A DNA stretch of 44,822 nucleotides from an uncultured Ignavibacterium sp. (GTDB lineage: Bacteria; Bacteroidota; Ignavibacteria; Ignavibacteriales; Ignavibacteriaceae): the NCBI GenBank assembly GCA_937942875.1, contig CALEBT010000002.1:1-44822 (forward strand), given 5' to 3'. The translations under genes and the position numbers were made by a program. Below the pieces are notes generated by a model that had not been told where the DNA came from, searched no databases, and was given only the letters and a program-made list of their open reading frames with translations. Below, piece after piece: positions 1 through 44,822 of the stretch (the stretch's first letter is position 1; each line of letters opens with the position of its first letter).

Positions 1-341
1 ACCAACCAAAGCTGTTTTTCTGTTTCTTTACTGCCTACTCTTCTTAGCCAATCACCAATTGCATCGCTGCTCGGTAGTTTCATCTCTTTGAGCATTTCCT
101 GAAATGCTTCATCGCTATGAAGATGATTTACATCTTCTAATTGAACCGCTCCATCGATATCCATATACATCAATGTATTTATTTAGTCGCTGGCTTTGAT
201 TGCTCTGTTGCTGCCACCTTTAGGAAATAATTCGTCTGTTTTATCTCTTAGCTTAAGTTTTATTATTATTTGTTCGATTAACGGCGAGCCAATACGGTTT
301 TGTTTACTGCGGGTAACTTTAAAGCGTTTTAGTGGTCTCAT
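1..341 (-). pseudogene. IS1380-like transposase, 5' part, interrupted by an in-frame stop
   Basis: Read on the minus strand from the ATG at 339-341, the frame codes for 52 residues and meets TAA at 183-185. The same frame then continues to the window edge with residues such as GAVQLEDVNHLHSDEAF and LPSSDAIGDWLRR. That second part resembles the N-terminal region of IS1380-type DDE transposases, where a short PSSDAxGDWLRR stretch is typical. The stop stands where a sense codon is expected (SD-stop-INTLMYMD), so this copy is probably inactive, unless the stop is a sequencing error or the gene restarts at the ATG around 169-171. The 3' part lies outside the window, so the catalytic DDE residues cannot be judged. 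I see no clear terminal inverted repeat upstream of the start. Family assignment is from memory of the motif. Confidence 0.6.
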
Positions 342-478
342 TATTCAGTGTATATTTGTTTGAAAATTTAATTCACTAATCAGGTGATATAAGTTTTAAA
401 CTTCTTTTAGCTTTTTAAGCAGACCTTGCGTTGTTTTTAATTTGGAATTAAGAATTATAAAAATGATGAAATACGAAA

Positions 479-510
479 TTTGAAAAGAAAATAACCAATA
501 ACTATATTTG
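479..510 (+). promoter_or_regulatory. Bacteroidota-type promoter for tRNA-Leu
   Basis: TTTG at 479-482 is followed after 20 nt by TATATTTG at 503-510, matching the Bacteroidota -33 (TTTG) and -7 (TAnnTTTG) elements with normal spacing. It lies 20 nt before the 5' end of the tRNA-Leu gene, so transcription would start a few bases before the mature tRNA. Confidence 0.65.
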
Positions 511-530
511 CAGTTAAAATTTGATGGTCT

Positions 531-617
531 GCCGGGGTGGCGGAAGTGGTAGACGCACAGGACTTAAAATCCTGTGGGCTTTATAAGCCCGTGCCGGTTC
601 GAGTCCGGCCCTCGGTA
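531..617 (+). tRNA. tRNA-Leu (anticodon TAA)
   Basis: An 87-nt class II tRNA. The acceptor strand GCCGGGG (531-537) pairs with CCTCGGT (610-616), with G-T wobbles. The anticodon arm is CAGGA-CTTAAAA-TCCTG, giving anticodon TAA for UUA codons. A long variable arm (GGGCTTTATAAGCCC) and the T arm GCCGG-TTCGAGT-CCGGC follow. The discriminator is A617. The CCA end is not encoded (CAA follows), unlike the neighbouring tRNA-Val. Confidence 0.95.
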
Positions 618-633
618 CAATAAATCTACCCTT

Positions 634-1296
634 AAGTTTTTAATTATTCATTTTTAATTATAAATTTTTCATTATTAGGGGCTCTTAGCTCATCCGTCAA
701 CTGACGGAGGTTGGAGCGTGGCGACTTGTCGGGAAGTTCAAATGTTATTAAGAATTTTCTGGGAAATAACTTAGTTCTTTGAAATTGAGAAATTGTTGAG
801 TAAAAGTTTTTAATTATTCATTTTTAATTATAAATTTTTCATTATTAGAGGCTCTTAGCACATCCGTCAACTGACGGAGGTTAGAGCGTGGCGACTTGTC
901 GGGAAGTTCAAATGTTATTAAGAATTTTCTGGGAAAAAACTTAGTTCTTTGAAATTGAGAAATTGTTGAGTAAAAGTTTTTAATTATTCATTTTTAATAA
1001 TAAATTTTTCATTATTAGGGGCTCTTAGCTCATCCGTCAGCTGACGGAGGTTAGAGCGTGGCGACTTGTCGGAAAGTTCAAAGGTTAATAAGAATTTTCA
1101 GGGAAAAAACTTACTTCTTTGAAATTGATAAATTGTTGAGTAAAAGTTTTTAATTATTCATTTTTAATTATAAATTTTTCATTATTGAGGGCTCTTAGCT
1201 CATCCGTCAGCTGACGGAGGTTAGAGCGTGGCGACATGTCGGAAAGTTCAAAGGTTTTTAATTATTCATTCTTAATTTTAAATTTTTCATTATTGA
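634..1296. repeat. 170-bp tandem array of degenerate tRNA-Val 5' parts carrying a palindrome
   Basis: Three full units (634-803, 804-973, 974-1143), one shortened unit (1144-1253) and a fifth copy of only the AT-rich leader (1254-1296) that runs directly into the intact tRNA-Val. Each full unit has four parts: an AT-rich leader; a stretch starting GGGCTCTTAGCTCA at 679, 849 (AGGCTCT in this copy), 1019 and 1189 that matches the acceptor strand and D stem of tRNA-Val; a 16-bp insert TCCGTCA-(AC or GC)-TGACGGA; and (G)GTTAGAGCG continuing the D arm. The anticodon arm is replaced by a GGCGAC(T/A)TGTCGG hairpin, and the match continues to about AAAGGTT, the start of the T arm. The T arm and 3' acceptor strand are missing, so the copies cannot be functional tRNAs. 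Full units end with a tail containing TTCTTTGAAATTGA; the fourth lacks about 62 bp of this tail. Confidence 0.9.
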
Positions 1297-1373
1297 GGGC
1301 TCTTAGCTCAGTTGGTTAGAGCGTCTGCTTGACGTGCAGAAGGTCAAAGGTTCGAATCCTTTAGAGCCCACCA
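1297..1373 (+). tRNA. tRNA-Val (anticodon GAC)
   Basis: A 77-nt class I tRNA with encoded CCA (1371-1373). The acceptor strand GGGCTCT (1297-1303) pairs perfectly with AGAGCCC (1363-1369). The D arm is GCTC...GAGC, the anticodon arm TCTGC-TTGACGT-GCAGA has anticodon GAC, and the T arm has TTCGAAT. It is the only intact member of the tandem array just upstream, and it shares that array's AT-rich leader. Confidence 0.95.
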
Positions 1374-1525
1374 CCCCAAATCCAATATTTTCATTAAATT
1401 CATTCAAATAAATATTTCGCTTTTAACCGTTTCTTAGTTATCTATATCACATATCGATTAAAATTAAAGTTAAATTTATTTGAGCACTATTGAATTTCTA
1501 AAATAAAATAATTAAGTTTTGTTAA

Positions 1526-3190
1526 ATGTTTGAAGGGCAAATTATTTTGAAACTTAAAATCCATCTAATCTTAAAGATTAGTCTATTTATTCTTGTTTTA
1601 TTCGTAAAAAGTGAAATTCGCGCTCAGTCCGATGAAACCAAATTTTTTCAGTTCAATGGAACATTAAATTTAACTTCAGATTTCTATTCTGTAAATGGAA
1701 TTCAAGCCAGGCAACCCTCAAATCAACAAAGATTAATTCTTAGAGCGAATCTTAATTTTATTGAACAAATTGATATTCCTATAGAAGTAAGTTTATCAAA
1801 TTCAGATTCAAGACTTTTGCAGCCATTTAATCAATTTGGTTTGAGTCCAAAAATTACTGACTGGTTAACTCTCCACGGCGGTTATTTTTATTCGAACCTT
1901 TCAGACCTTACTTTTGGTGACATAAAAATTTTAGGTGGGGGAGTAGAATTAACGCCGGGAAATTTCCGCTTTAAGGCTTTTTACGGCAGAAGCAGGGCAT
2001 CAAGGCAGCCTGATTCTTTGCAAGCCTTTGGAGGAATTTACAAGCAAAAAATGTATGCCATAAAAGTTGGATATGGAAATGAATCTATAGCTTATCTAGA
2101 TTTAAATTTCACTCATACCTTAGATGATTCTTCGTCGATTACTCCTATTAGTATTTCCCAGACGCCAACTGAAAATTTTGTCGGCTCTGTTTCTTTTGGA
2201 TTAAGAATCTTAGAAGTTCTTATGCTGAATGGGGAAGCCGCTCTTGCTGCTTACTCAAATGATATCAGATCAGAAAATATTTCTGATATAAATTTTCCAA
2301 AGTTTTTATTTACTCCAAAAACATCATCTCAATTTGACGGAGCCGTAAGGTTTAATATTTTTATTGAGCCCCAAACTTTTTGGTCCTTGAAGATGGGTAC
2401 AAAATGGATAGGACCTGGTTTTATTACAAATGGTTTTGCTCAATTACATAATGATTTATTTGAATTTACTATCGATCCCTATTTAAGATTATTCAATAGC
2501 AGGCTTAATCTAAGAAGTTCGATTGGAATAAGAACTAATAACCTAAGGAATAATAAAGTTTCCAAAACTAATAGATTTCTGGGTATGTTATCTGCTGATT
2601 ATCAGATTACAGATGATTTCGGTTTGAATTTCCAGTACAATAACAATCAAATTAAATCAACACAATATGCTGACTCTATAAAAATTTCCAATGTATTAAA
2701 TATGATTTCACTTTCACCGAGATATGTTTTTCCTGGTTTGGGCGGAAATAACTTCATTAATCTTACATATTCTTATCAAAACTCAGAGGATTCTAATCCT
2801 TACTACAATAATAAAATCCAGAACAAAACGAATTCTCTCAACATTATTCATACTATTATTTATCCTTCTTCGTTAAATCTTACATCAAGTGTTTTATATA
2901 ATAAGGTCTCATTATCTAATATGGATTTAACAATTTTATCTTTGAATGAAACTATCGGTTATCAGTTTTTTGATAATAAGCTTGGAGCTTATCTTACTTT
3001 GGGATACAGCACAATCAAGGTATCAGACACAAATGGAATGTTAGTTTTAGGATTAAGAGCAAGCTATAATTTAAACCAATACGGAACAATAAATATTTTC
3101 CTGACTAATAATAGTTTTAATTCTAATGACCCTGTTTCTCCGGCTTACAAAGAATTACAAGGTAATTTACAATATTTAATTAATTTCTAA
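1526..3190 (+). CDS. Outer-membrane beta-barrel protein, first gene of a surface-protein operon
   Basis: A 554-residue protein with an N-terminal hydrophobic signal (LFILVLFV, cleavage probably after IRAQ near residue 34). The rest is made of alternating hydrophobic/polar strands with aromatic girdles, ending in LQGNLQYLINF; the terminal F is usual for BAM-assembled barrels. No plug domain, haem motif or catalytic motif is visible, so this is a barrel of unknown specificity. Start choice: the ATG at 1526 has no Shine-Dalgarno sequence; an in-frame TTG at 1547 has GAAGGG 9 nt upstream and gives a cleaner signal peptide (MKLKIHLILK), so it may be the true start. The next gene begins 9 nt after its stop, so the three genes to 9455 are very likely co-transcribed. 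In that context it may anchor or export the two large secreted proteins; that is an inference. Confidence 0.7.
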   Translation: MFEGQIILKLKIHLILKISLFILVLFVKSEIRAQSDETKFFQFNGTLNLTSDFYSVNGIQARQPSNQQRLILRANLNFIEQIDIPIEVSLSNSDSRLLQPFNQFGLSPKITDWLTLHGGYFYSNLSDLTFGDIKILGGGVELTPGNFRFKAFYGRSRASRQPDSLQAFGGIYKQKMYAIKVGYGNESIAYLDLNFTHTLDDSSSITPISISQTPTENFVGSVSFGLRILEVLMLNGEAALAAYSNDIRSENISDINFPKFLFTPKTSSQFDGAVRFNIFIEPQTFWSLKMGTKWIGPGFITNGFAQLHNDLFEFTIDPYLRLFNSRLNLRSSIGIRTNNLRNNKVSKTNRFLGMLSADYQITDDFGLNFQYNNNQIKSTQYADSIKISNVLNMISLSPRYVFPGLGGNNFINLTYSYQNSEDSNPYYNNKIQNKTNSLNIIHTIIYPSSLNLTSSVLYNKVSLSNMDLTILSLNETIGYQFFDNKLGAYLTLGYSTIKVSDTNGMLVLGLRASYNLNQYGTINIFLTNNSFNSNDPVSPAYKELQGNLQYLINF

Positions 3191-3199
3191 GAGAATGAT

Positions 3200-6100
3200 A
3201 TGAGAAGAAAATTTTTATTTCAATCCCTGATTATAATTCTGGCAACATTTTCTTTACAAGCTCAGATAAATTTTCAGTTAGTAATTAAAAAACCTGTCCC
3301 AATAAAGTTTTCTTCGTGGCAGCGTGACCCAAGTATCATTCAACTAATTCTTACAAATACGACATTGAATAATTACCAGAATGTAATTGTCTCTGTTGTA
3401 TTAAAAGATCAGAATGGTAAAAGATTAGCTTTTACGAAAGATACAGATCCAAAAATGAAAAAATTTAATGTTGGTTCCGGGCAGACAATAATTGTTTATG
3501 GACCTGATGTATTGAATTATGATGCGATTAGTTATGATGAGTCAATAAGAAATACAATAATTACTACTAACACTTTGCCTGAAGGCAGTTATTCACTTTG
3601 CGTCAGAATACTTGATTCTTTTGGAAATGAGGTTGGTACAGGAGGAGAGAAATGTGAGTATTTTTCAATATTTTTACCAGAGCCGCCGGTTCTTATTAGT
3701 CCTGCTAATGATTTTACTATAAATAATTATTTACCCCAATTCATATGGACACCTGTTGTCGGTTCTGATCCGACAGTTAGTATTGACTACCGCATAAAGA
3801 TTGCAAAAATTTTACAAGGACAGACACCAAAATCAGCAATTGAAAATAATATTCCGATTTTAGATAAATATATTAAAACAACTTCTTATCAATATCTTCC
3901 TTCAGATTTGAGCTTAAATAATTATGCTGATAATTTCGGATTTGCCTGGCAGGTGCAAGCTATAGATGCAATTTCAAAGCAGCCTGTTGCTGGTAAAGAA
4001 GGTAAAAGTGAAATATGGCGATTTTACACTCAATCGGTTTCTTTATCAAATCTTTTATTGATTTCACCGGCTGATAATAGCGAATTATCTCCCGATGGTG
4101 CTGGGTTCAAATTTATTTGGGATGCAACTTTACAGAAAAAAACTAAAACTGGATTTATAATTAAAATTGTGGAGTTGAATCAAGGGCAAACCCCTGCAAA
4201 TGCAATTAAAACCAACAACCCCGTGTTTTACAAAGATGATATAAATCCTAATGTTAATAATTTTACTTTAGAACAGAATTTAAATGCCCTTCAAAATGGT
4301 AAAAAATATGCGTGGCAGATGTTCACTGTAAGTCAGCAGTGGGGAGGAATTATAGATGAAAGTGAGGTCAGAACATTTACAGTAAAGAATGATTTTGTAG
4401 AAGTAATTGACTTGGTTTCCCCGTTAAAGAATACATTTATAGAGCTTGATACTTCCAAGAACATCTATAATTTTAAGTGGAATGCCAGCAAAGTAAAAAA
4501 ATCAATTTCAAATTTCATATTGAAAATAGTACCGATAGAAAATGGGCAAACTCCAGCTCAGGCATTGAATAATAATACCCCTGTTTTTTATAAAAATGAT
4601 ATTACTCCTCAGGCTTCAAATTATATGATTGGGAAGAATCAGGGGGTATTATCAAATAAGAAATATGTTTGGCAAATTACTGCAATCTCAAAATGGTATA
4701 ACAATCAGATCGTTGCAGCAAGTGATATCTGGACTTTTGAAGTCAAAACTGCACCTACCATTTTAGAAAATGTTAATCTTTTTACAATTGGAACTTATAA
4801 AGTAGAGGTTAAACAAGTAACGAATAAAAGCAGCAATAATTTTTCAGGAGTAGGTGAAGTTGTTTTATGGACTGGCGGTCCAAAAATTTCTTTTGAATTT
4901 AGTGGTTTACAACTTTCAAGTGTTGGAACTGGTAATAACACTGAATGGAAAGTAATAAACGGAGAAATTTGGAGACAAGTTACGCCAATAACAATCACTC
5001 TCGATTACAGAGACCCTGCTGTTCCTTTATTAGTATTGCCTGGAAGTCCATACGTAAAATCAGTTGCGACTCTGGAAATCAAAGGTATAAGATTCTCTGC
5101 AAATTCTAATCTGATAACAGGAAATATAAAATTAAAGACTCCTTTGCTAACTGGTTCTGCAAATCCAAATGTAATGGTTGAGACAATTGATTCATGGTTT
5201 AGAGTCAGTCCTATAAATAAAATAGACAGTGGTCTGACTAAACCAAAAAATGCAATCAAGACAGTTCTACTTTCTCCAAATAATTTTACTTATGAGCTTT
5301 CACAGAATAGTGAATTTCGAGTAGATAAGCATAGACTGATATTAAAATTGCAGGGAGGTGTAACCCTTCCACCATCAGTTAAAGACAGAGATGGAAAAAA
5401 TATTTCAGTTGCATTCAAAGATGCGGGAGGATTTAAGTTCGATGTTGATCTTAATAATCAGTTAGTTTATTATAAGGTAAATCCTGATATGTGGATTAAG
5501 TTTAACTTTGTGAATTTAGACCTTTATACCGGAATATTCAGGTTGAAAGAAGGTTTCATAGGATTTGACCAATATAAATCAGGTGGTCTTGAATCTATTG
5601 GTCTTGAAGAGAACGACAATACTTTCCTGAATAATAAAGGATTGAACTGTAAAATTTCAAGATCAGAATCCAATCCGAAGTTTTCAAATTTTCGAGGATA
5701 TGAGTTTAAAATAAAAAGTTTCAATTTAGAAGTTTTGAACAATAATATAATATCCGCAAGCAACTTAAATGGCGAGATATTTATTCCTTATCTGAAACAG
5801 TATGCAAATCTTAATCTTCAGATAAACAAAAATGGAATTTCTTCAGGTTCTATTAACGCAGATTTCATAAATAATAAATGGATAAATGTCTTTACAAGTA
5901 AAACAGGTTCCGGTAAAATAAGTTTGAAGGTTGTTGGAATTGGTTATTATTCATTTGATAATACATTTAAAATGAATGCCTATTTCAAGTTTGAAGATAC
6001 TCCAGGTAAAGGAGTTATAACAGACCAATTAGCTGTTTCAAATTTAACAATAGATAGCATTGGAGCCGTCAGCATTTACGGAGCAAATAGTACAGGATGG

Positions 6101-7477
6101 AAATTTCTTGATGTTGCAAAGACAGGTAAATTCAATGGTTTTCCAATTACTGTAGATAGAATAAATGTTTCAGGAAAATTTTCTTATTTAACGGGAGTTG
6201 CAGGTACAATTGTTCTATCAGATGATTTATCAAATCCAAATGGCACACCATTCAGAGCGGTTGTAGAAATTCCCAAAACCACAAGTGGTGGAAAAGATGC
6301 ATCTTTTGAGCCTATGTCTAATGGTGAAATCAGCTCAGATGATATTCCTCTAAAGTTTGGTAATAATTCCTCCGCATTTGATGCAACCGTTAAATGGTTT
6401 GATAATGATCCTGTTTATGGTAAGGGTTTTATGTCTCAGATAAAACTTAATATGAAAAATCCCGGTAACTATGCGGTTGATAGTAAAATAATGATTGGCA
6501 AAACAGATAATGGTAATGGATTTTCTTATTGGTTTGTTGAATCAGGAGTTGAATTCGGCAGCCCTGTTTCAGTTGGATTCCTCGATATAGGTATTATGGG
6601 ATTTAAAGGCAGAATCTATTCAAAAATGAAGCATTCAGGCAAAGGAATTTCATCATCTGATTATGTGCCTGATAAAAACAATAAGTTCGGCGTGTATGCA
6701 AAACTTCCAATAACCTCTTTCTCGGATATTGGGAAAAAATTCTGGGGTTCAACAGAGCTTGAGATTATGGTTGGTAATGGTTTTTCAAGTGTGCTTTATG
6801 GAGAGCTGTTTGTTTTGAGTGATGGATATGGAGACAAGAGCGCTAAAATAAAAGGTGATGCTACAATTTCTGTCAGTACAAATCCAAAGCTTTTTGATAC
6901 AGAGGTGAATGTTAATGCTAATTTGTGGGATGCTCTATGTGGTGAAGGACAATTTAAAATGCATATAACTGATAAGGAATGGTATGTAAAATTAGGCTCT
7001 AAACAAAATCCATTAAATATGAGATTATTGTGCAGTTCATCTGGTTTTACAGGTTATCTTGAAATTTTACCTTCTTCATCAACTCTTGGTATTGGATATT
7101 CATTTGACACAGGTAATCAAACATGGGGCGAGGTTTTTGGTTGTTGGGGAAGAGCGTGGGGAGGTATAGATGTTACTGGTAATTTAAACTATTCTCCGTT
7201 TCAGGTAGCTGCCTCTGCTTCACTTGTAGGTAATGCAAAAATTGGTGTTTTTATTGACCTGGCAGTTTGGTCAGGTTATAAAACATTATTGGAAGGCTCT
7301 GTACTTGCAAATCTTCAAGCAACTTTCCCTGATCCATTCTGTATGGCAGGGTCAGTTTATGCTGAAGCCTGTTTTGATCCCTGTCCGGTTTTTAGTTGTG
7401 ATATATGTGCCTCAGCTACTCTTAAACTTAGATATAAGAATGGTAACTTTGCTATGAAATCAACTTGTTCAGACTAA
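3200..7477 (+). CDS. Giant secreted TANFOR-like protein with Ig/FN3-like repeats
   Basis: 1,425 residues with a signal peptide (about 1-21, ending LQAQ). Residues about 22-165 resemble the N-terminal TANFOR domain of Bacteroidota surface proteins: long beta segments, then LPEGSYSLCVRILD and PPVLISPAND. Three similar beta-sandwich repeats follow (about 163-277, 286-395, 403-515). Each has a SPxxN start, an F-x-W, and a GQTPxxA(I/L)xxNxP motif followed by a K(Y)xWQ strand. The long C-terminal part (about 530-1425) is beta-rich and unrecognised. It ends in a cysteine-rich tail with CFDPCP and CDIC and no NPFN-type T9SS sorting domain. Second gene of the 1526-9455 operon, 9 nt after the barrel gene and 16 nt before the FN3 gene. 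Surface or extracellular location is likely; the function is unknown. The TANFOR assignment is by eye. Confidence 0.65.
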   Translation: MRRKFLFQSLIIILATFSLQAQINFQLVIKKPVPIKFSSWQRDPSIIQLILTNTTLNNYQNVIVSVVLKDQNGKRLAFTKDTDPKMKKFNVGSGQTIIVYGPDVLNYDAISYDESIRNTIITTNTLPEGSYSLCVRILDSFGNEVGTGGEKCEYFSIFLPEPPVLISPANDFTINNYLPQFIWTPVVGSDPTVSIDYRIKIAKILQGQTPKSAIENNIPILDKYIKTTSYQYLPSDLSLNNYADNFGFAWQVQAIDAISKQPVAGKEGKSEIWRFYTQSVSLSNLLLISPADNSELSPDGAGFKFIWDATLQKKTKTGFIIKIVELNQGQTPANAIKTNNPVFYKDDINPNVNNFTLEQNLNALQNGKKYAWQMFTVSQQWGGIIDESEVRTFTVKNDFVEVIDLVSPLKNTFIELDTSKNIYNFKWNASKVKKSISNFILKIVPIENGQTPAQALNNNTPVFYKNDITPQASNYMIGKNQGVLSNKKYVWQITAISKWYNNQIVAASDIWTFEVKTAPTILENVNLFTIGTYKVEVKQVTNKSSNNFSGVGEVVLWTGGPKISFEFSGLQLSSVGTGNNTEWKVINGEIWRQVTPITITLDYRDPAVPLLVLPGSPYVKSVATLEIKGIRFSANSNLITGNIKLKTPLLTGSANPNVMVETIDSWFRVSPINKIDSGLTKPKNAIKTVLLSPNNFTYELSQNSEFRVDKHRLILKLQGGVTLPPSVKDRDGKNISVAFKDAGGFKFDVDLNNQLVYYKVNPDMWIKFNFVNLDLYTGIFRLKEGFIGFDQYKSGGLESIGLEENDNTFLNNKGLNCKISRSESNPKFSNFRGYEFKIKSFNLEVLNNNIISASNLNGEIFIPYLKQYANLNLQINKNGISSGSINADFINNKWINVFTSKTGSGKISLKVVGIGYYSFDNTFKMNAYFKFEDTPGKGVITDQLAVSNLTIDSIGAVSIYGANSTGWKFLDVAKTGKFNGFPITVDRINVSGKFSYLTGVAGTIVLSDDLSNPNGTPFRAVVEIPKTTSGGKDASFEPMSNGEISSDDIPLKFGNNSSAFDATVKWFDNDPVYGKGFMSQIKLNMKNPGNYAVDSKIMIGKTDNGNGFSYWFVESGVEFGSPVSVGFLDIGIMGFKGRIYSKMKHSGKGISSSDYVPDKNNKFGVYAKLPITSFSDIGKKFWGSTELEIMVGNGFSSVLYGELFVLSDGYGDKSAKIKGDATISVSTNPKLFDTEVNVNANLWDALCGEGQFKMHITDKEWYVKLGSKQNPLNMRLLCSSSGFTGYLEILPSSSTLGIGYSFDTGNQTWGEVFGCWGRAWGGIDVTGNLNYSPFQVAASASLVGNAKIGVFIDLAVWSGYKTLLEGSVLANLQATFPDPFCMAGSVYAEACFDPCPVFSCDICASATLKLRYKNGNFAMKSTCSD

Positions 7478-7493
7478 TTAAAGAGAGTTAAAA

Positions 7494-9455
7494 ATGAAAA
7501 AAATTATTTTAGTTATAACATTAATCATCTCTTGTTATTCTCTTTCAAATAGTCAAAGTATCAGTGTCGTTGCAGGTTTGAAAGAAGATGGCACTGTTTA
7601 TATCAGATGGTTTTCAAATTCAACATTTAATGTTGAAGGCGTCAATGTTTATAAAAGAACAGTATCAGATAATAATTGGGTTAAACTGAATTCTTCACCG
7701 ATTAAACGTGCAGAGGATGTTTCAAAAAGCACCTCAGATTCTACTTTGAAGTATTATAGCATATTAACTTACAATAAGCCACAAGATCCTGATGATGAAG
7801 GAACCTGGAGACTTGCTGTTTTAGCTCAAGGTATATTCGATTCAGATTTTGCAAGCTTTTATGGAATGCAATTTATTGATAAAGATGCTCAAGCCGGTAA
7901 AACTTATGAGTATAAAGTTGTTAAAATTATCAATGGAGCTGAAACAGAAGCGTCAATCTCAAATCAAATTAAAATTGAAAGTTATGAAAAACCTGATTCA
8001 CCGAGTGAATTTGTAAATCTCGACGGAGACGGTTTTGTAAAATTGAAATGGAATCACGATAAGAAAAAGTATTTTGCTTATAATCTTTACAGAAAAGAAT
8101 CGCTATCAGGCAATGGAATTCGTATAAATGAAGATCCGATTTTTGTATTTAGTTTTCGAGATAATCAGGGAAAGGCTTATACTTCAGACTATTATTTTAC
8201 AGATACAAGTATCACAAATGGTAAAACCTATTTCTATCAATTAAGTGGTGTTGATTTTTTAGGGAGAGAGAGCAAACTGACACAAGAAATAAAAGCCTTA
8301 CCAAAAGATTTAACGCCCCCGCCATCAGCATTCGATCTAAAAACAGTTATTAAATCAGATTCAATCTTTATCTCCTGGCAGCTTGAAAAAGTTAAAGACT
8401 TAAAAGAAATAAATATTTTGAGAAGCACCGATTTCAACGGACCTTTTACAAGGATTAACAATATTTCATTAAATACAAACTCAAGTAATTACATTGATTT
8501 AATAAAAGAATATCAACCAGCATACTACTATGTTATTGAGTCTATTGATTTTTCGGGAAATTCAAACCTTTCATATCCAAAGGTTGCTATAATTCCGGAT
8601 CTGATACCACCTGCAATTCCAAAAGACCTCACTGCAGTTGGAGAAGTTGGCAGAGTTATTTTACAATGGAGTAAAAACCGGGAAAAAGACCTGGCAGGTT
8701 ATTTCATCTGGCGTTCGATGAGCGGGGAAGAGGATGATTTCCTTTTGCTTACTACAGAGCCTTACAATTCAAATATTTATATTGATTCACTCAATAAAGA
8801 AATAAGTAATGTTATCACTTATAGAATAAAAGCACTTGATAATTCTTTTAATGAGAGTGAATATTCAAAAAAAGTTAATGTAAGAATGAAAGATGTTACA
8901 CCTCCTGAAAAGCCTTTGCTTGTTAGTGTAACTAACGATAGCTCAGTTATAAGAATTAATTGGATTCAAAATTCAGAGCCTGATTTAACTGGATATAATG
9001 TTTTTATTAGTTCTGGCGAGAATCAGAAAGCATTTAGAAAATTAAATGAAAAACCTGTTCAATCTGATTTCTATGTAAATGAGATAAAAAATTCAGGTGA
9101 TTATAAATTTTATATAAATGCTATTGATTCAAGTGGTAATTTTTCTGAAAACTCTGATACATTAGAATGCTCGGTGATTTTAGAAGAAAAGTCCGTTAAT
9201 CTGTTGAAAATTATTTCTGCCATTTATAATAATGAAAAAAATGCAGCGATTATTTCCTGGAATAAGCTTCAGGATGTTGCAGGTTATATAGTTTACAGAC
9301 GTGATAAAGATGATGATTTAGCCGAATCAATCAGTGAATTAATTCAGCAAAATAATTTTGAAGATAATGCTTCAGAAAAAGATAAATACTATTATTCTGT
9401 CAGAGCTTTTGACAATCAGGGAAATGTTTTTATCAGCGAAGAAGTGAGTCCGTGA
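7494..9455 (+). CDS. Secreted fibronectin type III repeat protein
   Basis: 653 residues with a signal peptide ending near SLSNSQS (about residue 20). The body is a chain of FN3-like modules recognisable by repeated strands such as VKLKWNHD, IFISWQLEKVKDLKEI, VILQWSKNREKDLAGYFIWR and IRINWIQNSEPDLTGYNVF. Modules are linked by PPxxPxxL or (D)xTPPxxP linkers (DLTPPPSAF, DLIPPAIP, DVTPPEKP). I count at least five modules from about residue 170 to the end. No enzyme domain and no T9SS sorting domain are visible. It is the last gene of the operon starting at 1526. FN3 chains of this kind usually serve as spacers or protein/glycan binders at the cell surface, so an adhesion or scaffold role together with the preceding giant protein is a reasonable inference. 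A short decayed hydrolase gene follows. Confidence 0.7.
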   Translation: MKKIILVITLIISCYSLSNSQSISVVAGLKEDGTVYIRWFSNSTFNVEGVNVYKRTVSDNNWVKLNSSPIKRAEDVSKSTSDSTLKYYSILTYNKPQDPDDEGTWRLAVLAQGIFDSDFASFYGMQFIDKDAQAGKTYEYKVVKIINGAETEASISNQIKIESYEKPDSPSEFVNLDGDGFVKLKWNHDKKKYFAYNLYRKESLSGNGIRINEDPIFVFSFRDNQGKAYTSDYYFTDTSITNGKTYFYQLSGVDFLGRESKLTQEIKALPKDLTPPPSAFDLKTVIKSDSIFISWQLEKVKDLKEINILRSTDFNGPFTRINNISLNTNSSNYIDLIKEYQPAYYYVIESIDFSGNSNLSYPKVAIIPDLIPPAIPKDLTAVGEVGRVILQWSKNREKDLAGYFIWRSMSGEEDDFLLLTTEPYNSNIYIDSLNKEISNVITYRIKALDNSFNESEYSKKVNVRMKDVTPPEKPLLVSVTNDSSVIRINWIQNSEPDLTGYNVFISSGENQKAFRKLNEKPVQSDFYVNEIKNSGDYKFYINAIDSSGNFSENSDTLECSVILEEKSVNLLKIISAIYNNEKNAAIISWNKLQDVAGYIVYRRDKDDDLAESISELIQQNNFEDNASEKDKYYYSVRAFDNQGNVFISEEVSP

Positions 9456-9479
9456 TCAAAATATTTCATTAAAGATATT

Positions 9480-9797
9480 TTAGTCTGCAATACATCTTCT
9501 AACAAATACATAGGCTGGTATAATCCCGATAGGTTTGCTGCAATAGCTCCGATTTGCGGATGGACAGATGATTTCGAAGCCTGTAAACTTAAGAATTTAC
9601 AAACCTGGGTTTTTCACGTAGCAAAAGATTTAGTCGTCCCGATTGAACATTCCGAAAAAATTGTTCAGGCTTTGAAAAAGTGTGGTTCGACAAAAGTTAA
9701 ATTTACTGTTTATCCAGATGCAACACACGATTCGTGGACAGAAACTTATAACAATCCTGAATTTTATGAATGGCTTTTATCCAATCGAAAAGAATAA
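9480..9797 (+). pseudogene. C-terminal remnant of an alpha/beta hydrolase (esterase/phospholipase-like)
   Basis: The frame from about 9480 to the TAA at 9795-9797 has no start codon but encodes a clear C-terminal half of an alpha/beta hydrolase: NPDRFAAIAPICGW, then WVFHVAKDLVVPIEHSEK (containing the usual catalytic Asp region) and VYPDATHDSW (the catalytic His), ending EFYEWLLSNRKE. The N-terminal half with the nucleophile GxSxG is missing; the remnant begins only 24 nt after the preceding stop. In the family the motif is usually FHGAKDxVVP; here Gly is Val. This looks like a deletion relic rather than a real gene. The rest of the 9456-9961 gap (9456-9479 and 9798-9961) shows nothing I can name. 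Confidence 0.75.
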
Positions 9798-9961
9798 ATT
9801 ATTCTTTTATATCATTCAATTTTGTCCACTTTATTAGACATTAAATAACTACATCTAATAATTTTTCTGCTGAATTTTAGATTTTCTTAATCATTTCTCT
9901 TGGTATATCATTTGTAATTTTTTCATTAAAATTCAACAACTCTGAAGAAAGGAGTTATAAA

Positions 9962-11365
9962 ATGAAAAAGCTAAGTGTATTTCTGTTTGCAACTTTCTTG
10001 ATCTTTTTTTCTTCAAAAGAGATTAAAGCTAACAGTCCCGGTCATATGCAAGGATATTTCTACTCGAACCTGACTCCATATGGAACCTGGATATCTATTG
10101 ATTTTGGCGTTTATGCGTGGAGACCAACAATTATTACAAGGACGTGGTCGCCTTACAGAATAGGAAGATGGATTTGGACAGACTACGGTTGGTATTGGGA
10201 TTCTTATGAGCCATTTGGATTTATAGTTTATCATTACGGACGATGGCATTATGATGATTACTATGGATGGATTTGGATTCCTGACTATGAATGGGCACCT
10301 GCCTGGGTAGAATGGAGGTATGATGATTATTACATTGGTTGGGCACCACTTCCTCCGTATGCTGTTTTCAGAATCTCTGTTGGAATTGTTTATACTCATT
10401 CTTATTTAATTCCCGTCGCTCACTGGAATTTTGTGAGATTCAGACATTTTGGAGACGCTTATGTTTACAATTATTATGTTCCTGAAAGAACTAAATACAG
10501 AATTCATTCAAACACTAAATACAGGAACGATTACAGATATTCAGGAGGAAGAATAAGAAATGAGGGTGTTGAATTTGATTTTGTACGACAAAGAGCTGGT
10601 GATAATATCAGAAAAAGAGATCTTGTGATTACAGACGATCCCAGAAATTTTGAGAATAGCCGAAAAAGAGAAAGGGATCAGATTACAACTTTCATTGCAG
10701 ACAGAGATAGAATTTTAACTGACAGAGAATCTTTAAGAAATGTTGATATTACAAGAACTGAAAGAAAAACGTCTCTTGATTTATCACGTGTAGAATTAGG
10801 AGAAATTCGTAACAGAGATGAAGCCAGAAACAGAGAAGAGGTAAGTCCCATAACCAGAGAAAACAACCGAGAATCTCGTCAGGAAAGAAATGATCAGATT
10901 AGAGATAATGATAGAAGAGATTCTGAAAGAAGAGATATCGATAGAAGAAATATTGAAAGAATTGAATCAGAAAGACGTGAAATAGAAAGACGAGAATCAG
11001 AGAGACGTAATAATCAGATCATTGAACAAAGAAGAAACGAGAATTTAGAGCAAAGGAGAAATGAAAGCAGAGAAAATGAAATAAACAGACAAAGAGAAAG
11101 AAATCAGGTTATTGAAGAACAAAACAGACAACATCAAAAAGAGCAGGAAAGAAGAAGTAATGGTTGGATTTCTCCAAACACTGAACAGCAAAGAAGCTCA
11201 GGAAACATTGAAGAAAGAAGAATTGAACAAAATAATAATCAGAGAAACGAAAGTCGTGAGATTAGAACTCAGCAAAGAAATGAAAATTCCCGAAATGAAA
11301 GTAACAGAGAAGATGTAAATCGGGATAGAAGACAGAACACAGAACAAAGGCAAAGAACAAGGTAA
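9962..11365 (+). CDS. DUF6600-type secreted protein with a long charged tail
   Basis: 467 residues. The signal peptide (about 1-23, ending IKA) is followed by a Trp/Tyr-rich domain (about 30-175) with the pattern LTPYGTW...YAWRP...W.PYRIGRW.WTDYGWYWDS.EPFGF..YHYGRWHYDDYYGW.W.P...WAPAWVEWRYDDYYIGWAPLPP. This matches the DUF6600 family, whose function is unknown. From about residue 200 the protein is almost wholly Arg, Glu, Asn, Gln, Asp and Ser, with ERRxxERR-type repeats, probably an elongated or disordered helix. A good ribosome site (GAAAGGAG) lies 7 nt before the ATG. The gene stands alone, with a strong terminator 25 nt downstream. Secretion is likely; the role is unknown. Confidence 0.75.
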   Translation: MKKLSVFLFATFLIFFSSKEIKANSPGHMQGYFYSNLTPYGTWISIDFGVYAWRPTIITRTWSPYRIGRWIWTDYGWYWDSYEPFGFIVYHYGRWHYDDYYGWIWIPDYEWAPAWVEWRYDDYYIGWAPLPPYAVFRISVGIVYTHSYLIPVAHWNFVRFRHFGDAYVYNYYVPERTKYRIHSNTKYRNDYRYSGGRIRNEGVEFDFVRQRAGDNIRKRDLVITDDPRNFENSRKRERDQITTFIADRDRILTDRESLRNVDITRTERKTSLDLSRVELGEIRNRDEARNREEVSPITRENNRESRQERNDQIRDNDRRDSERRDIDRRNIERIESERREIERRESERRNNQIIEQRRNENLEQRRNESRENEINRQRERNQVIEEQNRQHQKEQERRSNGWISPNTEQQRSSGNIEERRIEQNNNQRNESREIRTQQRNENSRNESNREDVNRDRRQNTEQRQRTR

Positions 11366-11390
11366 GATAGTTTTCATTTCATCTCATCGA

Positions 11391-11422
11391 AGGCGGTAGG
11401 GAATTTCTCTATCGCCTTTTTT
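11391..11422 (+). terminator. Rho-independent terminator
   Basis: The stem AGGCGGTAG (11391-11399) pairs with CTATCGCCT (one G-T pair) and is followed by a T-run to 11422. It sits just downstream of the DUF6600 gene. Confidence 0.85.
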
Positions 11423-11468
11423 GTTTTTGAATCTATTATCTATATTATAAACAAAATTATTGGAAGTT

Positions 11469-12227
11469 ATGAAAGACAAAGAAAAAATTCTTTTTTACAT
11501 TCTTGGTTCATTTTTCGTAGCTAATGCATTGTTAGCTGAGTTCATAGGAGTAAAAATATTCTCATTAGAAAAAACTTTAGGTATTCAACAATTTAATTTT
11601 TCATTTTTTGGAATTGAGAATCTTTCATTTAATCTTACAGCTGGAGTATTACTATGGCCTGTAGTTTTTATAATGACAGATGTTATTAATGAATACTTTG
11701 GCAGAAAAGGTGTAAGATTTATGTCGTTTACTGCTGCTGCGCTAATAACTTATGCATATTTTATGATTTATTTTTCAATGGGACTGCATCCCTCAGATTT
11801 TTGGGTTATGCGGGAAACACCATTTGGAACAATAAATATGGATTTAGCATTTAATTCAATTTTTGGACAAGGACTCTGGATAATTGTTGGCTCACTCGTT
11901 GCTTTCCTGATAGGTCAGTTAGTAGATGTTACAGTATTTCATATGGTTAAAGCAAAAACCGGAAGTTCTAAAATTTGGCTAAGAGCTACAGGATCAACCT
12001 TAATCTCTCAATTGATAGACAGTTTTGTAGTTCTATTCGTTGCGTTTTATATTGGTGCTGGTTGGGAATTAAGGCTAGTTTTAGCAATTGGGTTAGTAAA
12101 TTATATTTATAAATTCATAATTGCTGTTTTTCTTACGCCTATTTTATATGTATTACACTACTTAATAGATATTTATCTGGGTAAAGATTTATCTGAAAAG
12201 TTGCAGTTAGAAGCAACAATCAAATAA
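11469..12227 (+). CDS. yhhQ: Queuosine precursor transporter (YhhQ/VUT family)
   Basis: About 252 residues with six or so membrane segments: ILFYILGSFFVANALLAEF near the N-terminus, a LTAGVLLWPVVFIMTDVINEYFGRKG stretch (the D-x-x-N-E-x-F-G-R-K motif is typical of the family), and a late SQLIDSFVVLFVAFYIG helix. The family imports the queuosine precursors preQ0/preQ1 across the inner membrane for tRNA modification. Start choice: the ATG at 11469 gives MKDKEKILFY; a TTG nine bases upstream (11460) is also in frame, but neither has a well-placed ribosome site. No preQ1 riboswitch is apparent in the short leader, and no queuosine biosynthesis gene is adjacent. A stem-loop follows the stop. Confidence 0.88.
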   Translation: MKDKEKILFYILGSFFVANALLAEFIGVKIFSLEKTLGIQQFNFSFFGIENLSFNLTAGVLLWPVVFIMTDVINEYFGRKGVRFMSFTAAALITYAYFMIYFSMGLHPSDFWVMRETPFGTINMDLAFNSIFGQGLWIIVGSLVAFLIGQLVDVTVFHMVKAKTGSSKIWLRATGSTLISQLIDSFVVLFVAFYIGAGWELRLVLAIGLVNYIYKFIIAVFLTPILYVLHYLIDIYLGKDLSEKLQLEATIK

Positions 12228-12240
12228 CTTTTGATAAGGT

Positions 12241-12275
12241 CAATTATTTACCTAAATTTGTTTTGTAAATAATTG
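12241..12275 (+). terminator. Possible weak terminator or stem-loop after yhhQ
   Basis: A perfect 11-bp inverted repeat, CAATTATTTAC (12241-12251) and GTAAATAATTG (12265-12275), with a 13-nt loop, begins 13 nt after the yhhQ stop. The stem is AT-rich and lacks a clear T-run, so termination is only possible. Confidence 0.4.
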
Positions 12276-12406
12276 AATTATTGAAAGCTCAACTTTGGAA
12301 AAATTTCTTCTGCTCCGCTGTACAAATTCGTTTCTTTTTACTTATCAGATTGATATATCTACTCAAAATTTAACAAACTTAAAAACAACTTTTCAGGGAG
12401 AGAAAA

Positions 12407-14662
12407 ATGAAAATAACTAAAGAAGAAGCCTTACTCTATCATAGTAGCGGAAGGGTGGGTAAAATTGAAGTTATCCCATCAAAACCTTGTTTAACCTCAC
12501 GGGATTTATCTCTGGCATATACTCCCGGAGTTGCAGAGCCTTGCCGCGAAATTCATAAAAATGTTGAAGATGTCTATAAGTACACAGCAAAAGGAAATCT
12601 TGTAGCAGTATTATCCAATGGTACAGCCGTCCTTGGTTTAGGTGATATTGGTCCAGAAGCAGGTAAGCCAGTTATGGAAGGGAAAGGTGTTCTTTTCAAG
12701 AGGTTTGCTGATATCGATGTTTTCGATATTGAAGTTAATTCACACGACCCGCAGGAGGTTATTAAAGTTTGCCAGTTATTGGAGCCAACTTTTGGTGGAA
12801 TTAATCTCGAAGATATTAAAGCTCCCGAGTGTTTCGAAATTGAAGAAACTCTCAAAGCTACTATGAACATTCCTGTATTTCACGATGATCAGCACGGAAC
12901 TGCAATTATTTCTTGTGCTGCATTGATAAACGCAGTTGAATTGGCTGGTAAGAAAATAGATGAAGTTAAAATTGTTGTTAACGGTGCCGGAGCTTCTGCA
13001 ATTTCTTGTTGCAGGCATTACATTAAAGCTGGCGCTAAAAGAGAAAACATCTGGATGTTTGATACAAAAGGTTGTGTTTCAAAAGATAGAACAGACTTGA
13101 ATAAGTACAAGAAAGAATTCGCTCAGGAAAAGAAATTCGACTCTTTGGCTGATGCTATGAAAGGAGCCGATGTATTTATTGGACTTTCTGTTGGTGGAGT
13201 GGTTAATAAAGATATGGTCAAATCAATGGCAAAGAACCCAATCATATTTGCTATGGCTAATCCGGACCCTGAAATTATGTATGACGATGCAATATCGGTC
13301 AGAGATGATTTGATTATGGCAACTGGTAGAAGCGATTTCCCAAATCAGGTTAATAATGTGCTTGGATTCCCGTTTATCTTTCGCGGCGCTTTGGATGTAA
13401 GAGCAGTTCAGATTAATGATGAAATGAAAATGGCTGCAACTCTTGCTCTTGCAAGATTGGCAAAAGAGAAAGTTCCTGAAATGGTTATCAAAGCTTATGG
13501 TGGCGAGGAATTTCAATTTGGAAAAACTTACATAATCCCGAAACCTTTCGACCCGAGGGTTTTATGGTATGTCGCTCCTGCAGTAGCTAAAGCAGCTATT
13601 GAAACCGGTGTCGCGAAAATTAAAGAAATGGATTGGACTGAATACGAAGAGCAATTAAAAGAAAGATTAGGACTTTCAAAAGAAATTGTTCGTGTGATGA
13701 TTCATAAAGCTCAGCGTAAACCAAAAAAGGTTGTTTATCCTGAAGGTGAAGAAGAAAACATTATTCGTGCGGCTCACAGTGTTTATGCTGATGGAATTGC
13801 TAATCCGATTCTTCTTGGTGACAAAAACAAAATAATAAATGAGATTCGAAGAATTGGATATGATCTTAATGAATTTGAAATTATAGAACCAGCTACCTGT
13901 GAAAAATGTGAGCAATATGCAAATGAATTTTTCAGGAGAAGACAAAGAAAAGGTGCTACTCTTTATGACTCAAGAGAAATTATTAAAAAGAATAACTATT
14001 ATGGTTCAATGATGCTTGCACTTGGTGATGCAGATGCAATGATAAGTGGTTATTCCACCAGCTATCCTAATACAATCAAACCAGCTCTGCAATGCATAGG
14101 TGTAAAAGAAGGAATGTCAGTTGTATCTGGGATGTACATAGTAATCACTAAAAAAGATACCTACTTTTTCTCTGATTGTACTGTTAATGTAAATCCGAAT
14201 GCACAGCAACTTGCTGAAATTGCATTGTCTGCAGCAGATGCAGTAAAATCCTTTGATGTTGAACCAAAAATTGCAATGCTTTCATTCAGCAATTTTGGAA
14301 GCGCACCATATCCGGAATCACTTAAAGTTAAAGAAGCAGTAAAAATTGTTAAATCAAAAAGACCAGAACTTATTATTGACGGAGAAATGCAGGCAGATAC
14401 TGCTGTGGTGCCTGAGATATTGGAAAAAACTTTCCCATTCACTGAAATAAAGGGTGGTGCAAATGTTTTGATCTTCCCTGATTTGGGCTCAGCCAATATA
14501 GCATATAAACTTATGGCAAGAATTGGTCAGGCAACAGTCATCGGTCCAATACTGTTAGGAATGAAAAAACCTGTTCACGTTTTACAGAGAGGTGCAACTG
14601 TAGATGATATTATAAATATGACTGCAATTGCTGTAGTTGATGCACAGGAAAGTAAAAAGTAA
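12407..14662 (+). CDS. maeB: NADP-type malic enzyme fused to a phosphotransacetylase-like domain (MaeB)
   Basis: 751 residues, the usual length of MaeB. It decarboxylates malate to pyruvate in the cytoplasm. The malic enzyme domain (about 1-425) shows [12 protein letters not shown] (catalytic Tyr), [22 protein letters not shown] (catalytic Lys), [13 protein letters not shown] and [12 protein letters not shown] (metal ligands), [13 protein letters not shown] (nucleotide-binding loop) and [24 protein letters not shown]. The C-terminal domain (about 430-751) is phosphotransacetylase-like ([15 protein letters not shown]..., [35 protein letters not shown]). In MaeB proteins this part is generally regulatory (binding acetyl-CoA) rather than catalytic. 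The ATG follows a purine-rich CAGGGAGAG site. Standalone gene; a MITE-like repeat lies after it. Confidence 0.96.
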
Positions 14663-14689
14663 TATATAAGATTATTTTTTTTATCAAGA

Positions 14690-14763
14690 GTCTGTCTCAA
14701 AATTGTTATTGTCTTTTGAAATTTATCTAAATCGTAATATTATAATCGGATTTTGAGACAGAC
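14690..14763. repeat. MITE-like inverted repeat between convergent genes
   Basis: GTCTGTCTCAAAAT (14690-14703) and its perfect complement ATTTTGAGACAGAC (14750-14763) flank a 46-nt AT-rich spacer. The arms read like insertion-sequence terminal repeats (many IS ends contain CTGTCTCAAAA). The element sits between maeB and the convergent sixA-like gene, so it may also act as a bidirectional stem-loop, but neither arm is followed by a clear T-run. Confidence 0.6.
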
Positions 14764-14769
14764 ATTCTT

Positions 14770-15273
14770 TTAATCAGTAAATTCTCCAAACATTTTTGGA
14801 TAGATAAAATCTTCAATTGAAAAACTTCCGTGTTTTATATCTCTCCAATTTTTCCTCAGACTTAAATGCACAACCCCACAGGTTGGAATGTTCTCAAGAG
14901 TTGTATTACTGTAAATATTTACAAAGTCCGTCAAACCGGGATTATGACCAAATAAGATAATAGAATTGTAATCTTCATTTTGGTTGGATATTAATTCAAA
15001 AATTTCTTTAGCATCTGCCATATATAAATCATCGAGAAAAATTATTTTATCATTATCATAATTTAATTTTTCAGCAAATCCAAGTGCAGTAACTTTTGCT
15101 CTTTCAGCAGGACTGGATAAAATCAAATCAGGTTTGTGGAATTTATCTGCAAATATTTTACTCATCATTTTCAAATTTTCTTTCCCTCTCTTATTAAGGG
15201 GTCTATCAAAATCTTTTAATCCTAAATTTTTCCAGCTTGATTTTGCGTGCCGGATTAAAAATAAATTTTTCAT
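14770..15273 (-). CDS. sixA: SixA-type histidine phosphatase
   Basis: 167 residues, the size of SixA-like proteins. It begins MKNLFLIRHAKSSW, where RHAK carries the catalytic phospho-accepting His. Further motifs are DRPLNKRGKEN, LILSSPAERAKVTA (conserved SSPxxRAxxTA) and ILFGHNPGLTDF (second catalytic His). The family removes phosphate from phosphohistidine, in Escherichia coli from the phosphorelay protein ArcB; the partner here is unknown. The gene is alone on the minus strand, converging on maeB across the inverted repeat. The symbol is by family resemblance only. Confidence 0.88.
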   Translation of the reverse strand: MKNLFLIRHAKSSWKNLGLKDFDRPLNKRGKENLKMMSKIFADKFHKPDLILSSPAERAKVTALGFAEKLNYDNDKIIFLDDLYMADAKEIFELISNQNEDYNSIILFGHNPGLTDFVNIYSNTTLENIPTCGVVHLSLRKNWRDIKHGSFSIEDFIYPKMFGEFTD

Positions 15274-15352
15274 AAGATTTTAATTAAATTGTTTACAGTA
15301 TTTTTAAGTGTTCTAATTCCAATTTTTATCTATAAGCAAAATTAATGTTTTT

Positions 15353-16627
15353 ATGAAATTATTCTTCACTTTCCTTTTTGCTGTCGAAAGTTTGTTTGCT
15401 CAAAACTATAAGTGGGTGCTATCAGAATCTCCTGTAAAGGCAAGTCTGAAACAGATTTTTGTCCTGGACTCAGCTAACATCTGGATTGGTGGAGATAGTT
15501 CGTATATTCTTTATTCAAGTGATAAAGGATTAAATTGGCAAATACAAAATTTAAATCCTGATTTCGAAATCACAGATATTTACTTTCTCAATAAGAATAT
15601 GGGTTGGGCAATTGAAAATGGCTCTGATGGAATAACTGTATTAAATAACATTCTCTCAACCACAAATGGTGGTAATAACTGGACCAGAAAAAGATTTCGT
15701 CCTGATGATGTAACTATATATACTATTTGTTTTACTGACAGTTTGAAAGGTTTTATCGGGGGCGATCAAAATATGTTTCATATAACTACTGATGGGGGTG
15801 AAAATTGGTTACCTGTTCAACGTGATACTACTATTTTCTCTTTATTCCCTGTAAGAAAAATTCGATTCGTAAATAAAGATTATGGCTTTGCTGTCGGTGG
15901 ATATTTTGATTTCGGTGGTGTACTTTGGCACTGCACCGATGGAGGGCAAGTCTGGGTGACTGACTCAGCTTATGCTGATCCTTTTTTTGACCTGGAATTC
16001 CTGGACTCTACTACTGTTATTACAATTGCAAGTGATATCGAACGAAGTTATCCAAGTGCTATTTTCAAAACTACCAATCTTGGTTCAACCTGGAATTTTT
16101 TTGAGATTCCGTATTATGGTGTATGTCGTGGAATATCTAAACGAGCTAATAACGAAATTTGGGGCACGTTTCAAAACGAGTTTATTTTTAGCAAAGATTA
16201 TGGATACAATTGGGAAACTATTCCTACGCCTGACAATATTATGACGTATGATATTGAATTTATTGATTCAACTTTTGGACTTGCAGTTGCAGACAGTGGT
16301 AATTTAATATTTTATCGATTATTACCTGATTATGAAAAATATTATTCAGATATAATTATTCAAGATTATGAGCTGTTCCAGAATTATCCAAATCCTTTCA
16401 ATTCTACAACCACAATTAGCTGGGAAACTTCAGAAAGTGGTTATCAATCAATTAAACTATTTAATTCTTTAGGTCAGGAAATAGATACAATTTCAGATGG
16501 ATATTTTCAATCAGGCACTCATTCTACATTATACATTATAAATTCTACATTACCATCGGGAGTATATTATTATCAATTAAGAATTGGTGATAAAATCAAA
16601 ACAAAGTCGATGATATATTTGAAGTAG
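15353..16627 (+). CDS. Secreted YCF48/BNR-like beta-propeller with T9SS sorting domain
   Basis: 424 residues with a short signal peptide (LFFTFLFAVESLFAQ). The body has six Asp-box-like turns (SSDKGLNW, TTNGGNNW, TTDGGENW, CTDGGQVW, TTNLGSTW, SKDYGYNW), each preceded by strands such as GWAIENG and GFAVGGY. This is the pattern of YCF48/sialidase-like propellers. The last 80-90 residues (from YELFQNYPNPFNSTTTISW, ending KTKSMIYLK) form a type A T9SS sorting domain, so the protein should be exported by T9SS and attached to or released from the surface. No catalytic set of a true sialidase is evident. It converges with the next propeller gene, only 16 nt away. Confidence 0.85.
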   Translation: MKLFFTFLFAVESLFAQNYKWVLSESPVKASLKQIFVLDSANIWIGGDSSYILYSSDKGLNWQIQNLNPDFEITDIYFLNKNMGWAIENGSDGITVLNNILSTTNGGNNWTRKRFRPDDVTIYTICFTDSLKGFIGGDQNMFHITTDGGENWLPVQRDTTIFSLFPVRKIRFVNKDYGFAVGGYFDFGGVLWHCTDGGQVWVTDSAYADPFFDLEFLDSTTVITIASDIERSYPSAIFKTTNLGSTWNFFEIPYYGVCRGISKRANNEIWGTFQNEFIFSKDYGYNWETIPTPDNIMTYDIEFIDSTFGLAVADSGNLIFYRLLPDYEKYYSDIIIQDYELFQNYPNPFNSTTTISWETSESGYQSIKLFNSLGQEIDTISDGYFQSGTHSTLYIINSTLPSGVYYYQLRIGDKIKTKSMIYLK

Positions 16628-16643
16628 TTGCTACTGAATTTTA

Positions 16644-18284
16644 TTAACGCATTAAAATCATCTTTTTGGTTTCAATAAATTCTCCGACCCTTAATCTGTA
16701 AAAGAAAACTCCACTGGCAATTGATCTGCCTTCTGCCAGATGCTTACTGCTTACTGAAACCCCGTGATATCCAGCTTCTTTGTATTCATCAACTAAAGTG
16801 AGAACTTCATTACCTAAAATATCATAAATTTTAAGTGATGTATGGCCACTAATTGGAGATTGCCAACTTATTTTAGTCGAAGGGTTGAAAGGATTAGGGT
16901 AATTCTGTTCCAAAGAAAAATATTTCGGAGTCAAATCATTTTCATTAATAGAATTTGGTGTGAAAGAAATTGGTGTTGTCCATATTTGATAATTTCCTGT
17001 TCTGTTGTCCATCCAGACAGGAAAGAGTTTATTATCAACAGAAATTATATCAATATTATCTCCTTGATATCCTTGCCCCAATCCACCTATGGGAATCGGT
17101 CTGAAATTTTTATTATTTATTTGGTAGTCATACCAAGTTACTCCACCATCAGTAGAACGCGAAATGAAAACACCTGAAGAATCTGAAGTTGTATTTCTGT
17201 CGTCGTAATAAATTATATTTATTCCGCCGTAATCATCAACATCAATAGAAGGGAAGTATTGAATCTTTCCATTATTAAAATTGTCTTGATTAACTCTCAC
17301 AGGATTTGACCAGGTATTGCCATTATCCGTTGATTTAACCAAAATAATATCCGGATCACTTCCGGCAGGTAATCTGTTTCTCTGAGTAGTAACTATATAA
17401 ATATTCCCTCTGAAAGTTGAATTTGATTTATCAACAGCTATTCTTGGTAATCCGGTTACTCTGATATTCGATTTAGTTGGTAACACACCTGTTATTCCTG
17501 TGACTTCAAATGCATTATTATTTACAATCCAGTTCAAACCTCCATTAGTAGATTTAGCGAACCCAATAGCAGTTTCATTGAAAGGAGAGACATTGGTAAC
17601 TAAAGCATAACAAATAAATACTTCTCCATTTAATCCAACCTCAATATCTGGTCCTGAACTTCTTTGAGTCGAAGAATTTATAACAATTTTATCACTCCAC
17701 GATTGTTCGATATTGTCTGTATAAGAAAATTCAACTGGAAAGCTACCAGCTAATCTTACCCAGGCAGCATAGATTCTTCCATAGAAAGGGCTTGAGGGAT
17801 TATTATCAGATACAATACTTGCTCTTTCATATAGTGACTCTCCATCTCGTGTAATTTGTTTTTGACTCGACCAGTTTAAGCCATTGTCGGTGGAGAAATG
17901 AGAATAAATTCCATAAAAAGGTTGTCTTCCCAATCTACTTAAAATAAATCTGCCGTTTTTGTCTATCGTAATTCCGGGATCACCTTGATGGAATAAAATA
18001 TTAGCACCATTACAAGTATCACTTCCAAACCAGTCATTACCTCCATTTGTTGTGGCATATACTCCTTCACTTACAAAAAATGATGGTTGAAAAGTGATTG
18101 TATTTGCAGTAACAAACAGAATATTTTTATCGGTGGGATGTTTGGTAATAAAAGTTTCTGTTTGAGATACATTGCTTGGATAAATAATATAATCTGTTCC
18201 AATAGATAATCCACTTCCTTGTGGGAAGGAAGTGGATAATAAAACAAAATGCATAAATAAAATTTTTATAAAATAGTTTTTCAT
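16644..18284 (-). CDS. Secreted sialidase-like BNR propeller with T9SS sorting domain
   Basis: 546 residues with a signal peptide (about 1-22, ending TSFPQ). Five Asp boxes are visible (TTNGGNDW, STDNGLNW, STNGGLNW, STDNGNTW, STDGGVTW), spaced as in sialidase-type propellers, with further strands such as GRIYAAWVR and GGINIIYYDDRN. The C-terminus from YFSLEQNYPNPFNPSTKISW to ETKKMILMR is a type A T9SS sorting domain. The start codon overlaps the stop of the upstream TonB receptor gene (TAATG), so the two are probably translationally coupled. A surface partner of the receptor that binds or degrades a glycan or glycoprotein is a plausible inference; enzymatic activity cannot be claimed from what is visible. 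Confidence 0.85.
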   Translation of the reverse strand: MKNYFIKILFMHFVLLSTSFPQGSGLSIGTDYIIYPSNVSQTETFITKHPTDKNILFVTANTITFQPSFFVSEGVYATTNGGNDWFGSDTCNGANILFHQGDPGITIDKNGRFILSRLGRQPFYGIYSHFSTDNGLNWSSQKQITRDGESLYERASIVSDNNPSSPFYGRIYAAWVRLAGSFPVEFSYTDNIEQSWSDKIVINSSTQRSSGPDIEVGLNGEVFICYALVTNVSPFNETAIGFAKSTNGGLNWIVNNNAFEVTGITGVLPTKSNIRVTGLPRIAVDKSNSTFRGNIYIVTTQRNRLPAGSDPDIILVKSTDNGNTWSNPVRVNQDNFNNGKIQYFPSIDVDDYGGINIIYYDDRNTTSDSSGVFISRSTDGGVTWYDYQINNKNFRPIPIGGLGQGYQGDNIDIISVDNKLFPVWMDNRTGNYQIWTTPISFTPNSINENDLTPKYFSLEQNYPNPFNPSTKISWQSPISGHTSLKIYDILGNEVLTLVDEYKEAGYHGVSVSSKHLAEGRSIASGVFFYRLRVGEFIETKKMILMR

Positions 18285-20440
18285 TAAAAAACATATCCTA
18301 TTCTGAATGATGCAAAAAATGTTCTTGGTTCACCTGTTTCGTAAAATCTCTTACTTGTTGAATTAATATTTACAAAACCTACATATCTTTTGTCCAAGAT
18401 ATTGTTCATTCCTCCTGAAAGCAATATAGAAAATTTTCCTGCTAAATATTCAATTCCTGCATTCAGCCCAAGGAGAGTATAGTCCTGAGTCTTATCATCA
18501 TTTGCATCATTAACATATAAACCGGATACATATTGCAAGCTGCCTTTCAGAAAGCCTTTGAGTTCGTAATTGAAACTATGTTCATACTCTAATGAGGAAA
18601 AAAGGTTATGTTCAGGAACGGAAGGAACGATATTACCAGCAAAATCTTTAACTTTACTTATTATATTGCCCAGACTATCAGCATCAATTGAAATGGCTTT
18701 ATACTCATCATATTTGAATTTTGAATAAGCATAAGAAAGTGCAAATTTTAATCCTTCGATAATGCTGGTATTTCCACCAATTTCAACTCCCGTTCTGTTT
18801 GTTTTTGCAGAGTTTCTATAAAAAACATCGCCATAAACTTCAAATGGAACAATCTCATCAGAAATTATACTGTTGAAGAAGGTAATTTCAAAATATGTGT
18901 TGCCAAAATATTTTCTCTCGAAATCAACAATATTTCCTTTTAATCCTAATTCAAAGTTATTTGATTTTTGAGGTTTAAGGTCAGGATTGATTAAAGTTGT
19001 TCCACCATTTGAACTCAAAGGATAATTATCTAATTCATTACCCGCTGGAGAATCGAAACTCATTCCGTAAGATGTATAAACTGAAACTGACGGAGTGAGT
19101 TTATAATTCAAAGCAGCCTTAGGGGTGAAGGCTTCAAATCTTCTCAAGTCGTTTCTTAAAGCCAGCAATTGATCTTTCTGATCAAAATATACGTTATCAT
19201 ATCTTCCGCTGACAAGCAGGAATAATTTACTTTTAATAATTTCAAAATTATCTTGAATGAAAAGACCTGAGTTACCTATTGTTTCATCAGTTAAATGATT
19301 TAATACATCACCTTTCTTTCCTTTAATATTGTTGTATTCTTCTATCGGTCCAGTCTGATAAAATAAATCTCCACCAATAGTAAATTCATTTTCAAGATTT
19401 TCTAAAAGAACTGATTTATTAGTAAATCTTCCGGATGCACCAAGTCCAAATCTGTTAAAAATTCTGTAGCTTCTTGATGTTCTCTCGAAGTATTTTATTG
19501 TGCCGTAGGTAGTAATTTCTATTTCATTATTCAGCGATTCGCCAAACTTTGAATTTAACCTAAGACCAACTCGACCTTTTTTAGAGATTCTTCTGAAATC
19601 GAAATCAACTTCCCGCTTTGCTGCTTGAAAAGGATCAGTATCATATTCTTTTTTGGTTAATGAACCAGGTAATCTTATCAGGCCTGTTGTAAAATATCCA
19701 AGAAATTGAAGATTAGTATTTTTACCGGGATCAGTCTCCAAAACAGTATTAACAATATGCCAGTAATCCTCACTGTGGTTTCTATATCCTTTATAATTAT
19801 GGTAAGTGTAGGTCAGTAAAAAACCATAATCTTGAGTTCGGAATCCTGTTTTAAAGCCATTTCTGTGAAGATTATAAGAACCAAAATCATTAAACACTGT
19901 TATGAAATTGTTTGGGAAATTTATATCGTTTATAAAATTTACAACGCCGCCTGGAGCATTAGTATAAAGTGAAGATGAATTGCCTTTAACAATTTCAATA
20001 CTTCCTACTGAATTGAAATCAATTGCTTCAATTCTGGTTTGACCATCTGGTTCGGATTCAGGAATCCCATCTAATAAAATTCTTACTCCTCGTATCCCTG
20101 TATTAGACCTGCTTCCAAAACCTCTGATAGATATTCTTACATCGTGATTCCCGTATCTGTTCTGCATAAAAACACCGGGGACAACATTTAATACATCACT
20201 GATAGAAGTTTTCCTGTCATATTTATAAGTTTTATTTGATATTCTTACTACAGGATATGGAATATCAATTATTTTTTTATTTGTTCTCGTACCTGTAACT
20301 ACAACTTCATCAGTCTGATATTTTATGGTATCTGAGGTGAACATACTATTTCCCTCACTTATCTCCTGTGAATAAACCCTTTCGGAGATGGATATCAGGC
20401 ATAGTAAAGCAAAAAAGATCCCTTTGAATAAAAATTTCAT
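18284..20440 (-). CDS. TonB-dependent outer-membrane receptor
   Basis: 718 residues with a signal peptide (about 1-24, ending VYS). A TonB-box-like DEVVVTGTR near residue 47 is followed by a plug domain (SDVLNVVPGVFMQNRYGNHDVRISIRG..., LDGIPESEPDGQTRIEAID, SVGSIEIVKGNSSSLYTNAPGGVVNF). The long 22-strand-type barrel ends in TFFASFRIGYVF with terminal Phe. The plug resembles FecA-like siderophore/metal receptors, but the substrate cannot be read from sequence. It is the middle gene of three: a small membrane protein lies 48 nt upstream, and the T9SS propeller gene overlaps its stop by one base. Confidence 0.92.
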   Translation of the reverse strand: MKFLFKGIFFALLCLISISERVYSQEISEGNSMFTSDTIKYQTDEVVVTGTRTNKKIIDIPYPVVRISNKTYKYDRKTSISDVLNVVPGVFMQNRYGNHDVRISIRGFGSRSNTGIRGVRILLDGIPESEPDGQTRIEAIDFNSVGSIEIVKGNSSSLYTNAPGGVVNFINDINFPNNFITVFNDFGSYNLHRNGFKTGFRTQDYGFLLTYTYHNYKGYRNHSEDYWHIVNTVLETDPGKNTNLQFLGYFTTGLIRLPGSLTKKEYDTDPFQAAKREVDFDFRRISKKGRVGLRLNSKFGESLNNEIEITTYGTIKYFERTSRSYRIFNRFGLGASGRFTNKSVLLENLENEFTIGGDLFYQTGPIEEYNNIKGKKGDVLNHLTDETIGNSGLFIQDNFEIIKSKLFLLVSGRYDNVYFDQKDQLLALRNDLRRFEAFTPKAALNYKLTPSVSVYTSYGMSFDSPAGNELDNYPLSSNGGTTLINPDLKPQKSNNFELGLKGNIVDFERKYFGNTYFEITFFNSIISDEIVPFEVYGDVFYRNSAKTNRTGVEIGGNTSIIEGLKFALSYAYSKFKYDEYKAISIDADSLGNIISKVKDFAGNIVPSVPEHNLFSSLEYEHSFNYELKGFLKGSLQYVSGLYVNDANDDKTQDYTLLGLNAGIEYLAGKFSILLSGGMNNILDKRYVGFVNINSTSKRFYETGEPRTFFASFRIGYVF

Positions 20441-20488
20441 TTTTACTCCTGATTAGTTAATAAAATGTTAATTATCTCTTAACGCAGA

Positions 20489-21034
20489 TCAGCAAAATAC
20501 AGTTTGCGGAGGGGGAGTAAGGATCTCTTTATAAAAATTAGTGTAGTTTATATGTATTCTCAGAATGATTCTTGAACTTTGATTGTAGAAATCAAATTCA
20601 TCAGTATTCTGAAAATACAGGCTGAAAAATGGGATTAAATTAAGTTTGTGAGTTTGATCAGAATTTTTTTCGCGTTTTTTATCGGAATATTTTGTGAAAA
20701 GTTTTTCAATGAGATTCTCGTGCTCATCCAAGTAACATAAAAATCTAAGCGAGTCTTTATCGGATAAATCTTTTTTAATGTCATACATATCTCCGTTAAA
20801 CCGAAATTCTTTTTTATCAATTCTATTAAAAGAAATTTTATTTTCTTTGACATCCTTTCGTGAAAAAGATAGAATAATTAAATCTTTCTTGAACCTATCT
20901 TTCTCGATTAAATAATGAACTGTTTTTTTGACAATTTTTACTGAGGAGAGATACAACAAGACGTAAAATCCACTGTTAAGCAGAAAAATCAAGATTAATA
21001 AGATGGAAAAATTTTTGAAAAATTTACTTTTCAA
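20489..21034 (-). CDS. Small membrane-anchored protein preceding a TonB receptor
   Basis: 181 residues. The start is probably TTG (complement of 21032-21034), since no ATG gives the N-terminus. An N-terminal hydrophobic segment (about 11-30, ILLILIFLLNSGFYVLLYL) anchors a soluble, Lys-rich part with the strand-rich sequence KEFRFNGDMYDIKKD and YLDEHENLIEKLF, ending TPPPQTVFC. Short proteins with a membrane segment, a central EFxxxGxMYDI and a Pro-rich end are often found directly upstream of TonB receptors in Bacteroidota; the function is not known to me. It lies 48 nt from the receptor and shares an intergenic promoter region with the divergent NUDIX gene. Confidence 0.6.
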   Translation of the reverse strand: MKSKFFKNFSILLILIFLLNSGFYVLLYLSSVKIVKKTVHYLIEKDRFKKDLIILSFSRKDVKENKISFNRIDKKEFRFNGDMYDIKKDLSDKDSLRFLCYLDEHENLIEKLFTKYSDKKREKNSDQTHKLNLIPFFSLYFQNTDEFDFYNQSSRIILRIHINYTNFYKEILTPPPQTVFC

Positions 21035-21057
21035 CTGAGTTTAATTTTATTTGCTGA

Positions 21058-21065
21058 CAAAAATA
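21058..21065 (-). promoter_or_regulatory. TAnnTTTG -7 element for the TonB-receptor operon
   Basis: On the minus strand TATTTTTG occupies 21065-21058, 23 nt before the probable TTG start of the small membrane protein gene. No convincing -33 TTTG lies at the right distance. Confidence 0.45.
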
Positions 21066-21090
21066 ATTTAATAGTCAAAGAAAATGAAAG

Positions 21091-21098
21091 TATTTTTG
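21091..21098 (+). promoter_or_regulatory. TAnnTTTG -7 element for the NUDIX/HAD pair
   Basis: TATTTTTG at 21091-21098, 24 nt before the ATG at 21123; it is divergent from the minus-strand element at 21058-21065. The -33 element is not clear. Confidence 0.5.
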
Positions 21099-21122
21099 AA
21101 TAAAGTTTTATAATAAATTGTA

Positions 21123-21776
21123 ATGATTATTGAAAGTATAGAAAAATTAATAAATAACTTAAATATCATCGGTAAAGAAAGATATTTCCGTGCGTCAGTT
21201 TCTATCCCTGTATTTTATGTAAATGGCGAAGAACATATTCTTTTTGAAAAAAGAGCAGCCGAAATAAGACAAGGAGGTGAAGTTAGTCTGCCGGGCGGGG
21301 AGTGTGAAAATGATGAGATTGATTCATCTGTAACGGCAATAAGAGAAACTTCAGAAGAACTCGGATTAGATAAAGAAAAAATAAAATATCTCGGCAAATA
21401 TGGTTTTCTTGTTACACCATTCGGAGCTTTAATTGATGTACATTTAGTTTTGTTGTTAATTAATCATCTTAATGAACTTAATTTTGACAAGACTGAGGTT
21501 GAATCAATTTTCAGTTTACCTGTAAAATTCTTTTTAGAAAATGAACCTGAAGTGTTTTATGCTAATTCTCAGGTAGTACCAAATTATTATGATGACAATG
21601 GTAATTCAGTTGAGCTTTTTCCTGCTAAGAAATTCGGTTTGCCTGAAAAGTATTCTAAACCGTGGGGAACACACAAACACAGAATACTGATTTATAAAAC
21701 TGAACCAGAAATTGTCTGGGGAATAACTGCAGAAATAATTTATGATTTTGTAAAAAAGTTGAAGGAATCAATGTGA
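21123..21776 (+). CDS. NUDIX hydrolase (NudL/CoA pyrophosphatase-like)
   Basis: 217 residues with a full NUDIX box, beginning GGECENDEIDSSVTAIRETS and ending EELGL (pattern GX5EX7REXXEEXG), preceded by RAAEIRQGGEVSLPGG. The latter resembles the R-x-H-x-GEVSFPGG stretch of NudL-type coenzyme A diphosphatases. The family hydrolyses nucleoside diphosphates linked to another group, using Mg2+ held by the box glutamates. The stop overlaps the next gene's GTG start (ATGTGA), implying coupled expression with the HAD phosphatase. The precise substrate is uncertain. Confidence 0.85.
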   Translation: MIIESIEKLINNLNIIGKERYFRASVSIPVFYVNGEEHILFEKRAAEIRQGGEVSLPGGECENDEIDSSVTAIRETSEELGLDKEKIKYLGKYGFLVTPFGALIDVHLVLLLINHLNELNFDKTEVESIFSLPVKFFLENEPEVFYANSQVVPNYYDDNGNSVELFPAKKFGLPEKYSKPWGTHKHRILIYKTEPEIVWGITAEIIYDFVKKLKESM

Positions 21777-22435
21777 AATTTGAAAACATTCGTGCTGTGA
21801 TCTGGGACTGGAATGGAACTCTTTTGAATGATGTAGAATATTGCTTAAACATACTTAATAACCTTTTAATTGATAATCAACTTAAACCACTTACTCTTAC
21901 TCAATACAGAGATGTTTTTACTTTTCCGGTTAAAAATTATTACGAGAAAGCGGGATTTGATTTCAGTAAAAAATCTTTTGAAGAACTTGGTAAAGTATTT
22001 ATTGATAATTACGAGAGAAATAAACATTCATTGAAACTCTTTGAAAAAGCTCCCGAAGTATTGGAATATTTTGAGTCTGTTGGAATTGAGCAATATCTTT
22101 TATCCGCTTACAAGCAGGATAATTTAGAAGAGATATTAGAACATTTCCGAATAAAAAGATTTTTCAAAAAGATTAAAGGGCTTGATAACATATACGCTGG
22201 AGGGAAAACTGAATTAGGAATTTCTTTAATCAAAGAAATTCTTCATCCAAAAGAAAATATCCTGCTTATCGGTGATACAATTCACGATGAAGAAGTAGCT
22301 AAAGAAATGAATGTGCAATCAATTCTTATTTCAAACGGACATCAATCTGCTGAAAAACTTCATTCAAATGGCTCTTTAGTAATTGAAGATATAAAATTTC
22401 TAAAAGACTTCATTCTACCTGAAGCTTATTCCTGA
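21773..22435 (+). CDS. HAD-family phosphatase (phosphoglycolate phosphatase-like)
   Basis: 220 residues starting with GTG that overlaps the NUDIX stop. Motif I is [10 protein letters not shown]; the usual DxDGT is here DWNGT, with Asn in place of the second Asp, a variant known in part of the Gph-like group. Motif II is likely the Ser of YLLSAYKQ. Motif III is a Lys near GGKTELG, and motif IV is [14 protein letters not shown] helical cap lies at about 20-85. It probably hydrolyses a small phosphate ester in the cytoplasm; the substrate is not determinable. Its last 26 bases overlap the 3' end of the convergent UDP-xylose synthase gene. Confidence 0.85.
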
Positions 22436-23351
22436 AATATTCCAAAGTTTTCAGAATACCTTCTCTTCTACTGAATTTAGGCTGCCAATTAAGGACTTTC
22501 ATAGCTTTTGATATGTCAGGTTGTCTGACTTTTGGATCATCTTCGGGCAAAGGATAAAATTCTATCTGACTTTTTGAACCTGTTAATTCAATTATTTCTT
22601 CAGCAAATTTTTTTATAGAAATTTCTTCAGGATTACCAATATTTACAGGTAACACTTCTTCCGAAATCAGCAAACGATAAATCCCTTCTATTAAATCATC
22701 TACATAGCAAAAGCTTCTTGTTTGATTACCATCTCCGAAAATTGTAATCGGTTCATTCTTCAGTGCCTGGGAAATGAAGGCAGGTAAAGCTCTTCCATCT
22801 TTTAATCTCATTCTCGGACCGAATGTATTAAAAATTCTTACTATTCTTGTTTGAACGCCGTGATAACGATGATAAGCCATAGTAAGCGATTCAGCAAACC
22901 TTTTTGCCTCATCGTAAACACCGCGAGGACCTACAGGATTTACATTGCCCCAGTAATCTTCACTTTGCGGATGTTCAAGCGGATCACCATATACCTCTGA
23001 TGTTGATGCTAATAGAAATACAGCATTTTTTTCTTTTGCCAGTCCCAATGCTTTATGAGTCCCGAGAGAACCAACCTTTAATGTTTGTATCGGTAGTTGA
23101 AGATAATCAATTGGACTTGCTGGTGATGCAAAGTGCAAAATGTAATCTACTTTTCCGGGAACGTGAATGAAATTAGTAACATCGTGTTTTATGAATAAAA
23201 AGTTATCATTACCGAAAAGATGAGAAATATTTTCTAAATCTCCGGTAATTAAATTATCTATACAGACAACGCGCATTCCTTCTTTTAGAAGTCTATCGCA
23301 GAGGTGAGAGCCAAGGAAACCTGCACCACCTGTTATTACTGCTGTTTTCAA
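22410..23351 (-). CDS. uxs: UDP-glucuronate decarboxylase (UDP-xylose synthase)
   Basis: 313 residues, the length of bacterial Uxs proteins. It is an extended SDR enzyme: the NAD-binding loop [10 protein letters not shown] is at the N-terminus, followed by [21 protein letters not shown] (very typical of Uxs), [14 protein letters not shown], the catalytic YDEAK, and [22 protein letters not shown]. It converts UDP-glucuronate to UDP-xylose in the cytoplasm. It overlaps by 4 nt the preceding UDP-glucose dehydrogenase gene, so the pair makes UDP-glucose into UDP-xylose. The product would feed cell-surface polysaccharide or glycoprotein, but no glycosyltransferase is in the window. Confidence 0.94.
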
Positions 23352-24679
23352 TTTTTCCCTTTAAATATAGTTTCTCTTCCAATACTGTAATAAGTGAAAC
23401 CCTTCTCTTTCATATCATCAATATCATAAACATTTCTGCCATCAAATATAAGAGGTTCTTTCAATAGGCTTTTGATTTTATCGAAGTCTGGATTTCTGAA
23501 TTCATTCCATTCGGTGAATATTACAAGAGCATCTGCACCATTTAATGCCTGATATTGATTTTCAGCATAAGAAATTTTTTCGTCCAGATAAAATCTTGCA
23601 TTTTCCATTGCAACAGGATCGAAGGCAGAAACCGTTGCACCTCCATCTAAAAGTTTTTTTATAATCGAAACAGAAGGTGCTTCTCTCATATCATCTGTAT
23701 TGGGTTTAAATGACAATCCCCAAACGGCAAAATGTTTACCTGAGATATTTCCTTCGAAGTGATTTGATATCTTTTGGAAGAAACGATTTCTTTGTTCTTT
23801 ATTCAATTTATCTACAAGTTCAAGTAAACTAAGTTTCGCACCTTTATCTACAGAAGTTTTAATCAAAGCGTTCACATCTTTAGGGAAACAAGAACCGCCA
23901 TAACCAATTCCTGGAAATAAAAATCTTTTGCCAATTCTTGAATCACTACCCATACCTTTTCTTATGAGGTCAATATTTGCACCGACCCTCTCACAAAAAT
24001 TTGCAAGTTCATTCATAAAAGTTATTCTTGTGGCGAGATAACTATTTGCGGCATACTTGGTTACTTCAGCACTTTTAATATCCATTTCGATAATTGGATT
24101 TCCCTGCCGAACAAATGGTTCGTAAAGCTCTCTCAGAATTTTGAAAGCTTTTTCTGACTCAGCACCAATCACAATTCTATCTGGTTTCATAAAATCATCA
24201 ACTGCAAAACCTTCGCGTAAAAATTCCGGATTGGAAGCTACATCAAAATTCTTTACTCCTTTTTCAATTAGAATTGATTTTACCATATCGACAGTTCCAA
24301 CTGGGACAGTACTTTTATTTACTATCAATTTATATTTCAAACTATCTTTTAGTAAATCTCCAATATCTTCTGTTACTTTGATTACGTGTTGCAAATCAGC
24401 TGAGCCATCTTCTTCCTGAGGAGTTGGTAAACAGTAGAAAATAACGTCGGCAAATTCTAAAGCTTCTTTTATATTATCACTAAACATTAATCTTTTTTGC
24501 TTAAAATTTCTGAGATACAGAATTTCAAGACCTGGTTCATAGATTGTAATTTGACCATTTAATAGTTTATTTAGTTTTTCCTGATTATTATCAATACTTA
24601 AAACCTCATTACCCATTTCGGCAAAGCAAACTCCCGAAGTAAGACCAACATACCCGGTTCCGATAACAGCAAGTTTCAT
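23348..24679 (-). CDS. ugd: UDP-glucose 6-dehydrogenase
   Basis: 443 residues, typical for bacterial Ugd. It has an N-terminal Rossmann loop [42 protein letters not shown], the catalytic cysteine in [11 protein letters not shown], and a C-terminal [20 protein letters not shown]. It oxidises UDP-glucose to UDP-glucuronate with two NAD+. Start choice: two ATGs are adjacent; the second (24679) has GGAG seven bases upstream and gives MKLAVIGTG, so it is preferred over 24682. A TAnnTTTG promoter element lies 32 nt upstream of the first ATG. The gene overlaps the UDP-xylose synthase start by 4 nt. Confidence 0.95.
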
Positions 24680-24713
24680 CATTTAACTCCGATATTATTA
24701 TAAAATTTATTGC

Positions 24714-24721
24714 CAAAAATA
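24714..24721 (-). promoter_or_regulatory. TAnnTTTG -7 element for ugd-uxs
   Basis: Minus-strand TATTTTTG (complement of CAAAAATA at 24714-24721) is upstream of ugd, with the ribosome site GGAG at 24690-24687. The -33 element is not evident. Confidence 0.5.
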
Positions 24722-24906
24722 TAAAAATCTTGTTTACTCATTGATAAAAACATTAATTGATTAAACTCTTGAAAAAATATTGGAATGACTACTTAATTAA
24801 AATTAAACACGATGAATTTTCATTATCTCAGATTTTGAAACTAACCAAATCTTTATTATGTTTCAAAAGTTAACAACTGACAATAAATCAATTCATCAGA
24901 GGGAAT

Positions 24907-25332
24907 ATGAGAACTATGATTAAATTTTTATTAATTGTTACAACAATATCCGTTTTATTTGTTGCTTGTGAAGATAAAATAGTTACTGATCCTGAGCCCA
25001 ACCCGACACCATCTGGAATGTCTGCAAAGCTCTCCGACATCCAGGTTAAAGTATTTAATGTTAGTTGTGCTATCTCAGGATGTCACGGTGGTTCAGTTGT
25101 TGCTGCTAATCTGAATCTTACCTCTGGAAATTCTTACAGTCAGTTGGTGAATGTAAATAGTCTTGAAAATCCTTCACTTAAAAGAGTATTACCAAATTCA
25201 AGTGCACAGAGCTTATTGATTCGTAAACTTGAAGGAAATGGAACTTCACTTATGCCACCATCCGGAAAACTTAGCAAAGAAATAATAGATTCAGTAAAAG
25301 CCTGGATAGATAGAGGTGCATTAAATAATTAA
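24907..25332 (+). CDS. Small haem-binding lipoprotein (CX4CH type)
   Basis: 141 residues. A lipoprotein signal ends LFVAC (Cys about 21). After a Pro-rich linker comes VFNVSCAISGCHGG, a CX4CH haem site rather than the usual CXXCH, and later SLMPPSGK, whose Met could be the sixth haem ligand. The SGCHGG...LIRKLEGNGTSLMPP...VKAWIDRGA pattern is common in small cytochrome-like domains of Bacteroidota and Planctomycetota. It is the first gene of a three-gene operon with YceI (9 nt) and a DUF5777 barrel (12 nt). The ATG at 24907 is close behind GAGGG; an in-frame ATG at 24916 is also possible. Haem attachment is inferred from the motif. Confidence 0.7.
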   Translation: MRTMIKFLLIVTTISVLFVACEDKIVTDPEPNPTPSGMSAKLSDIQVKVFNVSCAISGCHGGSVVAANLNLTSGNSYSQLVNVNSLENPSLKRVLPNSSAQSLLIRKLEGNGTSLMPPSGKLSKEIIDSVKAWIDRGALNN

Positions 25333-25341
25333 AGGACAATT

Positions 25342-25908
25342 ATGAAAAATTTTATCTTAATTTTAATCTTTCTTTTTGCAAGCTTAAATCTTCAAGCTCA
25401 GGAGCACTTTGTAGATAAACAAAAGAATAATCTTGTAAAATTTATTTCTAAAACTCCCATTGAGTCTTTTGAGGGAGTTACAAATCAGATTGACGGGTAT
25501 ATGTATTGGGAAAATGATGACTTATCAAACAGAAGCCTGCTATATTTTGAAGCGAATCTTGATGCTTTGGATACAGGTATTGGTTTGCGTAATCGTCATA
25601 TGAAAGAAAATTATCTTGAAACTTTCCGATATCCCTACGCTCAGTTTAATGGAAAAGTTGTAAATGAAGAAAAACTTTCAGACATTAAATCAAAAGTAAC
25701 GGTTGAAGGTGAAATGTTTATTCACGGTGTTGCAAAAAAAATTAATCTTCAGGGTACTGTAGAGAAAAATAAACCCTCATATAGAATTCAGACTGAGTTC
25801 ACTATCAAATTGTCTGATTTCAAAATAGAAGTTCCATCACTTATGTTTATGAGAATAAGTGAGGAAATAAGATTGGTGCTTGATTTCTTTATCAAAGAGA
25901 AAAAATAG
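25342..25908 (+). CDS. YceI-family periplasmic lipid/quinone-binding protein
   Basis: 188 residues with a signal peptide ending SLNLQAQ. The mature part follows the YceI lipocalin-like barrel: NLVKFISKTPIESFEG near the start, YFEANLDALDTGIGLRNRHMKENYLETFRYP (the conserved xRxxHMxxxYLxxxxYPxxxF region), and VEGEMFIHGVAKKINLQGTV. YceI-like proteins bind long-chain isoprenoids or fatty acids in the periplasm; the ligand here is unknown. It stands between a haem lipoprotein and a DUF5777 barrel, with short spacers of 9 and 12 nt, so a joint envelope function is likely. Confidence 0.88.
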   Translation: MKNFILILIFLFASLNLQAQEHFVDKQKNNLVKFISKTPIESFEGVTNQIDGYMYWENDDLSNRSLLYFEANLDALDTGIGLRNRHMKENYLETFRYPYAQFNGKVVNEEKLSDIKSKVTVEGEMFIHGVAKKINLQGTVEKNKPSYRIQTEFTIKLSDFKIEVPSLMFMRISEEIRLVLDFFIKEKK

Positions 25909-25920
25909 CGGAGAAGAGAA

Positions 25921-26763
25921 ATGAAATTTTTTTTAATGTTTTTTATATGCTTTTTAATTATTGAGATATCTGCACAGGATATTACCTGGAAGCGAACCTC
26001 AGAAAACACAACTTTAACGGAATTAAGATTGTTCCGATCAACTCAGGTTATAAATCTTCCTTCTGCCGAGACGTATGAAAAGGGTGACTTCGAGTATGAA
26101 ATTTCTCACAGATTTATACCGGCTATTGATGAAAAAGGAAAATTTTTCGGCTTAGATGGTCCAGCAAACATAAGATTTTCACTTAGTTATGCTCCAACAG
26201 ATAGAATGACTCTGACTCTTGGTAGAGGGAATATAGATGGTAATGTAGATTTAGCCATTAAATACAAACTCTTACAAATAAGAAATGATGTTCTGCCTTC
26301 ACAATTTTCTGTAAGGGTTGGGACTGCATTGAGCACAAATTTTCCATCACAGGAAAGAAAAATTTTCGATTCAGACAATTTCCAATTCTTCGCTCAGGGA
26401 ATATTTAATACTTTATATGAAAGAACTCTTGGACTTGGGGTAGTGCCGACTTATTTATACAATAGTAACATATATTCTGCGGAAAGATTTTATTCTTTTA
26501 CTTTCGGAAGTTACGCACAGATTTTCCTTTCTGATAAATGGAGTGTTATGCTTGAATGGAATCCAACAGTAACTGGCTATCGGAGTAAATTCAATCCTTT
26601 ATCACTGGGATTTGAACTCGATACTGGTGGAGGGCATTTCTTTAAATTTATTTTTTCAAATAGTGTAGATCTTAATACTTCGCATTTTATAAACGGTGCA
26701 TCAAAACAATTTTTCAAAACCAGTCCAAGTTTTGGATTTAACTTAACCAGAATACTTAAGTGA
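25921..26763 (+). CDS. DUF5777-like outer-membrane beta-barrel protein
   Basis: 280 residues with a signal peptide ending EISAQ. The remainder is beta-barrel-like: FRSTQVINLPSAETYEKGDFEYEISHRF near the N-terminus, SLSYAPTDRMTLTLGRGNIDGNVDLAIKYK, and a terminal GGGHFFKFIFSNSVDLNTSHFINGA...FGFNLTRILK. The FxSTxVINxPSxE start and the GGHxFxxxxTNS-like end match the DUF5777 barrel family, whose function is unknown. Last gene of the 24907-26763 operon. Possibly the outer-membrane partner of the haem lipoprotein and YceI; that is an inference. Confidence 0.72.
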   Translation: MKFFLMFFICFLIIEISAQDITWKRTSENTTLTELRLFRSTQVINLPSAETYEKGDFEYEISHRFIPAIDEKGKFFGLDGPANIRFSLSYAPTDRMTLTLGRGNIDGNVDLAIKYKLLQIRNDVLPSQFSVRVGTALSTNFPSQERKIFDSDNFQFFAQGIFNTLYERTLGLGVVPTYLYNSNIYSAERFYSFTFGSYAQIFLSDKWSVMLEWNPTVTGYRSKFNPLSLGFELDTGGGHFFKFIFSNSVDLNTSHFINGASKQFFKTSPSFGFNLTRILK

Positions 26764-26881
26764 CAATAAAATATTTGTTTTTAATGTTATAACATATTGT
26801 CTCAAACTACTATAAGTATTATTATTAAAAGTAATTATTCAAATCGAAATAATATTTCATCAATTAACACTTATAAAATTG

Positions 26882-27361
26882 TTAAGTCGAAAACTTTTTT
26901 ATTAGTGCTTCCTGAACAATCGGTGGCACAAAATTGCTTACATCTGCGTGCAGAGAAGCTAAATTTCTTATTACTGTTGAATTCAGGTAAGTGTACCTTT
27001 CGTGAGGCATAAGGAAAATTGTTGTAATATCACCTGCTAATTTCCTGTTCATCAGAGCCATTTGAAATTCAAATTCAAAATCACTTATCTGTCTTAAACC
27101 TCTTATTATACCAATTGCTCCAACTTGTTTTGCGTGGTCAACAGTAAGCCCGTCAAAATAATCTACAACTACTTTATCAAACTCCTTTAAACTTTCTCTT
27201 AACATTTCAACTCTTTCTTCAGAAGTAAACAGTGGCTTTTTAGATGGATTGACAGCAACTGTAACAACAACCTGATCAAATAGATTAACTGCACGACGCA
27301 CAATATCAATGTGTCCGTTTGTAACTGGGTCAAAAGTACCGGGGTAAATAACTTTTTTCAT
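26882..27361 (-). CDS. coaD: Phosphopantetheine adenylyltransferase
   Basis: 159 residues, the normal length. MKKVIYPGTFDPVTNGHIDIV carries the TxGH nucleotidyltransferase motif (TNGH here). VNPSKKPLFTSEERVEML, GLRQISDFEFEFQMALMNRKL and YTYLNSTVIRNLA (the ISSTxVR equivalent) complete the active site. It makes dephospho-CoA from 4'-phosphopantetheine and ATP. It is the last gene of the hrcA-grpE-dnaJ operon, 36 nt after rsmD; the rsmD-coaD order is widely conserved. Confidence 0.96.
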   Translation of the reverse strand: MKKVIYPGTFDPVTNGHIDIVRRAVNLFDQVVVTVAVNPSKKPLFTSEERVEMLRESLKEFDKVVVDYFDGLTVDHAKQVGAIGIIRGLRQISDFEFEFQMALMNRKLAGDITTIFLMPHERYTYLNSTVIRNLASLHADVSNFVPPIVQEALIKKFST

Positions 27362-27397
27362 AATTAAACTTCTCTAAAATTTTTAACAAAATAATAT

Positions 27398-27949
27398 TTA
27401 ATTACTGATCTCATATAGACAAGCATCACCGACAATCCGAAAAGGCTCAACGGAAAATTCTAAAATATCTTTTTCTTTTGTTTGAACTGACCTTTCGATT
27501 ATCATTATTCCATTTTCTGCAAGCAAATTATTCTTCTTAACATTTTTAACCACTTCATATATATCAAAATCAAAAAAAGGTGGATCTGCTAAAATTAAAT
27601 CGTATTTAAATAACGTTTCTTTTTTAGTAAAGATAACTGCTTCAGTTCGAAAGACTTTACTTTTTTTATCAATATCAAGACTTTTAAGGTTCTCAATCAA
27701 ATTTAGATAAATCTTGGAATTTTTTTCAACGAATGTAACTTCATCAGCACCTCTGCTTATACATTCAATACCGAGTGAACCGGAACCAGAATAAAGGTCA
27801 AGAACATTTATATCATCAAAAATAATTTTGTTGTTTAGAATATTAAAAAGAGTTTCCCGTACTCTATCAGTAGTGGGGCGGATAAACTTTGATTGAGGAA
27901 CGTTAATTAACCTTCCTTTTAAGTATCCGGAAATAATTCTCATCCTCAT
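27398..27949 (-). CDS. rsmD: 16S rRNA (guanine-966 N2) methyltransferase
   Basis: 183 residues, typical of RsmD. RIISGYLKGR at the N-terminus, IRPTTDRVRETLFNIL, the SAM-binding LDLYSGSGSLGIECISRGA and the catalytic LILADPPFF (D/N-PP-F/Y) are all present. It methylates G966 (E. coli numbering) of 16S rRNA. Two starts are possible, the ATG at 27949 or the one at 27943 giving MRIISG; I cannot decide between them. It begins 7 nt after the PilM-like gene. Confidence 0.93.
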   Translation of the reverse strand: MRMRIISGYLKGRLINVPQSKFIRPTTDRVRETLFNILNNKIIFDDINVLDLYSGSGSLGIECISRGADEVTFVEKNSKIYLNLIENLKSLDIDKKSKVFRTEAVIFTKKETLFKYDLILADPPFFDFDIYEVVKNVKKNNLLAENGIMIIERSVQTKEKDILEFSVEPFRIVGDACLYEISN

Positions 27950-27956
27950 AAAAAGT

Positions 27957-28877
27957 TTAATTTAATCGTAAAGCAATTCCGATGGCAGAGGAAAAAGAAT
28001 TATATTTTTTTAAGAAAAACTTGTTTTCAAAAAGTTCAGGGCGGGTTTTTAGTTTTTCAAATGGATTGAATTGAATAAAATCTATGTTTAAAGATTTCCT
28101 TAGCAGCGATACAAGATTAGGAGAGATTTCATCACCTGAAATAAAACTTGCACCCAATGAATCAACATTAATTTTAGAAAATATTTCCTGATTGAATTCT
28201 GAATTTAACAGTTCAGGTAAATCACCAATTCTGCTGTAATAAAAAGATTTCATACGCAGGATTTTCTGATTAACTGAAAAAATATAAGACATATTTTTTT
28301 TCTGAATAAAAATACTCAGATAATAACCTTTGCATAATATTGAATTGCTGCTATTTAATGCAAGAATAGAAGCGGTATGAGCATTGTCTATAAAAAGAAG
28401 TTTCAAAGCATTACTTTTTGCAAAGCTGTCAATCAATTCAATAAATTTTTTTTCTATTCCAAAAACAATTGCAGAGTGACTCTTTGTGAGTGGGTTAGGT
28501 TCAACTTCGTAAAATTTAATATTAAGGTTATCCGTATAAGGGAAAAGTACAGAATACTGAAGACGAAAATCTTCAGTAGCTTCGTGAGAGCTTAATCTTT
28601 CATCCAGAGGGAGTTGAACTATTGAAAATAATTCAAGTGGCAGACAAAAAGAAACAAACTTTGGATTTAGATTAGTATTTAACTGTAATTCCTCATAGGC
28701 GCTCTGAATCAGAGCACCTATTTTAGAAATTTTATCATTTTCAAAATTTATTTCTTCATTCAGAAAAACTTCATCAACGTTTATTAACTCAACCTGATTA
28801 TCTGAAACCGCAACTTCAGCTACCTGCAATTTGGAAGAAGTTAAATTAAAACCAGCAAAGCTTTCTGAACTTGACAT
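27957..28877 (-). CDS. PilM-like actin-fold protein
   Basis: 306 residues. The N-terminus GFNLTSSKLQVAEV and the later FVSFCLPLELFSIVQLPLD, LQYSVLFPYTDNLNIKFYEVEP and a C-terminal LGASFISGDEIS...NPFEKL arrangement resemble the PilM/type IV pilus-type ATPase family (ribonuclease H/actin fold with a central Asn/His-rich dimer part). The conserved phosphate-loop sequences are degenerate, so the match is moderate. PilM recruits PilN to the type IV pilus machine at the inner membrane. Here PilN and PilO are absent from the window, but the neighbouring gene is a pseudopilin-like membrane protein and the next is ComEA-like. Part of the chaperone operon with 7-10 nt spacing. Confidence 0.55.
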   Translation of the reverse strand: MSSSESFAGFNLTSSKLQVAEVAVSDNQVELINVDEVFLNEEINFENDKISKIGALIQSAYEELQLNTNLNPKFVSFCLPLELFSIVQLPLDERLSSHEATEDFRLQYSVLFPYTDNLNIKFYEVEPNPLTKSHSAIVFGIEKKFIELIDSFAKSNALKLLFIDNAHTASILALNSSNSILCKGYYLSIFIQKKNMSYIFSVNQKILRMKSFYYSRIGDLPELLNSEFNQEIFSKINVDSLGASFISGDEISPNLVSLLRKSLNIDFIQFNPFEKLKTRPELFENKFFLKKYNSFSSAIGIALRLN

Positions 28878-28887
28878 CTAATTTACT

Positions 28888-29457
28888 TTATTCCCAGGAT
28901 GCAGTGTTCTTTAAAGCATCATTATCTAAACTACCAACAGTACCATTACCATCGGGATCTTCAATATAATATCTTGTTCCAATTAGTGTTTTAACCTCAA
29001 CTCTTAAAATTTTACCTCTTGGAGTAACAACAGTATCTCTTGTAACAGTAGTATCAATTTTTACAATAAATCTTTCACCGGTTCGGGGAGTTGTGAATAG
29101 ACTTTCAGGAGTAAATTCACCGTGTGATAATGCAACAAATGGATCAGAGGGTTTATTAGTCATCGGATCAATGCCTTTTCTGATGCTGTCAACAAATCTA
29201 TCATTTTTTATAAAGTATATTAGACTATCAAGATTATCTGTGAATCTACCATATTTTTTTTGATAAAGAATTTCAGCGTGCTTCAGGTTAGTCATTCGAA
29301 GTCTTGATTCTTTTTTAATATATTTTTCAGTTTCAATTATTTCCTGCGGATCGAGTATAGCAACTTTAATTAATACTCCTACAAGAATTACTATTACAGT
29401 GTAAAGTGCAACGTGCACATACCAAGGATCTTCATTTGAACGGTTTGATAATGACAT
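28888..29457 (-). CDS. Single-pass membrane protein, possibly pseudopilin-like
   Basis: 189 residues. A transmembrane segment (about 16-32, LYTVIVILVGVLIKVAI) is followed by a charged helix (ETEKYIKKESRLRMTNLKHAEILYQKKYGRF) and a C-terminal beta part ending YYIEDPDGNGTVGSLDNDALKNTASWE. The DPxGxGxxGSxDNDxxxxxxSW ending recalls GspG-type pseudopilins, but the N-terminal (G|FT.E) processing site of prepilins is missing. I therefore call it only pseudopilin-like. It lies between the PilM-like and ComEA-like genes with 10-12 nt spacers. Confidence 0.5.
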   Translation of the reverse strand: MSLSNRSNEDPWYVHVALYTVIVILVGVLIKVAILDPQEIIETEKYIKKESRLRMTNLKHAEILYQKKYGRFTDNLDSLIYFIKNDRFVDSIRKGIDPMTNKPSDPFVALSHGEFTPESLFTTPRTGERFIVKIDTTVTRDTVVTPRGKILRVEVKTLIGTRYYIEDPDGNGTVGSLDNDALKNTASWE

Positions 29458-29469
29458 TTTACCTCCGGA

Positions 29470-29964
29470 CTATTTTATATAAATGTATTTAATAATTTTT
29501 TCAAATTTTTTGTCACCAATACCTTTTACTTTTTTCAGCTCTTCAAGTTTCCGAAACTTTCCAATTTTTTCTCTCATAGCTATAATAGCCTCAGCAGTTT
29601 TTTCACCAATTCCAGGCAAATTCATCAATTCAGATTTAGTGGCACGGTTTAAGTCAATACTTTTTTCAGCCGGTAAAATCTTGTTGGAAATATTCTTGAA
29701 TTTTGCTGTGTTAAAATCTAAAACTTCTCGTTTAGAAACAACATTTGAATTTGAAATTTCTGTAATTTCTTCTTTATTTTCATCATTTGAGTCGAAAAAA
29801 ATACTGTCCTGATAGGAATAATCAAATTCAAGTAATTTACTTTTTGCTGAAATATTAAATAACTGATTAAGAGCTAATCCAAATATAAAAGAAAAAAACA
29901 CAAACAAAATCAGTCTAAATTCAATAGGGGATAAACCGAGTTTCTGATTAATATTCAGCTTCAT
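29470..29964 (-). CDS. comEA: ComEA-like helix-hairpin-helix DNA-binding protein
   Basis: 164 residues. An N-terminal membrane segment (about 17-35) and a linker precede two helix-hairpin-helix repeats, LNRATKSELMNLPGIGEKTAEAII and FRKLEELKKVKGIGDKKFEKI, the latter at the C-terminus. ComEA proteins bind incoming double-stranded DNA outside the inner membrane during competence. The protein shows the same layout, with the DNA-binding part outside. It begins 9 nt after dnaJ, so it is co-transcribed with the chaperones. The symbol is by domain resemblance. Confidence 0.75.
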   Translation of the reverse strand: MKLNINQKLGLSPIEFRLILFVFFSFIFGLALNQLFNISAKSKLLEFDYSYQDSIFFDSNDENKEEITEISNSNVVSKREVLDFNTAKFKNISNKILPAEKSIDLNRATKSELMNLPGIGEKTAEAIIAMREKIGKFRKLEELKKVKGIGDKKFEKIIKYIYIK

Positions 29965-29973
29965 ATTTTATTT

Positions 29974-31125
29974 TCAGAGACCGAATTTCTTAAAAAAACC
30001 TTTATTTTCTGAAATTCTGGATTTAAAGCTTGGCATTTCTGCTAATTCTTTAATAAGTTCTTTTTCTTTAGCTGATAATTTTTTGGGAATTTCTACAATG
30101 ACTTTGATTATTTGATCACCAAATCCGGGCTGATTTAAATGCTTGATTCCCTTATTTGTCATCTTAAGTAATTTACCTGAAGGAGTTCCCGGTTCGATAA
30201 TAACCATAGCTTTGCCATTAAGAGTAGGAACCTCCAGCTCTGTTCCTAAAATAGCTTCAGGAATTGATAAATGAAGTTCGTAAATGATATTATCTTCTTC
30301 TCTTACGAAATACTGATGTTCGATTTCCTTAAAGACAACGACCAAATCACCATTTTCTCCACCACGTTTTCCTGCATTACCTTGATTTCGCATTGTCATA
30401 TAACTTCCGTCGTGAACACCGGCAGGTACTTCAATTTTTACAGTTGATTCATCCAAAACTCTTCCTTCACCTTGACATTTCTTACAAGCTATGTCAACCA
30501 CTTCACCCTCGCCGTTACAGCTTGAGCAAGGAGTAATATTAACAAACTGACCAAAAATTGAACGGCTTACTTGTCTGATTTCTCCAGAGCCTTTACAAAC
30601 TGAGCATACTTTTTTCGAAGTTCCTTTCTCAGCACCTGTTCCATTACAATCTGGACAAGTAACATATCTTTTTAACTTAATTTTTTTCTCCGTTCCTGAA
30701 GCAATTTCTTCAAGAGTAAGATTCAAAACTACTCTTAGATCAGAACCCGGAGTACCAGTAGATCTTCTTCTACCCGTTCTACCTCTTGAGGATGATGTTC
30801 CGAAAAATTCATCGAAAATAGAACCTCCGCCAAAAATATCTGAAAAGTGAGAGAAGATATCGTTTATATCTGTAAATCCACCACCTGAAAAACCTCCAGC
30901 TCTTAAACCATCGTGGCCAAATCTGTCATATTTAGCTCGTTTATCATCATCACTAAGAACTTCATAAGCTTCAGCCGCTTCTTTAAATTTTTCTTCAGCA
31001 TCTTTATCACCTGGATTTCTATCCGGGTGATATTGCATAGCAAGTTTTCTGTAGGCTTTCTTTAGGTCTTCCTTCGTAGCATTTCTGGATACACCTAATA
31101 CTTCGTAATAATCTCTTTTTGTCAT
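29974..31125 (-). CDS. dnaJ: Chaperone DnaJ
   Basis: 383 residues. The J domain (1-70) contains [16 protein letters not shown] Gly/Phe-rich region (about 75-125) follows, then four CXXCXGXG zinc repeats ([32 protein letters not shown]) and the C-terminal substrate-binding domain. It is a full-length type I DnaJ that activates DnaK. DnaK is not in the window. Downstream of grpE by 18 nt. Confidence 0.98.
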
Positions 31126-31143
31126 ATAATGTGGCTGGTTAAA

Positions 31144-31692
31144 TTAATTATCTGAACTGACGATTACTTTGGCGAAACGAATCACTTTGTCTTTCAACAT
31201 ATAACCTTTTTCCAATTCATCTAAAACTGTATGCGGTGGTACACTTACGTCTTCCTTTTGCATTACTGCTTCGTGGAAATGTACATCGAAAGGTTTACCG
31301 ATAGATTCTATTTTTGTAACGCCTTGTTCTTCGAGAAATTTCATCAATTTATTGTAAATCAACTCAATTCCTTTTTTGATGTTATCAATATCCTGAGCGT
31401 CATCTATGTGCTGCAATGACCTTTCAAAATCATCTACAACAGGAAGAATTTTTTTAATAAATGACTCTGCAGCATAAGTTACTAAAGCAATCTGGTCATT
31501 CTCGACACGTTTTTTATAGTTTTCAAACTCTGCAGCTTTTCTTAAAAATTTATCTTTCCAGGCATCTCTTTCTCTTTCAAGTTCTTCAATTTTCTGCTTA
31601 TCAGCATTACTTTCTTCTAATTCCGGTTCCTGTTCCGGAGTTTCATTTGAATTTTCATTTGTATTCATTTCATCTTTAATTTCTTCATTCAT
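31144..31692 (-). CDS. grpE: Nucleotide exchange factor GrpE
   Basis: 182 residues. An acidic, disordered N-terminus (about 1-35) is followed by a long coiled coil (KQKIEELERERDAWKDKFLRKAAEFENYKKRVEND), then the four-helix part with VVDDFERSLQ and the beta domain FDVHFHEAVMQ...VLDELEKGYMLKDKVIRFAKVIVS. It releases ADP from DnaK. Between hrcA (9 nt) and dnaJ (18 nt). Confidence 0.97.
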   Translation of the reverse strand: MNEEIKDEMNTNENSNETPEQEPELEESNADKQKIEELERERDAWKDKFLRKAAEFENYKKRVENDQIALVTYAAESFIKKILPVVDDFERSLQHIDDAQDIDNIKKGIELIYNKLMKFLEEQGVTKIESIGKPFDVHFHEAVMQKEDVSVPPHTVLDELEKGYMLKDKVIRFAKVIVSSDN

Positions 31693-31701
31693 AAAACCTC
31701 C

Positions 31702-32751
31702 TTATCTGTTTTGACCACCTAAAAAATTTGATAAAGTTTCTGAAATGTATCCTACAATTGAAATTATTTTTGAGTATTCCATTCTTTTAGGACCAATAAT
31801 TCCAAGAATACCTTTAATTTCACCAATATTATATTCTTTAGTGATTAGACTATATTCATAAAATTTTTCGTGCAGATTTTCTTTACCAATTTTAACTACC
31901 ACCGAATCCCTTTTATCCTCCATATTTTTTTCAAGAATATGAATAATAATATCTTTATCTTCTATCAGTTCAATTACGCTTTCAAATTTTTCAGGATTTT
32001 CGAATTCAGGTTGATGTAAAATGTTTTTCGCTCCTGTCAGGACAATTTTATCGTCTTTTATAGTATCAGCAAATACTTTATTAGCAGATTCCAAAAATAA
32101 TCGGATAATTGGTTTTTCCTCTTTTTCAATATCTTTAAATCTTTCTGAAAAAGTATTTTTAATTTGTTTGAAAGTTAACCCACACAATTTCTCATTTAAT
32201 TTTGATTCAACAGATTCCAGAACCGAATTATCAACCTCAGATTGCATTTCCAGAGTTACTGTTCTTACTAAACCTGATGTTACACTAATTACAACAAGCA
32301 GTCTGGTTGAGGAAATTTCAATCAATTGAATTTTATTGAGGACAGCATCATCCAAAGCCGGATAAGATACGCAGGCAATCTGATGAGTAACCTGACTTAA
32401 AATAGCTGAGGCGACTTTAATCAGAGCTTCAGGATCACTTTGAAGTGAATTTAATTTTTCGTCAATTAATTTTTTCTCGCTGGGATTAACATTCTCTTTA
32501 GGCATTAAAGCATCAACATAATATCTATATCCTTTATCAGTTGGAATTCTCCCGGCTGAAGTATGAGGATGATTTATATAACCTGACTCTTCCAAATCAG
32601 CCATTACATTTCTGATAGTAGCAGGTGAAAATCCGATCTCATATTTCTTGGAAATAAAACGTGAACCCACTGGTGCAGCAGTCAAAATAAACTGCTGGAC
32701 AATAGATTTTAAAATCAGTTTTTCTCTTTCGTTTAACTCTTCGTGAATCAT
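31702..32751 (-). CDS. hrcA: Heat-inducible transcription repressor HrcA
   Basis: 349 residues, the usual length. An N-terminal winged helix (EREKLILKSIVQQFILTAAPVGSRFISKKYEIGFSPATIRNVMADLEESGYINHPHTSAGRIPTDKGYRYYV) is followed by the GAF-like core and the C-terminal GIIGPKRMEYSKIISIVGYISETLS. HrcA represses chaperone operons by binding CIRCE. It is the first gene of the eight-gene minus-strand operon. No recognisable CIRCE repeat (TTAGCACTC-N9-GAGTGCTAA) lies in the 150 nt upstream. Confidence 0.97.
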   Translation of the reverse strand: MIHEELNEREKLILKSIVQQFILTAAPVGSRFISKKYEIGFSPATIRNVMADLEESGYINHPHTSAGRIPTDKGYRYYVDALMPKENVNPSEKKLIDEKLNSLQSDPEALIKVASAILSQVTHQIACVSYPALDDAVLNKIQLIEISSTRLLVVISVTSGLVRTVTLEMQSEVDNSVLESVESKLNEKLCGLTFKQIKNTFSERFKDIEKEEKPIIRLFLESANKVFADTIKDDKIVLTGAKNILHQPEFENPEKFESVIELIEDKDIIIHILEKNMEDKRDSVVVKIGKENLHEKFYEYSLITKEYNIGEIKGILGIIGPKRMEYSKIISIVGYISETLSNFLGGQNR

Positions 32752-32762
32752 AATTAATTTTA

Positions 32763-32779
32763 ATTTGCTCGCAAATATA
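32763..32779 (-). promoter_or_regulatory. Promoter -7 element of the hrcA operon with overlapping palindrome
   Basis: Minus-strand TATATTTG (complement of 32772-32779) matches the TAnnTTTG -7 element, 21-28 nt before the hrcA start. It overlaps a short palindrome ATTTGC-TC-GCAAAT (32763-32776), which could be an operator; the link is speculative. Confidence 0.5.
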
Positions 32780-33375
32780 TCATTTAAGACCCAATTTTTT
32801 AAGGATATTTATAATTGACAACCTTTGAAAAATTATTTGACGCTAACTAAAAAGTTAAACACTTGCTGAAAAATTTAGGTATAAATATTAAATGCAAAAA
32901 TGAATAATACTGATTTTTTCACCTCTGCTGAGCGTGAAAAACTCAAAAAACATTTAAGAACAAAAAGCAAACTTGTCTTGGAGTATTAAAATCAAATACT
33001 GATATAGCCAGACTACTAAAACAATAAAGTAAATGATATCAATAGCAGATGAGAATAACTAAACAACTGACAAAAAAATAGATTTACTGGTCTTAATTAA
33101 GTGCTGCTCTCTAAAAACTTTTTATAACCTTTCTTACTCGAAATTAGAGGAAGAAATGACTTATTATTTCAGTTTACAAATATTTCTTGATTCTAATGGT
33201 TTAGATATAATTATATATCAAAAAACGAAAAATACGGTTTAAATCAAACTGAAAGTTCAGATAAATTTCTTAAAAAATTTATTAAATAAGTTCTCGATTG
33301 AATATTCTGATTTTTCAGAAATCGCAGATAGTAAATATTATTTCTACAAATATTTAATCATACCTCCGTAAATAT
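32780..33375. other. Decayed intergenic stretch with broken reading frames
   Basis: No intact gene. On the plus strand an ATG at 32900 opens a 29-codon frame (MNNTDFFTSAEREKLKKHL...) ending at TAA 32987-32989. Another frame open from about 33063 to TAA 33240-33242 reads NLSYSKLEEEMTYYF and nearby FLDSNG. These scraps look like a decayed helix-turn-helix transposase (IS630-like sequences have similar phrases), but the match is too weak to name. The stretch is very AT-rich. Confidence 0.35.
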
Positions 33376-33383
33376 TATTTTTG
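33376..33383 (+). promoter_or_regulatory. TAnnTTTG -7 element just before purM
   Basis: TATTTTTG at 33376-33383 is only 8 nt before the ATG at 33392. Transcription would start at about 33390, which favours the TTG start at 33404 or a leaderless message. Confidence 0.5.
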
Positions 33384-33403
33384 AATAAAAAATGGAGAAT
33401 ATT

Positions 33404-34399
33404 TTGTCTGAGACTTATAAATCAGCTGGAGTAGATATTAAAGCAGGTGATAAAACTGTTCAAAAAATAAAAAACTATGCGAAAGCTACTTTCAATAAAA
33501 ATGTTCTTTCTGAAATCGGATTATTCGGCGGTTTCTATGAATTAGATCTTGCTCAACATAAGAAACCTGTTTTAGTATCAAGTGTAGATGGCGTCGGGAC
33601 AAAATTAAAAGTTGCTATTGAAATGAATATCCACGATACAATTGGTCAGGACCTTGTTAATCATTGTGTTAATGATATAGCTGTATGCGGAGCAGAACCA
33701 TTGTTCTTTCTGGATTATTACGCAACGGGGAAGTTAGATCCATTTGTAGCTTCAGAAGTAATTAAAGGATTTTCGATTGCTTGCAAAGAAAATAACTGTG
33801 CTCTTATTGGTGGTGAAACTGCTGAGATGCCCGGTTTATATAGTCAAAATGATTATGATATTTCCGGAACCATAGTCGGGATCGTTGAAAAAGATAAGAT
33901 TATCAATGGTTCGAAAATCAAAAAGAAAGATTTGATAATTGGTATTACTTCTAACGGTTTGCATACTAACGGGTATTCTCTTGCAAGGAAAGTTCTTTTG
34001 AATAAGTATGAACTGACTCAGTATATCCCTGAAATTAACAATCATTTAGGTAAAGAATTATTAAAAATTCATAAATCTTATTTGCATTTGATTTCTAAGT
34101 TAAAAGATATAGTTGAAATCAAAGGCTTGGCTCATATAACAGGAGGAGGAATTGTTGGTAATATCTCGAGAATTATTCCTGAAGGACTTGATATAAAAAT
34201 TCACTGGGGCAATTGGAGTCTTCCACCAATATTTCAGTTAATAAAAGAGACCGGTGGAATAAAAATATCTGAAATGAGAAAAGTTTTTAATCTTGGAATC
34301 GGTTTGGCAATAATTATTTCTCCAAAGGAAGAAAGAAAACTTTTTGATGCTTGTCATTTACTTTCTGAACACGCTTTATTGATAGGAGAAGTAATTTAA
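33404..34399 (+). CDS. purM: Phosphoribosylformylglycinamidine cyclo-ligase
   Basis: 331 residues from the TTG at 33404 (335 from the ATG at 33392). The TTG start has GGAG (33394-33397) 6 nt upstream and gives MSETYKSAGVDIKAGD, close to the usual PurM N-terminus. Motifs: SSVDGVGTKLKVA, DLVNHCVNDIAVCGAEPLFFLDYYATGKL, LIGGETAEMPGLY, SNGLHTNGYSLARK and HITGGGIVGNISRI. It forms the aminoimidazole ring (AIR) in purine synthesis using ATP. The stop overlaps the next gene's start (TAATG), so the TatD-radical SAM gene is translationally coupled. No other purine gene is adjacent. Confidence 0.95.
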   Translation: MSETYKSAGVDIKAGDKTVQKIKNYAKATFNKNVLSEIGLFGGFYELDLAQHKKPVLVSSVDGVGTKLKVAIEMNIHDTIGQDLVNHCVNDIAVCGAEPLFFLDYYATGKLDPFVASEVIKGFSIACKENNCALIGGETAEMPGLYSQNDYDISGTIVGIVEKDKIINGSKIKKKDLIIGITSNGLHTNGYSLARKVLLNKYELTQYIPEINNHLGKELLKIHKSYLHLISKLKDIVEIKGLAHITGGGIVGNISRIIPEGLDIKIHWGNWSLPPIFQLIKETGGIKISEMRKVFNLGIGLAIIISPKEERKLFDACHLLSEHALLIGEVI

Positions 34400-35760
34400 T
34401 GTTTGTTGATACACACGCTCATCTTTTTTATGAAAACTTTAAGGATGATTTAGATGAAGTTATTCAACGGGCTAAAAAGAATTCCATTAGTTATATTTTA
34501 ATACCGGCTACAGATATGCTTTCTGCAAGAACTGCTATAAGTCTTTCTGAAAAATATGATTTTATCTTTGCTTCTGTAGGAATACATCCTCACGAGACAA
34601 AGGATTGGAATAAAAAATTATTGGAAGAAATAAAATCTTTAAGTTCACACGAAAAAGTAGTAGCAATAGGTGAAATAGGTTTAGATTATTATTATGATTT
34701 TTCCCCTAAAGAAAAACAGATTGAAGCTTTCAGGGATCAGATTGAACTGGCTATTGAAATAGATAAACCTGTTATTGTTCACAATCGAGATTCTGACATT
34801 GATATGATGGAAATAATAAGTTCATACTGTTCAACAGGACTAAAAGCACAGTTTCATTGTTTCAATGCTTCTTTGGAAGATGCAATTGAATATATAAAAA
34901 TGAATCACTTTATCTCTTTTACAGGAAATATTACTTATAAAAAATCTGAAAATCTTAGAAGAATTCTAAAAGCTATTGATATTAATCATCTTTTGCTTGA
35001 AACTGATTCTCCTTTTATGTCACCTGTTCCTTATCGCGGAAAGAGAAATGAACCATCTTATATCCATAATACGGTAAAAGTGATTTCTGAAATTAAGAAT
35101 TTATCAATCGAAGATGTTGGAAGAATAACTTCGTTAAATGCTTTCAGAATGTTTGGAATAGGGAAAAAGCCAGAAACTAATTTTACATATTTATTAGGGA
35201 ATTCTTTATATATAAACGTAACAAATCGGTGCAATGCGGATTGTCTTTTCTGCAGAAGAAAAACAGATCCTTTTATTAGCGGTTATAATTTGGGTATGAA
35301 AAAATCTGAAGAACCGGATGCAGAAGTTTACATTAAAGAAATTGGCGATCCAAAAAAATATGATGAAATAGTATTTTGCGGTTATGGCGAACCCACTATT
35401 CGATGGGAAGTTGTCAAAACAATTGCAAAATTTGTTAAAGATAATGGTGGAAAAACAAGATTAAATACTAATGGTCACGGAAATATTATAAATCATAGAG
35501 ATATTACTGCTGAAATGAAAGGATTGATTGACACGGTTTCAATCAGCCTGAACTCTACAGATGCTAAACAATATTCTCAGTTAATGCAGATTGATCAGGA
35601 GTATTTTTACTTTATGATTGAGTTTGCTAAAAAATCTGTTCAAAATGTAGATAAGGTCGTATTGTCGGTTGTGGATATAGATCAAATAGAAATTGAGAAA
35701 GCAAGAAATTTAGTTGAGAAAGAAATTAAGGCTGAATTCAGAATAAGGCATTACTTTTAA
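34399..35760 (+). CDS. TatD-family metal-dependent hydrolase fused to a radical SAM domain
   Basis: 453 residues. Residues 1-255 are a TatD nuclease: DTHAH (3-8), GEIGLDYYYD (91-100), VIVHNRD, QFHCF and LLETDSP supply the metal ligands. Residues about 263-453 are a compact radical SAM domain with CNADCLFC (Cys278, Cys282, Cys285, the CX3CX2C 4Fe-4S motif), FCGYGEPTIRWEVV (the GGE-like motif) and LNTNGHG (a SAM-binding strand). Radical SAM proteins encoded beside tatD are known (the TatD-associated radical SAM family); here the two are fused in one chain. The substrate is unknown. The start overlaps the purM stop by one base, and clpS follows 18 nt later. Confidence 0.9.
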   Translation: MFVDTHAHLFYENFKDDLDEVIQRAKKNSISYILIPATDMLSARTAISLSEKYDFIFASVGIHPHETKDWNKKLLEEIKSLSSHEKVVAIGEIGLDYYYDFSPKEKQIEAFRDQIELAIEIDKPVIVHNRDSDIDMMEIISSYCSTGLKAQFHCFNASLEDAIEYIKMNHFISFTGNITYKKSENLRRILKAIDINHLLLETDSPFMSPVPYRGKRNEPSYIHNTVKVISEIKNLSIEDVGRITSLNAFRMFGIGKKPETNFTYLLGNSLYINVTNRCNADCLFCRRKTDPFISGYNLGMKKSEEPDAEVYIKEIGDPKKYDEIVFCGYGEPTIRWEVVKTIAKFVKDNGGKTRLNTNGHGNIINHRDITAEMKGLIDTVSISLNSTDAKQYSQLMQIDQEYFYFMIEFAKKSVQNVDKVVLSVVDIDQIEIEKARNLVEKEIKAEFRIRHYF

Positions 35761-35778
35761 TTTTTTATTCAATCTTCA

Positions 35779-36063
35779 ATGGATACGCAAAAAGATAATA
35801 AACCCGAATTAGTTCAAGATTCTGAAACTATTCAGGGAATTGCAAGCAGAGTAATTTTATTTAATGATGATTGGCATTCGTTTGATGAAGTAATTGCTCA
35901 ACTTATAAAAGCAACGAATTGCTCTTTTGAAAAAGCTCGTGCATTAACTTTTGAAGTTCACGTAAAAGGTAAAGCTGTAGTTTATAGTGGAGAATTGAAA
36001 GAGTGCTTAAGAGTATCTTCTATTCTTGAAGAGATTGCTTTACACACTCAGATTTTAACTTAA
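35779..36063 (+). CDS. clpS: ClpS-like adaptor of the Clp protease
   Basis: 94 residues, the usual length. The core [61 protein letters not shown] matches ClpS, with the substrate-pocket NDD and the conserved His in the xxVHxxGKA region. ClpS brings N-degron substrates to ClpA/ClpC. It follows the TatD-radical SAM gene by 18 nt and probably belongs to the same operon. Its 3' end overlaps the convergent SET-domain gene by 9 nt. Confidence 0.88.
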
Positions 36064-36459
36064 TTGTTCTTTATTATCACAATTATTACAATTACAACTG
36101 CTGTAAATATCCTCATAACCATAATCTATAGTTAATTCTTCTCCGCTATATATATTTCTTGATGCAACCAGAATCAAATTCCCTTCTTCATCTTCATCAA
36201 CATAGCAATTACAATCACAATTATGATTGATGTATTTTATTTTATCTGAATTTTTTGTGTCTATGTATTTATTGTCGTCCTTATAAAAAATATAAACGTT
36301 ATTTTCCTCATTTTCTCTTCTCACACATTCGTTTTCGTCAATTTCATCACCAAATATTTTCAATATACTTGTTCCTTTTGGGATGTCAATTTCTGTGAAA
36401 ATACCATAACCGTGAAGTTTTGATTTTTTCACCAGAATAAAATCATAGAAATTTACCAT
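36055..36459 (-). CDS. Small SET-domain protein-lysine methyltransferase
   Basis: 134 residues. The SET core is visible: [20 protein letters not shown] (GxG motif), [11 protein letters not shown] (NHxC motif), [23 protein letters not shown] (the GEELxxDYG motif), and a post-SET-like Cys cluster [13 protein letters not shown] proteins transfer methyl groups from SAM to protein lysines. Bacterial members are sporadic, and the substrate is unknown. The gene is on the strand opposite clpS and overlaps it by 9 nt. It lies in front of an adhesin-E-like gene on the same strand, 13 nt away. Horizontal acquisition is possible but not shown. Confidence 0.85.
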
Positions 36460-36472
36460 ATCCGTTTTTCAT

Positions 36473-36907
36473 TTACCTTTTTAGTTGTTTCTTCTTTAGG
36501 AATTCCTGAAGAACTAAATGAATTTTTGATTCCACTATTATTGGATATGGAAAAGTAAGCATATCATCAGATTCATAAATGTCATAATCATAAGAATAGA
36601 CTTCTTTATTAGTTAAACCATAATAACGTATTTTCTTTAAACCATATTTAGCACTTGCCAGATTAATTGTGTAAAGAATTTTTGATCGAAAAATATCGCC
36701 TTCAACTCCTTCAAATTTTAAAGCAGGACGATAAGATTCTAAAATCCATACGTTTAATTTATCATTTGAAACTGAGTCAAAAGTTGAAGGGTCATACCAG
36801 AACTTTTCGCCGGACGAAGTTGTGAGTGGCTTCCAAATGTGTTTTCCTTCAGTTTGAGAGAAAGAAATTACAGTAAAAAGCAAAAAGAATACGAAAAAGT
36901 ACTTCAT
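36473..36907 (-). CDS. Secreted surface-adhesin E-like protein
   Basis: 144 residues with a signal peptide ending VISFSQ. The mature part KHIWKPLTTSSGEKFWYDPSTFDSVSNDKLNVWILESYRP...ILYTINLASAKYGLKKIRYYG matches the small adhesin-E-like family (a W-x-x-x start, Y/W-D-x-x-S-x-F, VWI, YxIxxAxxxYxLxxxxYY). It probably sits in the periplasm or on the surface; the role is unknown. The upstream region is shared with the divergent cytochrome operon. The SET gene follows it by 13 nt. Confidence 0.6.
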   Translation of the reverse strand: MKYFFVFFLLFTVISFSQTEGKHIWKPLTTSSGEKFWYDPSTFDSVSNDKLNVWILESYRPALKFEGVEGDIFRSKILYTINLASAKYGLKKIRYYGLTNKEVYSYDYDIYESDDMLTFPYPIIVESKIHLVLQEFLKKKQLKR

Positions 36908-37006
36908 TTAATTTCCATAATTATTTTTTTAAAGTTACTAATAACAAAAAATATTAAAAACTCAATTTTACATATCAATATTATTTGAAAATTAAAAAAA
37001 TAATCC

Positions 37007-37037
37007 TTGTCATTTGTTTATTATGTTAATATTTTTG
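37007..37037 (+). promoter_or_regulatory. Promoter of the cytochrome/barrel operon
   Basis: TTG (37007-37009) and TATTTTTG (37030-37037) are separated by 20 nt, the Bacteroidota -33/-7 arrangement. The ribosome site GGAGG (37061-37065) then precedes the ATG at 37070. The upstream in-frame TTG of the same frame lies inside this promoter and is therefore not the start. Confidence 0.6.
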
Positions 37038-37069
37038 AATACGTTAAATACAACTCTTATGGAGGTATT

Positions 37070-37618
37070 ATGCTTTATATAAAATTACTTTTAATTCTCA
37101 TTTTTACCCTCCCTGCCATAGTTACTGCTCAGAATGGATTTGGATATGTTGGAGTTGAACCTTGTGCAATGTGTCATAAGACAGAAAAACAGGGGAATCA
37201 ACTTGGCATTTGGAAAGAAAGTAAACATGCAAGAGCGTTTGAAACTTTGAAGTCTGAACACGCAGAAAAGGTAATTAAAGAAAAGGGTTTTTCTACGGCG
37301 GCAACTGAAACACCGGAGTGTTTAAAGTGTCACGCATCAGGTTATAATGTAGATGCTTCATTTATTGGCAAAAAATTTAAGATAGAAGATGGTGTTCAAT
37401 GTGAAACCTGTCACGGTCCTGGCTCAGAATATAAAGATATGAAAGTTATGAAAGACAGAGCATTAGCAGTCCAAAAGGGACTAATGATTTGGGAAAATAC
37501 CGAAGCTATTGAGTCTTTCTGCATTACTTGTCATAATGTAGAAAGCCCAACTTACATTGGTTTCAATTTTGAAGAATCGTGGGAAAAAATCAAACATACT
37601 GTTCCTCAAACTAAATAG
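37070..37618 (+). CDS. Tetrahaem cytochrome c (c554-like)
   Basis: 182 residues. The signal peptide ends IVTAQ. Four CXXCH haem sites (CAMCH, CLKCH, CETCH, CITCH) sit in the order and spacing of cytochrome c554-like proteins, with xxSKHARAFETL near the first and GPGSEY after CETCH. It is the first gene of a four-gene operon, with the barrel gene 12 nt downstream, and the strong ribosome site GGAGG supports the start. Likely a periplasmic electron carrier that passes electrons between the inner membrane and the outer-membrane components encoded next. Confidence 0.85.
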   Translation: MLYIKLLLILIFTLPAIVTAQNGFGYVGVEPCAMCHKTEKQGNQLGIWKESKHARAFETLKSEHAEKVIKEKGFSTAATETPECLKCHASGYNVDASFIGKKFKIEDGVQCETCHGPGSEYKDMKVMKDRALAVQKGLMIWENTEAIESFCITCHNVESPTYIGFNFEESWEKIKHTVPQTK

Positions 37619-37630
37619 GGGCAAATTTAT

Positions 37631-38899
37631 ATGAACAAAAAATTACTTCTTCTGCTGTTTTTATCAGTTGGTGGAGTTCTTTTCTCTCAAAATTTGAATG
37701 GAAGATTCAGCTCCTCTGTTTACATATTTGAGCGATTTGATTCTGCAGATGTATCTCAGAATCACGTAAGAGCCTACCAAATGTTAAATCTCAACTTCAA
37801 CTACAATAACTTTTCTTTGCGTTCAAACCTGAATCTGGAAACTGATCTTGCTCAGAAGTTGGATGCCGATCCAAGATTGCGTTTCTATAATTTATATTTT
37901 GAAGCAAGAAATGTTTTTGATGTTGCAAATATTAAAATAGGTCGTCAGCCAATTATTAACAGTGTCGTTGGCGGATTGATGGATGGTGCTTCGATATCTA
38001 TCAATCAATATGATTTTAAGCTTTCGGGCTTTTATGGAGGGAATGTCCCGGCTTATCAGAAATTAGAACTTATTGAAAATTTTTCAGATAACTTTATCGC
38101 TGGTGCTAAACTTTCAACAACTATTTTGAAAGATTTTCAGTTTGCAGTCGGATATCTTAATAAAAATTTCAAACCTACTGATTACATTGCCTTGAGACTT
38201 GATCCGAACCTGAATCCGATTCAGGTTTTAATTTCAAATAAGTCTAATCAATTTCAGTATTTGAGTGGAGAAGCGTCTTACTTCTCTGAAAACTTTTTAT
38301 TTGTCAATTCCAGATATGAATATGATCTAAATTTTAAGAAAACATCCAAAGTAGAATTTGATGCCAGAATTGAGCAAATAAAAGATTTAGGTATAAATCT
38401 TTATTATAATTTCAGAGAGCCGCGTGTTCGATACAACTCTATATTTTCTGTCTTTGATTATGGAAACACACAGGAAATCGAAGCTGGTTTAGATTATAAA
38501 CTTGACAAAGATTATACTTTGCTTGGACAATTCGGTTATGTAAAATTCAAGGATGATAATTCTTCAAGGTTGGGAATTGGAGCGGCAACAAAGTATGGTA
38601 CTGTAAACTATAAGAAAACTTTCGGTTATGCCGGAGAAATGGATGCTGTTTCTGTTTATACTGCATACACTTTCCTTGATGGATTAATCACGCCAAATAT
38701 TGGACTCTCTTATTCGAGCTATAAAGTCAGTAAGGATTCAGAGACAAACAATATAACAACCTTGGTGGCTGGATTAAATTTCAGACCATTCAGAAAATTG
38801 TCCTTTGATCTTCAAGGGCAGTATTTGGATAATAAAATTTATAAAAATGATTTCAGAGTTTTCTTTAAGCTGAATCATTGGTTTAATCTAAATTTTTAG
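37631..38899 (+). CDS. Outer-membrane beta-barrel protein of the cytochrome operon
   Basis: 422 residues with a signal peptide ending VLFSQ. The rest is alternating-strand sequence (NFNYNNFSLRSNLNLETDL, RLGIGAATKYGTVNYKKTFG and similar), ending in VFFKLNHWFNLNF with terminal Phe. No haem or plug motif. It stands between the tetrahaem and the 14-haem cytochrome genes with spacers of 12 and 10 nt, so it is a good candidate for the porin of a porin-cytochrome electron conduit. The sequence is not clearly like MtrB, so the role rests on context. Confidence 0.65.
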   Translation: MNKKLLLLLFLSVGGVLFSQNLNGRFSSSVYIFERFDSADVSQNHVRAYQMLNLNFNYNNFSLRSNLNLETDLAQKLDADPRLRFYNLYFEARNVFDVANIKIGRQPIINSVVGGLMDGASISINQYDFKLSGFYGGNVPAYQKLELIENFSDNFIAGAKLSTTILKDFQFAVGYLNKNFKPTDYIALRLDPNLNPIQVLISNKSNQFQYLSGEASYFSENFLFVNSRYEYDLNFKKTSKVEFDARIEQIKDLGINLYYNFREPRVRYNSIFSVFDYGNTQEIEAGLDYKLDKDYTLLGQFGYVKFKDDNSSRLGIGAATKYGTVNYKKTFGYAGEMDAVSVYTAYTFLDGLITPNIGLSYSSYKVSKDSETNNITTLVAGLNFRPFRKLSFDLQGQYLDNKIYKNDFRVFFKLNHWFNLNF

Positions 38900-38909
38900 T
38901 GAGTGCAGA

Positions 38910-40103
38910 ATGAAAATAAAAATATTCTATAGTATTGTAATTGTAATATCGGCATCACTTCTTTTCATTGCCTCAAGAAATTCAAATAATTTCCTATCTG
39001 ATGAAAAAGAAGTTAAAATCAAGTTTTCACATTCTGTACACGCAGAATTAGTAGATTGTAAAACTTGTCACAGTGCTGTTGTTGAAAGTGTTTCTTTGAA
39101 TGACAGACTGTTTCCCAATCACGATAATTGTTCATCTTGTCACGAAGTAGGTAATGAGAATGAATGTAGTACCTGTCACGTTGGAGATGCTTATGAACCG
39201 TTGGTTAAGAAAAAGCCAGAGTTGATTTTCAATCATAAATTCCATTTAGAAAATCAGAATATGGAATGTGAATCATGTCATAAAGGATTAACACAAGTTG
39301 ATTATAGCTGGCAAGCTGTTGCAGCAAATCCGCCAATGGAAAATTGTTATGCCTGTCATAATGATAAAACAGTTGCATCAAATGCCTGCGAATCTTGTCA
39401 TATATCCACAGCAAATCTATATCCTCAAAATCATAAAGCAGCAAGATTCATTAACACTCATAAATTTTCTGCTCAAATGATTGGAGCAAATTGTGCAATG
39501 TGCCACGATAATCATAGTTGTGAAGATTGTCACGTTGCTACAAATGTGATAACAGAGGTAAATATTAAAACTGATTTTTATCAACCCTATTATCCAAGTA
39601 ACTTTGTTGACGGATCAAAACAACAAGCAATCAGTAGAGTCCACGAGTTAAATTATAGATTCACCCATGGATTTGATGCAAAGGGTAAAACTGCTGAATG
39701 TCAGTCTTGTCATCAGGTTGAAACATTTTGTGCAACTTGTCATTCATCTCAAAACACAGATTTTGCTTACAGTGGCATAATTCCGGCAACCCACCTAAAA
39801 CCTAATTTCTTTACAATTGGTGTCGGAACTGGCGGTGGTTTGCATGCAACTTTAGCAAAACGAGATATTGAAAGGTGTACCTCGTGTCACGATGTGAATG
39901 GAGGAGATGCAGTTTGTATAACCTGTCATTTAGATAGCGATGGAATAAAAGGAACAAATCCAAAAACACACATTACCGGATTTATGAAAGATCAAAAAGG
40001 AGATTGGCACGACACCCAGGGTTCTGTTTGCTACAATTGTCATACAAGTGCTAATCCTAATTCCCCAGTCACCTCAGGTTTTTGTAATTATTGTCATAGG
40101 TAA
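38910..40103 (+). CDS. Multihaem cytochrome c with 14 CXXCH sites
   Basis: 397 residues. The N-terminal hydrophobic segment (IFYSIVIVISASLLFIA) is a signal or anchor. I count 14 CXXCH motifs: CKTCH, CSSCH, CSTCH, CESCH, CYACH, CESCH, CAMCH, CEDCH, CQSCH, CATCH, CTSCH, CITCH, CYNCH and CNYCH. Additional His residues between them can serve as distal ligands. The regular spacing suggests a nanowire-like chain of c-haems spanning the periplasm. It lies third in the operon, 10 nt after the barrel gene, and 4 nt before the lipoprotein cytochrome. Confidence 0.9.
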   Translation: MKIKIFYSIVIVISASLLFIASRNSNNFLSDEKEVKIKFSHSVHAELVDCKTCHSAVVESVSLNDRLFPNHDNCSSCHEVGNENECSTCHVGDAYEPLVKKKPELIFNHKFHLENQNMECESCHKGLTQVDYSWQAVAANPPMENCYACHNDKTVASNACESCHISTANLYPQNHKAARFINTHKFSAQMIGANCAMCHDNHSCEDCHVATNVITEVNIKTDFYQPYYPSNFVDGSKQQAISRVHELNYRFTHGFDAKGKTAECQSCHQVETFCATCHSSQNTDFAYSGIIPATHLKPNFFTIGVGTGGGLHATLAKRDIERCTSCHDVNGGDAVCITCHLDSDGIKGTNPKTHITGFMKDQKGDWHDTQGSVCYNCHTSANPNSPVTSGFCNYCHR

Positions 40104-40107
40104 AATT

Positions 40108-41025
40108 ATGAAAAAAATATTATTTATTCTTTCGTTTACAATACCATTGTTTATAATATTTATTTCCTGCAGTGAAATAAATAAAGATTTACCTGCAGCG
40201 CCAGAGATTAATATCCACAAAGCTGGTATAAAGGATCCAAACTCGCCTAATTTTCACGGTAGACTTGTAGCTTCAACTGATTGGACTATGGTGGAATGTA
40301 AAAAATGCCACGGAGCAGATTACAAAGGAGGAATTATCACTGAAGCAAATGGTAACTGTTTTACTTGTCATACTCAATCTGCCGGCCCGGAAGCTTGTAA
40401 TACCTGTCACGGTGATTTTGCTGACCCGACTAAAATTGCTCCTCCAAGAGCTTTGGATGGAAGTATAATTTCAAGTTCCAGAGGAGTAGGTGCTCACGTA
40501 AAACATCTTTATGCCGGAAATAATGGAAAAAAGGTTCTCTGCAATGAATGTCATATAATTCCTGCATCTTTTTTAAGTGAAGGACATTTGGATAATAACC
40601 CTCGCTCAGAAGTTATATTTGGCAGTTTTTCAAAAACTCTAACAAATGAAAGTGATACAAGAGACTATGATTATTCTCTTCCGCTTTTTTCTCCAAATCC
40701 ATCTTATGATTATGAAAATAATTCGTGTGCAAATACATATTGTCACGGATATTTCAAAAATGGAAATCTCGATAACATAGTTTCATTTACCTCTGGTTCT
40801 GAGGGAGGCAAATGTGGCAGTTGTCACGGCAATAAAGATACAGGTGATCCTTTGCCTAAAACTCAGCAACAAGGCGGCTCTCATCCATCTTTAGTTTCAG
40901 GTATTACCTGCCAAAGCTGTCATCCGACTGTTGTAGCTTTTATTAATGGTAAATATGAAATAATTGATTCATCTAAACACATAAACGGTTTATTGAATAT
41001 CTTTGACCAGGAAAGAAATTATTAG
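40108..41025 (+). CDS. Multihaem lipoprotein cytochrome (six CXXCH plus one CX4CH)
   Basis: 305 residues from the ATG at 40108, 4 nt after the previous stop. An earlier in-frame start lies inside the preceding gene and is rejected, because the ATG at 40108 gives a proper lipoprotein signal MKKILFILSF... ending IFISC (Cys 21). Haem sites: CKKCH, CFTCH, CNTCH, CNECH, CANTYCH (CX4CH), CGSCH and CQSCH. The combination of a CX4CH site followed by CXXCH is known from a Geobacter-type family (C4xC-C2xCH repeats). A lipid anchor suggests an outer-membrane lipoprotein, possibly exposed on the outside. A strong terminator follows. Confidence 0.85.
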   Translation: MKKILFILSFTIPLFIIFISCSEINKDLPAAPEINIHKAGIKDPNSPNFHGRLVASTDWTMVECKKCHGADYKGGIITEANGNCFTCHTQSAGPEACNTCHGDFADPTKIAPPRALDGSIISSSRGVGAHVKHLYAGNNGKKVLCNECHIIPASFLSEGHLDNNPRSEVIFGSFSKTLTNESDTRDYDYSLPLFSPNPSYDYENNSCANTYCHGYFKNGNLDNIVSFTSGSEGGKCGSCHGNKDTGDPLPKTQQQGGSHPSLVSGITCQSCHPTVVAFINGKYEIIDSSKHINGLLNIFDQERNY

Positions 41026-41056
41026 TTTTTGAAAACAGACAGAACCTTAAAATTTT

Positions 41057-41092
41057 AAAACCTGACTCAATTAAATTTGAGTCAGGTTTTTT
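41057..41092 (+). terminator. Strong rho-independent terminator of the cytochrome operon
   Basis: A perfect 14-bp stem, AAAACCTGACTCAA (41057-41070) and TTGAGTCAGGTTTT (41077-41090), with a 6-nt loop and a T-run to 41092. Confidence 0.92.
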
Positions 41093-41249
41093 GTTGAGTA
41101 ATTTTTTGAAATAAATTTATTTAATTGACCAACTATCGTAAGCAGAAATTTGAATAAAAAAATTTTGGGGAGTGTGAATTTTGTTTATACTTTGCCTAAT
41201 ATGTTCGACAGATAAAATGTTTTAAAGATTTCTTTCTGATTTTTATAAA

Positions 41250-41257
41250 TATATTTG
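41250..41257 (+). promoter_or_regulatory. TAnnTTTG -7 element for pfkB-mtnA-recO
   Basis: TATATTTG at 41250-41257, 33 nt before the GTG start of the PfkB-type kinase gene; the -33 element is not clear. Confidence 0.5.
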
Positions 41258-41290
41258 TAAAAAAACTTAAAAATTTATTCAGGAGTTAAA

Positions 41291-42205
41291 GTGGGTATTT
41301 TAGTAGTAGGTTCGTTTGCGCTGGACTCTGTTCAAACACCTTTTGATAAAATTGAAGATGCATTAGGCGGTTCTGCAACTTACATCTCATTGGCAGCAAG
41401 CTATTTCAGTGGTCCGATTAAAGTTGTCGGAGTTATTGGGGACGATTTCCCTAAAAGCTACATAGAAATGCTCAATAATCATAATATTGATTTGGAAGGA
41501 TTGGAAATAATTCCCGGTGGAAAAACTTTTCGTTGGTCTGGTAAATATCATTATGACCTTAATGTAAGAGATACTTTACTTACAGAATTAAATGTTTTTG
41601 AAAAATTTGATCCAAAGATTCCTGAAAATGCCAGAAAAAGTAAATTCGTATGTCTTGGAAATATTGATCCGGTTTTACAATCAAAAGTTTTAGAACAAAT
41701 GGAGAATCCACAATTTATTGTTTGTGATACAATGAATTTCTGGATTGAGGGAAAGAAAGCAGAACTTTTAGAACTTTTACCAAAAGTAAATGTACTTATT
41801 ATAAATGATTCTGAAGCGAGACTTTTGGCTAAAGAGCCAAATCTGATTAAAGCCGCAAAAAAAATAAGAGACTTAGGCCCACCAATATTGATTATTAAAA
41901 AAGGCGAACACGGCGCATTGCTTTTTACTGAAGATATCATTTTTTCAGCACCAGCTTTTCCGATGGAAAATATTTTTGATCCTACAGGCGCGGGCGATTC
42001 ATTTGCTGGAGGTTTTATCGGATATTTATTTAAAACCAGAGACCTCTCACCTGATAATTTAAAACGTGCTGTTATTTATGGAAGTACAATGGCTTCTTTT
42101 TGTGTAGAGAAATTTAGTACAAAAGGTATTGAAGAACTTTCTTATTTACAAATTCAGGATAGATTCAGACAATTTATGAATCTCTCAAGGTTTGATGAAG
42201 AATAA
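41291..42205 (+). CDS. PfkB-family carbohydrate/nucleoside kinase
   Basis: 304 residues starting with GTG, with AGGAG 5 nt before it. Core motifs: the N-terminal ILVVGSFALDSVQTP with LGGSATYISLAA, VLIINDSEARLL, IIKKGEHGALLF, and the catalytic signature DPTGAGDSFAGGFIGYL. The Asp of GAGD is the base. Members phosphorylate ribose, fructose, adenosine and others; the substrate here is uncertain. Its 3' end overlaps mtnA by 11 nt, a coupling that suggests a role with methylthioribose or nucleoside salvage. Confidence 0.9.
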   Translation: MGILVVGSFALDSVQTPFDKIEDALGGSATYISLAASYFSGPIKVVGVIGDDFPKSYIEMLNNHNIDLEGLEIIPGGKTFRWSGKYHYDLNVRDTLLTELNVFEKFDPKIPENARKSKFVCLGNIDPVLQSKVLEQMENPQFIVCDTMNFWIEGKKAELLELLPKVNVLIINDSEARLLAKEPNLIKAAKKIRDLGPPILIIKKGEHGALLFTEDIIFSAPAFPMENIFDPTGAGDSFAGGFIGYLFKTRDLSPDNLKRAVIYGSTMASFCVEKFSTKGIEELSYLQIQDRFRQFMNLSRFDEE

Positions 42206-43211
42206 TTCTTATTTCTCATTGAAGTTTGAAAACGATACTCTTCATTTTATTGATCAAACCAAATTGCCATTTGAAGAGACCTATATCTCTGCTGATTCCT
42301 ATGAGCGAATCTCAGAAGCAATTGAAAAGCTTGAGATAAGAGGTGCTCCTTTAATCGGAATTGCTGCTGCTTATGCTATCGCTTTGGCATTCAAAAATAA
42401 CAACGTAAAATCAGAAAAATATTTTGATAAGGTTTATAAAAGATTAATTTCAACTCGTCCTACTGCTGTCAATTTATTTTATGCAGCAAATCTTATGAAA
42501 GAGCGATTTGAAAAGTTATCAGAAGAGGAAAATGTATTTTTACGCTTACTTGATACTGCCAGGGAAATTGAAAATTCTGAAAATCATAATTCTTCCCGTA
42601 TAGCTACATTAGGATTAAATATCTTTCATAAAAAGTCTAATGTTCTAACCCACTGTAATTCAGGAAGTTTAGCCGCCGGCTCTTTTGGCACAGCGTTAGG
42701 AATTATTAAAAATGCTTATGACCACGGTTTAGTTAATAAAGTTTACGTTGATGAAACCCGCCCATTATTACAAGGATTACGACTAACTTCTTTTGAATTA
42801 GATAAGTTAAAAATCCCTTTTACAGTTTTAACAGATTCAATGTCTTCTTCTTTGATGCAAAAAAATCAAGTTGATTTGGTAATTGTTGGCGCAGACAGAA
42901 TTGCACTTAATGGTGATACAGCAAATAAAATTGGTACATTATCTTTGGCTATAATATGCAGTTACTTTAATGTGCCATTTTTTGTTGCGGCACCATCTTC
43001 AACAATTGATAAGAAGATAATTTCAGGTGATGAAATAAAAATCGAATATCGAAGTAGTGAAGAAATTTATTCAATTAAACAGAATTTAATAGGTCTTCAG
43101 AACTGGGATTATTTCTCGCCGGCTTTTGATATTACTCCTGCACATCTGATTACCGGAATTATTACTGAAAAAAACATTTACCGATTTCCTTACAACTTCT
43201 TAAATGAGTGA
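42195..43211 (+). CDS. mtnA: S-methyl-5-thioribose-1-phosphate isomerase
   Basis: 338 residues from the ATG at 42195 (one TTG upstream is in frame). Motifs: IEKLEIRGAPLIGIAAAYA, STRPTAVNLFYA, NVLTHCNSGSLAAGSFGTALG (catalytic Cys), VYVDETRPLLQGLRLTSFEL and IVGADRIALNGDTANKIGT (catalytic Asp). It isomerises methylthioribose-1-phosphate to methylthioribulose-1-phosphate in methionine salvage; eIF2B-alpha-like relatives also accept other ribose phosphates. It overlaps pfkB by 11 nt and recO by 8 nt. No other methionine-salvage gene is in the window. Confidence 0.94.
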   Translation: MKNNSYFSLKFENDTLHFIDQTKLPFEETYISADSYERISEAIEKLEIRGAPLIGIAAAYAIALAFKNNNVKSEKYFDKVYKRLISTRPTAVNLFYAANLMKERFEKLSEEENVFLRLLDTAREIENSENHNSSRIATLGLNIFHKKSNVLTHCNSGSLAAGSFGTALGIIKNAYDHGLVNKVYVDETRPLLQGLRLTSFELDKLKIPFTVLTDSMSSSLMQKNQVDLVIVGADRIALNGDTANKIGTLSLAIICSYFNVPFFVAAPSSTIDKKIISGDEIKIEYRSSEEIYSIKQNLIGLQNWDYFSPAFDITPAHLITGIITEKNIYRFPYNFLNE

Positions 43212-43932
43212 AATAATCAAAACCCAAGCAATTGTGCTCAGTAAGATAAATTATTCTGAATCAAGTCTTATCGTTTCCTTATTCACAAAAAATAACGGAT
43301 TAACCTCTGCAATAATTAAAGGTGGACGAAGACCTAAATCGAAACTTACCTCTGTAGTTGATGTCTTAAATTTCATACAAATTATCTTATACAAAAAAGA
43401 ATCAAGAGAAATACAAATCATTTCATCCGCAGATTTAATTTCATATTATCCTAAAATTAAATCAAAGATTGAATTAACAGGTTACGCATTAGCGATATGT
43501 GAATTAATCAAAACCTTATTAGTGGAAAACGAATCTAACGAATTGATATTTAATGGATTAGTTAGAATCCTTTCTTTGATTGAAAATGAATCAGAACCGC
43601 CCGAAGTTCTTTTTGGAAGATTTTTAATATTTTTTGTAAAAGAAATCGGATACGAATTAAATCTTGAAACTTGTGAATTATGTGCTGCAGAATTAAAACC
43701 TAATAGCAGGATTGGTTATATTTCACCGTCAGGATTTATTTGCAGTAGATGCAGTGAGGATAAGCATATGAATGATTCGGAACTTTTTAATTATCTGTAT
43801 TGTCTAAAAAACAGAAAAAAAGTTAATTCTTTTTCAGAAAAAATTTATATGACAGGTAATCAGTTCTTAATCAATTATTTGAAAAGTCATATTGAATCTT
43901 TCAAAGGATTAAATTCTTTAACGATGCTTTAA
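43204..43932 (+). CDS. recO: DNA repair protein RecO
   Basis: 242 residues, the usual length. The OB fold at the N-terminus (TQAIVLSKINYSESSLIVSLFTKNNGLTSAIIKGGRRPKSKL) is followed by a helical part and a four-Cys zinc site (CELCAAEL...GFICSRC). RecO helps load RecA onto gapped DNA. Its ATG lies within the last codons of mtnA (8-nt overlap), so expression is coupled. The protease gene follows 21 nt later with a ribosome site GGAGG. Confidence 0.93.
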   Translation: MSEIIKTQAIVLSKINYSESSLIVSLFTKNNGLTSAIIKGGRRPKSKLTSVVDVLNFIQIILYKKESREIQIISSADLISYYPKIKSKIELTGYALAICELIKTLLVENESNELIFNGLVRILSLIENESEPPEVLFGRFLIFFVKEIGYELNLETCELCAAELKPNSRIGYISPSGFICSRCSEDKHMNDSELFNYLYCLKNRKKVNSFSEKIYMTGNQFLINYLKSHIESFKGLNSLTML

Positions 43933-43953
43933 AAATTATTGGAGGTTTTCTTG

Positions 43954-44822
43954 ATGGTTAATAAAAAAACAATCGTTGCCGCAATTATTTTAGTATCAGT
44001 CGGCATTTTATTCGGAGCATTACTTGTATCTGGTTTTGGTTTCGTTCGACCGGGTTTAGCAGATATCAATTTAGGTTCTCCAACTCCTCCTGTCAATCTT
44101 GATGCAGATGCTACCTCGTTTTCCAAAGCATTTATTGAAGTTGCTGAAAAAGTTACTCCTGCAATAGTTCAAATTTCAGTCGTTTCTGAAAGAGAAAATC
44201 CACAGGGTAATTTTTTCTTTTTCCCTTTCAGGGATTTTCAGGATATGCCAAGAGAACAACAGGGGACTGGCAGTGGAATAATTATTTCTGAGGATGGCTA
44301 CATTCTGACAAATAATCACGTGGTTGAAAAAGCTAATAGAGTAACTGTTAATCTTGCCGATAAAAGAACTTTTCAGGCAGAAGTAATTGGAACCGATCCA
44401 TTAACAGATTTGGCTGTAGTAAAAATTAATGCTTCAAATCTTACTGTTGCTTATTTGGGAGATTCTGACAATTTGAAAGTGGGTCAGTGGGTAATGGCAA
44501 TTGGTAATCCCCTGTCATTAGCTTCAACAGTTACTGCTGGTATTGTTAGTGCAATAGGTAGAGGTCAGCTTGGGTTAATACGAGATAGTTATGGAGTTGA
44601 GAATTTTATTCAGACTGATGCGGTAATCAATCCCGGTAATAGTGGTGGTGCTTTAGTAGATTTATCAGGTGCTGTTGTTGGAGTAAATACTGCTATAGCG
44701 ACTCGTGGCACGGGAACTTACATCGGATATGGTTTTGCAATTCCGATTAATCTTGCAAAAACAGTATCAAAAGAAATTATTGCTTATGGAAGAGTTAACA
44801 GAGGTTATATTGGAGTAAACAT
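43954..44822 (+). CDS. HtrA/DegP-type periplasmic serine protease (partial)
   Basis: 289 complete codons to the window end; the C-terminal part (PDZ domains) is missing. The ATG at 43954 follows GGAGG (43941-43945) by 8 nt; a TTG three bases earlier is also in frame. A hydrophobic N-terminal anchor (about 6-27, AAIILVSVGILFGALLVSGF) is followed by the trypsin-like domain with all three catalytic residues: His in ILTNNHVVE, Asp in DPLTDLAVVK, Ser in INPGNSGGALV. The catalytic part starts at about VTPAIVQI. DegP-type proteases degrade misfolded envelope proteins. Probably membrane-anchored. It follows recO on the same strand, 21 nt later. Confidence 0.93.
   Translation, partial: MVNKKTIVAAIILVSVGILFGALLVSGFGFVRPGLADINLGSPTPPVNLDADATSFSKAFIEVAEKVTPAIVQISVVSERENPQGNFFFFPFRDFQDMPREQQGTGSGIIISEDGYILTNNHVVEKANRVTVNLADKRTFQAEVIGTDPLTDLAVVKINASNLTVAYLGDSDNLKVGQWVMAIGNPLSLASTVTAGIVSAIGRGQLGLIRDSYGVENFIQTDAVINPGNSGGALVDLSGAVVGVNTAIATRGTGTYIGYGFAIPINLAKTVSKEIIAYGRVNRGYIGVN

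Follow-up and report, generated by a model that had tools for sequence, protein, structure and literature searches.

Tandem partial copies of a tRNA-Val gene carrying hairpins in an Ignavibacterium-type bacterium resemble a nuclease-less form of tRNA-linked GIY-YIG elements

During the analysis of a 44,822-bp stretch of DNA (hereafter the window) from an uncultured Ignavibacterium sp. (contig CALEBT010000002.1), four broken tandem copies of a tRNA gene were recognized just upstream of the intact gene. ARAGORN and Rfam indicated only two tRNA genes, tRNA-Leu(TAA) at 531-618 (+) as the upstream neighbour and tRNA-Val(GAC) at 1297-1373 (+) as the intact parent gene, and only these two reach the Rfam gathering threshold for tRNA. 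The array between them occupies 634-1261, where Tandem Repeats Finder (TRF) reported a period of 170 bp, 3.7 copies, 95% matches and a score of 1114. BLAST placed the units, all on the plus strand, at 634-803 (100% identity), 804-973 (98% to unit 1), 974-1143 (94% to unit 1) and 1144-1261 (93%). Unit 1 consists of an AT-rich leader (634-678), a 5' piece of tRNA-Val (about 679-746) and a spacer (about 747-803). Unit 4 is cut to 118 bp; its spacer is missing and it runs straight into the leader of the intact gene (1262-1296, +), which is copied in every unit. The leader, TTTTTAATTATTCATTTTTAATT, is itself a widespread motif, and weak matches to positions 1-44 of the unit occur at many places in the same and related genomes. 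Elsewhere in the window, an ORF of 467 aa (9962-11365) has a second half rich in R, N and E, over 15-bp imperfect repeats at 10901-11107.

Each unit repeats the leader and the 5' two thirds of the tRNA, with a 16-bp palindrome in the D loop. The palindromes lie at 693-708 and 863-878 in units 1 and 2, where the sequence is TCCGTCAACTGACGGA (14 of 16 positions self-complementary, imperfect in the middle), and at 1033-1048 and 1203-1218 in units 3 and 4, where it is TCCGTCAGCTGACGGA (16 of 16, perfect). In unit 1 it takes the place of GTT in the intact D loop. The anticodon arm is replaced by the hairpin CGAC-TT-GTCG at 722-731, 892-901 and 1062-1071, and by CGAC-AT-GTCG at 1232-1241. The same hairpin in either orientation (CCGACAAGTCGG) was observed in Val, Asp and Pro pieces of relatives. 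The pieces align to about tRNA position 56, or 67 in unit 4. The array had been described correctly in the preliminary description on nearly all points of fact, including full self-complementarity in copies 3 and 4 only; the T arm was said there to be lacking, but a remnant of the 5' strand of the T stem (AAAGGTT) is kept. RNA folding of the units is only mildly better than that of shuffled sequences (z −1.6 to −1.9).

The palindrome is far above chance. It is a dispersed repeat with 9-35 copies per genome in eight of twelve genomes, while the reversed control pattern occurs 0 times. Genomes, contigs, loci and families are designated below by G, C, L and f numbers. In the related genome G003 many copies sit in the loops of other dispersed hairpins away from tRNAs, such as GTCACACTGA[palindrome]TGTCGAAGTGTGAC (L148, L150, L151, L154-L157, L159 and L160), a palindrome nested in a palindrome. 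In G080 and G024 many copies sit in plain places.

Similar arrays were found at other tRNAs. In the same genome, the same kind of palindrome sits in the D loop of three partial copies before tRNA-Arg(TCG) and two before tRNA-Gly(GCC), and in three 77-bp tandem pieces resembling tRNA-Thr at a contig end. Relatives have such pieces at Val, Arg, Gly, Thr, Asp, Asn, Met, Pro, Cys, Leu and Ser. Five of six genomes of the genus carry the exact D-loop form, and none of the other sampled family members do. A non-exhaustive scan of genome contigs for CTCATCCGTNNNNNNACGGAGG returned at least 115 stretches; those with a tRNA within about 400 bases are in Ignavibacterium records where a name was shown, and single hits elsewhere look like chance. 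The exact D-loop palindrome thus looks genus-level, although G056, of another family, has the same form at Gly, Thr and Arg. When the D-loop pattern was searched in 294 genomes of the class, only the matches in G000, G005 and G050 were considered real, and those in G191 and G436 were judged to be chance.

A survey of tRNA pieces near intact tRNA genes was performed on loci chosen by similarity to the window, by the palindrome or by GIY-YIG matches. In this sample 5' pieces lie upstream of the intact gene at 22 locus-tRNA pairs and downstream at 0, while 3' pieces lie downstream at 16 and upstream at 1. The pieces nearly always have a hairpin in the D loop, T loop or anticodon arm. This is also the geometry of an ordinary tandem duplication with one breakpoint in the tRNA, and therefore it does not by itself prove insertion. 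A perfect stem of 7 bp or more is present in 60% of copies, 23% of intact tRNAs and 3% of shuffled copies. Distinct insertions fall in the D loop (31) or the T loop (23) in 54 of 97 events, where 24.5% would be expected by position; D-loop events are mostly in upstream pieces and T-loop events mostly in downstream ones. Of 114 pieces that cover a loop, 98 have at least one loop changed, the T loop in many 3' pieces, while the intact tRNA keeps its loop. Some 3' pieces keep an intact T loop and are altered only in the anticodon arm.

Stepwise forms were observed among the copies. At L068 (positions 1-98, minus strand; contig C152 of G002), a full-length tRNA-Val(TAC) copy differs from the adjacent intact one mainly by a D-loop palindrome, and it might still be a working tRNA with an enlarged D arm. 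Other copies have insertions in the D and T loops (L055) or in all three arms. At L054 (contig C180 of G004, minus strand, about 781-690), the tRNA-Val position beside tRNA-Leu holds only a copy with hairpins for the anticodon arm and T loop and a normal D loop, and no intact tRNA-Val gene is present at that locus.

Following the 3' pieces of tRNA-Asn led to small GIY-YIG nuclease genes directly after the intact tRNA, in the order tRNA-Asn, terminator-like hairpin, GIY-YIG ORF, 3' part of tRNA-Asn with a palindrome in the T loop, and hairpin copy. In the same and related genomes, units of this kind carry the nuclease gene starting 0-150 nt after the tRNA. A genome search revealed tandem GIY-YIG arrays with periods of 295-450 bp and up to five units, some in one-contig genomes. 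Each repeat starts or ends inside a tRNA gene: Leu(CAG) with five units, Asp with five, Ser(TGA) upstream with three, Arg(CCT) upstream with three, and others. Every defective tRNA piece inspected in these arrays carries a hairpin, but the hairpins differ: CCTGCCTGCCGTCAGGCAGG, TCCCGACTAGTCGGGA, CCCCGCATTTTGCGGGG, TGGCGCCTCAGGCGCCA and more. The GIY-YIG domain was recognized with PF01541 (e-values 1.9e-19 and 4.1e-16). At L184 (643-1559) GIY-YIG reading frames run on into the tRNA piece and its hairpins, and the predicted protein C-terminus is translated tRNA sequence (RRVGRVVECGGLENR). No nuclease gene or recognizable remnant was found in the window array, and none was seen at tRNA-Val(GAC) in any genome examined.

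ORF-less and nuclease-bearing units share hairpins. At tRNA-Cys of G056, an ORF-less upstream copy and a GIY-YIG-linked downstream copy carry the same CCCGCCTCAGGCGGG at the same position. At tRNA-Pro of G005, a GIY-YIG unit (frame broken by one stop) lies upstream and two ORF-less units downstream, with the same kind of anticodon-arm hairpin. At tRNA-Asn of G002, an ORF-less 5' copy lies upstream and a GIY-YIG unit downstream, both with TCCGT palindromes. The T-loop hairpin TGCAAAGCATCCTTCGGAGA of GIY-YIG arrays at tRNA-Ser also sits, with small changes, in ORF-less copies at tRNA-Val of G003, G004 and G005. In G050, of another family, the Leu(TAA)-Val(GAC) locus has two ORF-less units of about 145 bp with a different D-loop hairpin.

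Using one GIY-YIG protein as a query, matches were found in 37 of 80 genomes of the phylum. Of the 29 loci examined, 26 have a tRNA gene within the roughly 3-kb locus, whereas about one such locus in 25 would hold a tRNA by chance, as a rough estimate from about 45 tRNAs per 3.5 Mb. Most of these loci have 3' tRNA pieces with a replaced arm, and ORF starts lie mostly 0-105 nt after the tRNA on the same strand. A scan of viral contigs with one GIY-YIG protein returned nothing. Most paralogue pairs within arrays show dN/dS of 0.03-0.17, indicating purifying selection. A tree of 46 nucleases groups them by tRNA identity (20 label changes against 35.1 in shuffles, 0 of 200 as low), though its 82 columns leave many forks open. 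A pattern for interrupted tRNA-Asp T arms that does not ask for a palindrome gave 19 matches in 395 genomes. Two of them, in family f15, have neither tRNA nor GIY-YIG nearby and look like chance. The other 17 are hairpins or decayed hairpins at the same position, nearly all beside tRNA-Asp and a GIY-YIG gene, and their stems keep 94.7% pairing with changes on both sides (0 of 500 shuffles for cells paired and for the covariation score). Position is conserved per tRNA while the sequence changes.

The interpretation offered in the preliminary description, either a replicating palindromic element or a new structured RNA family that could compete for tRNA-processing or binding factors, is supported only in part. 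Copies at other tRNAs and pair-preserving changes in the hairpins, which had been named there as support, were both found, and a plain one-off duplication is therefore unlikely. The palindrome is indeed a dispersed repeat, but many different palindromes occupy the equivalent place in other units, and thus it is not one replicating palindrome. What recurs is the tRNA piece with a hairpin, often with a GIY-YIG nuclease gene. For the structured RNA there is no direct evidence: no Rfam match other than tRNA was found, and the folding z-scores are weak.

The explanation preferred here, with moderate confidence, is that the array is an ORF-less (degenerate or non-autonomous) member of a family of elements that live at tRNA genes. 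In this view, a complete member has an intact tRNA gene, a small GIY-YIG nuclease gene directly beside it, and a second, partial copy of the same tRNA end in which a loop or arm is replaced by a hairpin, and units pile up in tandem. By analogy with free-standing homing endonucleases, the nuclease would cut its own tRNA gene in or near a conserved loop, and repair from a neighbouring or sister copy would add a unit and at the same time restore an intact tRNA. The hairpin in the displaced piece would remove the cut site there, so that only the intact gene could be cut again and the array would grow in tandem. When the nuclease gene is lost, arrays such as the one in the window would remain, or would be enlarged in trans by nucleases at other tRNAs. 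The closest experimental precedent is SegB of phage T6, a GIY-YIG homing endonuclease that cuts inside tRNA genes with the motif RAWTSGAAC, is enriched near tRNAs in phages, and is required together with recombination functions for tandem amplification of a tRNA-Tyr/segB unit (PMC13096335). The reverse complement of this motif, GTTCSAWTY, fits the tRNA T loop GTTCGAATC, a comparison made in the present analysis, and T-loop hairpins in 3' pieces break this stretch. The sequence data show the anatomy, the placement of 5' pieces upstream and 3' pieces downstream, the hairpins in loops, the nuclease-bearing sister arrays, the purifying selection on the nuclease, its tRNA-specific lineages and the hairpins shared by both kinds of unit. 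The cutting of tRNA genes by these nucleases, insertion by repair, the site-killing role of the hairpin, and the descent of the window array from a nuclease-bearing one are inferred. Some features do not fit. The absence of a nuclease gene or recognizable remnant from the window array, and of a nuclease gene at tRNA-Val(GAC) in any genome examined, counts against this explanation. The restored tRNA keeps its loop and should still be cut, and why this is tolerated is not explained. Any insertion would kill a cut site, and the explanation gives no reason why it should be a hairpin. The pieces altered only in the anticodon arm indicate that one site cannot serve all. The pattern around the window is stronger than the window itself.

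A broader reading is possible but tentative. Bacteroidota-type bacteria may host a widespread class of self-contained tRNA-homing elements, with nuclease lineages each dedicated to one tRNA gene, which would cut it in a conserved loop and multiply in tandem while leaving hairpin-scarred, immune tRNA pieces; the window would show the nuclease-less end stage or a non-autonomous form. If true, essential tRNA genes in a whole bacterial phylum are steady homes of tiny selfish nucleases, and the odd tRNA fragments beside them are records of repeated attack and repair. It would provide a natural system for studying how an essential gene survives a nuclease that targets it, a source of small nucleases with different tRNA-gene specificities, and an explanation for tandem GIY-YIG genes and truncated tRNAs beside tRNA genes. 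The hairpins, conserved in place but not in sequence, pose a clear and testable question.

Ordinary local tandem duplication with one breakpoint inside the tRNA, followed by insertion of a dispersed short palindrome into loops of the redundant copy without any nuclease, is less likely but is the strongest of the alternatives. Under this reading only copies that leave an intact tRNA would survive. The geometry fits, TCCGTYRRYYRACGGA is a dispersed repeat also found away from tRNAs (inside other hairpins in G003 and in many plain places in G080 and G024), and the stepwise series from one altered loop to three altered arms is compatible with it. It explains the window alone. However, plain duplicates would often lack an insert, while 98 of the 114 loop-covering pieces have a changed loop. 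The variety of palindromes at the equivalent place, the fixed positions, the paired changes kept across families and the linked GIY-YIG genes are not explained. An assembly artefact is very improbable: although the window's genome is a 96-contig bin, 71% complete, the same anatomy was found in the one-contig genomes G005, G006 and G056 and in independent assemblies.

A selected structured RNA, in which units transcribed with the tRNA would act as decoys or processing signals and the hairpins would keep the pieces from folding as tRNA or from pairing with the intact tRNA, is unlikely on present evidence but cannot be excluded. The hairpins sit in the loops needed for the tRNA elbow, their changes are paired, and an ORF-less array with another palindrome occupies the same Leu(TAA)-Val(GAC) locus in another family. 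On the other hand, this reading is without expression data in its support, folding is only mildly better than in shuffles, no Rfam family was matched, and unit boundaries and spacers differ between species. A REP/RAYT-like palindrome moved by a Y1 (HUH) transposase that targets hairpin loops is very unlikely. The palindrome is dispersed and often sits in loops of other hairpins in G003, and Y1 transposases are present in most relatives. However, no PF01797 match was found in the window's own genome (71% complete), while G004, G006 and G025 have Y1 genes but no palindrome. Of the four Y1 loci examined, only one had a palindrome, about 1.7 kb away. A single mobile palindrome inserting in hairpin loops would fit G003, but not the plain places in G080 and G024 or the other palindromes that take its place at tRNAs, and palindrome sequence varies freely between elements.

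No earlier report of tRNA pieces with palindromes or of chromosomal tRNA-linked GIY-YIG arrays was found apart from SegB, in an open-access literature search that misses most subscription papers. SegB and the tRNA-linked free-standing GIY-YIG homing endonucleases of phages (PMC13096335) share with the present elements a small GIY-YIG nuclease beside tRNA genes, tandem amplification of a unit with tRNA and nuclease, and a cut motif that fits the tRNA T loop. The present elements differ in lying in bacterial chromosomes, in nuclease lineages specific for one tRNA, and in repeated tRNA ends that are partial and scarred with hairpins; the window array has no nuclease gene, and cutting is here only inferred. 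REP elements with RAYT transposases and GTAG/CGTC-tagged palindromic repeats (PMC3733652) are likewise short dispersed palindromes in many clustered copies, but the palindromes described here have no fixed sequence, are bound to tRNA pieces and show no consistent link to a Y1 transposase. Short palindromes inside structured RNA genes or proteins, such as cyanobacterial repeats in rnpB, Rickettsia palindromic elements and double-hairpin elements of fungal mitochondria, are small hairpins tolerated in loops of structured RNAs; here the host RNA is a redundant broken tRNA copy in a tandem array, often with a nuclease gene. Integrative elements that insert into tRNA genes and restore the tRNA end (tyrosine-recombinase islands) also duplicate one end of a tRNA and keep an intact gene, whereas the units described here are 75-450 bp, hold no ORF or only a GIY-YIG ORF and no integrase, use both 5' and 3' ends, and carry a hairpin in the displaced piece.
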